Positions 1-64,000 of a stretch of DNA of 64,000 nt are shown one piece after another. The stretch's first letter is position 1. Every line of letters begins with the position of its first letter. Position numbers and translations under genes: made by a program. Location of the stretch: the NCBI GenBank assembly GCA_019359445.1, contig JAHHHJ010000013.1, positions 1-64,000 on the forward strand. The letters are read 5' to 3'. Source of the stretch: Kastovskya adunca ATA6-11-RM4. Its GTDB lineage: Bacteria > Cyanobacteriota > Cyanobacteriia > Cyanobacteriales > Coleofasciculaceae. Below the pieces are notes generated by a model. It saw nothing but the letters and a program-made list of their open reading frames with translations, was not told the DNA's origin and did no database searches.

Positions 1-348
1 CACTGTATTGAATTAACTTTCCTTTGGCTTTAAACTCTAATACAATCATTTACGTGGGATAACCCTACGCAAAATATTATACCATGAAGCCGTCCTAGTG
101 GTCACTGAGCTGCCTGCCCTGAGCTTGCGTTGCCCTGAACTTGCTGAAGGGTCGAAGGGTCGAAGTGAAGGACGGGGCTTTAGACCCTATAGTTTTCGGT
201 AATTTTTGGAAGTTAGGCAGGAACTCTCTCCGCGTTTTCTCCACAACCTAGCCAGTTGTCAGAATCTGTATTACACTTGTAGTATAAAAGTCTGGGGCTA
301 CTCCTGTGGGGTATTTGCCATCAGACGCTGTTAAGAAGGCAAACAATC
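1..348. other. Intergenic region upstream of rtcB
   Basis: No gene is seen here. Around 120-175 there is a short iterated stretch built on the unit GGGTCGAAG (GAAGGGTCGAAGGGTCGAAG), of the kind that occurs interspersed in many cyanobacterial intergenic regions. The segment should contain the rtcB promoter and 5' UTR, but I could not pick out a convincing -10/-35 pair. Confidence 0.5.
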
Positions 349-2573
349 ATGCCATACGAGAAGCTAAAACTTTCTACTCCCAAGCCAGTCCTCTCCTGGG
401 CAAACCATACCCTCGGTTCTCAGGAAACCCAAATGGCAAAAAATGTTGCATCACTGCCCTTCGTGTTTAAGCACGTCGCCTTGATGCCGGATGTCCATTT
501 AGGTAAGGGTGCCTTGGTAGGTTCTGTCATTGCCACAAAAGATGCCGTCATTCCTGCGGCTGTAGGAGTTGATGTCGGTTGTGGTATGGCAGCGGTTAAA
601 ACGCCCTTTGTCGCCGAACAACTTGAAGGCAAGCTCAAGCAGATTCGGCTAGATATCGAAGCCGCAATTCCCACTGGCTTCAACCAGAACAAAGACGTTG
701 AAACATCCGTAAGAAATTGGCAAGGCTGGAGTCATTTCCAACAATTGCATCCGGGAGTGCAGAACTTACAAAGCAAAGCCATGCTACAGATGGGTTCTCT
801 AGGAGGGGGTAAAAGATTGCCCCTTACTGTAGTAATACAGTAATCAAAACTCGTCCAAATCGGTGAAGGCTGAGATTGCTAATACCGAGGGAAGCGGTAA
901 AACGCCCCGTAGAGAGCAGAGGGACTTGGGCATCCTAATAAATTAGGATGAAGGTGTGCTCCGAACTATACCGAACAGGAAGGTATAGAACCAAGCAGAA
1001 ATGACTTGGTCGATTGCAGCTTTCATTCATGATATTTTTGGGTAATGGAATCCATTAATATCAACCTCGAAAAGCCCCACTACGCCTACTTGTTTGGCTT
1101 CATCCAATCTGATGGTCATCTGTACAATAACACTCGCAATAGAGGTTGCGTGAGTATAGAAATCAACAAAAAGGATGAACACATACTCTGGTTTTTCAAG
1201 AATCTGATACCGTTTAATTCTTCGATTGTTGAGCGCGTGCGTAAAACTAACTTTAGTTGCAGCCACACCTCAGTTACTTGGAGGGTTTACGATAAACGAT
1301 TTCGAGATTATCTTGAGTTATGGGGCTTAGAAAGTGGTAGTAAGTCAGAGTCAATTAAACTACCTAGTTGTAGCTTCTCTAAAGTTGATTACTTTAGAGG
1401 TTTGATAGACGGCGATGGATCGCTAGGTCTTACCTCAAAAGGGTTTCCCTTTCTATCGTTAGTTACGTCTAGTTCCTACATTGCTATTGAGTATCTAGAA
1501 TTAATCAAGCAGATTACTGGCAAAACCAAAAGCTGTAATAAGAATACTCGAGATAGCGTGTACAACTTAGTTGTGTACAAAGAAGATGCTCAGGGCTTAG
1601 TAAGACACTTGTACTATGATGGTTGTCTAGCTTTAACTAGAAAACTAATCAAGGCTAGTGAAGTGCTGAGTTGGAGTCGTCCTCCTGATATGAAGCGGGT
1701 GAACAACAGAAAACTTTGGACACCTGAAGAAGATCAGTTTATTACTACCCATTCAGTTGAGTGTTCGATGAAAGTGCTTGGCAGAAGTCGAAACAGTGTT
1801 GAACTTAGACTGTGGAGACTCAATAAGCTCAGCAAGCAATCAGTAACAAATTGAATCACTTCCTAGAAGTTTGTATCGACGCGGAGAACCAAATTTGGTT
1901 AATGCTGCACTCTGGTTCGCGCCATATTGGAAATATGCTGGCGCAGTCTCACATTGGTACCGCTAAGGAATTAGCGAAGCTGGCAGACACTCGCTTGAGC
2001 GATCCAGATTTGGCGTACTTTGTCGCAGGTACTCCAGAGTTTGCAGCTTACTGGCGCGATTTGCAGTGGGCGCAGGATTATGCCCGTTTCAACCGAGATG
2101 TGATGATGGCTCGTTTTAAGCGAATCGTTGAGAAGCATCTTATCGGGGGTAAGCCGACTAAGCCATTGCTGTCTGTAAACTGCCACCACAACTACGCGGA
2201 GAAGGAGGTACATTTCGGCGAGGATGTCTACGTCACCCGCAAGGGTGCGGTTCGGGCGCGTACCGAAGACTACGGCATTATCCCTGGCTCAATGGGGGCA
2301 AAGTCCTTCATCGTCAAGGGTAAGGGGAACCATGACAGCTACTGCTCTTGCAGCCACGGTGCCGGACGTTTGATGTCGCGAAGTAAGGCGAAAAAGCACT
2401 TTTCCCTTGATGATTTGATCGAGCAAACAAAAGGTGTGGAGTGCCGCAAAGATGGCGGTGTTTTGGATGAAATTCCAGGCGCTTACAAGCCGATTGATGA
2501 GGTGATGAATAACCAATCCGATTTGGTTGAAATTGTGGCAACGCTCAAGCAAGTGGTTTGCGTAAAGGGATAA
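349..2573 (+). CDS. rtcB: RtcB family RNA ligase, gene interrupted by a group I intron (exons 349-810 and 1854-2573)
   Basis: RtcB is the GTP- and Mn-dependent ligase that joins RNA 2',3'-cyclic phosphate (3'-phosphate) ends to 5'-OH ends in tRNA and RNA repair. Exon 1 holds 154 codons with the metal-site motif DVGCG (Asp75, Cys78) and ends in the glycines of MGSLGGG. Exon 2 resumes exactly in frame with NHFLEV and carries HSGSRH (His173), NCHHNY (His265-His266) and SHGAGR, whose His322 is the expected guanylylated residue. The joined product is 393 residues, close to the family's usual length (about 400). Read without splicing, exon 1 runs into a stop at 841-843, so standard annotation would give two fragments. 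The break lies between Gly154 and Asn155 of the GGGNHF active-site motif. A terminator follows at 2578. The identity is seen in the motifs; splicing in the cell is inferred from the intron structure. Confidence 0.93.
811..1024 (+). ncRNA. Group I intron catalytic core (P1-P9-like helices)
   Basis: Pairings read by eye are as follows. P2 is a perfect 6-bp hairpin at 826-841 closed by a GTAA (GNRA-type) tetraloop. P3 candidate is 854-858 with 926-930. P4 candidate is TCGGT 860-864 with ACCGA 884-888, with a short P5 at 868-870/878-880. P6 candidate is 894-896/903-905. P7 candidate is GAGCA 914-918 with TGCTC 957-961. P8 is a perfect 9-bp stem 931-939/942-950. A P9-like stem is 966-972/982-988, followed by a further hairpin 991-995/1005-1009. 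The order P3-P4-P5-P6-P7-P3'-P8-P7'-P9 is that of group I ribozymes. P1, P2, P8 and P9 are clear. P3-P7 are tentative assignments, and I did not assign a subgroup. Confidence 0.78.
811..1853 (+). mobile_element. Group I intron with homing endonuclease inside rtcB
   Basis: The boundaries fit group I rules. The 5' exon ends in T810, the intron ends in G1853, and removing the 1,043 nt fuses GGT to AAT and restores the conserved GGGNHF motif. P1 pairs exon positions 804-810 with the internal guide 819-825, with the required U810-G819 wobble at the splice site. P10 pairs guide bases 815-818 (GATT) with the first four bases of exon 2 (AATC, 1854-1857). An intein is excluded because an in-frame stop (841-843) separates exon 1 from the endonuclease frame. 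Insertion in a highly conserved active-site codon region is typical of homing elements. Confidence 0.9.
1045..1854 (+). CDS. Intron-encoded LAGLIDADG homing endonuclease with C-terminal Myb/SANT-like region
   Basis: The 269-residue protein has two LAGLIDADG-type motifs, LFGFIQSDG at residues 16-24 and FRGLIDGDG at 117-125, each ending in an acidic-Gly pair expected to form the active site of a monomeric homing nuclease. The C-terminal part, about 222-262, has the tryptophan spacing and charged pattern of a Myb/SANT-like DNA-binding helix set (WTPEED, then LGRSRNSVELRLWRL). Its role would be to cut intronless rtcB alleles and spread the intron; some members also act as maturases. The frame lies 3' of the P9-like hairpins, and its TGA stop (1852-1854) spans the last intron base and the first exon-2 base, so its own 3' end includes the splice site. 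The reading frame looks intact, which argues for a recent or maintained element. Confidence 0.88.
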   Translation: MESININLEKPHYAYLFGFIQSDGHLYNNTRNRGCVSIEINKKDEHILWFFKNLIPFNSSIVERVRKTNFSCSHTSVTWRVYDKRFRDYLELWGLESGSKSESIKLPSCSFSKVDYFRGLIDGDGSLGLTSKGFPFLSLVTSSSYIAIEYLELIKQITGKTKSCNKNTRDSVYNLVVYKEDAQGLVRHLYYDGCLALTRKLIKASEVLSWSRPPDMKRVNNRKLWTPEEDQFITTHSVECSMKVLGRSRNSVELRLWRLNKLSKQSVTN

Positions 2574-2577
2574 ATTT

Positions 2578-2610
2578 CAGTAGGGTGGGGATTACCTACC
2601 TTACTGTTTT
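2578..2610 (+). terminator. Rho-independent terminator after rtcB
   Basis: A 12-bp stem, CAGTAGGGTGGG (2578-2589) with CCTACCTTACTG (2595-2606) including two G-U pairs, is followed directly by TTTT. It begins 5 nt after the rtcB stop codon. Confidence 0.8.
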
Positions 2611-2736
2611 AGTATTTTCACTATATCGCTTCGTTTCTGCCTTTTTTAACGCAGAGGAGGGCGCAAAGGTACGCAGAGGTATTCTGCTCAAGGTGTTTTA
2701 AATTAAATACACAATTTATACGAGCGGAGCAAAACT

Positions 2737-3540
2737 TTGAGCAACTATTATGACGGGATAGCACCTCTTTACGATGTTAGTAGACCGCTACCTAGCTTAA
2801 TTTCCGAACAAGTAACAGATTGTATTCTTGAACTCGTTAAAGCAACACCAGAAACGAAGTTTTTAGAACCCGGTATCGGTACGGGACGGACAGCTTTACC
2901 AATTATTAAAAGAGGATATTCTTACACGGGCGTTGACATCTCAAAGGAGATGATGGACGAACTAAAGCGCAAGTTGCATGAGGTGCCAGATAATTTGACG
3001 CTGATTCAAGCCGATGCATCATCTTTGATGTTTGAGGATGACGGGTTTGATGTGGTACTGACAACGCATGTGCTGCATCTCTTACCTAACTTGTTTCAGG
3101 GACTCTCAGAAATTCGTCGCGTGCTGAAACCGTCTGGATACTATCTAGCTTGTGAAAATTTACAGACGCAACATCAAAAAGATTTTGAGGGACAGTTACG
3201 CGCAATGCTTGCTCCGTACCAGGAAAAGTCATTGCAGACAACGCAGGTAATATCATACCCTAGCCCCTATGGAGAGGAACTCGCACAAGTCTTAATCCAG
3301 CAAGGTGCAACCGTTGAAAGGGTAACGGCGGCGCGATGGCAGGTTGAGCAGACGGTTGGTGAATTACTAGATGCTTACGAATTAAGACCTTACGGTGTTT
3401 GTTGGTTAGTTCCTGAAAATATCTTCTTCCAGGTAATGCGGGAATTTAGAAAGTGGTGTTTGGAACGCTACGGTTCAGAAGATGTTGTTCTGGCTTCTGA
3501 GGCGACCTTTGAGATTACAGTTGTCAGTAATTGGGCTTAA
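2737..3540 (+). CDS. Class I SAM-dependent methyltransferase, substrate unknown
   Basis: The 267-residue protein opens with the YYDGIAPLYDVSRP-type entry common to small-molecule methyltransferases. It carries the SAM-binding glycine motif FLEPGIGTGRTA (motif I, about residues 43-54), an acidic residue after the second strand (GVDIS), and motif II/III-like segments (LIQADASSL, then FDVVLTTHVLHLL). This is a Methyltransf_11/25-type Rossmann fold. The start is TTG at 2737, preceded by a purine-rich GAGCGGAGC. It is a lone plus-strand gene between rtcB and the convergent phn operon. It lies just beyond the phnC end but on the opposite strand, so it is not part of the arsS operon. It lacks the clustered Cys residues of ArsM, so I do not call it an arsenite methyltransferase. 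Confidence 0.8.
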   Translation: MSNYYDGIAPLYDVSRPLPSLISEQVTDCILELVKATPETKFLEPGIGTGRTALPIIKRGYSYTGVDISKEMMDELKRKLHEVPDNLTLIQADASSLMFEDDGFDVVLTTHVLHLLPNLFQGLSEIRRVLKPSGYYLACENLQTQHQKDFEGQLRAMLAPYQEKSLQTTQVISYPSPYGEELAQVLIQQGATVERVTAARWQVEQTVGELLDAYELRPYGVCWLVPENIFFQVMREFRKWCLERYGSEDVVLASEATFEITVVSNWA

Positions 3541-3688
3541 AAATAAATCTAAGCATAAGCAAGAAAACTTTGATGTTTAAACTAACGGTAGCGTTTTGGC
3601 ATCACTCAATACCTTACCGGGGTTTACTCTTTATTAGATAGGGGCAAGATGAGTCTAGGCTGAGAAAATGCTTTGCCTTTGTTGAATA

Positions 3689-4423
3689 TTACGCCTTGTA
3701 GATGCGTTCGGCATCCAACTCGCTGAATTGAGCAGTGGGGACATCCAGGACTAATTTCCCAGCCCGGATACCGAGAATGCGATCGCTATATTGTTTTGCC
3801 AGTTCCACTTGGTGAAGGTTGCACAATACAGTCAGTCCTTCTTGGACGCAAAGCGATCGCAATAACTCCAAAACCGTATGAGCTGATTCTGGATCGAGAC
3901 TAGCGATCGGCTCATCGGCTAAAATCAAATTGGCTTGTTGTGTCAAAGCCCGGGCGAGCGCTACTCGTTGCTGCTGTCCACCAGAAAGCCGATCCGAGCG
4001 CTGAAACGCCACCTCCAGCAATTGCACCCGTGCCAAAGCACTCATCCCCTCATGCAGCAAACTGACAGGAAACTTCCCCAACAGACAACGCCATAGAGGT
4101 AATTCCTGCAAACGCCCCGCCAAACAATTTTCCAAAGCCGTGCGGCGGCGCACCAAGTTAAACTGCTGCGCTACCATAGCAATTTGACTGCGATATTCCC
4201 GTAATCGTTTTTGGGAACAGGTTGTCAAGTCAGCTCCTTCAAATAAAACCCGACCTCGGCTCGGTCGCATAATCTGGGGAATGCAGCGCAGCAACGTAGA
4301 TTTTCCAGCCCCACTCGGCCCTAAAATTGCTGTGAATGAGTGCGCCTCAAGGGTAAAGCTGATATCGTTTAGGGCAACAATCCCGCCTTTATAGGTTTTT
4401 GATAGTTGTTCAACTGTCAGCAT
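3689..4423 (-). CDS. phnC: Phosphonate/phosphite-type ABC transporter ATP-binding protein PhnC
   Basis: This is the ATPase subunit of a PhnCDE/PtxABC importer for reduced-phosphorus or phosphonate oxyanions. The 244-residue protein shows Walker [10 protein letters not shown] (35-43), the signature LSGGQQQR (146-153) and Walker B LILADEP (166-172), followed by the D-loop SLDPES. Length is normal for PhnC (about 240-270). It is the last gene of the minus-strand operon arsS-phnD-phnE-phnC; 117 nt separate it from phnE, so it may have some independent translation control. The substrate (phosphite, phosphonate, phosphate or another oxyanion) cannot be told from the ATPase. Confidence 0.88.
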
Positions 4424-4540
4424 TTAAAAAATATCGCCATCCTTACTTCTGGTTTCTCTATTGTCTTGAAGAGGTTTATTTTTTCCATAAATGATTTAGG
4501 ACGGCTATCGTATTACACCCGTTTATCTCTTTGCGGTATA

Positions 4541-5368
4541 TCAACTCAGCCCTTTACGTAACAGAGCACTGACGCCATCAATAATGCTCACCATTGCCAA
4601 AATCAACAGCAAAATCGTCGTTAAGCGAGCAAAGTCCAGTAGCTTCAAACTAACCAAAAGTTCGTAGCCAATGCCACCCGCCCCTACAATTCCCAAAATT
4701 ACCGAGGAACGCACATTAAATTCCCATAGATAGAGACTAATGCCCGTAAGTCCCGGTAAAGCTTCCGGTAATACCGCAAAGGCAAAGGTGCGGAGACGAT
4801 CCGCCCCCGTCGCTTCAATCGCTTCAATTGGTTCTGGGGGAATGGTTTCCAGTACTTCGGTATAGAGTTTCGCCATTGAGCCAGTGGTATGACAGGCAAC
4901 TCCCAACACGCCCGCAAATGGCCCCAAACCGACAACCGAGACAAAAAATAGCGCAAAAATTGCCGTATCAATGCCCCGCAGTAAGTTCAAGAAAACGCGC
5001 AGGGGTAGAGAGAGCCAAGGCAGGGGGGTGATGTTCTGGGCGACAATAATTGCCAGAGGGAGCGCCACGACAATTGCCACCACAGTACCCACAATCGCGA
5101 TCGCCAATGTCTCCCAAATTGCCGACAAAAAACTTGGCAGTTCGCTAAAATCTGGAGGCCAAAGCCGCGTCAACCAACTCCCCAGTTGCGGCAAGCGTTC
5201 CCAAAATTCCTGAAGATCTACCTGGGCTTTCTGAACGCTGGCGACGAATACCGCCACCCCCAGCACCACCCAAAAGCCTTGCCGCAGCCAGCTCCAAATG
5301 CCTCCCCGCCGTTGCCGTTCGGCTTGGAGGATGGTCTCAAAATCCCTCTGAGACGTTGCAGGTTTCAC
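4541..5368 (-). CDS. phnE: Phosphonate/phosphite-type ABC transporter permease PhnE
   Basis: This is the membrane subunit of the importer, 275 residues. There is an N-terminal hydrophobic segment (about 31-47), a spacer, then a cluster of transmembrane segments from about residue 84 onward. The cytoplasmic EAA loop that docks on the ATPase is visible at about 182-200 (EAIEATGADRLRTFAFAVL). The gene starts 3 nt after the stop of phnD, which implies translational coupling in the operon. Length and layout match PhnE permeases of the BPD_transp_1 family. Confidence 0.88.
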   Translation of the reverse strand: MKPATSQRDFETILQAERQRRGGIWSWLRQGFWVVLGVAVFVASVQKAQVDLQEFWERLPQLGSWLTRLWPPDFSELPSFLSAIWETLAIAIVGTVVAIVVALPLAIIVAQNITPLPWLSLPLRVFLNLLRGIDTAIFALFFVSVVGLGPFAGVLGVACHTTGSMAKLYTEVLETIPPEPIEAIEATGADRLRTFAFAVLPEALPGLTGISLYLWEFNVRSSVILGIVGAGGIGYELLVSLKLLDFARLTTILLLILAMVSIIDGVSALLRKGLS

Positions 5369-5371
5369 AGG

Positions 5372-6301
5372 TTATCTCTCACTCAATACTCCTACCGCTT
5401 TCCCTGCTGCCTCAATAGGAGCGTAATTGCTTCCGTCTGACGCCACAAAGCCCGTGTAGTTTTCCGGTAACAGTTGCTCGGCTTGGGCTGGCGATAAACT
5501 CAATAGCGCTTGCTGCAACTGGGTTTTTACCTGCTCCGGTAAGCCACCGCGAACGGCAATCGGGTCATTGGGTAAAGGCTCAGACTGCCAGATAATCTTG
5601 ATTTTGGATTTATCGATCCTGCCTTCGCGGGTAAGGACATCCAGGTTGCGGTCGTAGTCTGAGGCAATATCAGTTTGTCCACTAATTACAGCGATCGCCT
5701 GGGCTGCATGGCTGGCTCCTTCACTGTAGTCAAAGACGGCTTTGGGGTCTACATTGCGACGCTCAAATTCTGCGGTAGGGATAAGCCACCCAGAAGTCGA
5801 ACCGACATCAGCAAGGCTAAGTTTGAGTTTTTCACCCTTTTGACTTTGGGCGATCGCTTCTTCTAGGGTATCAAACGGAGCATCTGCCCGCGCCATCAGT
5901 ACTGAGTTATAAGTCGGCTTGCCTTTATATTTAACAGTAGCGATCGCCTCAATCGATGGTTCATTATGATGCGCCAAAACGTAGCCCCACGGGCCCAACC
6001 AAGCCGCATCCAAAGTTCCAGAACGTAAAGCCTCAGAAATCCCCACCCAGTCCTCCGTCACTACCACCGTAGAGGGGAGATTTACCTGCTGCGCCAATTC
6101 CTGAAATAGCGGCTCAAACTGTTTCCGATTCTCCCCTGGAATTGGGAAATAAGGGCCCACACCAAACTTCAACTGCGTCAGTGAATTAGACCCCGCAGGT
6201 TCCTGCTGGCTATTACAAGCAACCACCAACACCAGTGATAACAGTCCCAAAACAATTCCCCTAAGCCAGCGTTGGGTGCGGCTCAATCGCAAGTTAGCCA
6301 T
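5372..6301 (-). CDS. phnD: Phosphate/phosphite/phosphonate ABC transporter substrate-binding lipoprotein PhnD
   Basis: The 309-residue periplasmic binding protein begins with a lipoprotein signal, with lipobox LVVAC and the lipidated Cys at residue 29. The mature part has PhnD-family landmarks: FGVGPYFPIPGENRKQFEPL near the start, LGPWGYVLAHHN, and GSTSGWLIPTAEF followed by ASHAAQAIAVISGQTD. It captures the oxyanion for PhnE/PhnC. It lies 27 nt downstream of arsS and 3 nt upstream of phnE on the same strand. Family members bind phosphite, methylphosphonate or phosphate; the ligand here is not predictable by eye. Confidence 0.9.
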   Translation of the reverse strand: MANLRLSRTQRWLRGIVLGLLSLVLVVACNSQQEPAGSNSLTQLKFGVGPYFPIPGENRKQFEPLFQELAQQVNLPSTVVVTEDWVGISEALRSGTLDAAWLGPWGYVLAHHNEPSIEAIATVKYKGKPTYNSVLMARADAPFDTLEEAIAQSQKGEKLKLSLADVGSTSGWLIPTAEFERRNVDPKAVFDYSEGASHAAQAIAVISGQTDIASDYDRNLDVLTREGRIDKSKIKIIWQSEPLPNDPIAVRGGLPEQVKTQLQQALLSLSPAQAEQLLPENYTGFVASDGSNYAPIEAAGKAVGVLSER

Positions 6302-6328
6302 CTATAGATTCTCAACTTCTCTTTTTAT

Positions 6329-7360
6329 TCAAAGCAACGCGCCACCACAGCTAGAACCACAGCCAGCCGTACAGCCATAACAATAAGGTGCTGTCTGGAT
6401 CTCCTCAATGACATCCAAATTTCCCGCTTCCAACAGCTTCGCCACCGTCAGCGTTTCACCACTGGGAGTTTTTGCCGGAAGGTTTTCCATCTGGTTAAAA
6501 TCGCAATCATAAATATGACCCAAATAGTCAACCGAAAGCTCATTCCGACACATCAAATGCTCAACTGTGTTCGCGTTAAAGTTCTCTTCAAGAAACTTTG
6601 AATAAGGAGCATATAGCTTTTTGTGTTGTAAATAAAACTTCGTTCTTCCAACAGGCAAGTTAGTAATAGTAAATAGTTGATTAAAGCAAATGTTAAAATG
6701 TTCTTGTAGGAACACTTTGTAATCTTGCTCAAGCTTACCTTGCTCAGGCGCTAAAGAAAAATTCTCCGTAATTGGTAACTGCGGATTAAATACCAAATCG
6801 AGAATCAAATTTGGGTCTTTGCCATACCCCAATTGATTGAGCCACTGAATTGCTCTAATTGAGCTGTCATAAACCCCATTACCACGCATTTTATCAACAT
6901 TGTCTTCCAAATAACAGGGTAAAGAAGCAACAACTTTTAGTTGATGTTCGGCAAAATATGCGGGTATATCTTCAAATCCTGATTCAAAATAAATTGTCAA
7001 ATTTGAGCGAACAATGACTTGTTTTCCGGTTGCCCGTGCCGCTTCTACCAGTTGTTTAAAGCCGTAGTTCATTTCCGGCGCACCTCCAGTCAAATCAACA
7101 ATTTGAATCTGGGGAAACTTGTAAATTAGTTCAATGAGCTGGTTGCAAACATCAGGAGAAAGCTCCTCTGTTCGTTTCGGCCCTGCTTCTACATGACAGT
7201 GAGTACATGCCAGATTGCAGCGTTTTCCCAGATTAATCTGTAAAACACTAATTTGGCTTTTTGTTAGGGGTGCTTGGAGTTTTTTGTTGAAAGGAGTCAG
7301 GGGAGTACTTGATACTTTTTCCTTAACGTTTTGCTGAATCATTTTATAAAAAATTGCCAC
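6329..7360 (-). CDS. arsS: ArsS-type radical SAM/Cys-rich protein (arsenosugar biosynthesis family)
   Basis: The 343-residue protein has the radical SAM cluster motif CNLACTHC (Cys48, Cys52, Cys55) in the context LGKRCNLACTHCHVEAGP that is diagnostic of the ArsS-like family, and the SAM-binding segment DLTGGAPE. It ends with a Cys-rich tail (Cys327, Cys330, Cys334, Cys338) of the DUF3641 type, probably for a further Fe-S cluster. Family members act after ArsM in making arsenosugars. The gene leads the operon arsS-phnD-phnE-phnC, with only 27 nt before phnD, which is an unusual pairing. The start is GTG at 7360; an internal ATG at 7342 is an alternative. No arsM is present in the window, so the arsenic role is family-based inference. 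Confidence 0.85.
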   Translation of the reverse strand: MAIFYKMIQQNVKEKVSSTPLTPFNKKLQAPLTKSQISVLQINLGKRCNLACTHCHVEAGPKRTEELSPDVCNQLIELIYKFPQIQIVDLTGGAPEMNYGFKQLVEAARATGKQVIVRSNLTIYFESGFEDIPAYFAEHQLKVVASLPCYLEDNVDKMRGNGVYDSSIRAIQWLNQLGYGKDPNLILDLVFNPQLPITENFSLAPEQGKLEQDYKVFLQEHFNICFNQLFTITNLPVGRTKFYLQHKKLYAPYSKFLEENFNANTVEHLMCRNELSVDYLGHIYDCDFNQMENLPAKTPSGETLTVAKLLEAGNLDVIEEIQTAPYCYGCTAGCGSSCGGALL

Positions 7361-7380
7361 TACAGTCTCAGTAAGCAGTA

Positions 7381-7391
7381 ACAGTCACTGT
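7381..7391. promoter_or_regulatory. Short inverted repeat upstream of arsS
   Basis: ACAGT-C-ACTGT is a perfect 5-bp dyad 21 nt upstream of the arsS GTG start, within a run of related CAGT/CACTG words (7369-7415). It could be an operator for the arsS-phnDEC operon, but it is short and no regulator gene is adjacent. Confidence 0.25.
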
Positions 7392-7479
7392 CACGGCTCA
7401 CCGAGTCACTGGTTTTATTGTAGTCACCAGAGCCAGATGGAAGATTAGAGGAGGCTTAAAATTTTAAATGTCAGTCTTA

Positions 7480-7498
7480 GGGCGCAGGCCTTGCGCCC
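7480..7498. repeat. GC-rich REP-like palindrome
   Basis: GGGCGCA and TGCGCCC are separated by five bases, flanked by CCTAC. This is like the 'GGGCGCAAGGC...GCGCCCCTAC' intergenic palindromes familiar in cyanobacterial genomes. It sits between the arsS promoter region and the end of the convergent-side hypothetical gene. Confidence 0.5.
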
Positions 7499-7630
7499 CT
7501 ACAGTTAGGACATTACCCCCGTTAGTGGAAAGCCACAGCCAAGGGTGGTAGGCAATACCCACCTTCAGTGACATTTCCCGACACTGAGCACCAAGCATTC
7601 TGAGCGCGGGGCTTCCCGCAGGTAACCTAC

Positions 7631-8272
7631 TTAAGGAATTGGAGGAAATGCTTGAGGTAGAGGTAGTGTCTCTTGAGGTGCTTCTACAGCAGATCGGGGT
7701 GTCTTGGCTAGCATTTCAGACACCAACGCGTAGGTCAAATAAGCGGGTACGATCGCGATCGCCACAGCAACAATACCTGCCGCCATCTTCCCCGATCTGC
7801 CCAGTTTCCTTAGGGGTGATGATGAACCATAGTGGCAGCGATAAGGGTCATAGGGCAAACTGACCGGATCAATTACACCCCGCATCGCCACCGGACGCTT
7901 AAACCGCACGCGGCAATCATCTAGTTTTTCCAGCAAAATCCAGCCCGCCTGTGCCTCTTCCTGACAAAGCTGCTGAAAAACAGTCGGGTCACTAAACAGG
8001 TCGCCTGTCGCCCGCACAATCTTAAATTCCCAGCCAACCAAACCCGAATCGATGCCGTTGTCCTCTAGGGCGTTTCTCACACCCTGGCGATCGCTTTCTG
8101 GTGGCACTGCTGTTGCAATATCCTCTTGGTAGTCAAAGCGGGTCAAGATTTCCTCTTCCTCCTCATGTTGCTGAGTAGTAATTACTTGCCTTCTGCGTAG
8201 CCATACACTAGCGATCGCGGCTTGCCAACCGAGATTGCCGGCAAGCAGGCTCCACATCGTCACTTCGAGCAT
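7631..8272 (-). CDS. Conserved hypothetical protein with hydrophobic ends
   Basis: I do not recognise a named family. The 213-residue product has a hydrophobic N-terminal stretch (about 6-25), an acidic run (EEEEE, about 37-41), a compact soluble middle (about 60-140) and one clear membrane segment near residues 164-187 (AAGIVAVAIAIVPAYLTYALV). It ends in a Pro-rich tail. It lies 30 nt downstream of ribD on the same strand and is probably co-transcribed with it. Codon use and HIP1 sites inside the gene match neighbouring genes, so it is likely real. Confidence 0.65.
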   Translation of the reverse strand: MLEVTMWSLLAGNLGWQAAIASVWLRRRQVITTQQHEEEEEILTRFDYQEDIATAVPPESDRQGVRNALEDNGIDSGLVGWEFKIVRATGDLFSDPTVFQQLCQEEAQAGWILLEKLDDCRVRFKRPVAMRGVIDPVSLPYDPYRCHYGSSSPLRKLGRSGKMAAGIVAVAIAIVPAYLTYALVSEMLAKTPRSAVEAPQETLPLPQAFPPIP

Positions 8273-8302
8273 AGGGTGCTGATCAATTGCTGGTTATGTT
8301 GC

Positions 8303-9481
8303 TCAATGAGGTTTGTCTAGTGGTAAGTAGCCTTCCACCACATAGTCAGGTCCGACCGATCGCCCGGTAACACTCTCTAGCCTCAGCGCTTGCGTCATCA
8401 GGGTTAGCCCCAAATCTCCAACAGGTGAAGGAGCAGTGCTACCGCCGATGATTTTCGGGGCAATAAACGCCAAAACTTTTTGTACAGTTCCTTCTGCGAT
8501 CGCCCTAGCGGCTAACGTGCCACCACATTCCCACAACACGCTCGATAACTGCCGATTGTACAAATACTCAATTACCGACGTGGGGGTTAGGGGCATTAGT
8601 TCCACGACCTCCACACCCTTTTTCAACAGCAGTTTCTGAAAATCCGGATCGGTTGATGGCTCCGTGAGAACTAAGGTGGGAGCATCCACTGTTGACCACA
8701 GATGCGCCTCTATTGGTAAATCCAGAGAACGACTCATAACCACTCGTAAGGGATTAGGAGCATCCGTAGTATGGCTGGTCAAATAGGGATTGTCCCGACG
8801 TACCGTATTCCCCCCAACAATCACCGCATCGCAAGCCGCCCGTAACTGATGTACCAATTTTCTAGAACTAGGGTCAGTAATCCAAGCACTATGACCCGTA
8901 CTACTGGCAATTTTGCCGTCTAAGGTCATGGCATACTTCAGAATGCCAAACGGACGCTTATAGAGGACGCGATGAACAAAGGCTTCATTGAGCTGACGAC
9001 AGGCTGACTCCTCAACCCCTACAACCACCTCTATCCCCGCACCACGTAACCGCTCAATCCCGCCACCGGATACCCGTGGATCGGGGTCAACCATCCCCAC
9101 CACAACCTTACTAACCCCCGCTGCAACCAACGCTTCCGAACAGGGTGGCGTCCGTCCGTAGTGATTGCAAGGCTCTAGATTGACATACACCGTCGCCCCT
9201 CTTGCTTTTTCCCCTGCCGCTTTGAGTGCAAAGACTTCTGCATGGGGTTGACCGGCTGCGGGATGAAACCCTTCCCCAACAATCTCCCCATCTTTAGCAA
9301 CTACAGAACCCACTAAAGGATTGGGAGTTGTCCGTCCCAACGCCAGGCGGGCTAGTTCGATACACCGCCGCATCATTGCCTGGTCAAATGAGGTTCCGAT
9401 AGATGCGCTAGACTCCTGTTGCACGTTGAGTTGGGCATCGCTGGGAGAATTTTCCATTTGCCTGCTATTTTCATGTTTCAC
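8303..9481 (-). CDS. ribD: Riboflavin biosynthesis bifunctional deaminase/reductase RibD
   Basis: RibD performs the deamination and the NADPH-dependent side-chain reduction in the second and third steps of riboflavin synthesis. The N-terminal deaminase has the zinc site HAE (80-82) with Cys105 and Cys114 in EPCNHYGRTPPC. The C-terminal reductase domain starts near residue 180 (RPFGILKYAMTLDGKIA) and includes the VIVGGNTVRRDNP segment. The 392-residue frame has a long, weakly conserved leader, and true translation may begin nearer the Met pair at 36-37, just before the first conserved helix. Neighbours are the kinase gene upstream and a hypothetical gene downstream on the same strand. Confidence 0.93.
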   Translation of the reverse strand: MKHENSRQMENSPSDAQLNVQQESSASIGTSFDQAMMRRCIELARLALGRTTPNPLVGSVVAKDGEIVGEGFHPAAGQPHAEVFALKAAGEKARGATVYVNLEPCNHYGRTPPCSEALVAAGVSKVVVGMVDPDPRVSGGGIERLRGAGIEVVVGVEESACRQLNEAFVHRVLYKRPFGILKYAMTLDGKIASSTGHSAWITDPSSRKLVHQLRAACDAVIVGGNTVRRDNPYLTSHTTDAPNPLRVVMSRSLDLPIEAHLWSTVDAPTLVLTEPSTDPDFQKLLLKKGVEVVELMPLTPTSVIEYLYNRQLSSVLWECGGTLAARAIAEGTVQKVLAFIAPKIIGGSTAPSPVGDLGLTLMTQALRLESVTGRSVGPDYVVEGYLPLDKPH

Positions 9482-9508
9482 CCTGAGTGTAATGAAAATG
9501 CTGTGTTC

Positions 9509-11575
9509 TCAACTTAGAGAATTAAGCAAAAGAATAGACTTGTTTTGAGACCAGCTCTTCGGCACTTGCCAAATCCTGATCGCCTTATCTCCACTACCAC
9601 TCGCCAGCGATCGCCAATCGGCACTCAGCACAAAATAATTAATATGACTTCCATATCCCGTCAGCGTGGTGATTTCTTCCCCCTTAGACATATCCCAAAC
9701 TTTAATCGTTTGGTCAGCACCACCACTCATCAATTTCTGCCCATCGGGGCTAAGGGCAAGATAGTTAACAAATCCCGTATGTCCCTCTAGAGTGCGAATT
9801 TCCTCTCCCGTCGCCAGATTCCATAACTTAATCGTTTTATCAGCGCTAGCACTGACCAAGGTTTTGCCATCGGGAGTCACAACTAGCGAATTAACAAAGC
9901 TTGTGTGCCCTTCCAGAGTCCGGATTTCTGCCCCCGTCTCCAGATTCCACAGCTTAATCGTCTGATCGGCACTGGCACTCATTAAGGTTTGCCCATCTGG
10001 ACTAATCGCTAAGGCATTCACTGAACTAGTATGCCCTTCTAGAGTCCGGATTTCTGCTCCCGTCGTCAAATTCCACAGCTTAATCGTTTTATCGGCACTA
10101 GCACTGGCTAAGATATTCCCATCGGGAGTAATTACCAGAAAGTTGACAAAGCTAGTATGCCCCCCCAGCGTACGGAGTAATTTCCCTGTAGTGGTATCCC
10201 ACACTTTAATCATCTTGTCAGCGCTAGCGCTGATTAAGGTTTGTCCATCAGAACTAATGGCAAGATAATTAACTGAGCTTAAATGTCCTTTAAGGGTGTG
10301 AATTTCTTTTCCCGTCGCCAGATTCCACAGCTTAATCGTTTTATCGGCGCTAGCACTGATTAAGTTTTCCCCATCAGGACTAATAACTAGGTAATTAACG
10401 TAACTCGAATGCCCCTCAAGAGTTTTGCCTAAAGAAATCGAGTTAGAGGCAACAATTGCGGGAGAGTAGTGCCGATAGACTTGCCAAGTGCCATACCCCC
10501 CGAATCCCACAACTAAAGCCACAGCGCCACCCACAAGCCATTTATTCTTGGTTCTTTGGCTATTATTAATGCGGGTTGGGGGAAGGGAAGACGGCACAGG
10601 GACAAACGGTATCTCTGCCGTTTGACTCCAGCGAGACGATGACTGAGGCTGAGACAACTTTTGTGAAATGGCAGTCAGTTGATCTAAAATTTCTTGGGTA
10701 TTTTTATGCCGTGCGGCGGCAGTTCGCGCCATCAGTTTGTCGACAAAATCAGCCAGTAAGGGCGAAATATCCGGAGCATACTGACGCCAGTAGGATTGGT
10801 CAGTTAAGGGGTCGTAAATGTCAGAGTCTGTGGCTTGTTTACCTGTCAGCAAATACACCATTGTCCGCCCCAGGGCAAAAAAGTCTGACTGCGGCACAGC
10901 ATGACCCTTTTCTTGCTCTGGAGGCGTGTAGCCAGCGGAACTAATTCTGGTGACTCTGCCAGTCTTCCCGCCAACTTCTGCAAGATAGGTATAGGTCATC
11001 TCTCTAGCGGTGCCAAAGTCAATCAACACTAGATGCCCTGTAGAGCGGATCATGATATTGGCGGGCTTAATATCGCGATGGAAATAGTTTTTTTGATGGA
11101 CGAGGTGCAGTATCTCTGCTAGTTGTTTTAACCAATCTAGGGCTTGCGCCTGGCTGATAGGACGTTCTCCCTGCTGCTTCATCCACTGCTTTAAGTTCAG
11201 CCCATCAATTTTTTCCATGATCATGCAGTGCACTGGCTGCTTGGAGCCTCTGGGAAAAAACTGGAAGTAGCCGTCTGGCTCGACTTTCGGAATTCCCGGA
11301 TGGTTAAGCTGCCCTAAAACAGTCGCCTCTTGCCGGAATAGCTCAACCACTCTAGAGTTATCGTTGTGGTTTTCTTTGAGGACTTTGAGAAGTTTCGGTG
11401 TTGCTCCACTATACGCTTCGTAGACTTTGCCGAAGCCACTACTATCACTTAAAAGGCGCATGACTTGATAGCGACCCAGTAATAACAAATCAGAGCCACA
11501 GTTGCGACAAACTTGGTTATTTATATTAGCTGGGTCATCCGGCTTGCTACAGCGGGGATTAATGCAGTAGCTCAT
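9509..11575 (-). CDS. Serine/threonine protein kinase with C-terminal seven-repeat WD40 propeller
   Basis: The 688-residue protein has a zinc-ribbon-like N-terminus (Cys4, Cys9, Cys23, Cys26) typical of cyanobacterial '4-Cys' kinases. A Hanks-type kinase domain follows (about 33-310) with the catalytic HRDIKPANI, DFGTA and the TPPEQ activation segment. After a linker there is one membrane segment near 350-370 (WLVGGAVALVVGFGGYGTW). Seven WD40 repeats of about 42 residues then form a complete beta-propeller, ending near residue 676. The topology suggests a cytoplasmic kinase with an exported propeller. The target is unknown. The gene reads toward ribD on the same strand, with 27 nt between. 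Confidence 0.93.
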   Translation of the reverse strand: MSYCINPRCSKPDDPANINNQVCRNCGSDLLLLGRYQVMRLLSDSSGFGKVYEAYSGATPKLLKVLKENHNDNSRVVELFRQEATVLGQLNHPGIPKVEPDGYFQFFPRGSKQPVHCMIMEKIDGLNLKQWMKQQGERPISQAQALDWLKQLAEILHLVHQKNYFHRDIKPANIMIRSTGHLVLIDFGTAREMTYTYLAEVGGKTGRVTRISSAGYTPPEQEKGHAVPQSDFFALGRTMVYLLTGKQATDSDIYDPLTDQSYWRQYAPDISPLLADFVDKLMARTAAARHKNTQEILDQLTAISQKLSQPQSSSRWSQTAEIPFVPVPSSLPPTRINNSQRTKNKWLVGGAVALVVGFGGYGTWQVYRHYSPAIVASNSISLGKTLEGHSSYVNYLVISPDGENLISASADKTIKLWNLATGKEIHTLKGHLSSVNYLAISSDGQTLISASADKMIKVWDTTTGKLLRTLGGHTSFVNFLVITPDGNILASASADKTIKLWNLTTGAEIRTLEGHTSSVNALAISPDGQTLMSASADQTIKLWNLETGAEIRTLEGHTSFVNSLVVTPDGKTLVSASADKTIKLWNLATGEEIRTLEGHTGFVNYLALSPDGQKLMSGGADQTIKVWDMSKGEEITTLTGYGSHINYFVLSADWRSLASGSGDKAIRIWQVPKSWSQNKSILLLNSLS
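9560..10430 (-). repeat. Tandem WD40-encoding DNA repeats (about 126 nt period)
   Basis: Seven in-frame units encode variants of 'EGHTSFVN...SPDG..L.SASADKTIKLWNL'. The central units are close to identical at the DNA level (for example the repeated TTAATCGTTTTATCGGC-type segment on the plus strand), which makes the array prone to recombination or copy-number change. Confidence 0.8.
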
Positions 11576-11866
11576 TGATGCAGTAGCTTATAGCTGCTAC
11601 GAAGAGGTATTTAGTATTTACCCCTAATATAGGCTGCGAATCCGCGATTGGCGAAGCGGCGATTGGCAAAGCGATAATTAAAAGGCAAGTCGGAAAAAAG
11701 TTAAAAATTTTCTGGGCTTTTTTCTCCCTAATCTCTCGGCTATAATAAATTCAACTGATAAATAATAGTTATTTCATAAGCCTATCTAATGTGAGTGGTT
11801 GAATAAACTGAATTCAAACTCCTAAAGAAACTGTTAAGGTAAATAAATTGGACAGCATAAAGTTAT

Positions 11867-12694
11867 ATGACAGGTGTTGCGACCCTAACCTTACCCTCTC
11901 AGCCGTGCTATCAGTATCCTGAGACTTTTTCCTCCTCACAACAGTTGACGGTGTTCTGTGACTTTGATGGCCCAATTGTGGATGTCTCCAACCGCTACTA
12001 CGCCACTTACCAACAGGCACTGATCGATACCCAGACACGTTACCGTGCTAGGGGGATAAGCTTACCTATACAAATGCTGAGTAAAGTGCAGTTTTGGCAA
12101 AGGAAGCAAGACCGCGTCCCTGATGTAGAAATTGCTATGCGATCGGGTTTGCAAGGCGAACAAATTGAGACGTTTCTGGAACGGGTGCTGGAAATTGTCA
12201 ATCAGCCCGTTTTGTTGCAAAAAGACCGAGTGCAATCGGAAGCTAGAAGGGCACTGGGGTTATTCCATTCTCAAGGAGTGCGGCTGGTGCTAGTCACTCT
12301 GCGAGCCTCTTCACAAGCTACACAAATCTTACGGAATCATGGACTGACTCGCCTATTTAGTGGCATTTACGGCACTCAAGACCAGGACATGGCTTATCGA
12401 AACTATGCTGAGGCGAAAACGCAACTTTTAGCAAAAGCGATCGCGGAACAAATACCATCAACTGAAAAGCAACCCTTAGCCTGGATGGTAGGCGATACAG
12501 AAGCTGATCTCCTAGCAGGTCAAGCGATGAAAGTTCCCACCATTGCCCTTACCTGCGGCATTCGGAGCCACTATTACCTGAAGCAATTCCAGCCAACTTA
12601 CATCGCTAGCGATTTACTGTCTGCGGCTCATTACCTGTTGAATGTCACGCAACAAGTGAGTTCACAGAAGAATTATGCCAGCCCTCCTTTCTGA
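11867..12694 (+). CDS. HAD-family hydrolase
   Basis: The 275-residue protein carries HAD motif I as FCDFDGPIVD, with the nucleophile Asp and acid/base Asp near residues 32 and 34. Motif II/III-like segments follow in the middle (LVLVTLRASS), and motif IV is MVGDTEADLLAG near residue 205. This is the phosphoglycolate-phosphatase-like arrangement with a helical cap. The substrate cannot be told. It is transcribed alone, divergent from the kinase gene, and ends at a bidirectional terminator shared with mreD. Confidence 0.87.
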   Translation: MTGVATLTLPSQPCYQYPETFSSSQQLTVFCDFDGPIVDVSNRYYATYQQALIDTQTRYRARGISLPIQMLSKVQFWQRKQDRVPDVEIAMRSGLQGEQIETFLERVLEIVNQPVLLQKDRVQSEARRALGLFHSQGVRLVLVTLRASSQATQILRNHGLTRLFSGIYGTQDQDMAYRNYAEAKTQLLAKAIAEQIPSTEKQPLAWMVGDTEADLLAGQAMKVPTIALTCGIRSHYYLKQFQPTYIASDLLSAAHYLLNVTQQVSSQKNYASPPF

Positions 12695-12762
12695 AAGGAC
12701 TAGGGGAAAGTTAAGTCCGCAGTCTGCTCACACCTGTTGGTTAAGTAGGGTAAGCGAGAATA

Positions 12763-12795
12763 AATCAAACGTTGTGTTGCAATGTTTGATTTTCT
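12763..12795. terminator. Bidirectional terminator between the HAD gene and mreD
   Basis: AATCAAACGTTG (12763-12774) pairs with CAATGTTTGATT (12780-12791) across a 5-nt loop, with one G-U pair, followed by TTCTT. It lies between the convergent HAD hydrolase and mreD genes. Confidence 0.75.
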
Positions 12796-12804
12796 TAAGA
12801 TGGC

Positions 12805-13377
12805 TCATCCCGACTGTTCAAGAACATTCATCCGTTCCCACCAACGATTCAGCGGATAGTAAACAACAGGTGCCCAGAGACTACTGAGGATAGCTGAAGA
12901 CAGTGCAATCCGTTGATGGTCAACCCAAATTTCTGCTAGGTTGCGAGACCCTTGAATACTATACTGAATTGCTGTAACCGTCTCTCCAACGACGGCCATT
13001 CCAAAGACAATTAAGGCAACCGAAATAAAGTCTTCCTGAATATACCGCTGCTTTTGGATTCGAGCGGTCAATACTCCTACTAAGACCAAACTAATGACGT
13101 GAGTTGGGTAGGGTGAAGTCATACCATCTTGAACTAATCCCAGTGCCAATCCCGCTAACGCCCCTTGCAAGACGGTGCGCTTCAAACTCCAAGCAACCAC
13201 CCAAATCAACAACCAATTGGGAGGCGTTCCCAGTAATTCCATCCCCGGTAAACGTGCAGGTAAGATCATTAAGCAAAGGAAAACTGAGCTAACAGTTACA
13301 GCCCAATCGACAATTTGACGAGCTCCACGGGATAGCTGAGAAAGATCTTTTAATAACAGTCTGCCACTCATTACCAT
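12805..13377 (-). CDS. mreD: Rod shape-determining protein MreD
   Basis: The 190-residue, strongly hydrophobic protein has five or six membrane segments. It keeps the MreD-like centre PPNWLLIWVVAWSLKRTVLQG and the GLVQDGMTSPYPTHVISLVLVG-type region (read in two parts). MreD is the integral membrane partner of MreC and MreB in the elongation machinery. It is the third gene of the minus-strand order mreB-mreC-mreD, with 93 nt between mreC and mreD. Confidence 0.88.
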   Translation of the reverse strand: MVMSGRLLLKDLSQLSRGARQIVDWAVTVSSVFLCLMILPARLPGMELLGTPPNWLLIWVVAWSLKRTVLQGALAGLALGLVQDGMTSPYPTHVISLVLVGVLTARIQKQRYIQEDFISVALIVFGMAVVGETVTAIQYSIQGSRNLAEIWVDHQRIALSSAILSSLWAPVVYYPLNRWWERMNVLEQSG

Positions 13378-13470
13378 TTGTCATGACCACCCGTTAGGGA
13401 TCTCTCTAGTCTTGGATCGATTATTTTAAAGAGCAACTGACACCTAACATCTAAAAAGGAAATTTGTCAA

Positions 13471-14205
13471 TTATTTCGGCAAAACCATTACCCATTCTAG
13501 GTGACTAATGGGTGCGGTCAACTCAATGATCGCCTCAGGAGCAGGGCTTTTATCCAATGCTACTGACTCAATACGCCCAACGGGTAAACCGGAGGGAAAC
13601 TTTAAGCTCACCGATGATGTAGTAACAGCATCACCTCGGCGAACATCTGGCACCTTGTCAAAGAATTGCATGACAGCGCGATTAGACCCCTGCCCTCGGA
13701 TGAAACCCATATGACGACCGCGACTAACTACGACACCAACCTGGCTAGTGGCATCACTAATTAACAAGACGCGGCTGGTGTTGGGACTGACGCTGACGAC
13801 TCGACCAACCAAGCCACCTGTCCCCATGACAATATCGCTCTGCTTAATTCCATCTTTACTACCTCGACCCAGGGTTACGTGTTGCCACCATTGGTCATTA
13901 CTGCGTCCAGTAATCGGTGCCAGAATCCCTTGCTGTTTTTGCTCTTTGAAATAACCTAGCAGTTCTTGTAGCTTCTGGTTTTCGCTTTCGAGTTCAACTA
14001 ATTTCTGTTGCAGCTCCAGAATACGAGCATCCGTTAGGCGTTCTTCTTGAGTTGGCCCGGTTTGAAATGGACTAGCAACGAATTGGTAAGCCTCCATGAT
14101 TACAGCTCCTTGGGTCTGTCGTAGCATCCAAGCTGCACTCAGGGTCAATCCCCCTAAGGCGATCGCCACACCATGTCGTTGCCACCAGCGACGCAATATA
14201 AACAT
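13471..14205 (-). CDS. mreC: Rod shape-determining protein MreC
   Basis: The 244-residue protein has a short cytoplasmic start, one membrane segment (about 13-28), a coiled coil (about 58-90) and the MreC beta-domain core with the GLVGRVVSVSPNTSRVLLI motif near residue 130 and a GDAVTTSS segment. It links cytoplasmic MreB to the periplasmic cell-wall enzymes. It lies 104 nt after mreB and upstream of mreD; the spacers hold short simple-sequence repeats (TGTTGTCTGTTG at 14217-14230). Confidence 0.93.
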   Translation of the reverse strand: MFILRRWWQRHGVAIALGGLTLSAAWMLRQTQGAVIMEAYQFVASPFQTGPTQEERLTDARILELQQKLVELESENQKLQELLGYFKEQKQQGILAPITGRSNDQWWQHVTLGRGSKDGIKQSDIVMGTGGLVGRVVSVSPNTSRVLLISDATSQVGVVVSRGRHMGFIRGQGSNRAVMQFFDKVPDVRRGDAVTTSSVSLKFPSGLPVGRIESVALDKSPAPEAIIELTAPISHLEWVMVLPK

Positions 14206-14309
14206 CTATCTATTGTCTGTTGTCTGTTGTGATTAGCTATTAGCCATGACTCAGTTAGCAGTTAGCTAATTCACTGATTACTGATCACTGAAAGGCGATC
14301 GCGCTATGG

Positions 14310-15353
14310 CTACATGTTACGGGAACGACCACTAAATACCCGCTCCAACTGTTTAAAGTTTTCTAGAACACGACCTGTTCCTAGAACAACACAGCTGAGA
14401 GGGTCGGCTGCCACATGGGTGACAATTCCCGTTTCATGACTGATGAGAGTATCTAGCCCTTTGAGCAAAGCACCACCACCCGCCAGCATAATTCCTCGAT
14501 CGATGATGTCCGATGCTAATTCCGGTGGTGTTCGCTCCAAGGTTCGCTTGACGGCATCCACAATCACCGAAAGGGGTTCTGACATACTTTCACGAATTTC
14601 TGGCCCCTTGATCGTTACAGTGCGGGGTAAACCAGAAAGGAGATGTAAGCCTCGTACTTCCAGATGGGCATCGTCATCATCATGGGTGGGATAGGCGGAG
14701 CCAACTCGAATTTTAATTTCTTCGGCAGTCCGTTCTCCAATCACCAGGTTGTGAACTTTCTTCATGTACTGGGTGATTGATTCGCTCAATTCATCACCCG
14801 CTACACGCACAGATTCACTAAGCACTGTCCCTTGCAAACTGAGTACGGCGACTTCTGTTGTCCCACCACCGATATCAATGATCATGTTGCCAGTGGGTTC
14901 AGCGACAGGTAATCCGGCACCGATCGCCGCTGCAACTGGCTCATCGATCAAGTAAACGTCTCTTGCTCCAGCCTGAGACGCGGCTTCCATAACGGCTCGG
15001 CGTTCAACGCCCGTAACACCGCTAGGAATACCAATAACAATTCGAGGATGAACTAAAGCTCTGCCTTCATGCACTCGCTGGATGAAGTGCTTGAGCATCA
15101 ATTCTGCTGTATCGAAGTCAGCAATGACCCCGTCGCGCAAAGGACGGATGGCAATGACATTACCAGGGGTGCGACCGAGCATTTTTTTCGCATCTTCACC
15201 CACGGCTAGTGGTATTTTTAGGTCTTGATCCATGGCGACCACGGAAGGCTCTTGGAGAACAATGCCTTTGCCGGATACGTACACTAAGGTATTAGCTGTA
15301 CCCAGGTCTATACCCATGTCTCGTGACAGGGAAAATCGACTAAAAAGACCCAC
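14310..15353 (-). CDS. mreB: Rod shape-determining actin-like protein MreB
   Basis: The 347-residue actin-fold ATPase forms the filaments that guide lateral wall growth. It shows phosphate-1 GIDLGTANTLVYV, phosphate-2 IIDIGGGTTEVAV and the adenosine-site GGGALLKGLD. The start is GTG at 15353, giving the usual short N-terminal amphipathic stretch GLFSRFS before the fold; length matches the family. It is the first gene of mreBCD and is divergent from ssb. Confidence 0.97.
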   Translation of the reverse strand: MGLFSRFSLSRDMGIDLGTANTLVYVSGKGIVLQEPSVVAMDQDLKIPLAVGEDAKKMLGRTPGNVIAIRPLRDGVIADFDTAELMLKHFIQRVHEGRALVHPRIVIGIPSGVTGVERRAVMEAASQAGARDVYLIDEPVAAAIGAGLPVAEPTGNMIIDIGGGTTEVAVLSLQGTVLSESVRVAGDELSESITQYMKKVHNLVIGERTAEEIKIRVGSAYPTHDDDDAHLEVRGLHLLSGLPRTVTIKGPEIRESMSEPLSVIVDAVKRTLERTPPELASDIIDRGIMLAGGGALLKGLDTLISHETGIVTHVAADPLSCVVLGTGRVLENFKQLERVFSGRSRNM

Positions 15354-15658
15354 TCGTTTCTACGCCCCCAAAGTGAAATGCTGCTGTGTGCTCAGAAATA
15401 ATGTAACCGAACTATAACCGATGTGGATTCTATTACTTTTTCTATCCATAGTCTAGTGAGCTAAGACAATTAATTGTCCAAAATATTTATCAACAAGCTA
15501 AAAGTGTTATTCAGTCAGCTATACACCCAACCGGGAAAAACTCAATGATATCTAAAACTATTTCTGAAGCTGCCAGTTGTGATTTGATTACGAGTTGGTG
15601 TTTGTCCGCTAAAGTAGATATACAGAATAATTAAGTACTTATGTACTAGGAGAGCTTG
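15354..15658. other. Divergent promoter region between mreB and ssb
   Basis: No gene is seen in these roughly 300 nt. It must hold the promoters of mreBCD (minus) and ssb (plus). A clear ribosome binding site, AGGAG at 15648-15652, precedes ssb. Confidence 0.6.
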
Positions 15659-16030
15659 ATGAATCTCAATGTTGTCAATTTAGTCGGTCGTGTGGGTGCA
15701 GATCCAGATGTTAAATATTTCGAGTCTGGGAGTGTCAAATGCAGGTTGGCGCTGGCAGTGGATCGTTCGAGCCGTAACAACGATCAGCCGGATTGGTTCA
15801 ATTTGGAGTTATGGGGTAAGACGGCGGAAGTTGCCGCCAATTATGTACGTAAGGGTAAGTTGATCGGGGTACAAGGCTCTTTAAAGATTGACAAGTGGAG
15901 CGATCGCGCAACGGGAGCAGAGCGTACATCACCAGTTATTAAAGTCGATCGCCTAGAACTATTGGGATCTAAGCGAGACAACGATCCGGGGGCAGTTGCT
16001 GACTATGGCAATGGCGATACAGAGTTCTGA
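15659..16030 (+). CDS. ssb: Single-stranded DNA-binding protein
   Basis: The 123-residue OB-fold protein has the SSB entry LNVVNLVGRVGADPDVKYF, the WFNLELWGKTAE strand pair and the YVRKGKLIGVQGSL segment. It is shorter than E. coli SSB and lacks the acidic DDDIPF-type tail, ending instead in GNGDTEF, as in the small cyanobacterial SSB paralogues. The start is ATG 15659, six bases after AGGAG; an in-frame TTG directly before it is less likely. A G-rich tandem repeat begins immediately after the stop. Confidence 0.93.
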   Translation: MNLNVVNLVGRVGADPDVKYFESGSVKCRLALAVDRSSRNNDQPDWFNLELWGKTAEVAANYVRKGKLIGVQGSLKIDKWSDRATGAERTSPVIKVDRLELLGSKRDNDPGAVADYGNGDTEF

Positions 16031-16097
16031 GGAGCAGGGGAGGCAGGGGAGGCAGGGGAGCAGGGGAGCAGAGGAGCAGGGGTGCAGGGGAGAGGAA
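16031..16097 (+). repeat. G-rich short tandem repeat after ssb
   Basis: Imperfect copies of GGGGAGC and GGGGAGGC run for about 65 nt from the base after the ssb stop. A second simple repeat (CTTCATACTTCATCCTTCATAC) follows at about 16122-16145. Short tandemly repeated repetitive sequences of this kind are frequent between genes in filamentous cyanobacteria. The G-runs could fold as a quadruplex. Confidence 0.8.
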
Positions 16098-16181
16098 GAG
16101 AACCAATAAGCGAATTCACCCTTCATACTTCATCCTTCATACTTCAATCTATTGTTCCCCTGCCCTGATTACCCGTTAGTG

Positions 16182-16946
16182 CTAATTTTCGTAGCTAATT
16201 TCCAGCGTCACAGCAGCTTGTACTTCTTGATCGCCACCAATAACGGGTGTCTTAGCATCGCGAGCTAGCGCAGCGCTTTCGTACATTGGCATGGGCATTG
16301 GTATGGGTGGGATTGCGCCATCAATTTGAATGCTGACAACGTCTTGGCGACTGAGATTAAGAGCACTCAAAACGGCATCTGCCTGCGCTTGTGCCTCTTG
16401 AGTGGCTTCGCGTAGGGCTTGTTTTTGGGCTGAGGCGATCGCTTCATCGGAGGCAGTAAAACTCACGTTATCAATCCGAGTTGCCCCAGCCTTGACGGCA
16501 TCATCTAACAAGCTTCCCACTTGAGTTGTCTCGTAGCGAAAACTGACGATATTGCTGGCGGAATATCCTGTAAGGCGCTGCACGTCATTTTCGTAGCTAT
16601 AAACCGGGTTGAGGCGGATACCTGTAGTTTCCAATTTTTCAACATTACGCGATCGCAACAACTCCACCACTGCCGAAGATCGCTCTGCTACTTCTTGTTG
16701 GACACTGGCTGCTGTTTTTCCCTGCACTTCGACACCTAACTGCACGCTTGTCTTCGTTGTCGGAATCGATTCTGTACCCCGTCCCGTAACCGTCAGGGTA
16801 CGCAGTCTTCTTTCTTGCGCCATCGCCTCAGTTGTCATTGTTAAACTCAAAAGACCAACGGTAAATAACACAGCCAGCATCGGACGAAATTTCTTTGGCA
16901 GATATCGCGATCGCCATTGCAGAGAATTAGACAGAATTTGACTCAT
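16182..16946 (-). CDS. SIMPL-domain (DUF541) exported protein
   Basis: A signal-peptide-like hydrophobic stretch (about residues 25-45) ending in AMAQ precedes a SIMPL/YggE domain with RTLTVTGRGTESIPTTKTSV, the RTTGIRLNP-type segment and the C-terminal VQAAVTLEISYE strand. Family members are periplasmic or outer-membrane-linked proteins of poorly defined function, with oxidative-stress links in some bacteria. I prefer the ATG at 16946; the frame can be read open to 16997, but that leader precedes no conserved feature. Confidence 0.85.
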   Translation of the reverse strand: MSQILSNSLQWRSRYLPKKFRPMLAVLFTVGLLSLTMTTEAMAQERRLRTLTVTGRGTESIPTTKTSVQLGVEVQGKTAASVQQEVAERSSAVVELLRSRNVEKLETTGIRLNPVYSYENDVQRLTGYSASNIVSFRYETTQVGSLLDDAVKAGATRIDNVSFTASDEAIASAQKQALREATQEAQAQADAVLSALNLSRQDVVSIQIDGAIPPIPMPMPMYESAALARDAKTPVIGGDQEVQAAVTLEISYEN

Positions 16947-17233
16947 ATATTTATCAGTTCCTCTAGAAATATCGCACCATGGGGGGACTTCTTCCAAGTT
17001 GCTTTGTCAGAGCGGCGATCGCACAAAGCAAAGGTAGATCAGGGGAGAATTCTTCCCCTACCCCCTGCTTGATGAAAGCGAGCTTCTAAGAGCAGAACGC
17101 AACTTGGTATCAATTGGGCGCGAGATATTCCTAATCTGTCATGGCGATCGCTGATCTAATTACAGCGTTACTGTTTTCGCAACCCCGGTATGCTGAAGTG
17201 CAGGTGTTGCAAATACTACCAGGAGAGTCAAAC

Positions 17234-17641
17234 ATGACCTATTGGCTGCTGAAGAGCGAGCCACAGGAATACGCCTACGCCGATTTGGAGCGAGAAAAAA
17301 AGACCGTTTGGAATGGAGTAAAAAATCCTCTCGCCTTGAAGCACATGCGAACAATGCAACCCTTTGACCTAGGGCTGTTTTACCACACGGGCAAAGAGCG
17401 ACGAATCGTTGGCATTGTGGAAGTAATTTCGTCGCCCTATCCCGATCCAGCGCTAAGCGATCCAAAACGTGTGGTTATCGATATCCAGGCAAAAGGCTTA
17501 CTTGCTAAACCTGTCACCCTGGCACAAATTAAACAGGATACTCAGTTTACAGACTTTGACTTGCTTCGTATCCCCCGGCTTTCCGTTGTTCCCGTGGCAG
17601 AATCCTACTGGCATCGGATTTTACAACTGACGACGGAATAG
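17234..17641 (+). CDS. EVE-domain protein
   Basis: The product of about 135 residues has the EVE/PUA-like signature: YWLLKSEPQEYAYADLE at the start, TVWNGVKNPLALKHMR, then DLGLFYHTGKERRIVGIVEV. EVE domains are linked to binding modified bases in RNA or DNA. The start is ATG 17234, supported by CAGGAGAG nine bases upstream; the frame is open further upstream to 17141 but without conserved sequence. Confidence 0.93.
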   Translation: MTYWLLKSEPQEYAYADLEREKKTVWNGVKNPLALKHMRTMQPFDLGLFYHTGKERRIVGIVEVISSPYPDPALSDPKRVVIDIQAKGLLAKPVTLAQIKQDTQFTDFDLLRIPRLSVVPVAESYWHRILQLTTE

Positions 17642-17719
17642 TCATTTGAAATTAGCGATCGCCCGATTTCGTCATAACAGACAGGTTTGATTTTCTAAAG
17701 AAGCCTTAAAGTAAAAAGA

Positions 17720-19249
17720 ATGATTTCTTCACAACTAATGGCTGATGGAACCGCCTGGGTGCAATTGTTAGCCCCAACAACCAACTCACTTTCGTCTTTC
17801 TACTCTCATCTGCCCCTGCTGGCAACGGCAGCCGAAACCGAGGCAGAAACAGTATCTGAGTCCCTGATTGTTGCCGGAGTGCTGCTCAGTTTAGTTGTTA
17901 TTTACTTTGCCAGCAAAGTCGGTGGTGAGCTGTGTGCTCGGATTAACTTACCGCCCGTTTTAGGAGAATTGGTAGGTGGCGTCGTCGTAGGAGTTTCTGC
18001 CCTACATTTGCTGGTTTTCCCCGAAGGTGGTGCCGAGGCAAGCAGCTCAATGCTGGTGAACTTTCTCCAAACCACAGCGGGTCTAAGCCCAGAAGCCGCC
18101 TTCTCTGTGTTTAAGTCCCAGAGCGAAGTAATTTCAGTTCTAGCCGAACTTGGCGTTGTCATTTTACTGTTTGAAATTGGTCTGGAATCTGACCTACAAG
18201 AACTGATCCGCGTCGGTCCCCAAGCAGCGGTAGTTGCTGTCGTGGGAGTCGTCGTTCCCTTTGCAGCAGGAACACTGGGTCTGATTTATTTGTTTGGGAT
18301 TCCTGCTGTGCCTGCTATCTTTGCTGGAGCAGCCCTGACCGCAACGAGTATTGGTATTACCGCCAAGGTTTTGGCAGAACTGGGGCGTCTCAGTTCTAAA
18401 GAAGGTCAGATTATTATTGGTGCGGCTGTTCTGGATGATGTTTTAGGCATTATCGTGCTGGCGGTTGTTGCCAGTCTGGCAAAGACGGGCGAAATCGTCG
18501 TCACCAACGTTATCTATCTGATCATCAGTGCGGCAGTTTTCCTAGTTGGCGCAATTCTAGTCGGTCGTTTTCTCGGCCCCTACTTTGTGGCGTTGGTCAA
18601 TCAAATGAGGACTCGCGGTCAGGTGTTACTGACAGCGTTGATTTTTGCCTTTATCTTGTCTTATGCCGCCGCCGCAATTCAGTTAGAGGCAATTTTGGGT
18701 GCCTTTGCAGCGGGTTTAATTCTGGCAGAAACGGATAAACGCCGGGAATTGGAAGAACAAGTCATTCCCCTTGCTGATTTTTTGGTGCCAATTTTCTTTG
18801 TGACAGTCGGAGCAAGAACAGACTTGAGTGTCTTGAACCCAGCCATTCCCAGCAACCGGGAAGGTTTGATTCTTGCTACTTTCCTGATTGTTGTAGCGAT
18901 AGTGGGTAAAGTTGTCACGGGCTTCACTGTGTTTGGTCAACCTGGTATCAACCGCTTGGCAATTGGGGTCGGCATGATTCCCCGTGGCGAAGTGGGACTG
19001 GTCTTTGCCGGGGTTGGTGCGGCGAGTGGGGCGCTCTCCGAAGCAACAGAGGCGGCGATTATTATGATGGTGATTTTAACTACATTTATCGCACCCCCTT
19101 TGCTAAGGCTTGTGTTTGAAGAGCCAGCGGAGGTGACGACGCCATCAAGTACCAAATCCATTGAGGGTGGTGCGACAGGGGCGGTGGCTATGGATTCAAC
19201 GATGAAGGCTGAAAATGAATCAGAAGCTGTTGAGACAGCAGGAGAATAG
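17720..19249 (+). CDS. Cation:proton antiporter, CPA2/KefB-type
   Basis: The 509-residue protein has about 12-13 membrane segments. Family landmarks are LPPVLGELVGGVVVGVS, the LAELGVVILLFEIGLESDL stretch, ALTATSIGITAKVLAELG, and VLDDVLGIIVLAV with the paired acidic residues of the ion site. A GMIPRGEVGLVFAGVG segment lies near the C-terminus. It has no RCK/TrkA-N domain, only a short hydrophilic tail. It is likely a Na+ or K+/H+ antiporter in the plasma or thylakoid membrane; the ion is not determined. Transcribed alone. Confidence 0.92.
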   Translation: MISSQLMADGTAWVQLLAPTTNSLSSFYSHLPLLATAAETEAETVSESLIVAGVLLSLVVIYFASKVGGELCARINLPPVLGELVGGVVVGVSALHLLVFPEGGAEASSSMLVNFLQTTAGLSPEAAFSVFKSQSEVISVLAELGVVILLFEIGLESDLQELIRVGPQAAVVAVVGVVVPFAAGTLGLIYLFGIPAVPAIFAGAALTATSIGITAKVLAELGRLSSKEGQIIIGAAVLDDVLGIIVLAVVASLAKTGEIVVTNVIYLIISAAVFLVGAILVGRFLGPYFVALVNQMRTRGQVLLTALIFAFILSYAAAAIQLEAILGAFAAGLILAETDKRRELEEQVIPLADFLVPIFFVTVGARTDLSVLNPAIPSNREGLILATFLIVVAIVGKVVTGFTVFGQPGINRLAIGVGMIPRGEVGLVFAGVGAASGALSEATEAAIIMMVILTTFIAPPLLRLVFEEPAEVTTPSSTKSIEGGATGAVAMDSTMKAENESEAVETAGE

Positions 19250-19619
19250 CCCCAAGGTTAGACAGATGCGTTGCCGCGATTTTGACAAGTGGCAAGGCCA
19301 TAAATTTCCGGCTGGGGAGGCGATGAAAAATAGTTGTTTTGGGGTTAACCCTGTATACTATTTCTCCTGATTAAGTTCCAGAGTTTACGTCCGCAAGTGG
19401 TGTACTGTCACAGCAGACAAGCTTAGGGTAGTCATCTAACTGGTTTGGTGCGCTTCTACCTACTCCCGTGGCGGTAGATAGGAGCGCAGTGGAAAATTGT
19501 GAAATTGTCTTGCACATCAGGGAAAAAGTTCAGCACAGTTTTCATAACAATGTCCTAGTGGAACGCCAATCCAGAACAGCACAAGCTACGGCACCACATT
19601 TTCAACAGGAGCAATAATT
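19250..19619 (+). other. Intergenic region upstream of the amidase gene
   Basis: These 370 nt have no credible ORF. Apart from the strong hairpin at 19449-19488 nothing recognisable is seen. It probably holds the amidase promoter and a long 5' UTR. Confidence 0.5.
19449..19488 (+). other. Strong hairpin in the leader region of the amidase gene
   Basis: TGCGCTTCTACCTAC (19449-19463) pairs with GTAGATAGGAGCGCA (19474-19488): 14 of 15 pairs including one G-U, with one C-A mismatch and a 10-nt loop. No T-run follows, so it is not a standard terminator. It is either part of a small RNA or a leader structure. Confidence 0.6.
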
Positions 19620-21488
19620 GTGAGATTTCAGTGGCTACTGCTACTTTCCAGTTTGTGGAGCGTTTTACTATTTTCCCTACCCGCTGACGCAGCGAGACTC
19701 CTACTCTGGCGTTTTGATGCTAGTCAGAACCGATTGGTGTTTACCACGGAAGGTGGGGTTCAACCGAAAGCCCAACTGATTGCTGATCCAACGCGCTTAG
19801 TGATTGATTTACCCGGCACAACTTTGGGGCGTGCAACGGTCAATCAAACAGTCGGCGGGGCAATTCGGGAAGTACGAGTAGGGCAGTTTGATGCCCAAAC
19901 TACTCGCATTGTGGTGGAGCTAGCACCGGGTTATACTCTCGACCCCCAACAAGTGAAGTTTCAAGGGGCGTCCCCCAGCCAGTGGTCGGTGCAATTACCA
20001 GCGCCCCAGCGTCTAGCACCATCAACGAGTACGAGTCCGCCACCACCACCTACCCGACCGCCAGCGAATAATCCTCCCCGTAGCCGACCGCCAGCGAATA
20101 ATCCCCCTCCGCGAAGCGAAGCTCCCCCGTCTCAACCCGCTACTGGGGGAACAACAGCCGGGATGATTTTAGACAGTTTCCAGGTGACGCGGGATGGCTT
20201 TTTTGTCCGTACCCGTGGCGGAGAACCAGAAAATATTCAGGTCAGGCGGAGTCGCGATCGCCAAACGATTGATATTGATGTCAAAGGTGCATCCCTCTCT
20301 TCCCGCTTGAGCGCTCAGGAAGTCGCTGTTAATCGCTTTGGTGTCAGTCAGCTAAAATTTTCCCAAGAGCAATCCTCGCCTCCCACAGTACGGATGTCAC
20401 TCAAGGTGACGCGGGAGAGTCCGGATTGGGGCGCGAGCTTTAATAGCGTGGGCGGTCTGGTAGTGCTGCCGCAAGGCCCAGTAGCCGTCTTGGTTAATGA
20501 TTCATCGTCTGCCCCAACAACGCCGCCAGCAAAAGCTTCTGAGCAGCTAGCCACAATTGATGCCGTGGAACTGAGCAACAACGGTACTCAACTCCTGATT
20601 CGCGCCAATCAAAGCATCAGGGCAAGCAGTCGTTGGGAACGTTCTGTCAATGCTTACCAAATCACGATTCCTAATGCCAAGCTAGCAGACAACGTTAGAG
20701 GCCCGCAGCTTGATGAAAACAGTTCTGTTTCCCAAATTCGTATCCGTCAGCAAAACCCGCAAACGGTAGTAATTTTGGTACAACCGAGGGCGGGTGTGCA
20801 GGTGGGAGAGCTAAATCAACCCAGCGAGCAGTTTTTGGCGCTGGAACTGCGACGGGAAAGACCAAGGACGCCAAACCTTGGATCGATTCCCGTACCGCCC
20901 CCTACTTCTAATACACCCACCGCACCCCTACCTCGCGTCCCAAATTCTCGCGTGGTGGTCATTGTTGACCCCGGTCACGGGGGCAAAGACCCCGGTACGA
21001 TTGGGATTGGCGGCGTGTACGAAAAAAATATTATCTTGCCAATTTCTCAAGAAGTTGCCGCACTCCTAGAAAGGCAGGGAGTGCAGGCGGTGCTAACCCG
21101 TAATGCTGACTATTTCGTTGATTTAGCCCCCCGCGTGGCGATGGCAGAGCGAACAGGAGCAGATCTATTTGTCAGCATCCATGCCAATGCGATTAACCTC
21201 AGCCGCCCAGATGTTAATGGACTCGAAACCTATTATTATTCCAGCGGTCAAGGTCTTGCCCAGACCATCCACAATAGTATTTTGCAAAATGTCCAGGTGG
21301 GAGACCGGGGCGTGCGACGGGCAAGGTTTTATGTGCTGAGGAATACCTCTATGCCATCGGTGTTGGTGGAAGTGGGTTTTCTCACAGGGCGCGACGATTT
21401 CGTGAAATTATCCAACCCGACTTACCGCAGTCAGATGGCACAGGCGATCGCTCGCGGTATCCTACAGTACATTCAGCAAAGTCTATAA
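19620..21488 (+). CDS. amiC: N-acetylmuramoyl-L-alanine amidase with AMIN domains
   Basis: This 622-residue exported enzyme cleaves the bond between MurNAc and the stem peptide at the septum. In order it has a signal peptide (to about residue 24), an AMIN domain (about 27-115) and a Pro/Asn-rich linker (about 133-175) with repeated 'RPPANNPPRS' units. AMIN-like regions follow (about 183-290 and 320-410). The zinc-dependent Amidase_3 domain begins near 443 with VDPGHGGKDPGT, Glu in VYEKNI, FVSIHANA and the catalytic Glu in LVEVGFLTG. The start is GTG 19620. It lies 13 nt upstream of murI and is probably co-transcribed, a peptidoglycan pair. In filamentous cyanobacteria AmiC homologues also drill septal nanopores for cell-cell channels. 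Confidence 0.94.
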   Translation: MRFQWLLLLSSLWSVLLFSLPADAARLLLWRFDASQNRLVFTTEGGVQPKAQLIADPTRLVIDLPGTTLGRATVNQTVGGAIREVRVGQFDAQTTRIVVELAPGYTLDPQQVKFQGASPSQWSVQLPAPQRLAPSTSTSPPPPPTRPPANNPPRSRPPANNPPPRSEAPPSQPATGGTTAGMILDSFQVTRDGFFVRTRGGEPENIQVRRSRDRQTIDIDVKGASLSSRLSAQEVAVNRFGVSQLKFSQEQSSPPTVRMSLKVTRESPDWGASFNSVGGLVVLPQGPVAVLVNDSSSAPTTPPAKASEQLATIDAVELSNNGTQLLIRANQSIRASSRWERSVNAYQITIPNAKLADNVRGPQLDENSSVSQIRIRQQNPQTVVILVQPRAGVQVGELNQPSEQFLALELRRERPRTPNLGSIPVPPPTSNTPTAPLPRVPNSRVVVIVDPGHGGKDPGTIGIGGVYEKNIILPISQEVAALLERQGVQAVLTRNADYFVDLAPRVAMAERTGADLFVSIHANAINLSRPDVNGLETYYYSSGQGLAQTIHNSILQNVQVGDRGVRRARFYVLRNTSMPSVLVEVGFLTGRDDFVKLSNPTYRSQMAQAIARGILQYIQQSL

Positions 21489-21501
21489 ACTATAACTAAC
21501 G

Positions 21502-22434
21502 GTGTCTAACTCTTCACCTCTTCCCTCACCTGAGTCTCAACCCAACCCCTTGTCTTCAACCGTAACCAGAGAAGCCTTAAGCGCTGCATCTATTAGTGGG
21601 CGAGATTCCTCTCGCCATTGCATTGGCATTTTTGACAGCGGTGTTGGTGGACTGACGGTTTTGCGAGAACTTTATCGTCAGCTTCCCAACGAATCGATTC
21701 TTTACTTTGCTGACACCGCCCGTCTTCCCTACGGAACTCGAACGCCTGCAGAAATTCGCCAGTTCTGTTTTGAGATTTTGAGCTGGATGATGCAGCAGGA
21801 CGTAAAGATGGTGATTATGGCATGTAACACCAGTTCTGCCTTAGCGTTGGAAGCCGTTCAATCAGAGTTTGATGTGCCCATCTTGGGACTAATTCTGCCG
21901 GGAGCCCGCGCTGCGGTGAAACAAGGCAAGCGCATCGGTGTAATTGCTACCCCCGCCACCGCTGCTAGCCATGCCTATCGACGAGCGATTACGGAGATTG
22001 ATGCCACGGCTCAAGTCTGGCAAGTCGGTTGTCCGGAATTTGTCCCTCTAGTGGAGCAAAATCGCTTACACGACCCCTACACCATTGAAGTCGCGCGGCA
22101 GTACTTAGCTCCCCTTCTAGAGCAGCAAATCGATACGTTGGTTTATGGTTGTACCCATTACCCGCACCTCGCCCCCATAGTGCGAAGGATTTTGCCTCCG
22201 TTAGTGAAGACGGTGAACCCCGCAGAATATGTGGTGACAGCGGCAGTCCAAGAGTTAGATTTAACCGGGCTACGCAACAGTTGGGCACCAATGCCAACTC
22301 GCTTTTGCGTTAGCGGTTCTCCCGAACAATTCGCGCAATTGTCGGTACAATGGCTCGGTTGCACTCCCAAGGTGGAAAAAGTATCACTACCTGTGGTGTT
22401 TCCCCCGAAAGCTCCTTTAGAACCTGTGGACTAA
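21502..22434 (+). CDS. murI: Glutamate racemase MurI
   Basis: MurI makes D-glutamate for peptidoglycan. The 310-residue protein has FDSGVGGLTVLREL near residue 43, the first catalytic cysteine in MACNTSSALA and the second in YGCTHYPHL. It starts at GTG 21502, 13 nt after the amidase stop, with a 35-40 residue low-complexity leader before the fold; translation might begin later within that leader. The murI-sds neighbourhood is common in cyanobacteria. Confidence 0.95.
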   Translation: MSNSSPLPSPESQPNPLSSTVTREALSAASISGRDSSRHCIGIFDSGVGGLTVLRELYRQLPNESILYFADTARLPYGTRTPAEIRQFCFEILSWMMQQDVKMVIMACNTSSALALEAVQSEFDVPILGLILPGARAAVKQGKRIGVIATPATAASHAYRRAITEIDATAQVWQVGCPEFVPLVEQNRLHDPYTIEVARQYLAPLLEQQIDTLVYGCTHYPHLAPIVRRILPPLVKTVNPAEYVVTAAVQELDLTGLRNSWAPMPTRFCVSGSPEQFAQLSVQWLGCTPKVEKVSLPVVFPPKAPLEPVD

Positions 22435-22592
22435 AAAGGTAAAAAGGGGCAAAGTGGTTCTCCCCATCCTGTTCTTGTTCTTGAAGGGGCACTGTTGGTT
22501 GAGCTGATATATAAGGGCGATCGCGTTTTCTCTAGCAGCAATTCATCCAGCGATCGCCTGATGACCGCCCTCTGCATCTGCCTATGGGTTAG

Positions 22593-22826
22593 CTAATGAG
22601 CACTAGTCGCTTCTTGAATAGTTTGCGGAGTCGTATGTGTGGTATCATTGTCGGTCTGAGCGGCTGGCTCTGAAGGCAAATAATCACTGTAGATGTCAGA
22701 GAAGGAATTAGACGAATACGGGGAAGGCTTGATGGCTCGTTGTGCCAGCATCAGCAGCAAATAAATGGTCAGTAAGTAACCAGTAGCAAGAAGAGGAATA
22801 ATTACAGGCATGTCACCGTAAGTCAT
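22593..22826 (-). CDS. Small predicted membrane protein, function unknown
   Basis: The 77-residue frame has one N-terminal membrane segment (about 7-30, VIIPLLATGYLLTIYLLLML) with a basic residue just after it, then a hydrophilic Ser/Thr/Asp-rich tail. That is a plausible single-span protein. It sits alone on the minus strand between murI and sds. No recognisable family and no clear Shine-Dalgarno sequence; start Met1 or Met6 are both possible. Confidence 0.5.
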   Translation of the reverse strand: MTYGDMPVIIPLLATGYLLTIYLLLMLAQRAIKPSPYSSNSFSDIYSDYLPSEPAAQTDNDTTHTTPQTIQEATSAH

Positions 22827-23388
22827 GTCGTGGGCAGGAGAGGAGGAATAAGTTTTTAATACAAAAGTTCACACAAACCAGCTCTTAAGCACAAAAATGC
22901 TCAGAGGTCTGTTATTTACAATAGAGCGAGGGACGCAAGCGCATCCCGTCACCGTTATTTAGTTCCTGTCATACCGGATGGTTGCCAGGAATCTAAGCTT
23001 GTTCAGCAATACTACCGAACTGAAAGTCAAATATCAAAACTGACAATGACTTCTATGAGAAAATAAGCCTAGGCTTATTTATTAAATATCAGGCTACTGC
23101 AACCTACGTCAAACTAACTCAACTCGTAGGTATCATCTTTCCACTTTTAACTGAAATTCCAGTCAAAATAGGCGTATTAATTTTTTCAAACCCTTACTAT
23201 TAGACTAACACAAGATTTCCCTTTATCTGCGTGAATTTCTTTATATATTTAATCAAGTTGGTACAAGTTGCCAAAAGTATGCACCCTGCCATTGACAAAA
23301 CAAAACTTTCCTGTAGGGAACGCTTCGCTTAGAATTAATGAAAGAATATGTAAACTTTCGTAACTATCCATCCTGAGTCGGCTAATCC
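22827..23388. other. Intergenic region upstream of sds
   Basis: About 560 nt without a credible gene, AT-rich in its right half. It must contain promoters for the small minus-strand gene and for sds. No conserved element recognised. Confidence 0.5.
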
Positions 23389-24360
23389 ATGACCTCAGTA
23401 ACATCTCTCTTTGCTCCAGTAGAAACAGACCTCACTGTCTTGACCGACAACTTGAAAAATCTTGTAGGTACCCGTCACCCCATCCTGTACGCTGCCGCTG
23501 AACACTTATTCGGGGCTGGGGGCAAACGGGTAAGACCAGCAATCGTCCTGTTGATTTCACGGGCAACGATGCTGGATCAAGATATTACCCCCCGCCATCG
23601 GCGTCTAGCCGAAATTACCGAAATGATTCACACGGCTAGCTTGGTGCATGACGATGTTGTCGATGGTTCTGAGATGCGACGCAACGTCCCTACCGTTAAC
23701 CGCTTGTTCACCAATGGCGTAGCGGTGTTAGCGGGAGATTTTCTCTTTGGTCAGTCGGCTTGGTATCTGGCGAATCTTGACAACCTGGAGGTAGTGAAGC
23801 TGCTTTCAAAAGTGATTAAAAATATGGCAGAAGGAGAAATTCAGCAAGCCTTGAATCGGTTTGATACCAGCTTGTCGATCGATGACTATTTGGAGAAGAC
23901 CTATAACAAAACCGCCTCCCTAATTGCCAATAGTTCTAAGTCGGCGGGGCTACTGAGTGATGTTAGCCCAGAACTAGCGGACAACTTGTACCGCTACGGG
24001 CGTTATGTAGGGCTGGCATTCCAAATTGTTGATGACATTTTGGATTTTACGGGTTCGACAGAAGCCTTGGGCAAACCAGCGGGTTCTGATTTAATCAGCG
24101 GCAATCTTACCGCCCCTGTGCTGTATGCCATGGAAGAGAAACCCTATCTAGAGGGGCTAATCGAGCGGGAGTTTGCCCAGCCGGGTGATATCGAGCAGGC
24201 GATCGCCCTTGTGAAGGAAAGTCGTGGAATTGAGCGCTCTCGCGAATTAGCAGCCGACTACGCCAAAATAGCCGTGGAAAGCTTGAAAGAACTCAAACCA
24301 TCTGAGTCTTGCGAAGCGTTAATTAATCTCACTGACTATGTCCTCAGCCGCTTGTACTAA
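23389..24360 (+). CDS. sds: All-trans long-chain polyprenyl (solanesyl) diphosphate synthase
   Basis: The 323-residue enzyme extends isoprenoid chains to the C40-45 tail used for plastoquinone. It has the first Asp-rich motif HDDVVDGSEMRR, FARM-region residues LVHDD, and the second Asp-rich motif DDILDFTG, with KPAGSDLISGNLTAP near the C-terminal third. The GKRVRPAIVLL start segment is also typical. Chain length is inferred from similarity to cyanobacterial Sds proteins rather than proven. Single gene with a hairpin 87 nt after its stop. Confidence 0.9.
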   Translation: MTSVTSLFAPVETDLTVLTDNLKNLVGTRHPILYAAAEHLFGAGGKRVRPAIVLLISRATMLDQDITPRHRRLAEITEMIHTASLVHDDVVDGSEMRRNVPTVNRLFTNGVAVLAGDFLFGQSAWYLANLDNLEVVKLLSKVIKNMAEGEIQQALNRFDTSLSIDDYLEKTYNKTASLIANSSKSAGLLSDVSPELADNLYRYGRYVGLAFQIVDDILDFTGSTEALGKPAGSDLISGNLTAPVLYAMEEKPYLEGLIEREFAQPGDIEQAIALVKESRGIERSRELAADYAKIAVESLKELKPSESCEALINLTDYVLSRLY

Positions 24361-24446
24361 TCCTGATGAGGCGATCGCCGTATCCTCTCTCTACATTGAG
24401 AGTCCACCAATGTTGAGTCCTACAGCCCTAAGTAACAATAGGCTTT

Positions 24447-24468
24447 CTTTCAATTCAAGAATTGAAAG
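24447..24468. terminator. Near-perfect palindrome after sds, possible terminator
   Basis: CTTTCAATTC and GAATTGAAAG are separated by only two bases, so the tip must open when folded. It lies between the convergent sds gene and the 24700-26124 gene. No T-run follows, so termination is uncertain. Confidence 0.45.
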
Positions 24469-24699
24469 CTTGTGAAGTCTCTCTTGTAGTCCAGTAGGTG
24501 ACAGGCTCTTTTTAGTCAATAACATTCTAGAAGTAGAAGCTGATATTAAAAATTAGGTTTTACTTTTTAGTGTAAAAAATTAAACTTTAGCGATTTTGGG
24601 AGAATTATATTTAAAGAGTTTTCTTGAAAACTAACACAGGTTTATAAAATAGCTTAAAAGTTATGTAGCAAGCTTTTAGGGGCTTTGCCGTCTTTTTTC

Positions 24700-26124
24700 C
24701 TATTCAGTTACATCGACTACTGGTACAGGTTTTCTTCTCTCTTGAGAAAAAATCCGGTAGTAACTAGGATCTAACTTCACTGGAGATGTAGGATTTTCCT
24801 TCAACATATTCACTAGGTTGTATTGCACATTGTCTGCATAAATAGTCAGCGTAACTCTAAGAATTTCCAAAAAACGAATTAGCCAGTCGCACTCAGATTC
24901 CGTCTGACTTTCATAGTATTGAATCAGCTTGGCTAAGCAGCATTCTAAATGGGTATAAGTTGGTCTGCATAGCAAAACAATTTTTAGCAGGAGAATCGCT
25001 AAAGTTAAGGTGTTTCTTTGCGTTGCTAACAACATGAACAGTGGCGAAGGTTCTCCTTGACTAGTAACTGTTAAATATTCGATAACCCGATTACAAGTTC
25101 TCAGGAGAATATTATTGTCCCAGATCTCTTCGTCATAGTTTTCATAGATATGTGTCATTTGCTCAGTGAGCTGAGTCTTCAGAATTTCTGCTAACCCTTG
25201 ATTATCTAAGGAAAAGACTAAATACTTAATCAGACTTTGTTTGAAACTTTTATAATTAGTTCCATGGGTTTGCTTGAGAAAAATATTTGCTAAATTGGCA
25301 TAGCTAAATGAACCACGCTTAACTAAAATTTTTTGAATTAAACGCAGTACTTCATCACCGAGAACAGTGGGGTTGGCTGAAGTGTTTTCTTTAACCACCA
25401 TCGACTGAGAACGAGCAGTATACATCGCCAACTGAAACTTGAATTGTTCTTTGAGTTGATCGGAACGAGTTCGAGCCGCTTCCCGTTGTTCTACAGGTTT
25501 TTCAGTATCAACGGCCTGAGAAACCAGCAAGTAAGAACTATAGCGATGGCTCCAGTGACGTTGCTCCGAATTATCATATTTAGAAACAAAAACCTTTAGT
25601 TCTTGATAATCCTGGCTGTTGACAAAATTGATTCGCCAAAGCTTCAGACGTCTAAGCATCGGAGCCGCAGGAACTTTTGTGTCTAAACCTTGAGGCAGAA
25701 GTTCAACTAAATTCTGAATGTATTGATACGATCTAGCTGCACTCCAATTATTAACAAGAATATAAATTGAACGTTTGAACGTATTAATAAAGTCTTCTTC
25801 TTGATCTGCCGCAATGATCACCTCTAGCGCTTTGCGATGCGTTGAGTTGATCGCAACAGTCGGTTCAATAAATAAATGTTTGAATTGATTTAAAACTGAC
25901 TCGGGTGCACTTTGCTTGATAATATCTAGAAAGAAGTGGCAGATGAATTCCTGCGCTTGTATTAGAGAAAAAATTTGTCCGGATGTAGTTGAGTTGAGAT
26001 TTTTTTGGGAATCATAATCTTTGGCTAGACTCTTTGTACTAGCCTGGTTCGGAACCTGATTATGCTTAGTGGTAAATTGGTGAGAAAAATCGATAAGGGT
26101 CATCGCGCACTCGGAGAATTCCAT
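24700..26124 (-). CDS. Hypothetical protein, mostly helical, 474 residues
   Basis: I do not recognise this family. The product is soluble, without membrane segment or signal. The first 80 residues are Ser/Asn/Gln-rich; the rest looks like a long alpha-helical array (FKRSIYILVNNWSAARSYQYI, ILLLKIVLLCRPTYTHLECC). The open frame is long and undisturbed, supporting a real gene. ATG 26124 is the longest start; ATG 26103 (MTLIDFSHQF) is also plausible. It is a single gene with large non-coding stretches on both sides. Confidence 0.7.
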   Translation of the reverse strand: MEFSECAMTLIDFSHQFTTKHNQVPNQASTKSLAKDYDSQKNLNSTTSGQIFSLIQAQEFICHFFLDIIKQSAPESVLNQFKHLFIEPTVAINSTHRKALEVIIAADQEEDFINTFKRSIYILVNNWSAARSYQYIQNLVELLPQGLDTKVPAAPMLRRLKLWRINFVNSQDYQELKVFVSKYDNSEQRHWSHRYSSYLLVSQAVDTEKPVEQREAARTRSDQLKEQFKFQLAMYTARSQSMVVKENTSANPTVLGDEVLRLIQKILVKRGSFSYANLANIFLKQTHGTNYKSFKQSLIKYLVFSLDNQGLAEILKTQLTEQMTHIYENYDEEIWDNNILLRTCNRVIEYLTVTSQGEPSPLFMLLATQRNTLTLAILLLKIVLLCRPTYTHLECCLAKLIQYYESQTESECDWLIRFLEILRVTLTIYADNVQYNLVNMLKENPTSPVKLDPSYYRIFSQERRKPVPVVDVTE

Positions 26125-27100
26125 GTGCTTAGTATTAGGGATGTCGGCTCCAGGCTTGGTGATTGAAAACCTTTTGCAAAGATGACGGTTCTCTCAGAAC
26201 CCAGTGAGATAGATTCCCTCAAGCCTGTGATGCCCGTCACAAAGACTTTGGTACGGATTTTAGAGAGTCGCCAAAACTAACAAGCAAGTGATACTTGTTT
26301 GGTAAGTTTTCTCTAGGATACTTTGTGCTAACACCCCATTGACAGGGTCTATAGGAAGAATTTACTGTTCAATCCTTGACAACGGTTAGCTAATTGATAC
26401 AAGAGCAGTAGCTCTCATGGCTAAAGATAGCGCCGAAAAAGGTTGTGGTTTACCCGTGGAGCTTTTTACGCTATTGATGCAATTGAGAGCTACTCAGGAG
26501 CCGGATAATAATTTGTTGCAGTGGGATTTGAGAGAGGCGCGATACCCACAAGGTGAGGTTAGAGGTGAGCGATCGCGTGAGCATTAGCTTGATTCTATTC
26601 TTGCATCATCTCTTATTAGGAAGAGGTAAGCATGACAAATCCTTAGACTTTCTCAATCATTAATATGCCAATACTGCTTTTGGAGAATTTAAGCTGGGCA
26701 AATTTGAAACAGCGAAGCGGCTTTATGAACAAATTTCAACTGATACCTAAGCGTTAAAGGAGCATACCTGATGCAAGAACCAGGAACAGATAGAAGAATT
26801 TTGGGAAAACGTCGATGATATAGAGACCAATCAAAGCCAAGGTTACCAAGATATCTCAAAAAGCCATTTATGAAGTAGTCAGCGAGATTCAACCTGCAGA
26901 TAAATAAGTTATGTACAGAAGTTAGAGGAAAATAAGCAACTGCCACCCAGCGAAATTTAGTCTGACAATTATAGCGGTGATAGAAGAAGCTGAAGTTGAG
27001 AGAAGTCGTGAAACTAATGCCGCACCGCTCGCTGATGGTGCTGAAACTTGGAAGCTTCTCCCCATCACCCTATCTATCAATTAACGACTAAATGGACTGC
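26125..27100. other. Long non-coding stretch with possible gene remnants
   Basis: Nearly 1 kb between the hypothetical gene and the PBP gene. A small plus-strand frame at 26417-26587 (56 codons, begins MAKDSAEKGC) is open but unsupported. At 26672-26750 a plus-strand frame reads AFGEFKLGKFETAKRLYEQ, resembling a TPR helix pair, then is broken by stops (26751-26753 and later). This may be a decayed gene. Nothing else recognised. Confidence 0.35.
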
Positions 27101-29644
27101 CTATTCTACAGCCTCTACGGGGGCGACTGCTTCTGGAGCGGGGGCTGGAGGGGCAGCTGGTTCAGGAGCCTTGCGCGACGCGGGAGGGGCTGGTGGGGCT
27201 GCTGCGGGTATAGGTTCAAACTTCCGCTCAAGCCGGGGAGCGGGAGCGGGAGCCGCTGCTGGTTGGGGAGCCGGAGCAGCTTGCCGGGGTGCTGGAGCTG
27301 CTGGTGGGGCTTGCCGAGGTGCAGGTGGCGCTGAACGCGGTGCGGGAGCGGCTGGCGGCGGGGTGGCGGCACGCTGCCGACGACGAGGAGCGGGAGCTGG
27401 TGCTTGAGAGGGGGCACTATTGTTAGTGGGACGCGATCGCCTCCGCTGCGTTTGCCTTTGTGGTGCGGGTGCGGGGGCTGCCTCCTCAACACGCCGTCGC
27501 TGACGGGCGGGACGGGTTTGGGTTTGCTGGGTATTTCTCTGTACAGTAGGTTGAGGTTTAGAGCGCCTCTGAACACGAGTAGAACGCGCCCGCTTGGGTT
27601 TAATCGGCTTGGCTTCAATCGTGGGTTTCCGTCCTTCTAGCTTGGTCGGACGATCGGGAAACTCCTGCGTATCCATTTCTTCCGTCGCTACGGTCATAAA
27701 GCGACGCCAGGTAGCAGCGGCGGTACTACTTGCACCCCAGGTTGGCTGATTGTCATCGTTACCCAGCCAAACACCAGTCACCAGTTGGGGAATATAGCCA
27801 ACAAACCACAAGTCTCGTGCTTCATCGGAGGTGCCCGTCTTGCCTGCAACAGGTCGCCCAATTTGAGCAGGACTACCTGTACCAGAGGTCACAACCCCCT
27901 GTAACATCCAGGTCATGATTGCGGAGGTTTCTGCATCAATTGCCCGTTCAGGCTTGCTTTTTGCCTCATAGATCACGTTGCCCTGTCGGTCGAGGATGCG
28001 GCGGATGCCATAGGGTTTAACGTGCATTCCCTTTGCTGCTAAGGTGCCGTATGCTGAGGTGAGTTCCAGCAGGTTAACTTCAGATGCACCCAGTGCTAAG
28101 GAGTAGGTGGGTTTGAGTTCTGACTCAATGCCCATTTTTTTGGCGACCTCGATGGTGGGTTCCCACCCGACATCAATCAGGGTTTTAACGGCAACAATGT
28201 TGACACTCGAAATCAGAGCATCGCGGATATTCACCCAACCTCGGAAGGTGTCGCCGTAGTTTTTTGGCTCGTAGCCATCGACAACATACTCAGCATCAAG
28301 GTAACCGCGAAACGGAGAAATACCTGTAGCGATCGCGGTGGTATATAGAAAGGTCTTAAAGGTTGAACCCGGCTGACGTTTTGCCTGGGTGACGCGGTTA
28401 AATTGTTGTTCAAAAAAATCTTTTCCTCCCACCATCGCCCGGATTTCACCGTTGCGCGGATCGATGGCGACGAGGGCAGCTTGTTCAAAGCGTTGGTAGC
28501 GCCCACTTTCTTTCAGAGTACGCTGCACGGCAGATTCTGCCGCTTCTTGCCACTCCGGTTTCAGACTCGTTTCAATGGTTAAGCCTTTAACTTCCAGGGC
28601 TTCTTTAGAAATGTATTGCGGCAGTTCTTGCAGAACGTAATCGCTAAAGTAAGGAGCTTTACGCTCTAGCCGCTTGGGAGGGCTGGGATTCGTAGTTAGG
28701 GGAGTGGCGATCGCGGCTTTTGCTTCTTCTGCGGTAATGTAATTTGCATCCTGCATCCGCTGCAACACGTAGTCGCGGCGCGCTTTGGCAACCTCAGAAT
28801 TTTTGATGGGGGAGTAATCATTGGGCGCGGGAGGAATACCTGCCAACATTGCTATTTCTGGCAGCGTCAACTCACCGACTCGCTTACTAAAGTAAACCCA
28901 AGCTGCATCGGCGACACCATACGCCCCTTCACCCAGATAAACCAGGTTGAAGTAGCGCTCTAGAATCTTATCTTTACCAACTTCCGACTCAATTTTTTGT
29001 GCTAACCTGACTTCTTTGAGCTTCCGCAGCCAGCTCTTTTCTTGATCAAGAAAGACAATCCGTGTTAGCTGTTGAGTAATTGTACTAGCGCCTTCAACAA
29101 CGCTTCCCGACTTCAGGTTAGATACCGCTGCTCGAAGAATACCTTGATAATCGACGCCGTTGTGCTGATAAAATCGTCGGTCTTCGATGGAGATAAAGGC
29201 TTGTACTAAGGGTTTGGGAATTTCCCGTAGTCTTAGATTTTCGTAAGTTGTGGGGCCAGTTTGCTGAATGATAGTGCCATCGGACGCTTTGATCGTCACG
29301 GTGTCATCCCTGACGTAAGTTAAGACATCGTCGAGGGAATCCGGTAAGCTGGCTTCCAAAACTAACCAGCCGGAACCAAACGCGATCGCGCTGCCGCTAA
29401 CCCCCAAGGCTAGCCAAAACAGCTTACGATGATGCAGAGGGTTTGGTCCTCGGAACGGCTTGGCGACGGAGCGAGAAAAGTGCCTGAGTTTGACCAGCGA
29501 TCGCTTCCATTGGAGTCGCTTGTCTTTCTTTATTTCTTCTGGCGGCTTTTGATTCTCTTCACTGCTAGATACCTCTTCGGTTTCCGGTGACGTTCCGCCA
29601 TCGAAGTTCGATTGATTTTCGTGCTTTGGGATAAACTTTGACAC
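27101..29644 (-). CDS. Class A penicillin-binding protein (PBP1A-type) with a Pro/Ala/Arg-rich tail
   Basis: This bifunctional glycosyltransferase/transpeptidase of peptidoglycan synthesis is 847 residues long. A charged cytoplasmic start is followed by a membrane anchor (about 74-98). The GT51 domain shows EDRRFYQHNGVDYQGI and EGASTITQQLTR. The transpeptidase has SxxK in PGSTFKTF, SxN in SSVN and KTGT in AGKTGTSDEARD. From about residue 685 a 160-residue low-complexity tail of Pro, Ala, Arg and Gln follows. The start is GTG 29644 with GAGGAG upstream. Single gene. Confidence 0.95.
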   Translation of the reverse strand: MSKFIPKHENQSNFDGGTSPETEEVSSSEENQKPPEEIKKDKRLQWKRSLVKLRHFSRSVAKPFRGPNPLHHRKLFWLALGVSGSAIAFGSGWLVLEASLPDSLDDVLTYVRDDTVTIKASDGTIIQQTGPTTYENLRLREIPKPLVQAFISIEDRRFYQHNGVDYQGILRAAVSNLKSGSVVEGASTITQQLTRIVFLDQEKSWLRKLKEVRLAQKIESEVGKDKILERYFNLVYLGEGAYGVADAAWVYFSKRVGELTLPEIAMLAGIPPAPNDYSPIKNSEVAKARRDYVLQRMQDANYITAEEAKAAIATPLTTNPSPPKRLERKAPYFSDYVLQELPQYISKEALEVKGLTIETSLKPEWQEAAESAVQRTLKESGRYQRFEQAALVAIDPRNGEIRAMVGGKDFFEQQFNRVTQAKRQPGSTFKTFLYTTAIATGISPFRGYLDAEYVVDGYEPKNYGDTFRGWVNIRDALISSVNIVAVKTLIDVGWEPTIEVAKKMGIESELKPTYSLALGASEVNLLELTSAYGTLAAKGMHVKPYGIRRILDRQGNVIYEAKSKPERAIDAETSAIMTWMLQGVVTSGTGSPAQIGRPVAGKTGTSDEARDLWFVGYIPQLVTGVWLGNDDNQPTWGASSTAAATWRRFMTVATEEMDTQEFPDRPTKLEGRKPTIEAKPIKPKRARSTRVQRRSKPQPTVQRNTQQTQTRPARQRRRVEEAAPAPAPQRQTQRRRSRPTNNSAPSQAPAPAPRRRQRAATPPPAAPAPRSAPPAPRQAPPAAPAPRQAAPAPQPAAAPAPAPRLERKFEPIPAAAPPAPPASRKAPEPAAPPAPAPEAVAPVEAVE

Positions 29645-29980
29645 TGAAACTCCTCAGTTACACCACAAGCCATCACAACTTCTTGCTTATTTTAGGGCTT
29701 GGGATCAAAATCTGCGCCCAAATCCTTTTTTCCTACAAGGAAAGTTTAAAAAGTGATCAGGCATAAATCCTGAGAACTGACCGACTCTAACATATATAAA
29801 GCAAAATAGTGGTGGCATTGGGTCAGATTTTGACCTATTTCTAAACAGGCACAAAGCCTACAACTAAAGGAATAGAGGCAAATATAGCAGAATTTTTAGC
29901 TGACGAAGAATAAGCACAATCCTCCACCCCTCATCCCCCGGTTCACAACAGTTCAAGTAGTTGCCAAGACTAGAATAGTA
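29645..29980. other. Divergent intergenic region between the PBP and SemiSWEET genes
   Basis: 336 nt with no gene. It should carry the promoters for both divergent genes; no motif was recognised with confidence. Confidence 0.5.
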
Positions 29981-30241
29981 ATGCAAATCGAGTTTATTGA
30001 TACTTTAGGATTAGCTGCCGGAACGCTAACAACGATTGCCTTCTTGCCTCAATTGCTCAAGACTTGGCAGTCAAAATCAGCTAAAGACGTATCTTTAGCG
30101 ATGATGGTCACCTTCTGTATCGGAGTGTTTCTGTGGTTTGTGTACGGACTCTATCTCCACGCCCTCCCGATCGTACTAGCAAACTTCGTCACCCTGATTT
30201 TGGCGTTAATCATTTTAATTCTTAAAATTAAATATAGATAG
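29981..30241 (+). CDS. SemiSWEET-type small sugar transporter (PQ-loop)
   Basis: The 86-residue protein has three membrane segments and the MtN3/PQ-loop motif FLPQLLKTW near residues 23-31, followed by SAKDVSLAMM and a FLWFVYGLYL segment. This matches a single triple-helix bundle that dimerises to form a sugar pore. The substrate is not predictable. Transcribed alone. Confidence 0.9.
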   Translation: MQIEFIDTLGLAAGTLTTIAFLPQLLKTWQSKSAKDVSLAMMVTFCIGVFLWFVYGLYLHALPIVLANFVTLILALIILILKIKYR

Positions 30242-30378
30242 AGCCTAGGAACCAAGAGCTAAAAACCTTGCCAGAAGTAGTAAGGGTGTGCCAATGTTAT
30301 GCCCCTACGAGAGAATCGATATTTTTACCTGCCTAAGCCCGAATCTTCTGCCGATCATAAATTCGCCAACCCCTGTTA

Positions 30379-32022
30379 ATGACTGATTCTGCCTTCGCAT
30401 CCGAACGCCTACTCTTTACCCCCGCCATCCCAGATACTGATGCTATCCCGCTGATTTTTGCCTTTCCCAATGAATACAGCGTCGGCATCACCAGCTTAGG
30501 CTATCAAATTGTCTGGGCAACCTTGGCAATGCGTTCTGATTTGCAAGTCAGCCGCCTGTTTACCGATATTCAGGAACCACTCCCCACCTCCCCAGAGTTA
30601 CTGGGCTTCTCCCTCTCCTGGGAGTTGGACTACGTCAACATCCTCAACTTACTGGAACGTTTAGAGATTCCGCTTTCTGCTACTGAACGTACCCAGAATC
30701 ACCCCCTAATTTTTGGGGGTGGCCCCGTATTGACAGCGAACCCGGAACCCTTTAATGAGTTTTTTGATGTAATTTTGCTGGGGGATGGGGAAGACTTACT
30801 GGGGAACTTTATCGATGCTTACAAGGCGGTACGAACAGCAGAACGCCTTACCCAACTGCGGCATCTAGCACAGGTACCAGGAGTCTACGTTCCTAGTTTG
30901 TATGAGGTGACGTATGAGGATGCAACGGGAGCAATTCAATCTATTGAGCCAGTCGATGGTGAAATTCCCGCCCAGGTAGTCAAGCAAACCTATCGCGGTA
31001 ACGTCCTCAGTGCCTCTACGGTAGTGACACAAAAGGCGGCTTGGGAAAATATCTTTATGGTGGAAGTGGTACGCAGTTGCCCTGAGATGTGCCGATTCTG
31101 TCTAGCTAGTTATCTGACGTTGCCTTTTCGGACAGCCAGTTTAGAAGCCTCGCTGATTCCAGCAATTCAGCGTGGGCTAGAAGTGACAAATCGCCTAGGG
31201 TTATTAGGGGCGTCGGTGACGCAGCATCCAGAGTTTGAAGCGTTACTGGATTACCTAAGTCAGCCACAGTATGAAAATGTACGGTTGAGTATTGCCTCAG
31301 TACGTACAAATACGGTGACCGAGAAGTTGGCACGAATACTGGCGGCGCGAGATACTCGTTCAATCACGATCGCTGTTGAAAGTGGTTCTGAGCGCTTGCG
31401 GCAGATTATTAATAAAAAGTTGACTAATGAAGAAATTGTCCAAGCGGTGGTAAATGCGAAAGCCGGAGGGTTGAAGAGTGTCAAACTCTACGGTATGGTA
31501 GGCGTTCCGGGGGAGGAGATGGCAGACGTGGAGCAAACAGTGGAGATGATGCGATCGCTGAAAAAAGCTGCGCCCGGATTGCACCTCACCCTCGGTTGCA
31601 GTACCTTTGTCCCAAAATCCCACACGCCCTTTCAGTGGTTCGGGGTGAATCCCCACGCGGAAAAACGGTTGAAGTTCTTGCAGAAAAATTTGCGATCGCA
31701 AGGCATCGACTTTCGTCCCGAAAGCTACAACTGGTCAGTAATTCAGACATTGATTTCCAGAGGCGATCGGCGGTTGTCCCCACTGCTGAAACTCACCCGG
31801 CACTACGGCGACACCGTCGGCAGCTTCCGCCGTGCCTTCAAAACCCTCAAAGGACAGTTACCCGAACTAGACTTCTACGTTCATGATCATTGGTCAACCG
31901 ACCAAATCCTCCCTTGGAACCATCTCCAAGGGCCCCTCCCCAAAGCTACCCTCGTCAAGCACCTCAACGATGCCACCAGCCACTTCAACCAATCTCCCAA
32001 AGAGTTGCAACTGATAAAGTAA
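30379..32022 (+). CDS. B12-binding-domain radical SAM protein (TIGR03960-like)
   Basis: The 547-residue protein has an N-terminal cobalamin-binding-like half (SVGITSLGYQIVWATLAM, LLGFSLSWELDYVNIL, then LIFGGGPVLTANPEPF). Its radical SAM half carries Cys234-x3-Cys238-x2-Cys241 in RSCPEMCRFC, with GSERLRQIINKKLTNEE and a GMVGVPGEE segment. Function of this widespread family is not established. It is shorter than the versions fused to DUF2344 (about 850 residues); no fused domain is present here. Confidence 0.88.
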   Translation: MTDSAFASERLLFTPAIPDTDAIPLIFAFPNEYSVGITSLGYQIVWATLAMRSDLQVSRLFTDIQEPLPTSPELLGFSLSWELDYVNILNLLERLEIPLSATERTQNHPLIFGGGPVLTANPEPFNEFFDVILLGDGEDLLGNFIDAYKAVRTAERLTQLRHLAQVPGVYVPSLYEVTYEDATGAIQSIEPVDGEIPAQVVKQTYRGNVLSASTVVTQKAAWENIFMVEVVRSCPEMCRFCLASYLTLPFRTASLEASLIPAIQRGLEVTNRLGLLGASVTQHPEFEALLDYLSQPQYENVRLSIASVRTNTVTEKLARILAARDTRSITIAVESGSERLRQIINKKLTNEEIVQAVVNAKAGGLKSVKLYGMVGVPGEEMADVEQTVEMMRSLKKAAPGLHLTLGCSTFVPKSHTPFQWFGVNPHAEKRLKFLQKNLRSQGIDFRPESYNWSVIQTLISRGDRRLSPLLKLTRHYGDTVGSFRRAFKTLKGQLPELDFYVHDHWSTDQILPWNHLQGPLPKATLVKHLNDATSHFNQSPKELQLIK

Positions 32023-32061
32023 TTAGCTGCGGTATCCAGAGGCATACGCTCTGAACTTTTA

Positions 32062-32250
32062 ATGCAAATTACTGCTGAATATTACTGTGCTTTTTGCGGC
32101 GAACCGAGTCTAACCTTTGTCGATCTCAGTGCGGGTGGACAACAGTCTTATATCGAAGATTGCCAAGTTTGCTGCCGTCCAAACGTCCTTTATATAAGGG
32201 TTGATGAAGAGACGCTGGATGTTGAAATTGATACTGACTATGTAGAGTGA
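32062..32250 (+). CDS. CPXCG-motif cysteine-rich small protein
   Basis: The 62-residue protein has paired cysteines Cys9/Cys12 (CAFCG, replacing the usual CPxCG) and Cys34/Cys37 (DCQVC), a likely zinc or Fe site, and an acidic C-terminus. It fits the small CPXCG family (PF14255) in size and layout. Function unknown. Forty nt after the radical SAM gene, so possibly the same transcript. Confidence 0.85.
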   Translation: MQITAEYYCAFCGEPSLTFVDLSAGGQQSYIEDCQVCCRPNVLYIRVDEETLDVEIDTDYVE

Positions 32251-32402
32251 TCAAGGCGATCGCACCAGACTTTGACGCAGTAGAAACCGAGGTACTGTTA
32301 GCCTGGAATAAGGTCAGAAAGATTATTTTATGTCCAACCTGCCACAACTAGCTTCACACCGTATTTTTGCCCAAGTCCATTCACCACAAAGGAGATAGAA
32401 AT

Positions 32403-33254
32403 TTGAAGACCCAGAATGCACAAAGTTGGCAAGCTTTAGTTGGTGGGGTGATTGCCGCCGCGCTGATCCTGATTAGCTTTAGTTCCTTTGTCATCATCAA
32501 CCCAGGTCAGGCAGGAGTAATCAGCATCTTAGGAAAAGCCCGTGATGGCGCTTTACTTGAAGGTATTCATATCAAACCCCCACTAGTTTCTATAGTGGAT
32601 GTGTATGATTTGACCGTCCAAAAATTTGAAGTCCCAGCTCAGAGTTCCACCAAAGATCTTCAGAATCTGACAGCTAGCTTCGCCATCAACTTCCGCCTCG
32701 ATCCCACCCAGGTTGTTGAGATTAGACGCAAACAAGGCACATTAGAGAATATTGTGTCGAAAATTATTGCGCCTCAGACTCAAGAATCCTTTAAAGTCGC
32801 GGCGGCTAGAAGAACAGTTGAAGAAGCGATTACTAAACGGGATGAATTGAAGCAAGATTTTGATCTGGCTTTAAGTGAACGCCTAGAAAAGTACGGCATC
32901 CTCGTCCTCGATACCAGCGTTGTTGACCTGACGTTTTCACCAGAGTTTGCCAGAGCCGTTGAAGAAAAGCAAATTGCCGAACAACGGGCGCAAAGAGCTG
33001 TCTATGTAGCACGGGAAGCAGAACAACAAGCACAAGCGGATGTTAACCGTGCTAAAGGTAAAGCTGAAGCTCAACGACTCCTCGCAGAAACCTTGAAAGC
33101 CCAGGGGGGTCAGCTAGTGCTGCAAAAAGAAGCTATCGAAGCCTGGAGAGAAGGAGGTGCCCAGATGCCAAACGTCCTCGTGACGGGTGGTGGCTCCAAC
33201 GGTAGCGTGCCCTTCCTATTCAACTTAGGTAATCTTCAGGAAGCGGCTCGATAA
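32403..33254 (+). CDS. Prohibitin/SPFH-family membrane protein
   Basis: The product has an N-terminal membrane segment (ALVGGVIAAALILISFSSFV) and an SPFH/band-7 domain (NPGQAGVISILGKA, LEGIHIKPP). A long charged coiled coil follows (about 180-255, VEEKQIAEQRAQRAVYVAREAE). Such proteins assemble into ring scaffolds that guard membrane proteases. I chose TTG at 32403 because AAAGGAGATAG lies 5-8 nt before it; an upstream in-frame ATG at 32367 has no ribosome binding site. The choice leaves 283 residues. It ends at a bidirectional terminator. Confidence 0.88.
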   Translation: MKTQNAQSWQALVGGVIAAALILISFSSFVIINPGQAGVISILGKARDGALLEGIHIKPPLVSIVDVYDLTVQKFEVPAQSSTKDLQNLTASFAINFRLDPTQVVEIRRKQGTLENIVSKIIAPQTQESFKVAAARRTVEEAITKRDELKQDFDLALSERLEKYGILVLDTSVVDLTFSPEFARAVEEKQIAEQRAQRAVYVAREAEQQAQADVNRAKGKAEAQRLLAETLKAQGGQLVLQKEAIEAWREGGAQMPNVLVTGGGSNGSVPFLFNLGNLQEAAR

Positions 33255-33277
33255 TTCCGCCTCTACCTTAAACCTGC

Positions 33278-33319
33278 AGTAAAACACTAAGTCTGGGTCG
33301 GCAGGCTTAGTGTTTTACT
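33278..33319. terminator. Bidirectional terminator between the SPFH gene and ictB
   Basis: A perfect 14-bp inverted repeat, AGTAAAACACTAAG and CTTAGTGTTTTACT, with a 14-nt loop. It lies between two convergent genes; the A-rich and T-rich arms can serve both strands. Confidence 0.85.
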
Positions 33320-33352
33320 TCTAAATTCTATTGCTAGAAAAGAGCTAGGTGA

Positions 33353-34759
33353 CTACGCCCCTGCGTCCGCTTGTGGTGTGGAAACAGTGGAGTCTACAAG
33401 GTGACGTTTGGCGGGATAGTAACTAGCAATCAGGGCGACCATCAGCCACCAGAGGGTGCTGATCTGAGGACGATACCAGACGGTATCAACTACGCCATGG
33501 GCTAGCATTCCCAATAAAGCTGCGATCGCTGCCATTAACCAAAAGCTACTGTTACCAGTCTCGCGGGAACGTTTCAGTTGTTGCACGCCTTGATTGAAGG
33601 TGACAACCAGCAGCCAGATAAAGCAAGAAAATCCGATTAAGCCTGTTTCTACAGCAACTTCTAGAAAAATTGAGTAGGCACTCAGGGCAGTGAAGCGAGG
33701 ACGAGCGTAGAGGGGATAAATACTATTAAACGCATTGTTACCAGGGCCAATGCCAAGGATAGGGCGGTCGCGAATCATCTCGATTACCGCTGCCCAAACA
33801 TTGATTCGGAAGTTATTACTGCTATCTTTACGACCGAGGAAGATACTAAAAACGCGATCGCGTATGGGTTCGACAAATAAAATTGCCATGGCTAATAAGC
33901 CCAAGGAACCTGCTAGCAGCACAGGAAGTGCCCAGCGACGCCAAGCCATTGGTAACCGTACGCTGTACCAATACACCAGCAGGACTAAGAAAGTAAATCC
34001 ACAGACGACAAAGCCAATCCAGCCTCCCCGACTGAAGGTGAGGATCAAACAGGCAGAATTGACAACAAACATCGTCAGTGCTAAGGCTTTCGGCACCCAC
34101 CGCTGCCAGGAAAAACACGCCGCCATACTCAAGGCAACCGCCGGAATCAGATATCCCGCCAGTAAATTCGGGTTGCCCAAATAACTATAAACCCGTGTCA
34201 GCTTTGCTGTTGTTGAAGTAGGGTCAACCCAGGTTGCTAGTGCAGTAGCACCAAAAAACCACTGCCGTAGCCCGTAGACACTGACAATCAGTGAAGTCAG
34301 TAGGAATAGCGTCAGAATTACGTTACGCCAGCGAGGCGATCGCAATATCCGTGCTGAGAGGGCAAACAGCAGTAAATACAGCGTTAGCTTGATCAAGCCC
34401 TTGGCGGCTTCCTCCTTTACTGGCGATAACGCTGTTGCCACCGTTGCTATGCTCCAGTACAGCAACACCAGTAGGTGAATGGGGGTCACTCCTACTCTGG
34501 TGCTATCCGACAACGTCAGCAGTACCCAGAAGGCTGCACAAGCAACGAGTAAAAGCCCTATCAGTGCCGTCGAGACAAAGGGAGCTAAAATCAACACCAA
34601 GCTCACCATCAGCGCTGTCAGTGGTTCCGCCCATTGCAAAAGCCAACTCTCTCGACGCCATGCTTGCAGCGGGCCTACTAGCCGATACAAATAGCTAGCA
34701 CCTCGCCACTGAGGCAGATGCAAATCCGACAGAGTTAATTGTTGCCAAACTGAATTCAT
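33353..34759 (-). CDS. ictB: IctB-family O-antigen-ligase-like membrane protein
   Basis: The 468-residue protein has about 10-12 membrane segments and the Wzy/O-antigen-ligase-like core with YLGNPNLLAGYLIPAVALS and the FSRGGWIGFVVCG and GIGPGNNAF segments. IctB was named for inorganic carbon transport, but its own transport activity is disputed and the fold is that of a glycan ligase. Single minus-strand gene beside a histidine-kinase-like gene. Confidence 0.9.
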   Translation of the reverse strand: MNSVWQQLTLSDLHLPQWRGASYLYRLVGPLQAWRRESWLLQWAEPLTALMVSLVLILAPFVSTALIGLLLVACAAFWVLLTLSDSTRVGVTPIHLLVLLYWSIATVATALSPVKEEAAKGLIKLTLYLLLFALSARILRSPRWRNVILTLFLLTSLIVSVYGLRQWFFGATALATWVDPTSTTAKLTRVYSYLGNPNLLAGYLIPAVALSMAACFSWQRWVPKALALTMFVVNSACLILTFSRGGWIGFVVCGFTFLVLLVYWYSVRLPMAWRRWALPVLLAGSLGLLAMAILFVEPIRDRVFSIFLGRKDSSNNFRINVWAAVIEMIRDRPILGIGPGNNAFNSIYPLYARPRFTALSAYSIFLEVAVETGLIGFSCFIWLLVVTFNQGVQQLKRSRETGNSSFWLMAAIAALLGMLAHGVVDTVWYRPQISTLWWLMVALIASYYPAKRHLVDSTVSTPQADAGA

Positions 34760-34801
34760 AATTGCTTGTCAGTTGTCTATTCTTACGTCAATGACCAGTA
34801 A

Positions 34802-36343
34802 CTAATCCTCCGCTACTAACTGAGGTAAGCTCACGACATAGCGGTATCCCAATTCTGGTGAACCTTGAACTGAAATTTGCCCGCTATGGAGTTCTGCAAG
34901 CTGGCAGCTTAGTAGAAGTCTTAAACTACCATGAGAGCCCATCTCTTCAGAAGTTTGATTGAAACCCTGCGCTAAGGCAAAGGCTGTTGATAGTGAAGAA
35001 CTAGAGAGCCGTTGCTCCCCAACGGCAGAGAAAGACAGTGGTCGAGGTTCGTTGATGTCAAGGTGGCAGAGGTTCGTAGCAGCCACTTCACTACTATTCA
35101 AGTTTGCAACAACACTTGAGTAAAGTTCCACCTGAGGTAGACCGTCTCCCAACCAAGGATGAGTGATCCAAACAGCCACGTTGAGGCGATCGCTTTTTCG
35201 TGAAATATGAATGCGAATTTCTCCCCCAGCTTCAGCTGATTGAATCACACTAAATACCAGATAGTACAACATCTGGCGAACTACGATCTTGTTTAGTAAC
35301 CAAATCCGTTTCCCTGGTTCTACCGACAAACGAATCTGTAGCTGTCGCTGCTTTGCTAATTCTAGTAGACCATTAATTGCCTGTTGACACAGCATTTCGA
35401 TGTCTACAGCGTCAAGCTTCAATTTTTGACGTTTCTCATCCAGCTCACCTAGAGCAACAATTTCCTCAACGAGTGCCACCAGATACTGACCGCTAGTGTG
35501 GATAATTTCTATGTACTCTTTTTGTTTGAGCGTTAAAGGACCATACACTTCGCGACCGAGAACGCTTGCCATTCCCATCACGGAAGTCAGCGGTGTTCGG
35601 AGTTCTTGGGTAAGTTGGGTCAGTAATTGAACTTTGATGAAGTTAATTGAGTTACTGGCGGGTGGGCTAGCAGGTGAAACCAGTTGAACAGTCTGATTCC
35701 CTTGAGACAAATCAGGTTCCCACCGTTGGGAAAATTGACCGTTAGATGCCGACTTAGACAGATCAGATGTCGTAATACTGAGATTTTTCCCGAGCTGGTT
35801 GCGCTCGTATTCGCTCAGACTCCAGCGGGCGATCAGTGCTAAAAGCTCACACTCCTTGGTGGTAAAGCTGCGAGGAGTGGTATCCATTATTGCTAAGGTT
35901 CCGATGCATTGTCCCCCTGTGGTTAACAGTGGCGCACCCAAGTAAGCACGGATACCGTATTGCTGCACGAGTAAGCTAGTAGCAAATACAGGATGGGTTG
36001 AGGTGTCGTCAATCGCTAGCACCTGATGACTATCGACTACATAGGTGCATAAGGATTCAAGGCGTGGCAGCGAGCGCGATTTGGCAAGCTGATTCATCAG
36101 CCCGACTCTTGATAGACCAAAGGTGGACTTTAGCCACTGTTTGTCTTGGGTCATTAAGCTCAAAATACAGATCGGTGCCTCTAAAAATCGCGCCGCCGTC
36201 TGGGTAGCTTCATCGAAAACTGGAATGGCTTCAGCATCAAGTAGCCCGAGTGCCATCAACGCGGCAAGCCGTTGCTGTTCTCGGGATATCGGTGTCAAAT
36301 TATCCAAATAACAAAAGAGTCGGTTTTCAGGGTTGCTCGTCAT
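34802..36343 (-). CDS. GAF-domain histidine-kinase-like protein lacking the phosphoacceptor His
   Basis: A GAF domain (about 45-185) is followed by a His-kinase-like dimerisation helix pair and an HATPase-like C-terminus. The H-box reads LTQELRTPLTSV: the residue expected as His is Gln (codon CAA at 35606-35608). The ATPase half lacks the N-box Asn and a D-box 'DxGxG'; only a weak G-box remnant (GSLRLLLSCQLAELHSGQ) remains. It is therefore probably a degenerate sensor that cannot autophosphorylate. Start: ATG 36343 rather than the upstream GTG 36352. It lies next to ictB on the same strand, 43 nt apart. Confidence 0.8.
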   Translation of the reverse strand: MTSNPENRLFCYLDNLTPISREQQRLAALMALGLLDAEAIPVFDEATQTAARFLEAPICILSLMTQDKQWLKSTFGLSRVGLMNQLAKSRSLPRLESLCTYVVDSHQVLAIDDTSTHPVFATSLLVQQYGIRAYLGAPLLTTGGQCIGTLAIMDTTPRSFTTKECELLALIARWSLSEYERNQLGKNLSITTSDLSKSASNGQFSQRWEPDLSQGNQTVQLVSPASPPASNSINFIKVQLLTQLTQELRTPLTSVMGMASVLGREVYGPLTLKQKEYIEIIHTSGQYLVALVEEIVALGELDEKRQKLKLDAVDIEMLCQQAINGLLELAKQRQLQIRLSVEPGKRIWLLNKIVVRQMLYYLVFSVIQSAEAGGEIRIHISRKSDRLNVAVWITHPWLGDGLPQVELYSSVVANLNSSEVAATNLCHLDINEPRPLSFSAVGEQRLSSSSLSTAFALAQGFNQTSEEMGSHGSLRLLLSCQLAELHSGQISVQGSPELGYRYVVSLPQLVAED

Positions 36344-36657
36344 AGCCTCCACCCTGCAGTTACTACTTTCATTGCTTGTCTCGTTACTACTAAAGATTTA
36401 CCCGCTACACTTAGCGTTCCCTAACAATGTCCCGAACAAACATTTTCCTGTAAGAGATTGGAGTTTTGTGTAAATTTTCGGATAAGAAATGTATGTTTTT
36501 TTACGAGTATTGAGGAAATCATTACGGGTAGGAAGATGATTTTCCTCCGAGCGTTGAGAATTTATCCAAAAATCTGTAATTAAAAACGCAAAATGGTGCT
36601 GCACGTCATGCCGATCGGCTAACGCGCCTCTACCACCTCTGTAGTTAAAAAATCAAA
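36344..36657. other. Intergenic region between gun4 and the kinase-like gene
   Basis: About 314 nt with no supported gene. A 68-codon minus-strand frame here has no recognisable features and no ribosome binding site. Confidence 0.5.
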
Positions 36658-37398
36658 TCAGACCGATTCTGATTCCGGAGTCGTCCAAGCCGGGTGAGCT
36701 AGCAGGGCAGCAATAACTCGCACGCCGCGTAATTGGTTGGAGAGCGGTAAATGCCCTTTTGGGGCACTGATATCCCAGGTAAAGCCGTTGGGATAACGAG
36801 TCCAGTTATTTCCCGTCTTCCAGCCAATTTGTTTCCATAGTTTTTCCCAGTTTTTCCCAAGTACTAGCCAAAGCTCCCGCTGTACAGAAAAGCCAAACTT
36901 TCCTTCTGAGTAGACAAGCCAGAGGGTATTGATTGTTTGTAAATCTGCAACTGGGCAATACTCAACATCTGTGAAGTACAGCCACTTTCTCTGGACAGCC
37001 TCTGGACTCGCCATTTGGCAAAGTTTTTGTAGGGTGAGGTAATCAGCAGCTTGGAAGTCTTGGTCAATCAATAGTTGTTGTAACTGCGTATAGTCAACAC
37101 CTTTCTCAGAGCGCAGTGGCACAACTCCTGTAGGAAAGTGGGTTTGAAGAAATTCTTTTGTGGTGGGTTGTTCGAGTTTATAAAGGGTCTGGTAAACTTT
37201 CCCAACAACGAGGTCAGGCGGAGTTGATTGCCGCAAGAGTAAAAATTCCCTCAACACAGTTTCACCAGTACTACCAGCATTAATGAGTTCTGGAATGAGC
37301 TGGAGTTGTTTTTTTTCTGAAGCAGATTGAAATTGACTCGCCAGTTCATTAAACTGGCGATCGCTAGGGATGGCGGAAGTCGTTGTTTGGTCTGTCAT
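36658..37398 (-). CDS. gun4: GUN4-domain protein, tetrapyrrole biosynthesis regulator
   Basis: GUN4 binds protoporphyrin and Mg-protoporphyrin and stimulates Mg-chelatase in chlorophyll synthesis. The 246-residue protein has the cyanobacterial two-part layout: an N-terminal helical bundle (about 10-85) and the GUN4 core from about 95, with DYTQLQQLLIDQDFQAAD, the LWLVYSEGKFGFSVQ segment and the GWKTGNNWTRYP loop. The start ATG 37398 is preferred over the longer frame to 37455. The size is that of the stand-alone regulator, not the multidomain paralogues. Confidence 0.94.
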   Translation of the reverse strand: MTDQTTTSAIPSDRQFNELASQFQSASEKKQLQLIPELINAGSTGETVLREFLLLRQSTPPDLVVGKVYQTLYKLEQPTTKEFLQTHFPTGVVPLRSEKGVDYTQLQQLLIDQDFQAADYLTLQKLCQMASPEAVQRKWLYFTDVEYCPVADLQTINTLWLVYSEGKFGFSVQRELWLVLGKNWEKLWKQIGWKTGNNWTRYPNGFTWDISAPKGHLPLSNQLRGVRVIAALLAHPAWTTPESESV

Positions 37399-37945
37399 GA
37401 AGCGGCTGGAAGTGAATGGCGACAGGGATAGCTGCTTGAGGTGACGGCGGCACAATCTACCGCTGTCTGGAGTCGAGTCGGAGAATTTAAGGGCGGAGGA
37501 TCATGAGAGGAAGGGGCAAAAATCCTGATGGCTACGGCTTAATTGTCCGGACTGACTGATCACTATTTAACCCCACGACGAGCGATCGCCCCAAGGATCT
37601 AGCCATTTGCAAGTAGCGAATATCGGCCCAGAGAGCAGAGCGGCACAAGCATGAGTAAATTGCATACTACATCGTAACGCTATCAGCACGGAACGCTACC
37701 TACAGATGCGATCGCGTTTTCAGGAGCGTATTTAACCCCGAATGATAGAGATAAGGGCTGTGCCAGTGCCCGTACTGAATGACACGTTGGCTCATTACCA
37801 CTCCCCATGATTAATTTCATCTTTCATACATTCTCCCCCATCGCTTAATTGACTAATTGACAAAACTGCTGCTGACAAACGACGCTCAAGCAGTCAGATC
37901 TGGTAGCCTACCAAAGAAGTCATTGTCATTTCTCAAACCCGCAGC
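37399..37945. other. Divergent intergenic region between gun4 and icd
   Basis: About 550 nt with no credible gene. It must hold the promoters of gun4 and icd. Only scattered HIP1-like words (GCGATCGCCCC near 37581) and simple CATCTTTCAT-type repeats are seen. Confidence 0.5.
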
Positions 37946-39370
37946 ATGTACGAGAAAATTACACCGCCTAATACAGGGTCTGTCATTAGCTTTTCAGAAG
38001 GTGAGCCAATTGTTCCAGATAATCCCATTATTCCCTTCATTCGTGGTGATGGCACGGGGGTTGATATTTGGCCTGCCACCCAAAAAGTAATTGATGCCGC
38101 TGTGAAAGCTGCCTATGGCGATGAGCGGAAAATTAGCTGGCTCAAGATCTACGCGGGGGACGAAGCCTGCGACCTCTACGGTACTTACCAGTACCTACCC
38201 CAAGATACTCTAAACGCCATTCAAGAATACGGCATTGCCATCAAAGGCCCACTGACAACACCTGTTGGTGGTGGTATCCGCTCCCTGAACGTCGCCCTGC
38301 GTCAGATTAACGACCTCTACGCCTGCGTCCGTCCTTGCAAATACTACCCTGGGACACCTTCTCCCCACAGATACCCGGAAAAACTTGATGTGATCATTTA
38401 CCGGGAAAACACGGAAGATATTTATTTAGGAATTGAATGGCGTCAGGGAAGTGAAATCGGCGATCAGCTCATTTCTATCCTCAACACTCAGCTAATTCCC
38501 GCTACCCCAGAACATGGCAAAAAGCAGATTCCTTTAGACTCTGGCATTGGCATTAAGCCGATTAGTAAGACAGGTTCTCAACGTCTGGTGCGTCGAGCGA
38601 TTAAGCACGCATTGCAACTGCCCAAGTCAAAGCGCCAAGTCACCTTGGTGCATAAAGGCAACATCATGAAGTATACAGAAGGGGCATTCCGAGATTGGGG
38701 CTACGAGTTGGCAACGACAGAGTTTCGCGCTGACTGCGTCACTGAACGGGAATCTTGGATTCTCAGCAACAAAGAGCAAAATCCTGAGATCACCTTCGAG
38801 GAAAATGCACGACGAGTAGAACCAGGCTATGACTCCCTTACCCCAGAAAAGCGGAAGGAGGTCGCAAAGGAAGTCGAAAGCGTCCTCGGCGCAACTTGGG
38901 AAACCCACGGGAACGGGCAATGGAAAGAGAAAGTAATGGTCAATGACCGGATTGCTGACAGTATTTTCCAGCAAATCCAGACCCGTCCTGATGAATATTC
39001 TATTCTCGCCACGATGAATCTGAACGGGGACTATATCTCTGATGCAGCAGCAGCGATCGTTGGCGGTTTAGGGATGGGGCCTGGAGCCAATATTGGGGAC
39101 ACTTGCGCCATCTTTGAGGCGACCCATGGCACAGCACCGAAGCACGCCGGACTCGATCGGATTAATCCGGGTTCTTTAATTTTGTCAGGCGTGATGATGT
39201 TGGAATATATGGGCTGGCAGGAAGCAGCGGACTTGATTAAGAAAGGTATGGGAGAAGCGATCGCCAAGGGAGAAGTCACCTATGACTTAGCACGCCTAAT
39301 GACTCCACCCGTAGACCCTCCCTTAAAGTGTTCTGAGTTTGCCGAAGCCATCATTAAAAACTTTCAGTGA
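37946..39370 (+). CDS. icd: NADP-dependent isocitrate dehydrogenase
   Basis: The 474-residue enzyme oxidises isocitrate to 2-oxoglutarate, the carbon skeleton for nitrogen assimilation. Motifs are [17 protein letters not shown], the substrate loop [13 protein letters not shown], the [14 protein letters not shown] stretch, [18 protein letters not shown], and [12 protein letters not shown] with the adenine site [12 protein letters not shown]. Length is that of the cyanobacterial form, with a small insertion relative to E. coli Icd (416 residues). Single gene; an NtcA-type site was not found by eye. Confidence 0.97.
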
Positions 39371-39482
39371 ACCTTCTGAAGTAGGGAGATTGGGGAGCAG
39401 GGGAGAACCGATAACTTTTAACCTCTTACCTCCATACTTTCTTCCCTACTCACCGACTCAGTATTTCTCCCCGTTCCCCTGT

Positions 39483-40577
39483 TTAGGGATTTGAAAACGT
39501 ATTCAACCGATTTCCCCCGACATAGCTTCCTTGAGTACGACGGGAAGGGGCAGTAGTTGGCTGAGTGAGCTGACTGGGCTGTAAGCCATAGGTGACTGGC
39601 GGGGGAGTATTAACTCCTGCTTGCGGAAGCGGTGGGACTGAGTACTGCCCGATATTAGTTGGGGCGACTGGTGCCACAGGAACAATCGGTGCATTGAGAC
39701 TCGGTTGGGAAGGAGCTAAAAAGTTATAGGCATTGCTGGGAACAGCAGAGGCTCCTGAAGGAGGATTGTAAGCTGTTCCTCTTGGTGCATTAGCAGGTGG
39801 ATAGGTAATTTGTCCTGGTAGGGCTTGAGGGGGGAGAGATTGCTCTTGTACAATCGCTGGCGGCTGCTGGGGTTGAGCAGGAGTAGCCGTGTTATTGACA
39901 GCCGCTTGGTTATTGAGGGCATTTTGTAAGGCGCTGACTGGTCTTGTATTTTGATTGGAGTTGGGCAGGTTATTTCTAGGAACAGAGGAAGTAGGGTTTG
40001 AGGCTGATGAAGTATCAAAACTGCTAGCCGGAGCGCTCAAATCTGTAAACAGACCACCATCAGCGAGAGGGCCAGCATTTAACAAGGCTTGCGCTGAGTT
40101 TGCAAACGGATTACTAGATGGGGCATTAGATTGGGATGAGCGACTAGGAAGGGAGCTAGTAGCAGGGTTTTGAGGCGCTGTATTTGACTGTTTGCGGATA
40201 AATTCAGCAAATAAACCTGTAGGTTGATCCTTCTGAGTTGTTGGCTCTGGCAAATTTAATACCGGAGCTTCTTGGAGGTTCTCTAATTCTTGTAAAAGGG
40301 TTGATGAGCTATCTATCTCTGTGGCACCCTCTGCCAGCTCGTTGGCTGAGAGAGCTGGTTCTGGTGTTAGCTGATCGGCGATTGCCCCTTGACTATCTGG
40401 AATTGCAGGTTCTGCACCTGTGAAAATCTGCCACTGTGGAGAGAGCCAGTACTCCCATGTCACAACCAGCACTAACAACAACAAAGCCGAAGAAGCCCAA
40501 AACACTGGACGCCCAAACGGTCGCAATCGGGCTTTGAGGTAACGGAGGGAGGCTGGAGGTTGCTTGGAAGAAGACAT
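39483..40577 (-). CDS. Membrane-anchored Pro/Asn/Gln/Ser-rich protein, function unknown
   Basis: The product, about 364 residues, has a basic N-terminus and one membrane segment (about 25-42, FWASSALLLLVLVVTWEYWL). The rest is a low-complexity periplasmic region rich in Pro, Asn, Gln, Ala and Ser. No enzymatic motif. The start is ATG 40577 (MSSSKQPP), nine codons inside the longest frame. It is convergent with icd, with 112 nt between. It may be a cell-wall-spanning linker; this is inference from composition. Confidence 0.65.
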   Translation of the reverse strand: MSSSKQPPASLRYLKARLRPFGRPVFWASSALLLLVLVVTWEYWLSPQWQIFTGAEPAIPDSQGAIADQLTPEPALSANELAEGATEIDSSSTLLQELENLQEAPVLNLPEPTTQKDQPTGLFAEFIRKQSNTAPQNPATSSLPSRSSQSNAPSSNPFANSAQALLNAGPLADGGLFTDLSAPASSFDTSSASNPTSSVPRNNLPNSNQNTRPVSALQNALNNQAAVNNTATPAQPQQPPAIVQEQSLPPQALPGQITYPPANAPRGTAYNPPSGASAVPSNAYNFLAPSQPSLNAPIVPVAPVAPTNIGQYSVPPLPQAGVNTPPPVTYGLQPSQLTQPTTAPSRRTQGSYVGGNRLNTFSNP

Positions 40578-40879
40578 GACTGTAGTGCCGCCAGAGTGGT
40601 GCAAAAGTTAAACTTTCAAGGAGGTTGGAGCAATACTTGGGCTGCATTTCGATTGTGACCTTGTGAAATGCTTGTCTCAAGACCAATTAGCCGCTTCCTT
40701 CCTAAGTTGATTCTATCTCCTATAAAGTAGGGTGTCGCCGCCAATAGCGAGTCCAGAATATCAGTATTTAACTATTTTTAATTTGAGTTAGTCTCTCAGG
40801 GCAGAATTATTGTCAGTGAGAATAACAATATTTTGCCTGACTCTATATTCTCTCTGTCGGGCTATGCTTTCTGTGAACA

Positions 40880-42043
40880 TTACCGTGCTGCTTTGACTAA
40901 TAATAAACTTCCAGCTCCTAAACCAAAGAAGTTGGGCAACCAGGCAGCTATGAAGGGAGAGAGAATGCTAAGTTGACCTAATGCCCCAGTAATAAATCCG
41001 AGTAAGTAGTAGGAAAAAATCACAACAACGCTAATCCCAAAGCTAGTTGCCTTGCCTGTCCGTTGCGGTCGGGTTCCTAAGGCGGCACCAACTAGACCAA
41101 AGACTAGGCAGACAAAGGGAAACGAGATTCTTTGGTTCAGGCGTACTTTTACTTTAAGTAGCCGTTTCATATCCCCTCCAATCTGCACAATTTTCATATA
41201 TTCCAAAGACTGAGCAATGTTCATTTCGCCAAAGTCTCGCTGAGCTTTGCTTGCCAGATCCAAGGGTGCTCTAGGTAGCTTTAGCTGCTGACTTTCAAAA
41301 CGTAGGATATTGCGGTAGGAGGCGTCGGGTGAGACAAGATAGATGGTGCCGTTGAAAAAATCCCAGGTACTTTGTTCGGGGTTCCAAACGGCTGATTCGG
41401 AGGTGACAATTTGGTTAAGTCCTGTTCGGGACCAGTCGAGAATGGTTAAGCCTTTCATCTTCTCACCGTCAAATTGGTCGGCGTAGAATAAGCGCTTGAG
41501 GGTACGGATTTTTTCACCGTTGGGTTGGGTAACTTCTCCGTATTCGGGATAGAAGATGTTGTTTTCTTCAAATGAAGGGGTTCCTTCATTTAAAGCTTGT
41601 TCTAAGGTCTGAGAGGCTTGGTAGTTGGCAGCCGGGACAACTAACTCGTTGAAGACAAAGGTCATCGCTGTCACCACTAAGCTCAATACAATGGCAGGCA
41701 TGACGAGGCGATAGATACTGATCCCACAACTCCGGAGGGCAACTAATTCACTATCGCTGCTAAGGCGGCTGTAGGCGATCAGTGCGGCTAGGAGCGTAGA
41801 CATCGGGAAGGCATAGGAGATGAATTGAGGCATTTGCAGTAGCATTACATGCACGGCAAGGCTTAAGGGAAGTCCAGCCTCGGTCACTTTCCGTACTAAA
41901 TCAAAAAGTGTACCGATCGCTACCCCTACGGAGGAGAAGGCTCCTACTCCGAAGAGAAAGGGTGCGGTGAGTTCGCTGGCGATGTATCGATCCATGACCG
42001 ATAAGCCAGGAATGAAGGAGTAGAGAGATTTACCTGGTGTCAT
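40880..42043 (-). CDS. lptF: LPS export ABC transporter permease, LptF/LptG (YjgP/YjgQ) family
   Basis: The 387-residue protein has the family layout: three N-terminal membrane segments starting at MDRYIASELTAPFLFGVGAF, a large periplasmic beta-jellyroll middle (about 130-270) and three C-terminal segments. It pairs with the LptB ATPase encoded 69 nt upstream to extract LPS from the inner membrane. Order on the minus strand: lptA, lptB, lptF. Only one LptF/G protein is present here, which suggests a homodimer or a partner elsewhere. Confidence 0.9.
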   Translation of the reverse strand: MTPGKSLYSFIPGLSVMDRYIASELTAPFLFGVGAFSSVGVAIGTLFDLVRKVTEAGLPLSLAVHVMLLQMPQFISYAFPMSTLLAALIAYSRLSSDSELVALRSCGISIYRLVMPAIVLSLVVTAMTFVFNELVVPAANYQASQTLEQALNEGTPSFEENNIFYPEYGEVTQPNGEKIRTLKRLFYADQFDGEKMKGLTILDWSRTGLNQIVTSESAVWNPEQSTWDFFNGTIYLVSPDASYRNILRFESQQLKLPRAPLDLASKAQRDFGEMNIAQSLEYMKIVQIGGDMKRLLKVKVRLNQRISFPFVCLVFGLVGAALGTRPQRTGKATSFGISVVVIFSYYLLGFITGALGQLSILSPFIAAWLPNFFGLGAGSLLLVKAAR

Positions 42044-42112
42044 TGGTGATTATGTGATGAGTCATTAGTCATTAGCAGCCAGAAAACAACCGATAACTGA
42101 CTAGGCAACGGG

Positions 42113-42841
42113 CTAGCGTTGGAATTCGTCGCCTAGATAGTATTGTCGTACCAGGGGGTTGTTGTACAGTTCTTCGGCGCTACCGGATGCTAAGATTTGC
42201 CCGTCCCGCATGATGTAGGCGCGGTCTGTAATGGCGAGGGTTTCGCGGACGTTGTGGTCGGTGATCAAAATTCCCATGTAGCGATCGCGTAATCCCGCCA
42301 CAATTTTTTGAATTTCCGACACGGCAATGGGGTCAACCCCAGCAAATGGCTCATCTAAAAATAAAAATTTCGGCCCTTCTGGTCCGGAGGCTAAGGCTCG
42401 TGCCAATTCTGTCCGCCGCCGTTCTCCTCCAGAGACTTGATTACCTAGGGTGTGAGCGACTTTTTCCAGGCGAAACTCTTGCAGTAAGCTTTGTCGGCGC
42501 TTGTTCCAATCCCGGCGCGGTACGTTGGTTTGCTCTAGCACCAGTTGGATATTTTCTTGCACGCTCAAATGACGAAAAATACTGGGTTCTTGCGCTAGGT
42601 AGCCAATGCCGAGATGCGCTCGTTTGTTCATCGATAAGGCGGTAATGTCGGTGTCGTCTAGCCACACCGTCCCTTGTAGAGGTTTTTCGAGTCCGGTAGC
42701 TATATAAAATGTGGTAGTTTTTCCCGCGCCATTGGGGCCTAGCAGCCCAACCACTTCTCCTTGGGCAACTGAAAGGTTAACGCGGTTGACAATAATGCGT
42801 TTGCCGTAGGATTTGTGGATGTTCTCTAGAACAATTTTCAC
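42113..42841 (-). CDS. lptB: LPS export ABC transporter ATP-binding protein LptB
   Basis: The 242-residue ATPase has Walker A GPNGAGKTT, LptB-type GYLAQEPSIFRHLSVQEN, signature VSGGERRR and Walker B FLFLDEPFAGVDP, followed by the ITDHNVRE switch-like segment. All are diagnostic of the LptB subgroup. It powers the transfer of LPS from LptF(G) to the LptA/C bridge. It sits between lptA and lptF. Confidence 0.96.
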   Translation of the reverse strand: MKIVLENIHKSYGKRIIVNRVNLSVAQGEVVGLLGPNGAGKTTTFYIATGLEKPLQGTVWLDDTDITALSMNKRAHLGIGYLAQEPSIFRHLSVQENIQLVLEQTNVPRRDWNKRRQSLLQEFRLEKVAHTLGNQVSGGERRRTELARALASGPEGPKFLFLDEPFAGVDPIAVSEIQKIVAGLRDRYMGILITDHNVRETLAITDRAYIMRDGQILASGSAEELYNNPLVRQYYLGDEFQR

Positions 42842-43074
42842 ATCAATTTAAGAGTTGTCTGTGCTCGAGCAGCCCTTGGTTAAGGTAGCAGTGATGTAAT
42901 CTCAACGGTGCCGTCTTGCTCCTCACGGCTGAGGACTGACGTAGATCCTGGCACCGCGATCGCTCCTCTATGATCCAAGAATCAGCGCTATAAATAAACG
43001 CTGATCTTGTCAATTCTCTATCAGCAAGCGAGCTGATAGGTGTCTTAGAGACGGATTTAGGGTGAAGAGCAGTG

Positions 43075-43530
43075 TCACCGTGAGGTAGAGACAGGTGCTT
43101 CGGGATCGGAAATGATGTAGGTGGATTCTACCTGCCGATTACTTTTGGGTAGGGCAACGAATCGTCCTTCATCGACTAGATAGGTAATGGTTTCACCTCG
43201 GATACTGTTGCCTTCCTGCAAGACGTAGACATTGCCACTCAGTACAAGGCGACGCTCCCGACTGAAGTATTGGGCTTGGGCAGCCGTTGCTTGAATTTGT
43301 CGGGCAGGGTAGTTCATTTGTACGTTGCCCCGCGCGGTGATTACCCCAGTTTGGGAGTTAGCTTCTTGAACATCAGATTGTAGGGTAAGGGCACGTCCGT
43401 CTCCGGTTTGTGCCTGAGCGTCTAATATTTGAGGAGGAATGGCGATCGCGCCTACTAAAGCAGCAGGCAGCACTAACGCCAAACCCAGGCGACGCCTCAG
43501 ATCGAAATTAACTTTGCCAGCGAACTTCAT
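43075..43530 (-). CDS. lptA: LptA/OstA-family periplasmic protein
   Basis: The 151-residue exported protein has a signal peptide ending near AQAQ and an OstA/LptA beta-strand repeat: ALTLQSDVQEANSQTGVITA, GNVQMNYPARQI, and LSGNVYVLQEGNSIRGETI. It would form part of the periplasmic LPS bridge. It is first of lptA-lptB-lptF, with 233 nt before lptB, so a separate promoter for lptB is possible. The order matches the cyanobacterial LPS-transport cluster. Confidence 0.9.
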   Translation of the reverse strand: MKFAGKVNFDLRRRLGLALVLPAALVGAIAIPPQILDAQAQTGDGRALTLQSDVQEANSQTGVITARGNVQMNYPARQIQATAAQAQYFSRERRLVLSGNVYVLQEGNSIRGETITYLVDEGRFVALPKSNRQVESTYIISDPEAPVSTSR

Positions 43531-43695
43531 TGATTGTGTAGGCTCCAGATGTCAAAAACTTGTGATACCGCACTCGGTTAATTTACCCATACTTAAGAGT
43601 CACGATCCGGATCGTTTCGGTGTCGGGTGGGTACTTCCCCAACTATAACGGTCTTGACGGACAGTCACAGCCAAAAGTTTCTCCCCAGCTACCCA

Positions 43696-44130
43696 TCAAG
43701 TCTCAACTCTTTGAATCCGTGGCAGGTAATCAAGCCTAGCTCCGCTGAGGTTGCTGTCTTGGCTAGCCTCATGAGGCGATCGCTCTTTCACAAATTCCCC
43801 CACCTGTTCTGGTTCTATTGCTTGCAGTGCTTGCAATAACTCTGCACTTTGCTCTAGCAACTGAGTGACATCAATACCTTCATAAGTGGGTTGGTAATCT
43901 CTCAGGCGTTTGATTCCTTCGCCTAGGAGAATCACGGCTCCCCGCCAGTTGAGATTGCCGAGGTGGTAACAGCCAACTGCAGTTTGCAGCACTCCCTGGT
44001 AAAACCGTTTATCGGGTTCCGAGGCTTCCATCCACAAAGCTTCCAGGGTGTCATGACAGGCATAAAAGTCCTGCCGATTAAACTGCTCGACACCCTGCCA
44101 AAATTCTTCTGGTGGTACTGTCGAGTTCAT
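43696..44130 (-). CDS. DUF309 domain protein
   Basis: The 144-residue helical protein has the DUF309 signature FWQGVEQFNRQDFYACHDTLEALW followed by RFYQGVLQTAVGCYHL. Function unknown. It overlaps the ftrC stop by four bases (ATGA), so it is translationally coupled to ferredoxin-thioredoxin reductase. Confidence 0.9.
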   Translation of the reverse strand: MNSTVPPEEFWQGVEQFNRQDFYACHDTLEALWMEASEPDKRFYQGVLQTAVGCYHLGNLNWRGAVILLGEGIKRLRDYQPTYEGIDVTQLLEQSAELLQALQAIEPEQVGEFVKERSPHEASQDSNLSGARLDYLPRIQRVET

Positions 44131-44492
44131 GCCATGCTTTGTCGCACCGTTTCTAGTTCTTCGCTAGAAATCTCCTGCTTATCCCCGGCAAACTCATTAT
44201 CAGGTGTCAGGAATAACATGCAGTGGCATTCTTTGCGCTCGCGCATGGGGATGCAAGGACAATTCCAAAACGTTGCTTTTACTTCCGCTTCTTTGTCTTC
44301 ATAGTGACGGCAAGGGCATAAAGGAGCACCCAGTTCATCTTTGTGTTTAGCCAACCCTTCAATTACTACAGCAGTCACCGAAGGGTCAACACAAAAATAA
44401 GTTCCGGTACGTTTTGCATAGGTTTCCGAAAAATGCTTCATTGCCTCCAAACTTTTTTCAGTGGAGAAATTTTGAGTTTTTGATGAAGTCAT
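44127..44492 (-). CDS. ftrC: Ferredoxin-thioredoxin reductase catalytic chain
   Basis: FtrC carries the [4Fe-4S] cluster and redox disulfide that pass electrons from ferredoxin to thioredoxin in the light. The 121-residue protein has all cysteines of the family: Cys59/Cys61 (CPC), Cys78/Cys80 (CPC) and Cys89/Cys91 (CHC), plus Cys34. The stop overlaps the DUF309 start. The variable chain (ftrV) is not in the window. Confidence 0.96.
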   Translation of the reverse strand: MTSSKTQNFSTEKSLEAMKHFSETYAKRTGTYFCVDPSVTAVVIEGLAKHKDELGAPLCPCRHYEDKEAEVKATFWNCPCIPMRERKECHCMLFLTPDNEFAGDKQEISSEELETVRQSMA

Positions 44493-44800
44493 AAGTAAAA
44501 ACTAGGCTTTTTGTGGATGTTTTCTTTGCATTGTACCCTAGGGCTTGTTCCCAAGACGCTACAGTTCATGTACCTCGGCGGCAAATTAGTGCATCCATCA
44601 TCCTCGCTGCGTTCATGGCGATGTCTCCTGGAATTATGCTCGCTTCCTAGCTCTGGACAACTGAGGGTATTTTTTGACAAAAAGTTAGCGGCGGTTAGAG
44701 CATTTTGCCCAAAGCCGGAAGATTAACTCTTTGCCAGCAGATACTATGCTCAAAGTACAAAGATCTTTGACAGCAGAAATATAAAGTTGCGTAGTCTGTA

Positions 44801-45478
44801 ATGGTAATAGTTCTTACAAATGACGACGGCATCGATGCTCCAGGTATCCAGGCTCTTCAGAAAGCCGTGAATGGGAAAGGCGTACTCATTGCTCCCCAAG
44901 ATCATCTTTCCGGTTGTGGTCATCAGGTAACGACAGTGCAGCCAATTCAAGTTTGCCGTCGCTCCGATACGGAATATGCGATCGCTGGTACTCCTGCTGA
45001 CTGTACTCGCCTTGCTCTGACTCATCTTTGCCCGAATGTCAGTTGGGTGCTTTCTGGTATCAATGCTGGTGGGAATCTGGGAGTTGATGTTTATATCTCT
45101 GGCACTGTGGCAGCGGTGCGGGAGGCGGCAATGCATGGTGTTCCGGGAATTGCAATTTCCCACTGGATTAAACGACCGTTGGTTGTTGATTGGGACGTGG
45201 CGGCACGTTGGACAGCAAGAGTTTTGGCGGATTTGCTTCATCGCCCCATAGAACCCGGAAGCTTTTGGAATGTGAATTTGCCCCATTTAGAAGCCGGATT
45301 ACCCGATCCACCGATAGTATTTTGCCAACCGAGTACGCAACCCCTGCCCGTTAATTATCGTGTTGAGGGTAATGATTATTACTATGTGGGGGAATATGCC
45401 GCACGCGATCGCGCCCCCAAAACAGATGTTGATGTCTGCTTCTCAGGTAACATTGCTGTGACGCAAATCCGTCTATAA
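44801..45478 (+). CDS. surE: 5'/3'-nucleotidase SurE
   Basis: The 225-residue metal-dependent phosphatase of nucleoside monophosphates has the N-terminal metal site LTNDDGIDAPGI (Asp8, Asp9), HLSGCGHQVTT, and GINAGGNLGVDVYISGTV with the Asn metal ligand. It is slightly shorter than E. coli SurE (253). It is followed by a CSP41-like gene 60 nt on, same strand. Confidence 0.94.
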   Translation: MVIVLTNDDGIDAPGIQALQKAVNGKGVLIAPQDHLSGCGHQVTTVQPIQVCRRSDTEYAIAGTPADCTRLALTHLCPNVSWVLSGINAGGNLGVDVYISGTVAAVREAAMHGVPGIAISHWIKRPLVVDWDVAARWTARVLADLLHRPIEPGSFWNVNLPHLEAGLPDPPIVFCQPSTQPLPVNYRVEGNDYYYVGEYAARDRAPKTDVDVCFSGNIAVTQIRL

Positions 45479-45538
45479 CGGGAGCCTTCTCACAGTTAAG
45501 GGTAAAATTCCTCTGGTAGGAATTGGAGAAGGATCGTC

Positions 45539-46474
45539 ATGCGAATTTTGATCATGGGTGGCACGCGCTTTATCGGTGTTTACCTGACAAAACTCTTGGT
45601 AGAACAGGGACACGAGGTAGTGCTGTTTAACCGGGGAAACAAGCCTGCACCTGTAGAGGGCGTGCAACAAATTCACGGCGATCGCCAAGATGCCTCTCAA
45701 CTCAAAGAGAAATTATCCTCGGAAGATTTTGATGCGATCTTTGACAATAATGGTCGCGAACTCAGCGATACCCAACCCCTAGCAGAAATCTTTAAAAACC
45801 GGGTAAAGCACTTTATCTATATGAGTTCGGCTGGTGTTTATCTCAAATCTGACCAGCTACCCCATAGAGAAGGCGACGCCGTCGATCCCAAAAGCCGCCA
45901 CAGCGGTAAGCACGAAACAGAAGCTTATCTGCAAGAACAGCAATTACCATTTACAGCGATTCGTCCCACCTACATCTATGGCCCTCAGAATTACAATGAT
46001 CTGGAAGCCTGGTTTTTTGACCGGATTGTGCGCGATCGTCCTATTCCCATTCCTGGTAATGGCTTGCATATCACTCAGTTTGGGCATTGCCAAGACTTAG
46101 CCAGAGCCATGTCGCAGGTTTTGGGGAATGAAAAAGCGATCGGGCAAATTTACAATGTATCCGGCGATCGCTACGTTACTTTTGAGGGTATTGCCCGTGC
46201 TTGTGCCGAAGCCGCAGGTAAATCATTAGACTCAGTAAAAATTGTTCGCTACGACCCCAAACAATTTGATTTTGGCAAGCGCAAAGCTTTCCCCATCAGA
46301 GTTCAGCATTTTTTCGCTGATGTCCATAAAGCTATGACTGACCTCAACTGGCACCCAGAGTTTGACCTCGTAAGCGGTTTGAAGGATTCCTTTGAAAAGG
46401 ATTACCTGACTTCTGGACGTAACAACGCTGAAGTAGATTTCTCCCTCGATGAAGAGATCCTCAAAGCGATTTAG
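45539..46474 (+). CDS. NAD-dependent epimerase/dehydratase, CSP41-like
   Basis: The 311-residue short-chain dehydrogenase-fold protein has the nucleotide-binding GGTRFIGVYL near residues 7-16 and a YGPQNYNDLEAWFFDRI stretch. It resembles chloroplast stem-loop-binding CSP41 and its cyanobacterial homologues, some of which cleave or stabilise RNA instead of acting on sugars. The usual catalytic YxxxK is not obvious, consistent with the CSP41 branch. It is convergent with the SLH-domain gene, with 12 nt between. Confidence 0.85.
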   Translation: MRILIMGGTRFIGVYLTKLLVEQGHEVVLFNRGNKPAPVEGVQQIHGDRQDASQLKEKLSSEDFDAIFDNNGRELSDTQPLAEIFKNRVKHFIYMSSAGVYLKSDQLPHREGDAVDPKSRHSGKHETEAYLQEQQLPFTAIRPTYIYGPQNYNDLEAWFFDRIVRDRPIPIPGNGLHITQFGHCQDLARAMSQVLGNEKAIGQIYNVSGDRYVTFEGIARACAEAAGKSLDSVKIVRYDPKQFDFGKRKAFPIRVQHFFADVHKAMTDLNWHPEFDLVSGLKDSFEKDYLTSGRNNAEVDFSLDEEILKAI

Positions 46475-46486
46475 CCGCCGTGAAAT

Positions 46487-47458
46487 TTATCGAGCGGCTT
46501 GGGCGTTCTGATTGTTCTCAGAGGTAGGAACAACAACGTACTGATTAGCCTCTTCATTCTCAGCAAGAGGTTGCAACTTGCCTTGACGCACTAAAGCTTG
46601 ATAAATCAATGCGGCTGCAGCACCCCGATTTAGAGGGTCGTTAGGATTAAGAACTTTGGGATTGGGATAATTAACAACCATACCTTCCTGCGTAGCAGCC
46701 GCTACCTTTTCAACGGCGTAGTCCGGAATCTGCTCCGCATCTTGATAGTAGGATTGCACGTAGTCTGGTGCGGCAGGCTCCGCAGCTTTTGAGTCTGTAG
46801 CTGTTGTTGCTGGAGTCACAGCAGCAGGTATTAGAGTCGCTGTTTTCAACACCGGCTCCATCAGGGCAGAAAACGCTAGTGGAAAGAATATCGGTTTCTT
46901 GCTAGCTCGCCGTTGCTGGGCTGGAGTGGTAGCTGCCGCTGTAGTGGCAGGATTGTAGCCTAGCTCTAGACCGTTAGTTAATGAAACTATCGCTTGAACT
47001 CTTGAAACTTCCTGTTGCGGCAAAAACAACCGTCCAGGAAAGCCTGTCATGAATCCTGTTTCATAAGCTTCCTCAATCGGAGGAGCTGCCCAATAGTTGT
47101 TGGGGACATCATTGAAGACACTACCACTAGGTATTGTCTTCTCCCGCTCTTGATTAAACGCTTGACGAATCATGGCAGCAAACTCGTCACGATCTACAGG
47201 CTGCTCCGGTCTAAACGTGCCATCAAGATATCCTTGGATAATGTTTTGCTCGGCTAAAACTCGGATAAACGGACTTGCCCAGTAGTCGGGCGTGACATCG
47301 GGGAAACCTCCTACTTTGGGAGTGGCGGTTGGACTCTCTTGGGCGAAAGCAGTAGAAGCCCTGTGAGATGTTACCCAGCCGACGACGCTACTGACACCGA
47401 TTCCTAGAGCCAGCAGTGTGGCACCTAGGGAGGAGTAATTGAAGTGATGAAGCATCAA
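46487..47458 (-). CDS. Exported S-layer-homology (SLH) domain protein
   Basis: A signal-peptide-like N-terminus (to about residue 40, ending AFAQ) precedes three SLH repeats. They are about 54-105 (DVTPDYWASPFIRVLAEQN), 116-165 (FNDVPNNYWAAPPIEEAYE) and a more divergent one near 245-300 (DYAVEKVAAATQEGMVVNYP). A variable Ala/Thr/Pro-rich stretch separates the second and third. SLH domains bind cell-wall-linked polymers, so it probably sits between peptidoglycan and outer membrane. It lacks a porin barrel. Confidence 0.88.
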   Translation of the reverse strand: MMLHHFNYSSLGATLLALGIGVSSVVGWVTSHRASTAFAQESPTATPKVGGFPDVTPDYWASPFIRVLAEQNIIQGYLDGTFRPEQPVDRDEFAAMIRQAFNQEREKTIPSGSVFNDVPNNYWAAPPIEEAYETGFMTGFPGRLFLPQQEVSRVQAIVSLTNGLELGYNPATTAAATTPAQQRRASKKPIFFPLAFSALMEPVLKTATLIPAAVTPATTATDSKAAEPAAPDYVQSYYQDAEQIPDYAVEKVAAATQEGMVVNYPNPKVLNPNDPLNRGAAAALIYQALVRQGKLQPLAENEEANQYVVVPTSENNQNAQAAR

Positions 47459-47563
47459 ACTCCCTCCTTATTTTCTAGATAAATTTTTTATGGAATAGCA
47501 ATCGAGCCTAGCAACCAAAGTCTAGGGAGTTGTGTCACTAAGCTCGAAACGGGAAAGCTTTAG

Positions 47564-48499
47564 TTAAACGCGCTTATCTCGGTCTACAACTGGGTTACCT
47601 TTAACATCCACGTCTAGCTCTTCACGACGCAGTTTTTCGTTGACTTCAACTGTATCCTGCTTAACTTCTTTCCTGATGTCAACTTCCTCACGCACAAAAG
47701 CTTGCTTGCCGACCTCAGCTGTCTCTTCGTAAACTTCCACTCGTGCTACTTGACCTTCGCGGAAGTTGGCTTCTCCAGGGGCAGCTGCGCGACTAGCACC
47801 GGTAGGATTGTGCCGCTCAACAACCACGCGCTCTTTCTCCACAGGGATCGAAGCTCTTGCTGTTTCGGTTTCAACATGTTTGCCTACTGTGACATCACCG
47901 GTCTTTTGACGGTGTTTATTTGCCACTAACCGCTCTTCGTACAGCCGGAATTTTTGATGATTTTGCTCATTCATCGTGTACATGTCTGGCTCTCGGTCGT
48001 ACGTATAGGTACTGCGATCATAGTCAGGCACACTAGGCTGACGAGTAGGACGTGGAGCGGGTTGAGAAGTTGCTTCAACAGTTCCTGATGCTTCGACTGG
48101 CGGCGACATTTCTACAGGTATTGAGGCTTCTGTGGTGGGAGTACGATAAACACCCCGTACTCGCTCTTCGTAGTCGTAGTCAACTGTCAGGCTGTCATCG
48201 TACTCAGGCAGGTGTTCCGCTTGGTCTTTGCTTGTAATCCCTGTCGCGTAAACTCGTTGTGCCCTAGCATCAACCTGGCAACGACCGACTGGCAGCAAAA
48301 CCTTTTTGCCAAAAATCCAGAAGCCTGTGTCAATCACTAGATACCGAAAACGTCCGCTATCGTCAACTAATGCATCGTGGATGGTACCAATCTTCTCTTC
48401 TGTTCGTCCAGCGTAGACATTAAGACCTTTAATATCTTCACCATCAAATGCTTCTTCACGGTAGTTAGGATTGAAATCCTTAATTTTGTAAAGTGCCAT
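47564..48499 (-). CDS. PRC-barrel plus DUF2382 stress-type protein
   Basis: The 311-residue protein has an N-terminal PRC-barrel (about 15-95, GEDIKGLNVYAGRTEEKIGT), a Pro/Thr-rich linker (about 115-170) and a C-terminal DUF2382 domain (about 180-300) with RLYEERLVANKHRQKTGDV and repeated VEKERVVVER-like charged strands. Such proteins are linked to general stress and desiccation. It is divergent from a small membrane-protein gene across a 679-nt gap. Confidence 0.9.
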   Translation of the reverse strand: MALYKIKDFNPNYREEAFDGEDIKGLNVYAGRTEEKIGTIHDALVDDSGRFRYLVIDTGFWIFGKKVLLPVGRCQVDARAQRVYATGITSKDQAEHLPEYDDSLTVDYDYEERVRGVYRTPTTEASIPVEMSPPVEASGTVEATSQPAPRPTRQPSVPDYDRSTYTYDREPDMYTMNEQNHQKFRLYEERLVANKHRQKTGDVTVGKHVETETARASIPVEKERVVVERHNPTGASRAAAPGEANFREGQVARVEVYEETAEVGKQAFVREEVDIRKEVKQDTVEVNEKLRREELDVDVKGNPVVDRDKRV

Positions 48500-49178
48500 A
48501 CTATCGTCTCCTAATTAAGTTAATGTACATCATTAATAACTACTCATACTTTAGGTTTTTATTAATAATGAAACTTCTTTCTTACGAGGTATTCGTTAAA
48601 TTAGGGTGCTAACTAAAATGAGCGAGCAAACTGTATTTTTTGCAAAAGACTTCTGCCATTTGGAAGATTGACTTTTACCAAAAGATTTGCAAAGCTGCAT
48701 AAGCTTTAAAAAATAAAATTTTTGTTAAGTCACAGAAGAATTTTTTCCAGGGTCTTGAGTCAACTCCATTTTGAGGAGTATAGCGTTTTCAGCATACAGT
48801 TAAGTTATGTATCTGTTAGTGGGTAAGGACTCAAGCTGTTTATTCAAAAACCAAGGCGTTTAACCTAGACCTAGACAAGGTTTATTTTATTGTTGACCAT
48901 TTGTTTATACTCTATTTATTTGAAAAACTTCACTTCACAGGTCAAATTCTTATTATCGGGTAAGATTTTATTCCTAAAATTGGATAGATATACTTATTTC
49001 AACAAGAAGAGATTTCAACAGCAAAAAAATTACAAAAGTTTAAAAATGAGTGAATTATTTTAACTGCCGTTCTATCCAACGGCAGATATGAAAACTAACA
49101 GTTATACCTAAAATAAGATGCCATGATACTTAAATCATCGGTAAAAGCTAACAAAGTCTAGGGAGAGCAAACAGAGTT
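48500..49178. other. AT-rich divergent intergenic region
   Basis: 679 nt without a credible gene, clearly more AT-rich than the flanks. It holds the promoters of the DUF2382 gene and of the 49179 membrane-protein gene. No known motif recognised. Confidence 0.5.
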
Positions 49179-49766
49179 ATGTCTTATATAGATCGTCGTG
49201 ATGATATGGTTGCCGAATCAGCTGTAGTCAACCCAGTGGTTGACTACCATGATCGGGTTCGGTGGGGCCCAATCATTGCAGGAATTGTCATTGCGATCGC
49301 CACTCAACTGATTTTGAGCGCTTTAGGAGCGGCCATTGGGTTTTCCGCTAGGGCTGCTAATGGTTGGGCTGTAGGAATTTGGGCAATCGTTAGTTTGCTG
49401 ATTTCCCTATTTCTTGGTGGTTGGGTGATGGCTCGCACCTGTGGCCCAATGAACAGTAAAACGGCTCTGTTGAATGGTGCTATTCTTTGGGCAACCACAT
49501 TGGCGGTTAGTTCTTGGTTGCTAGCGAGTGGTGTAACGGGAGCTTTTGGAGCGGTTGCTGCCAATGCGGGGGAGGTTCTCAATCAGGTGCAACAACCAGG
49601 CGGAGTTGAGCTGCCAAACCAAGCGCCCAACATAAACGAAGCACAGGTTGCTGCCAATGCAGCTAGGGCTTCTTGGTCGTTTATTATTGGCTCCTTGCTC
49701 GGTTTAGCCGCAGCGATGATTGGTGCTTCTGTAGGAGCTAGAAAGCCCAGAAGGCATACAGCTTAA
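49179..49766 (+). CDS. Conserved membrane protein, function unknown
   Basis: The 195-residue protein has four membrane segments (about 29-53, 63-82, 96-123 and 166-186) rich in small residues, with a short hydrophilic N-terminus ending in DRVRWGPI and an Asn/Gln/Pro-rich extramembrane loop before the last segment. No named domain recognised with confidence. It is divergent from the PRC/DUF2382 gene and followed by the convergent pgsA. Confidence 0.7.
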   Translation: MSYIDRRDDMVAESAVVNPVVDYHDRVRWGPIIAGIVIAIATQLILSALGAAIGFSARAANGWAVGIWAIVSLLISLFLGGWVMARTCGPMNSKTALLNGAILWATTLAVSSWLLASGVTGAFGAVAANAGEVLNQVQQPGGVELPNQAPNINEAQVAANAARASWSFIIGSLLGLAAAMIGASVGARKPRRHTA

Positions 49767-49804
49767 TTAAGACATTTAAGTTAAAAGACTTAAAAAAACA
49801 ATCA

Positions 49805-50374
49805 TTAGCTGTCAGCGGTCTGACTATCAGAGACTGCTGATGGCTGATTGATTTTTTGAGGGAAAAGATAAATAACACCAGAAATGACGGTGAGGGCGAC
49901 ACAAACCCAGAAGAGGAGCAAAGAAGGAGTTGTCCAGGCTTCAGATAGCGGAGCAATCAGGAGAGCGATCGCCACAATTTGACTCACTGTTTTTAGCTTA
50001 CCCCAGATATTCGCTCCAGAGATGCTGGTATTACCTGTGAGGGTAGGACTGACTCGCCAACCCGCGATCGCCAACTCTCGCCCCAAAATCACAAACACCC
50101 CCCAAGCCGGCACCTGACCCAATTCAATCAATGCCAGCAGGGGAGCTAATACCAATAACTTATCTACTAAGGGGTCAAGAAACTTACCCAGTTCAGTGAC
50201 TTGGTTCAACTTCCGAGCTAGATAGCCATCGAGCCAATCCGTACTAGCGGCAAGAAGAAAGACGCCAAAACAAATCCAACGGGTTTGCTCCGTGGGGTTA
50301 TGAAGCCAATACAAGATAAAGGGTAATCCCAGTAAACGGGAAAAGGTAATCCAATTTGGTAAGGTCATAAACAA
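49805..50374 (-). CDS. pgsA: CDP-diacylglycerol-glycerol-3-phosphate 3-phosphatidyltransferase
   Basis: PgsA makes phosphatidylglycerophosphate, the precursor of phosphatidylglycerol, an essential thylakoid lipid. The 189-residue membrane protein has the full CDP-alcohol signature: DWLDGYLAR, then Gly and two Asp in ELGKFLDPLVDK, i.e. D-x2-D-G-x2-A-R-x8-G-x3-D-x3-D. Length is normal. Confidence 0.95.
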   Translation of the reverse strand: MFMTLPNWITFSRLLGLPFILYWLHNPTEQTRWICFGVFLLAASTDWLDGYLARKLNQVTELGKFLDPLVDKLLVLAPLLALIELGQVPAWGVFVILGRELAIAGWRVSPTLTGNTSISGANIWGKLKTVSQIVAIALLIAPLSEAWTTPSLLLFWVCVALTVISGVIYLFPQKINQPSAVSDSQTADS

Positions 50375-50866
50375 GCCTATGAGTAAACTATCTGTTTTAA
50401 CTCATAGTTTATAACTCAGGTGTTGGCACAACAAAAGTACTTGTTTCTTCCTCAATTTGCCTCTAAGCTATTCCACCTTTAACTTGTAGGCTTGGTTCTT
50501 TTATTAAGTCAGAGATAAATGGTAAATATGTTCTGCATCTTTTGTCTCTAACTTCTAATCCTGTGCCATCAATTGAGTCATGGGTTTTAGATATACGGTA
50601 ACTTACAACTCCTAGTCCTCTCCTCTCCCATCTCCCCATCAAAAAAATCCCTCAAACATTTGCGGGACTTTGTATGGTTTTTACTTTTGTGTATCTCAGC
50701 TGGTGGCACGTTCTCAGTCAACTACTCTGAATCAGGCGAAGGATTCGTCACGCTTTATAGCTATAAACTCAGTATCAACGGTCGATTTTATTGAAACTAG
50801 TTTATATGGAGTGGGAGTTACATTTTATTGTGCAGGGCGGACAGGATACAGCCTTGAGAAGACTGG
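50375..50866. other. Intergenic region between pgsA and the sugar-transferase gene
   Basis: About 490 nt. A 66-codon plus-strand frame at 50670-50870 has no recognisable features and I do not call it. Nothing else seen. Confidence 0.5.
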
Positions 50867-51571
50867 TTAACACGCGCCGCGTGTCTTTACAACTGCCAGA
50901 ATAGTTTTTAAAATCAGTGCCAAGTCGTAGGAAATAGACCATTTCACTTGGTAGTCTAAATCCATACAGACGATATCTTCAAAGTTTTTCACTGTTGAGC
51001 GACCGTTGGCTTGCCATTCTCCAGTGATTCCAGGCTTAACGAAAAGACGCTTGTGGTGGTGACTTTCGTAGCGATTAACTTCGTCTAAAGTAGGAGGTCG
51101 GGTTCCTACTAAGCTCATTTCTCCTTTCAGGACATTCCAAAACTGGGGGAATTCGTCTAAGCTTGTACGACGCAGAAAGCGACCAATACTGGTGACGCGG
51201 GGGTCATTTTCATTTTTAAAGATGTGACCGCTGGCTTTGTTTTCTACTAGGTGCTTCAGTTGGTCAGCGTTAACAACCATGGAGCGAAACTTCCAGATCC
51301 GGAAAGGATTCCCGTTCACACCACAGCGCATTTGGCTGTAGAAAATTGGCCCTGGGCTGTCGATTTGCATCGCGATCGCGATTGGTAGCGCGATGATGAC
51401 GGTAATCATCAAGCCAACTAAAGCTCCACAAATATCTATGACGCGCTTAATTCTGTTGGTGACAGAAGGATGTACCTGTTGCTGAAGAGCCGATATCTCA
51501 ACAGAACTAACTAAAACAGGTGCATCAATCGATAAAGCTGGCATTTTAGATGTGCTAATCACAGTTAACAA
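50867..51571 (-). CDS. Polyprenyl-phosphate sugar-1-phosphate transferase
   Basis: The 234-residue enzyme loads the first sugar phosphate on a lipid carrier for exopolysaccharide synthesis. It shows the membrane-inserting helix (about 45-70), [26 protein letters not shown] with the catalytic-region acidic pair later ([20 protein letters not shown]), and the LVGTRPP and KPGITGEWQ segments. It is the short catalytic form without the four-helix N-terminal domain. Next to no other glycan genes here, so the polymer is unknown. Confidence 0.93.
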
Positions 51572-51742
51572 TTCAGTTATCGACAGGTCGGTCGGTAGGC
51601 AATCTGTTTGTCAATATATGGGCTTCTTTAACAGGACTGGTATAACAATGAGTTCACTTTACATAATCTTTATATTTCTTCGTTCTTTTTTAAAGCTTAT
51701 GTATTTTTACGGAGATAACTGAGAGGAAGTATTACGAATTCG

Positions 51743-53500
51743 TTACACTTTTGCCTTCACTGTGGTCATGTTCAACTCGATAGCTAGAGGTTCGTCTAGT
51801 TTTTGACTCGTCCCCAACAGAATCGCTTGGAAGTATTGGCGCAGGCGTTGGCATTGTTCTACATTGGCGTGATAGGACTGATTCTCAACTAGCTCAAACA
51901 AGGGAGCAGCGATCGCTTCATAATCTTGGTTCTCGCGAGATTCCTCTGCTAGCCAGTTCATCTGAGCTGTTGAGGGTACCAAACCAGACGGTAGTTGACC
52001 ATTGAGAAATGCCAGCAAGCGATCGCGACAGGCGCGGGTATTTACTCCTCGATGTTCGAGCCGTTGCATAATCTCCTTGACACTATAGGCGCGTTGCTCT
52101 GACTCTGGATTAGTGAAAGCACCTATAAGCTCCAACAGCAGGAAAAAGTCACTATACTGCTGCTGGGAGTGGTTCAGCACTTGGGGATAGAGCGCTAAAG
52201 TCGCTAACCCAGCCGCAACAACACAGCTAGTGGGTGAACCAATATCCTGAATCAGCGTAGCGTTGGGGAATTTTTGCTGGAGCCACTTGGACTGGGCAAT
52301 TAAGGTAGCCGTACCCCCGCTACAAATTACTTGATAAATTCCTTGTTCTGAGATGCCCGTCTGCACCAATAACTGATTAATTTCAGCATTGAGCCGGGTC
52401 AAAAAAGGTTGAATAACTTTGTCTTCCAGAGCTTGGCGGCTTACAGTACAGCAGTCGATGCCAAATTCAAAGCTAAATTCCTGGCGATGTTGCAGAATCT
52501 GCTTGATGTACCCCGCCGTTTTTAGTAGAGTTTGACCGAGAGCCGAGCGCTGCAATAATACCGCAAGGCGATCGCGCATTTCGGCATCTGGCTCTACTGG
52601 AGTGGGTAACAACAGAGACAGGGACTGGCGTTGCTCCTCTGACAGTTGAGGAACGAGCAACTGGTAGACAATATCTTGTTCTATCGCCATACCAGCGTAG
52701 GGGCAAGTACGGACGCAAAAATCACTATGGGTTAAATTAGTGTAATTCTGTGGGAGATTACCTAGCGCCAGTTCAGTTGTGGTTGTCCCGATATTAATCA
52801 CCACCGTACCGCCATTGTGAAGGGCAAACGGTGTGGGGTGTTGTTCGTCCCCATGGCGAGGACTAGGTAAACCAGCTAGAACTGTGGCGATCGTATCCTC
52901 TAGGAAAAAAATTTGCTCCGGATGCTTAACCAGCTTGGCTCCTAAAACCGCTTCTCTGACATTGAAGCGATAAGTCTCGCTCCACGCTGCCGGGTAGCCC
53001 AGAATGACGCCTTTGAGCTTGCCCAAGGCTTCTACTAGGGCGGTAGCAGATAAACCGCTTGCTGATACCTGCACCGAGCGATTAAAGTCCTCACTTGCTG
53101 GTGACAGCGTCGCCAATAAGGTTTGTAAACTTCGCTGTACCCAATAAAGTGAAACCAAACGCCCAGAATCAAGCTGTACAGTGGGTTCCCAGCGCTGCTG
53201 TTGGGACGAGTAGTAGGGAATGGCGAGATTTAAGTAAGGCTTGAAGTGTTGCAGAAAGACCTTACTGTGGTTATTTGGCAGAGTCGAACTTAAGCCAGCG
53301 ACACTCAACCGTGTCTCAGATTGGGGTTCGGTGCTGGGTTCAACACAAATGACCGCAGGTAACCGGAAGCTAGACTCCTCCCCTTCTTGGCTCACCGATG
53401 ACCAAGACAGGGGATATAACTGGGCGATCGCTTCGTTTAAGAGGACAGCAGACATCCCCGTTGTCCCGAAGTCAATCCCTAGATACCAATCATTACTCAT
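51743..53500 (-). CDS. Hsp70/actin-like ATPase domain protein
   Basis: The 585-residue protein begins with the actin-fold phosphate-1 loop YLGIDFGTTGMSAVLL and has phosphate-2-like VVINIGTTTTELALG and an adenosine-site-like VICSGGTATLIA, so an Hsp70-family nucleotide-binding domain is likely. The C-terminal 150 residues are helical and do not look like a DnaK substrate-binding domain. It lies 127 nt downstream of the 933-residue acidic protein on the same strand, so the two are likely co-expressed. The client is unknown. Confidence 0.85.
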   Translation of the reverse strand: MSNDWYLGIDFGTTGMSAVLLNEAIAQLYPLSWSSVSQEGEESSFRLPAVICVEPSTEPQSETRLSVAGLSSTLPNNHSKVFLQHFKPYLNLAIPYYSSQQQRWEPTVQLDSGRLVSLYWVQRSLQTLLATLSPASEDFNRSVQVSASGLSATALVEALGKLKGVILGYPAAWSETYRFNVREAVLGAKLVKHPEQIFFLEDTIATVLAGLPSPRHGDEQHPTPFALHNGGTVVINIGTTTTELALGNLPQNYTNLTHSDFCVRTCPYAGMAIEQDIVYQLLVPQLSEEQRQSLSLLLPTPVEPDAEMRDRLAVLLQRSALGQTLLKTAGYIKQILQHRQEFSFEFGIDCCTVSRQALEDKVIQPFLTRLNAEINQLLVQTGISEQGIYQVICSGGTATLIAQSKWLQQKFPNATLIQDIGSPTSCVVAAGLATLALYPQVLNHSQQQYSDFFLLLELIGAFTNPESEQRAYSVKEIMQRLEHRGVNTRACRDRLLAFLNGQLPSGLVPSTAQMNWLAEESRENQDYEAIAAPLFELVENQSYHANVEQCQRLRQYFQAILLGTSQKLDEPLAIELNMTTVKAKV

Positions 53501-53627
53501 AGGTCTGGTTGCTTTGAGGGAAAAGGCAATGGGCTTTGGGCATCAAAGGTGATCGCGGTTGTTGAGGTTTTGTCTACTGGTGGCACGAGAAAATAAAATT
53601 CAAAAGTGGACTTTTCGCTCTGAGAGT

Positions 53628-56429
53628 CTACTCGGTTTTTTCTTGATTTTCCAGTTGTTCGGGATTTACAGCGTCTGATTGCGATCGCTCAAAATTATTT
53701 TGCGGCGACTCTGTTGGCTGATCTTGAGTCCCACTGCCGGATTCTACCTCCGAAGTGGTTTCGCTTTCTGGCTCAACATTTAGTTCAGCACTAGCGGAGG
53801 CTTCCGAGTCCATCTCTTCCGGCGGTGGAATTGTGTCTTGATTATCCTCAGAGATTTCTTCCGTTACCTGAGCGATTTCCAAGGAGAAATCTGCCTCAGA
53901 CTCCACTATCGAGATTGCTTCTTCAGAGGTTATGGCGGTCGATTCATGATCTACCCAACCCATGAACATCTCATCAGCAATCTCGTCTTGTTGATCCCAA
54001 TCAAAAGCTTCTGGAAATAAATCCGGAGTTAAAGCTAAATTGGCTGACGGTGTTACTTCCTCTGTTCCTAAGTTAGGGGCTTCCTCCCAGACTGTGTTTG
54101 GGGAAATTTCCGCTTCAGCCTCTGGCTCCTGATAGCCTTGTTGATCCTTTGCTTCTCCCGCCTCTGTCACGGCTTCTGAGGAAGAAAATTCTGGATCGAT
54201 ATCAAACGCTTCTGGTGGTGGCAATGTGTCTTGAGTATCCGATGACTCTGGCGATGTTTCCTCCCCGTTGAGCAGCGTTACCTCATCTAAGGTGAGTTCT
54301 TCAGTGGGAAATAAACCAGGGTCGAAATCTGATTCTTCTGCTTTCAGGGAAGAGGTTTCTTCCCCTGATGTTGTGTCGAGCTGATACTCTCCATCTTCTG
54401 CCAGAACCTCAGTTGGATCAGGGAAGGTTTGGTTACCTGGGTTGAGTCCGGCGGTGGATTCGGGAGGATTCCTCTCAAACGCTTCTGTATCGGCGGTTGG
54501 TGTTCTCTCCGTTAGAGGGTTCTCCAATGTTGACGGTTGCGGTAGTCCTAAACCTTCAAAGCGGTGGAGGTCTTCGCTTAATTGCTGGAGTGTTGTTTGA
54601 TCTAGCCGTAAGTCTCGATTTTGTTCGCGCGATGCGCGATCGCTGCTCAACAAATCTTCATTAGGGGAGGCAGGGTCATAATTTTCTTCTGTGGCGCTCA
54701 CTGTTGATTCACCCCAGCTTGAAAATCCTGAAAATTGGTCAGGAGAATTTGGGGAATTGTCTGCCTCGATCCCCATTTCTTCAAATAAATCTGTCAGAGC
54801 ATTGATTTTTTCGCTCCGCTCGGAATCTTCCGTACCTTCTGGATCAGGCAGGACATCAACGTTAGGTAGCGATACATCTACCGCATCCACCCTGTCAGTT
54901 GTGGTCGCCTTATCCGGTAAATCAGCATCTAGAAATCCTATTGGCGGCGAATTTGGAGAAAACAAAATCTCTTCCCAAGAACCAGTTGACTGCTCCAAAG
55001 GCAACGGCGTTTCTGGAGTTAAATTTGCCGGGTCTGATATCCCATCAAACAAGGCGTCCTTCATCTGAGTTGAAAGGGAATTGACGGGTTGACTCAGCGG
55101 TGGCTGTTGAGCCGCCGGATCGATTTCAGGTGCCGTCTGTGATGCGATCGCCTCTTCCGCCTCGGCACCTACTAAGTCAGGCTCATCTAACGGTAATGGT
55201 GGGCTAACCGCATTAGTTCCAAAGAGACTTTCGTACAACTCGTCAATTTCCTCTGGAAGGCGTTCCCTCCCTTCTACGCCAGAGGGGGAACTTTCTAGTT
55301 GACTGAGCCACGCTTCAAGTTCCTGCCTATTTGACAACTCCGGCACCAGGACGCCCTCAGTTTCGGGAAATAGGGATTGAGACTCATCCAGGTCTATCTG
55401 GATTAACGCGTCCATTGCCTCAGCATCTGGTAGTGTTTCCTGGCGATCGCTGTCCTCATTCAGAGGAGGAGTGTCTTGGTTCTGGTCTTCCTCTTCTGAG
55501 GGGGTGTTAGGAGCCGTACCTGTTGAGGTCATCTCCATACCCGCAAAGGGGAACTGTGATGGTTTGGCTACACTCGGTTTCGCCAGAGTATTTAGGCTTA
55601 ACTCCAAAGGTGGGAAGGGTTCTGAGCCAACTGGCGGCATCGTTTGGCTGCGGTCTAAAACGTCATCTGCATTCTTTGGCAAGGATTCCAGAGTTGAAGT
55701 TTCTTTCCCCAGTTGTTGTATTAGGCGATTAACCAGCACGGTAAACATCATCTCTGTGCGCCCGCCCAGGTTATGCATGTTTTCTAGTCCTTGGGCTAGG
55801 GACTCCTGATAGCTTTGAAGATTGCGCTGGAACGTCTCGAAGATGATGCGTTGATTTTCGTCCAGGGTAAGGATTAATTGATCAAACTGGTTGGGGACTT
55901 GACTCAGTTGCTCTAGGTGTTGGGGTTGGGTAGGTAAGGAAGATGGAGTGTTCAGACGTTGGTTAAAGCTGTCTTGCCATCGCTCCATCAACGCTTGAGA
56001 AAATTCAGCGAGCAATTGCTGTTGATCTGCTGTTTGTTCGCGAGGCGCTTGATTTTGTTGCCGAGTCGCTTCGAGTTGCCGTATTTCTGCTAAGAGGGAC
56101 TCTCGCTGTTGACGCAGGATGGCAACATCGGCTTGTAAGGGTTGGAGTAATTCTGAGCGCAGAATATCAACGGCTTGAGAGACGGATTGCCCAATCGGTT
56201 GATTTAGCTCCGACGGAACGGTGTTGGCGGCGGGTAATGGCTCCGAAGCCGCCTTTTTTTGCTGGACAACGAGATAGCTCCGCACTCGTTCGAGAACTTG
56301 ACGCAAAGCCGCGCTATCTCCTGGCTTATACCAGGGAAGATGAGAACCGGCATTGGGCAAAATGCGGTCAATATCAGCAATGAGGTCTTGAATATCCTTC
56401 TGAGAAGTCACGGTGGAACCCAAATGCAA
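53628..56429 (-). CDS. Large acidic low-complexity protein with N-terminal coiled coil
   Basis: The 933-residue protein has a structured N-terminal part (about 1-240): a short globular start (DIQDLIADIDRILPNAGSHL) and coiled-coil segments (about 90-135 and 190-240). About 690 residues that look disordered follow, rich in Glu, Asp, Ser, Pro and Thr. Short motifs recur in the tail: QDTPPLNED, QETLPDAEAMD, QDTLPPPEAFD and QDTIPPPEEMD. No membrane segment or catalytic motif. It is the first of two genes with the Hsp70-like gene. I do not recognise the family; a scaffold or adaptor role is inferred from composition. Confidence 0.75.
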   Translation of the reverse strand: MHLGSTVTSQKDIQDLIADIDRILPNAGSHLPWYKPGDSAALRQVLERVRSYLVVQQKKAASEPLPAANTVPSELNQPIGQSVSQAVDILRSELLQPLQADVAILRQQRESLLAEIRQLEATRQQNQAPREQTADQQQLLAEFSQALMERWQDSFNQRLNTPSSLPTQPQHLEQLSQVPNQFDQLILTLDENQRIIFETFQRNLQSYQESLAQGLENMHNLGGRTEMMFTVLVNRLIQQLGKETSTLESLPKNADDVLDRSQTMPPVGSEPFPPLELSLNTLAKPSVAKPSQFPFAGMEMTSTGTAPNTPSEEEDQNQDTPPLNEDSDRQETLPDAEAMDALIQIDLDESQSLFPETEGVLVPELSNRQELEAWLSQLESSPSGVEGRERLPEEIDELYESLFGTNAVSPPLPLDEPDLVGAEAEEAIASQTAPEIDPAAQQPPLSQPVNSLSTQMKDALFDGISDPANLTPETPLPLEQSTGSWEEILFSPNSPPIGFLDADLPDKATTTDRVDAVDVSLPNVDVLPDPEGTEDSERSEKINALTDLFEEMGIEADNSPNSPDQFSGFSSWGESTVSATEENYDPASPNEDLLSSDRASREQNRDLRLDQTTLQQLSEDLHRFEGLGLPQPSTLENPLTERTPTADTEAFERNPPESTAGLNPGNQTFPDPTEVLAEDGEYQLDTTSGEETSSLKAEESDFDPGLFPTEELTLDEVTLLNGEETSPESSDTQDTLPPPEAFDIDPEFSSSEAVTEAGEAKDQQGYQEPEAEAEISPNTVWEEAPNLGTEEVTPSANLALTPDLFPEAFDWDQQDEIADEMFMGWVDHESTAITSEEAISIVESEADFSLEIAQVTEEISEDNQDTIPPPEEMDSEASASAELNVEPESETTSEVESGSGTQDQPTESPQNNFERSQSDAVNPEQLENQEKTE

Positions 56430-57189
56430 GAACGAGCGTGGCGAGGTGATATCGCCGCTTGATGCGAGAGACTAGGTATCCTCATTTCAAGGGTGAGGTC
56501 AAGTTGAGGAGCAAGTAGCTCGCTACCGCTAGCTACTAATGTTAATGCGCGATCGCAACGTAACCCCATCAGATTTGCTCATCAGTGAGTGCGAACTGCC
56601 TTGAGCGCTCACTATGGCGGGAAAAAATCCCTTGCCAGCTACCAAATCCCCACCAGCAGAACTACCAAGCATCGATTCTGACTGGTAAGATTTTCACCAT
56701 CATAAACGCATTCCTCCCTCTCATCTGTCAAGACGGGAGAATAGGGAATCTATATAGAGGAGTTTTAAAAGACTCCTCTATATAGCGCATAATAACGAGG
56801 TGCATACTGCTTTGACTGTTGTTTTGAACCGACTTTTGCCTGATTAGCGGTGTCCTTGTGACGTTTTGTGCAATGTCGTTGCCATTGTCGGCAGGCAACG
56901 AAGTAAAATCTTCAGGCATTTGGGATTTGTCAATGGTGCTCTAATGTGTCCGCCGCACCAAGCGAAGGCTCTAAACAGCCTAGGGCTTGTTGGGACTTCA
57001 ACGAGAGCGTATTGTCCTTGTTCACTCTTAATTGAGTAACAAAGTAGAAAGCAGGTAAACAAACTACAACAGTCACGTTAGCCAAGCGTCTTCTGATGCT
57101 TTGGCGATCGCGCTTCATCATCGTCGCCTGCCTCAAACAGTGGACTACTGATTATTTTGTCCACGACGTTTACAATGTGCCTTGGCTCT
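56430..57189. other. Divergent intergenic region upstream of the Crp-family gene
   Basis: About 760 nt without a supported gene, apart from the strong palindrome listed separately. Small frames (66-72 codons) here have no features. Confidence 0.5.
56750..56785. repeat. Perfect 14-bp inverted repeat (hairpin)
   Basis: CTATATAGAGGAGT (56750-56763) and ACTCCTCTATATAG (56772-56785) flank TTTAAAAG. The hairpin is near the middle of a gene-free region between divergent genes, so it is not an obvious terminator. It may be a small RNA, an operator or a MITE-like remnant. Confidence 0.75.
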
Positions 57190-57894
57190 ATGGAAGACCG
57201 CTACAGCCCACAAGAAATGAATCACGTTAACGAGTTGATTTGCTCAGCTCCTTTCTTCACGGGCTTGCCCGAAGGCAGTGTGGAGAAAGCCACAGCTCAT
57301 GTCGTCACCCGTGGTCATCCAGCTAATCGGGTCATTCTCCTGGAAAATGACTGGGGTGGCTCCGTGTACTTTATCTTGGAGGGTTGGGCAAAGATTCGTA
57401 CATACAATCTCGATGGCAAAGAGGTAACGCTCAATATTTTGGGTAAGGGAGAACTCTTTGGTGAAATGGCAGCCTTGGATGAAGTGCCTCGTTCTACAGA
57501 TGTCATTACCTTGACGCCAACCACTATTGGAAGTGTTCCAGCACAAGATTTTGTCCAGTTAATTCATTCCGAACCTCTGGCTGGTGTTCGTTTGGCACAG
57601 CTAATGGCAAAACGCCTGCGGCAAGTCAATCGTCGCTTGCGTTTACGAGAGTCAGACAGTGTGTCGCGAGTCGCAGATACATTGTTATTTCTCGCCGAGA
57701 GTCAAGGCAAAACCCGACAGCAGGGAACAGAGATTCCCAACCTGCCCCATCGAGAACTCAGTAGCCTCAGTGGCTTGGCACGGGAGACAGTCACCAGGGT
57801 ATTGACTAAGCTGGAGAAGAAAGCGCTAATTAAGCGCGATCACGATATTCTTTGTATTCCCGATTTACAAGCCTTGGAGAGAATTATTGCGTAA
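57190..57894 (+). CDS. Crp/Fnr-family transcriptional regulator
   Basis: The 234-residue protein has a cyclic-nucleotide-binding jellyroll with the phosphate-binding-cassette-like GELFGEMAALDEVPRST (about 88-104), which keeps the Glu and Arg-Ser that contact cAMP in Crp. A long helix and a Crp-type HTH follow (about 186-213, HRELSSLSGLARETVTRVL). It may therefore respond to cAMP. Starts: ATG 57190 chosen because the fold begins soon after; TTG 57157 and ATG 57175 are alternatives. It is not NtcA by the HTH sequence. Transcribed toward the universal stress gene. Confidence 0.9.
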   Translation: MEDRYSPQEMNHVNELICSAPFFTGLPEGSVEKATAHVVTRGHPANRVILLENDWGGSVYFILEGWAKIRTYNLDGKEVTLNILGKGELFGEMAALDEVPRSTDVITLTPTTIGSVPAQDFVQLIHSEPLAGVRLAQLMAKRLRQVNRRLRLRESDSVSRVADTLLFLAESQGKTRQQGTEIPNLPHRELSSLSGLARETVTRVLTKLEKKALIKRDHDILCIPDLQALERIIA

Positions 57895-58022
57895 TTAGTC
57901 AGTTGTTAATAGCACTGGGTATGGCTAATGGTTAATTTCATCCTTCATCCTGGGCTACGAGGGAGCGGCGCTAATCAAAGTTGTACATAACTTGATCTTT
58001 TTTCCCCAATCTCCTATCAACT

Positions 58023-58583
58023 ATGGCCTTTCAGAGAATTCTTGTTGCCGTCGAGCGATCGCCATTGTCTGAGTTTGTCTTTGCTCAAGCACTGGAATTG
58101 GCGCAATTAAATCGCGCTAGCTTGCGGTTGCTGCATTGCCTCACCCACGAAGTGATTGGGCAATCAACAACGCCAATGTCGATGCCGACAGGTACCTATC
58201 CCGAGGCGATGAATTTTAACTATCCCACCCAACACCTCCTGATTGAGGAGCGCATTGAGGAGGCAAAGGATTTACTCAAGCGCCACTCTGAGGAAGCCAA
58301 GAATCAAGGAGTGCCAACAACAGCAGATTACAAAGTTGGTGAGGCGGGGGTGGTACTGTGTGAAGTTGCCCAGCAGTGGGGAGCCGATCTGATTGTGGTA
58401 GGGCGTCGAGGTCGGACGGGGCTACCAGAGGCGGTGCTGGGAAGTGTGAGTAATCATGTTATGCACCACGCTCCTTGTTCAGTCTTGGTGATACAGGAGG
58501 TAGAGAAAGAAGCACCTGTAAACACACCCTCTGACCTTTCCTCGGTAGTAGTTAATCCGTCACACCCTCAGACGGAGGGTTAA
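58023..58583 (+). CDS. Universal stress protein
   Basis: The 186-residue UspA-fold protein starts FQRILVAVERSPLSEFVF and has the ATP-binding motif VVGRRGRTGLPEAVLGSVS followed by ICSVLVI-type strand (PCSVLVIQEV). An insertion of about 40 residues (Met/Pro-rich, 45-80) lies between the first strands. It lies 128 nt after the Crp-family gene on the same strand. Confidence 0.93.
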   Translation: MAFQRILVAVERSPLSEFVFAQALELAQLNRASLRLLHCLTHEVIGQSTTPMSMPTGTYPEAMNFNYPTQHLLIEERIEEAKDLLKRHSEEAKNQGVPTTADYKVGEAGVVLCEVAQQWGADLIVVGRRGRTGLPEAVLGSVSNHVMHHAPCSVLVIQEVEKEAPVNTPSDLSSVVVNPSHPQTEG

Positions 58584-58616
58584 AGTGGAGATCGGTCAAG
58601 AGTTTAGTAAATTTGC

Positions 58617-59396
58617 ATGAGCGATTCCTTTGATGACGCCCACCTTAATCAGAATGCTGATGATGAAGCACCCAACGGTAAGCCTTCAAAATCGGTAACC
58701 CAATCCCAAAGTGGCAATGAAGTAGGGCAGGACTTGGAGCCTAACCAGGGTTTGAAGGCGTTACCGAAGACGGGACTGACAACTGACCCCATCGTGATGG
58801 TGGAAACGGCATTTCTTGCCAGTACTGCCAGCTTGATTTGGCTGATTAATTATTACTTTCCTTTAGGGCCAGTGTGGCGGATGTTTTTCCCCATCCCGAT
58901 TGCGCTGGTTTATTTGCGGCGAGGAAATCGCGCCTCCTGGATGGCAGCGTTGGTGTCGGGGTTACTGCTTTCGGTGCTAATGGGCCCGACCCGCAGTATC
59001 TTGTTTGTGATTCCCTATGGTTTGATGGGTGTCCAGTTAGGGGTGATGTGGAAACGTCATGTCGGCTGGTTGTGGTCGATTGGGGTGGGGTCAATTTTAG
59101 GGACGATTGGCTTCTTTTTCCGGTTTTGGCTGCTGTCGTTGCTGTTGGGTGAAGACCTCTGGGTTTATGTAATGACCCAGATTACCCAATTATTGGAGTG
59201 GGGGTTTGTCAGGCTAGGGTTGCTGGCACAGCCGAGTCTGCCCTTGGTGCAGGCGATCGCGATCATCTCTATTATCATCAACCAAATTGTTTATCTATTT
59301 GTGGTTCATCTCGTGGCACTGTTGATGCTCGATCGTTTGGGCAATCCGATCCCACGACCACCGAACTGGGTGCAGGTCTTGCTGGATTACGAATAA
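58617..59396 (+). CDS. DUF2232 membrane protein
   Basis: The 259-residue protein has a hydrophilic N-terminus of about 65 residues and then about seven membrane segments (for example ASTASLIWLINYYFPLGPVW, and IAIISIIINQIVYLFVVHLV near the end). It matches the DUF2232 / YybS-like layout, possibly an S-component-like or lipid-related membrane protein. It lies 33 nt after the universal stress gene and 5 nt before cobT, so it is likely in one operon with cobT. Confidence 0.85.
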   Translation: MSDSFDDAHLNQNADDEAPNGKPSKSVTQSQSGNEVGQDLEPNQGLKALPKTGLTTDPIVMVETAFLASTASLIWLINYYFPLGPVWRMFFPIPIALVYLRRGNRASWMAALVSGLLLSVLMGPTRSILFVIPYGLMGVQLGVMWKRHVGWLWSIGVGSILGTIGFFFRFWLLSLLLGEDLWVYVMTQITQLLEWGFVRLGLLAQPSLPLVQAIAIISIIINQIVYLFVVHLVALLMLDRLGNPIPRPPNWVQVLLDYE

Positions 59397-59401
59397 TTAA
59401 G

Positions 59402-60505
59402 ATGATTCGGGTTTATACGCAGGCGTCACAGGGTGATCAATGGTTGCGGCGCTATCGCGGACGCTCTCCTGTTTTGGCTTGCGTGTTGGGATTTACAGCA
59501 ACGGGGCTGATCCCTGGGATCTCAGCCGCTGGAGCAACGCCGGATGACCGCAGGTATACAGCGATCGCGGATGCGGAATTTCTCTACAATGGGCCGACAA
59601 TTGCCCCCCAGTATCCCTTACCCCCACTGACGGCTGGAGCCTCACCCGTACTGATTTCTCGTGCTGTCGTCGAAGCCTTGAGTATTCCTCTTTATTTATT
59701 CAATGCGGGTTTACCCCATCCCCCTGCTGTTCCCGCCATTAACTTGGGGGGTGTTCCGGCAGATTGCCTGAGCACGGGTGCTGCCTTACCCCTAACCATC
59801 GTTAAACATCTGTTTGAGCAAGGCTTGCAGTGGGGGCAGACCCTGGCGACGGTGGTTGGCGATCGCTATGTAATTATTAGTGAGTGTGTTGTCGGGGGAA
59901 CGACAACCGCTCTTGGTGTGCTTACAGGCTTAGGAATTGCCGCAACAGGCAAAGTTAATAGCTCTCATCCCACCTGCAATCATGCTCAGAAGTGGGAGAT
60001 TGTGCAAGCCGGGTTGCGTCAGGCTGGGTTAGAAGGTCAAACGGCTTTCGATCCCCTCAAGCTCGTCGCTGCTGTCGGCGATCCCATGCAAATTGTGGCG
60101 GCAGGGATGGCGATCGCTGCGAGTCGGAGTTGTGGGGTCTTACTAGCAGGAGGCACGCAAATGCTAGCTACCTATGCCCTGATAGCAGCAGTGGCTCGGC
60201 ATCACCACCTAGCATGGCAACCCCAAGAAATCGTCGTAGGCACAACCCGCTGGGTCGCGGAAGACCCAACTGGAGATACAGTCGGTTTAGCACAAGCTGT
60301 AGGCTCGGTGGCGCTAATCGCAACATCGCTAAGTTTTGCCCAGTCTCGCTATCCTCAGCTTCAGTCCTACGAAGCGGGATATGTCAAAGAAGGTGTTGGG
60401 GCTGGAGGTTGTGCGATCGCTGCTCACTTAACAACCGGCTGGGATCAAAGAAAACTTCTGCAAGTGATTGAAGCAGTGGTAGAGCGATACAGCCAAAACC
60501 ATTAA
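59402..60505 (+). CDS. cobT: Nicotinate mononucleotide-dependent phosphoribosyltransferase CobT (TIGR00303 type)
   Basis: CobT activates the lower base for cobamide (pseudo-B12 or B12) assembly. The 367-residue protein has the LACVLGFTATGLIPGISAAGATP-type start (read in pieces), VVGDRYVIISECVVGGTTTALGVL (in pieces) and a C-terminal GGTQMLATYALIAAV segment. It matches the cyanobacterial/archaeal CobT branch. The true start is ATG 59402, just after the DUF2232 stop; the frame is open upstream inside that gene, but out of its frame. Confidence 0.88.
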   Translation: MIRVYTQASQGDQWLRRYRGRSPVLACVLGFTATGLIPGISAAGATPDDRRYTAIADAEFLYNGPTIAPQYPLPPLTAGASPVLISRAVVEALSIPLYLFNAGLPHPPAVPAINLGGVPADCLSTGAALPLTIVKHLFEQGLQWGQTLATVVGDRYVIISECVVGGTTTALGVLTGLGIAATGKVNSSHPTCNHAQKWEIVQAGLRQAGLEGQTAFDPLKLVAAVGDPMQIVAAGMAIAASRSCGVLLAGGTQMLATYALIAAVARHHHLAWQPQEIVVGTTRWVAEDPTGDTVGLAQAVGSVALIATSLSFAQSRYPQLQSYEAGYVKEGVGAGGCAIAAHLTTGWDQRKLLQVIEAVVERYSQNH

Positions 60506-60597
60506 CTGGGCTGAAAGGAAAACTTCGGTGAGCTAGTAAGGCTTGATATTTACTGATCAAGGCGAGCCGTAAATCTGTTCTACCTTGACGAGTTAGC

Positions 60598-60972
60598 TTA
60601 AGAATGAATGCGTTGGGATAGTAGCTGTTCTTCGAGAGCAGCAATGCGGTTGTAGGCGGCTGTGAGTTGGGCTGTCAACCGTTGTATTTGAATGTCTGGA
60701 GTGATCGTGCTGTTGGTATTGTGAGCGGAATTGCTTTCTATGCAATTACTATCAACCAATACATCTTTATGTGTCATTGCGGAGTTAATCCGACTGCTTG
60801 AGTAGGAGGGGAAACAGCGATCGCTTAGTGAGGAAGGAGAGCCTACCTGAACTGACATCTGCCGAAAGTCAGACAACGATTCTGGAATTTTGTGGCTCAG
60901 TTGCTCAATGATTTGATATAAAGCGTCTACTTTATGGTTCAACGTTGTGATTTGTTGTTGAAGTGCATCCAT
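60598..60972 (-). CDS. Small coiled-coil protein, function unknown
   Basis: The 124-residue protein has heptad-patterned helices at both ends (LQQQITTLNHKVDALYQIIE near the start and IQRLTAQLTAAYNRIAALEE near the end), joined by a Ser/Asn-rich, probably disordered linker. Convergent with cobT. I do not recognise the family. Confidence 0.6.
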   Translation of the reverse strand: MDALQQQITTLNHKVDALYQIIEQLSHKIPESLSDFRQMSVQVGSPSSLSDRCFPSYSSSRINSAMTHKDVLVDSNCIESNSAHNTNSTITPDIQIQRLTAQLTAAYNRIAALEEQLLSQRIHS

Positions 60973-61534
60973 GCGATTGCCTTGTCCCTATATGTGCTTT
61001 ATATGTGCTTTTCTCATGCTATGCAACTTATTGAGAAACTACGCCTAGTTTTGAATCATTTAAGTGTTGCTTGACTATTTATAAGCCTTTTAAATAATTC
61101 TCCTAAAGTTCTTAGGCAAGCGAATTTGAATAGCATAAGTCAGCATTTGCTGTTCTGATTCTATCTTTCGTTTACTAAAAATTGACTGATCCCCACTTAA
61201 TCGCGGAATATCTTTATGTTTCTCAGTAAATGTGAATTGAGCACTCACGCTTTGGGTAAATGTACTTAGTTTATTTGTCTGTATTTTTATAAGGAAAATC
61301 GCGCAAAGCGCTTATATAGCCAGAGAAACAGCAATAAATAGCGATAATATTTAATTAAGAAAGATTAATCCACAATGTGTCATTAGTAGCGAAAATTTCC
61401 TTTTGTGTCAATCTTCAACTCGATATAAATCTGCTAGAGATTATTGGTATAAAGGAAAACAAAATTCCTGCTTCTTGCTTCAAACAAGTAAATCTTAATT
61501 TTCTACCTATAGATTGAGGTCAATCTAAAAAAAC
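60973..61534. other. AT-rich divergent intergenic region
   Basis: About 560 nt with no gene. It carries the promoters of the coiled-coil gene and of the lyase gene; no motif recognised. Confidence 0.5.
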
Positions 61535-62164
61535 ATGCTTAAATTTCAGGAATTTTTTACAGCTTGTACAGGTTTATGGAAAACGGAAAGAACTTATCAT
61601 TCCGTTCTTCAAGGTGAGATAGAACGCTCTTATACAGAATTTAGAGTAGAAACCCTAAGAAATGACGAGAAACAGCAGATTTTGTCCTTGTCTCAATTTG
61701 GGGAAATAAAAGTAGATATGGCAAAAGCGACAGTTGAAGGGACATGTCCGGGATTTGCGATCGCCTTTGACACGGTTTCCGAAACGGGCGAAGAAGTGTC
61801 CATGAGTTTGAAGGCACTCTTTGTTCCCGATCAATATGTCAGTATTGATACCGAAATGGAGATGCCGCCTTTACCCGCAGGGGCGATTGTTCCTGAAGCC
61901 GAGGAAGTCGTTCAGGGCTTTTACTGGCGGGATCAGGGCTACTCTGAAGCCGGGGCGATCGCTAGTCGCTTTACCTACCTTCCCAGTCGGCAAACCCTAG
62001 AGATGACAACCTACTACCGTCGTTCTGTCGCTGTCGATCAAATGCGCTTTGTCGCACCAGATATGCGACTTCGCACCATCATTACCTACCAACGCCCAGA
62101 AGAAAACGTTACCCCCACCGTCATTGACTTAGTTGGCTTTGGTGTAGAGCGACGACAGGATTGA
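61535..62164 (+). CDS. Phycobiliprotein lyase, CpcS/CpeS family
   Basis: Lyases of this lipocalin-like family attach bilin chromophores to Cys residues of phycobiliproteins. The 209-residue protein starts FQEFFTACTGLWKTERTYHS, the diagnostic opening, and has SYTEFRVETL and YRRSVAVDQMRFVAPDMRLR. At 209 residues it is longer than the shortest CpcS; the sub-type and bilin are not determined. Followed by a solute-binding-protein gene 57 nt on. Confidence 0.88.
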   Translation: MLKFQEFFTACTGLWKTERTYHSVLQGEIERSYTEFRVETLRNDEKQQILSLSQFGEIKVDMAKATVEGTCPGFAIAFDTVSETGEEVSMSLKALFVPDQYVSIDTEMEMPPLPAGAIVPEAEEVVQGFYWRDQGYSEAGAIASRFTYLPSRQTLEMTTYYRRSVAVDQMRFVAPDMRLRTIITYQRPEENVTPTVIDLVGFGVERRQD

Positions 62165-62221
62165 GGGACGAGGGAGTAGAAGCGAAGGATAGAATTGTCT
62201 CTAGTCGGTGATAAGGAAAGT

Positions 62222-63379
62222 ATGGATCGACGATCGTTTTTAGTGAGTGCCGGAGGGCTGGCACTGTCACAGCTCACAGCAGGCTGTAGCCGTGGCAGTT
62301 CCGCAGATTTAAAAGTGCGGCTGTTAAAAGATTCCATTCCCGCCCAGCTAACGGGAGAATTTCGTAGGGAATTGCAGCAACCTAGCCGCCTCAGTTTTGA
62401 CCCTGAAGAGCAACTCAAGGAGTTATTCAATCGTCTGCAAGCTTGGAAAAAGCAGGCGACGAATAGCGATACTCCCTCATCCTCCCCCTTTTCCTTTGCT
62501 AGACGCCAGCCGCCAGCCGTGGCTAATTTGGTGACAATCGGTGACTTTTGGCTAGCACAGGCAATTCAGCAGGAATTGATTCAACCGCTAGACATCGCTG
62601 AACTGTCTGGGTGGCAGCAACTTCCCAATCGCTGGAAACTGTTAGTTGAGCGAAACTCGCAAGGGGAAGTGGATAAATCTGGAGCTGTCTGGGGGGCACC
62701 GTATCGCTGGGGTAGTACCGTCATTGCCTATCGCCGGGACAAGTTCCAGGAGCTGGGCTGGACACCCACGGATTGGAGTGACTTATGGCGTCCAGAATTA
62801 AAAGATCGTATTTCACTCTTAAGCTCGCCGCGAGAAACAATCGGACTAACCTTAAAAAAACTAGGGCACTCCTACAATACGCTGGATTTAGCCCAGGTAA
62901 ATAACCTAGAAAAAGAATTGCTGGCTCTACATCAACAAGCCAGACTTTATAGTTCCGACAAGTACCTGCAACCTTTGATGTTAGGTGATACCTGGTTAGC
63001 AGTGGGATGGTCTACAGATTTACTATCCTTGCGATCGCACGATCCTCAAATTGAGGTAGTCGTTCCGCGATCGGGAACCGCATTGTGGGCAGACTTGTGG
63101 GTACAACCGAAATCCAATGCCAATCCCAACTCAGATCTAGTAAAGCAGTGGATTAACTTTTGCTGGCAACCCGAACCCGCCATCGAAATCACCCTATTTA
63201 GCGAAGGTACCTCACCCATCATTAACGGGATGAAGCCCGCTAACCTACCGAAGGATATCCAAAGCAATCCGTTACTCCTACCAGACGAGGAAATCCTCGA
63301 TAGAAGCGAGTTCTTGCTTCCCCTACCCAAGGAAGTGCAGGAGGAGTACCTGTCTCTGTGGCGAGAAGTTAGAGTTTAG
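62222..63379 (+). CDS. Extracellular solute-binding lipoprotein with Tat-like signal
   Basis: The product of 385 residues begins MDRRSFLVSAGGLAL, with a twin-Arg RRSFL motif, and ends its signal with lipobox LTAGC, so it is probably a Tat-exported lipoprotein. The mature part resembles PotD-type spermidine/iron-binding proteins (AVANLVTIGDFWLAQAIQQE, APYRWGSTVIAYRRD, WTDWSDLW-type lobes). No permease or ATPase is adjacent. The start ATG 62222 is nine codons inside the longest frame. Confidence 0.85.
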   Translation: MDRRSFLVSAGGLALSQLTAGCSRGSSADLKVRLLKDSIPAQLTGEFRRELQQPSRLSFDPEEQLKELFNRLQAWKKQATNSDTPSSSPFSFARRQPPAVANLVTIGDFWLAQAIQQELIQPLDIAELSGWQQLPNRWKLLVERNSQGEVDKSGAVWGAPYRWGSTVIAYRRDKFQELGWTPTDWSDLWRPELKDRISLLSSPRETIGLTLKKLGHSYNTLDLAQVNNLEKELLALHQQARLYSSDKYLQPLMLGDTWLAVGWSTDLLSLRSHDPQIEVVVPRSGTALWADLWVQPKSNANPNSDLVKQWINFCWQPEPAIEITLFSEGTSPIINGMKPANLPKDIQSNPLLLPDEEILDRSEFLLPLPKEVQEEYLSLWREVRV

Positions 63380-63469
63380 CGATTGATGCGGCTAATAATC
63401 CCATCCCCTGTCACTTAACCCAGAGTAGTGCCGCAGGTAAGGTATCAGCGTAGCGAGGCATAGCATAAT

Positions 63470-64000
63470 TTAAAGCCGTCTCGCTGTAGCCGCTCCTCTG
63501 TTCACCTGCAAGCCCTCAATCAAGGATTGCACCTCAATTGAACACTTTAGCGGCTCAGTGCTGAAATTACAGGTGTAGGTGGCAATGGGTTCTACTGGCT
63601 CGTTAGGTGTTCTTACCTGCTGATCATCAAACACTCTGATGTTGTAGCCATAGTCTCTTGCTGTCGTGCCAAATTTGTTGATAAAGCTATAGCGTCCGAT
63701 ATAGTCGAGAATGCTCCAATATTGTCGATTAACGATGACATCTACCCGACCTTCGTCTGGGTAAGCAAGCCAGTTGAGTACCATTTTTCCGGCAAACTGT
63801 TCTTTTGCCCACCAGAGACTAGGCTCTGTAACGCCAGTTTGAGAAATTGTATTGGCAGTGATGACATTGCGCTCAGCCAAGGAGACATCTGCCCCTAACA
63901 ATTCGGCTTCTAAAGGGGCATCCGAAGGGGGTGGAACGGCTACGCTTTGGGCTGACGCTGCCGAAGTCAGGGGTAATAGACAAGCAGCAATCGGTATGAG
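63470..64000 (-). CDS. Secreted protein, 5' end cut by the window edge
   Basis: The frame runs open from 63470 to the window end; the true start lies beyond 64000. The visible N-terminal part is a hydrophobic signal-peptide-like stretch (PIAACLLPLTSAASAQS), followed by about 150 residues with WWAKEQFAGKMVLNWLAYP and NRQYWSILDYIGRYSFINKF, and cysteines in YTCNFS and KCSIEV. This looks like a small periplasmic domain of a kind common in cyanobacteria. I do not assign a function. Confidence 0.75.
   Translation of the reverse strand, partial: LIPIAACLLPLTSAASAQSVAVPPPSDAPLEAELLGADVSLAERNVITANTISQTGVTEPSLWWAKEQFAGKMVLNWLAYPDEGRVDVIVNRQYWSILDYIGRYSFINKFGTTARDYGYNIRVFDDQQVRTPNEPVEPIATYTCNFSTEPLKCSIEVQSLIEGLQVNRGAATARRL

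Follow-up and report, generated by a model that had tools for sequence, protein, structure and literature searches.

A coiled coil homologous to that of SepJ-like proteins in a cyanobacterial acidic protein paired with, or fused to, an Hsp70-like protein

The question raised by this locus is whether an acidic, largely disordered protein and the Hsp70-like protein encoded beside it work as one system and, if so, in what process. In the window (the whole stretch of 64,000 nucleotides that was analyzed), the open reading frame (ORF) of the acidic protein (53628-56429, minus strand; 933 aa from a TTG start) lies upstream of that of an Hsp70/actin-fold protein (51743-53500, minus strand; 585 aa), and the ORF list places 127 bp between them. 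The length of 933 residues given in the original prediction is correct for the ORF; however, the real start is likely the GTG at 56411, since translation from there, (M)TSQ.., matches the starts of orthologues, and this would yield 927 aa.

Domains and neighborhood of the two genes

The acidic protein comprises an N-terminal helical domain (residues 11-59; 56253-56399, minus strand) with the pattern IQxLIAxID...RVRxYL, recognized by profile (E 7e-19) and alignment, followed by a coiled coil (residues 80-246; 55692-56192, minus strand) for which profiles establish homology with the coiled coil of SepJ-like permeases. The remainder (residues 247-933; 53631-55691, minus strand) is an acidic linker or tail, assigned as disordered from its composition and from AF2 disorder in a natural fusion. 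Beyond residue 260 the tail consists of 23.8% D+E and 3.3% K+R, with a net charge of -138 over 673 aa. An N-terminal coiled coil and a long acidic tail had both been predicted, and the coiled-coil profile, the composition, and the disorder of the linker in AF2 bear this out; that this coiled coil is homologous to the one in SepJ had gone unnoticed.

Searches of curated families with either window protein yielded only sub-threshold matches in Pfam (PilM, FtsA, and others) and a weak HscA match in NCBIfam (20.6 bits vs. 708), and the top match in a PDB sequence search was a DnaK (E 0.41). The structure of the Hsp70-like half was therefore modeled from an alignment with 49 homologues (AF2; pLDDT 89.3, pTM 0.91). 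In fold comparisons DnaK scored Z 22.5 over 364 residues (rmsd 4.2) and MreB was nearly tied (8aam; Z 20.8, rmsd 3.1 over 296), which indicates an actin-type fold; the first Foldseek row was the Hsp70/Hsp40 complex RAC, which includes Ssz1. Fold matches center on the nucleotide-binding-type domain (residues 1-440; 52181-53500, minus strand) and mostly extend up to about residue 440. Residues 440-585 (51746-52183, minus strand) form a separate domain in the model, mostly helical with one hairpin, for which no Pfam match was found and which nine compact relatives do without. Neither a beta-sandwich substrate-binding domain nor a lid is present in the model, in agreement with the earlier description of an Hsp70-like fold without a DnaK-type substrate domain.

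Profile searches place the protein at a distance from each of the families that it resembles. Pfam HSP70 does not match the window protein and matches two of the 49 members at E <= 0.01 (best 8e-4). At the same threshold the MreB profile matches three of 49 (best 0.003) and Pfam PilM_2 nine of 49 (best 1.8e-4; window protein 11.5 bits vs. 27), in each case below the cut-off of the profile, and the HscA profile matches 10 of 49. In profile-profile comparison the closest relatives were an Hsp70-like protein from its own genome (E 4.9e-9), MreB (3.1e-5), and DnaK (1.6e-4).

At the positions that we take to be the phosphate-1, connect-1, and adenosine sites, the phosphate-1 Asp (D10 in the window protein) is kept in 43 of 49 relatives (three gaps), the connect-1 Glu in 36 of 49, and the adenosine-site Gly (G395) in 49 of 49. 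The phosphate-2 aspartate, presumably the position of Hsc70 D199, is Asn236 in the window protein; among the 49 this position is N in 26, D in nine, and another residue in 14, and an MreB-like TTE follows the site. Hydrolysis is doubtful because this aspartate is kept in only nine of 49 relatives, and full forms are expected from their sequences to bind nucleotide and to hydrolyze it poorly. Ssz1 is an Hsp70 that binds ATP without hydrolyzing it. The window ATPase shares its nucleotide-binding fold with DnaK/Hsp70, Ssz1, and Hsp110, but differs from them in its identity of only ~13-18%, its lack of a substrate domain, its own C-terminal domain, and its eroded phosphate-2 site. Its likeness to MreB comprises the fold and the TTE after phosphate-2; however, MreB is a separate protein (one is encoded elsewhere in the window, at 14310-15353), whereas relatives of the window ATPase are fused to a coiled coil and acidic linker. 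Collectively, the model and alignment show a predicted Hsp70/actin fold with an eroded phosphate-2 site, in which a distinct C-terminal domain takes the place of the Hsp70 substrate domain.

Downstream of the pair are genes for a bacterial sugar transferase of the exopolysaccharide-initiating type (50867-51571, minus strand; PF02397, E 1e-64) and for PgsA (49805-50374, minus strand; TIGR00560, above cut-off). On the other side are a divergent Crp-family regulator (57157-57894, plus strand) and a DUF2232 membrane protein (58617-59396, plus strand). Among 74 fetched stretches of 6-20 kb each, Crp lies near the system in 60, DUF2232 in 59, CobT in 46, the sugar transferase in 21, and PgsA in 16. 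The two halves keep one ancestral locus. No division genes were found in this neighborhood, and the neighbors point toward polysaccharide or lipid enzymes. Control of the divergent promoter by Crp was considered and rejected, as the best TGTGAN6TCACA-like site beat shuffles (p < 0.05) in only one of 58 intergenic regions.

One system, fused or split, with conserved linker motifs

We surveyed a sample of 291 cyanobacterial genomes, 74 of which carry the system. The ATPase is present in 70 of the 291, and a profile search added no further strong match: the ATPase profile matches 106 of 291 genomes at E <= 0.001, but only 70 of these matches are strong (best E <= 1e-56), and the rest, which are short, lie near profile positions 309-446, and hit other Hsp70-like proteins, were not counted. 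Matches of the coiled-coil profile away from the locus (SepJ-like or weak) were likewise not counted as the system.

Both halves are encoded in a single ORF (555-2608 aa) in 43 of the 74 loci, and in two adjacent genes on the same strand in a further 19, with the acidic gene first and gaps of -128 to 149 bp. Eight loci have an ATPase with no recognized coiled coil, and in seven of them (L066, L068, L069, L130-L133) the start resembles the N-terminal domain by eye. The eighth (L088, genome G116) was rejected as a genuine case of an ATPase alone, since a frameshift seems to disrupt its coiled-coil gene and just 11 residues of the N-terminal domain match. The acidic gene occurs without the ATPase in four loci, all of which retain Crp, the sugar transferase, and PgsA, and these are therefore probably losses of the ATPase. 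On a quick tree of the ATPase, the fused and split states have switched at least seven times, and three of these switches are forced by well supported branches. Among the best 80 of 326 relatives, which form a named set that overlaps in part with the sampled genomes and is thus not fully independent, 66 loci are fused, 10 are split, and four have no recognized coiled coil in the stretch examined; all 80 belong to Cyanobacteriota, 63 of them to Nostocales.

The two genes are thus one system, and natural fusions are stronger proof of pairing than co-occurrence. The functional pairing that had been predicted is upheld by the fused and adjacent loci, and the independent distribution that would have spoken against it was not seen across these cyanobacteria. 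A full-text literature search whose coverage leaves out most subscription journals found no described system with this pair, as the original prediction had also stated.

Two reduced forms were observed. Four f5 loci (L063, L064, L065, and L129), from genomes with no SepJ-like protein, encode compact fusions of 555-586 aa that keep the coiled coil and have lost the linker, the linker motifs, and the ATPase C-terminal domain. Two others (L099:11488-12840 and L134:10606-11943) have a badly eroded ATPase half, with two short matches and the phosphate-1 region unaligned; they retain the C-terminal domain and lie downstream of an acidic protein of 1740-1754 aa.

Linker length ranges from 0 to 1716 aa across loci, and linkers longer than 150 aa contain 15-34% D+E and 1-8% K+R. 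When a natural fusion of 1166 aa was modeled with AF2, the equivalent linker (residues 281-541) had pLDDT < 50, with short helices at residues 379-385 and 454-457. The model has a pTM of 0.46 and no confident contact, such that docking is not visible in it.

The original prediction held that QDT(L/I)PPPE motifs, repeated at four places in the tail, dock the ATPase or a polymerizing partner. The four places exist, but only the last two fit the pattern: QDTPPLNED (55452-55478) and QETLPDAE (55419-55442) do not and are not conserved, whereas QDTLPPPE (54210-54233) and QDTIPPPE (53817-53840; all minus strand) are exact. At least one exact copy arose in only 1 of 20000 shuffles, so the motif is not due to chance within the window protein. 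The two exact motifs fall one in each unit of a 39-nt direct repeat, whose units are 79% identical. QDT.PPPE occurs in one of 59 linkers of relatives, that being the window protein itself, and in none of 76 named linkers (from the best 80 of 326 relatives), and was rejected as a conserved motif. QDT(L/I)PPPE is a local duplication that is private to the genome of the window among the genomes examined.

The idea of docking-like motifs in the tail nevertheless stands, in the form of three conserved motifs. M1 (EEIDELYESLF; 55221-55253, minus strand) was found by regular expression in 26 of 59 linkers, as compared to at most two in shuffles, and by profile in 46 of 61. M2 (INALTDLF; 54783-54806, minus strand) was found in 23 of 59 (at most two in shuffles) and 38 of 61, respectively. 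M3 (YDPASPNEDLL ... LDQTTLQQLSEDLHRFE; 54555-54680, minus strand) has two parts, M3a in 32 and M3b in 24 of 59 (at most one in shuffles), with profile matches in 46 and 45 of 61. The null was 200 shuffles of the linkers, and the consensus sequences are DEVDxLYASLF (M1), DTIxxLTDLL (M2), and YxxASPxENLL...LDxxxLxQLxxDLxxF (M3). Profiles match M1 in 73, M2 in 65, M3a in 67, and M3b in 74 of the 76 named linkers (from the best 80 of 326 relatives). Of the 53 loci with at least two motifs, 51 have them in the same order, and the two short helices in the modeled fusion fall inside M1 and M2. No convincing M1-M3 was found in SepJ-like proteins; the M2 matches were acidic proteins of two genomes outside motif building, and the linker table excludes two SepJ-like coiled-coil matches of 616 and 625 aa. 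DLF repeats occur in 40 of 59 linkers, a mild excess over shuffles (mean 28.2, maximum 36), and f7 linkers (L089, L091, L105, L113, L124, L126, and L127) carry 4-9 repeated DLF-type motifs each.

At least one of M1 and M2 occurs in 51 of the 61 loci with the ATPase C-terminal domain, as compared to none of 13 without it. Nine of these 13 are almost linker-free; the informative ones are the other four, which have a linker and lack the ATPase, and none of the four has either motif (Fisher p 0.0015, without correction for kinship). By comparison, 49 of the 61 loci and two of the four carry M3. Since M1 and M2 track the ATPase C-terminal domain whereas M3 does not, M1 and M2 probably serve the ATPase, and M3 may bind something other than the ATPase. 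M1 and M2 are absent from 10 of 61 full forms and are therefore not essential for docking everywhere.

A coiled coil shared with SepJ-like proteins

Most genomes with the system also encode a second protein that the coiled-coil profile recovers, with a coiled coil at ~20-205, a linker, ~10 hydrophobic TM-like segments, and EamA. This order of coiled coil, linker, and EamA/DME permease is what we term SepJ-like, a name given by architecture and not by sequence comparison with alr2338. SepJ (FraG) of Anabaena has the same layout (residues 28-207, 208-411, and 412-751, respectively; PMC6463045, from the text available). The second protein is 603 aa in the genome of the window (G000:C21; L081:8342-10153, minus strand), and open frames in Nostocaceae are mostly 718-855 aa, as compared to 751 in Anabaena. 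HmpF was rejected as the coiled-coil paralogue, because the paralogue that the genome of the window itself encodes is an EamA permease.

Alignment of the acidic and SepJ-like coiled coils with hhalign gave a probability of 99.8 (E 1.5e-27, 183 columns) versus 4.0 (E 0.011) in a reversed control. Searches from either side recover these two proteins per genome and few weak matches beyond them. These sequence comparisons show that the coiled coil of the acidic protein is homologous to that of SepJ-like proteins. In a tree of the coiled coils, a single branch (SH-aLRT 84) separates the acidic from the SepJ-like sequences (66 and 25 rows), which suggests that they probably arose by one old duplication or domain transfer.

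Like the acidic protein, SepJ has an N-terminal helical stretch, a two-part coiled coil, and a variable low-complexity linker, but its C-terminal part is a DME/EamA permease, and its linker has a high content of Pro, Ser, and Thr. The acidic protein is soluble; its linker is acidic and bears the three conserved motifs, and an Hsp70-like domain is either fused to it or encoded as its partner. Neither an EamA match nor a TM-like 19-mer was found in the window acidic protein, and no TM-like 19-mer was found in 85 of 93 system proteins; the eight exceptions have one segment each, at 1.61-1.89.

Of the 74 genomes that have the system, 60 encode a SepJ-like protein (called at E <= 1e-9, away from the system), versus one of the 217 that lack it; conversely, the system occurs in 60 of the 61 genomes that encode a SepJ-like protein and in 14 of the other 230. 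Fisher's test gives p 2e-47, a value that ignores kinship and growth form and overstates the case, because filamentous growth and kinship both confound the co-occurrence. By form, a SepJ-like protein accompanies 58 of 61 full systems, none of nine compact (f5) systems, and two of four ATPase-less systems; it is present in 30 of 30 genomes of Nostocaceae (f6) with the system. In one family, represented by a single genus, three of six genomes have both and three, of 3.1-3.4 Mb, have neither. A wider profile built from the SepJ side recovers the same 61 genomes plus short matches, which are permease-like with a shortened coiled coil in G211, G183, and G288 and lie within 109-124-aa frames in G036, G083, and G239; G183 and G288 also have no ATPase half.

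Several neighbors of SepJ-like genes were recorded in passing. In the genome of the window, the gene adjoins an ORF (L081:10602-11867) that by eye resembles a PiT phosphate transporter, and an ORF of similar kind lies near the gene in G288 (L253); a DnaJ-plus-TPR protein (L081:4822-5883) is encoded ~2.5 kb away. In G284 and G133 (L092:17488-19338 and L100:17551-19428), the SepJ-like gene is at most ~7 kb from the system, on different sides.

According to the available text of two papers, the coiled coil of SepJ has been considered extracellular, binds peptidoglycan, and has been modeled through the membrane and partly in the periplasm (PMC12096826, PMC6463045); the same sources describe SepJ as having no signal peptide and the extracellular view as challenged. 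In the system described here, the coiled coil is joined to an Hsp70-type domain in 43 loci and 85 of 93 proteins have no TM stretch, which suggests that a SepJ-type coiled coil may be able to live in the cytoplasm.

Possible roles of the system

We tentatively favor the reading that the pair is one cytoplasmic, nucleotide-binding adaptor of filamentous cyanobacteria that works with SepJ at the septum. Its N-terminal and coiled-coil parts would pair or mix with SepJ-type coiled coils on the cytoplasmic face of the septum, and the acidic linker would serve as a flexible tether. M1 and M2 may dock on the Hsp70-like half, probably on its C-terminal domain, whereas M3 may have another docking partner. 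By binding nucleotide and hydrolyzing it slowly or not at all, the Hsp70-like half could toggle between docked and free states, making it a regulated adaptor for assembly of the septum or septal junctions and not a general chaperone. We infer the interaction with SepJ, and three observations count against this adaptor reading by breaking the SepJ pairing: the two f12 genomes, which have the ATPase and no SepJ-like match; the nine compact f5 systems; and G051, the sole sampled genome with a SepJ-like protein (G051:C1:1956514-1957182) and no trace of the system, whose congener G231 has both. The permeases with a shortened coiled coil in G211, G183, and G288, the confounding of the co-occurrence, the lack of division genes near the locus, and the absence of a confident contact in the modeled fusion also weigh against it. 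Furthermore, if the periplasmic placement of the SepJ coiled coil in the available text of PMC12096826 is right, the coiled coil would be kept away from a cytoplasmic partner.

A somewhat unlikely alternative is that the system is a cytoplasmic scaffold for synthesis of envelope polysaccharide or phospholipid, in which the SepJ-like coiled coil is just a shared ancient part and the Hsp70-like half holds an enzyme at the membrane. The sugar transferase and PgsA near a minority of loci, and their retention at all four ATPase-less loci, are consistent with such a scaffold, as is the DnaK1/DnaJ3 system that connects pili with polysaccharide export in Nostoc punctiforme (available text of PMC9239167). 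However, DnaK1 is a true DnaK, and the link to these enzymes was not seen in most stretches of Nostocaceae, the family in which every sampled genome with the system also has a SepJ-like protein. The near tie between MreB and DnaK in fold and the TTE could instead point to a polymerizing actin-like system, with filaments made by the Hsp70/MreB-fold half, nucleated or capped by the coiled coil, and bundled under control of the acidic tail; FcmB, an actin-like protein that controls shape in filamentous cyanobacteria (PMC12645912, from the text available), offers a precedent. We consider this quite improbable: phosphate-2 is eroded in 40 of 49 members, covalent tails of up to 1716 aa would crowd a filament, and matches to the MreB profile are few and weak.

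It is very improbable that the system is a true Hsp70 chaperone machine with the acidic tail as a holdase or built-in client. The Hsp70 fold, the Hsp70-like protein that is its nearest profile relative in its own genome, and the HscA matches fit such a machine, but the missing substrate-binding beta domain, the near absence of Pfam HSP70 matches, and the eroded catalytic site do not. Docking of the ATPase by QDT(L/I)PPPE repeats, as in the original prediction, is scarcely credible and is refuted as a general mechanism: the two exact copies exceed chance, yet they belong to a DNA repeat and are missing from the linkers of relatives in which the ATPase is conserved.

The known systems nearest to the adaptor that we favor differ from it in several respects. 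FcmB and FcmC are likewise an actin-type protein and a partner, encoded by adjacent genes in filamentous cyanobacteria, but as far as the available text of PMC12645912 describes them, FcmB is ParM-type and encoded upstream of fcmC, whereas the ATPase here is Hsp70-type and downstream or fused. Identity with FcmB was rejected on gene order and description, the partner gene being upstream or fused in 62 of 62 loci with both halves recognized. SepI and SepT, two septal proteins of multicellular cyanobacteria, also contain coiled coils and interact with SepJ, but no Hsp70-like half is described in the available text of PMC12096826 and PMC10653889, and SepT has two N-terminal TM segments. The Hsp70/actin fold and the SepJ-type coiled coil have both been described before, whereas their combination and a linker with such motifs appear to be new, as far as the literature searched goes.

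A bolder version of the adaptor, which we regard as rather unlikely, is a dedicated Hsp70-fold protein of the same coiled-coil origin as SepJ that pairs with the SepJ coiled coil in the cytoplasm and assembles or gates septal junctions according to its nucleotide state. ZipN helps to position SepJ and has a DnaJ-like domain, the assignment of which is uncertain (PMC6391411, PMC7766704, from the text available); this domain as a possible co-factor for the Hsp70-like half is a lead only. If this version is true, the SepJ coiled coil would be cytoplasmic, contrary to the current periplasmic model.

SepJ is needed for long filaments and for cell-to-cell exchange, but its role has been described as elusive, and it is disputed on which side of the membrane its coiled coil lies (available text of PMC12096826 and PMC6463045). 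The system also clearly exemplifies a pair of fused proteins in which the Hsp70 fold is eroded and motifs in the linker are conserved. A soluble protein that joins a SepJ-type coiled coil to an Hsp70-type domain is a new candidate partner of SepJ, and as a soluble homologue it makes the question of SepJ coiled-coil topology testable.
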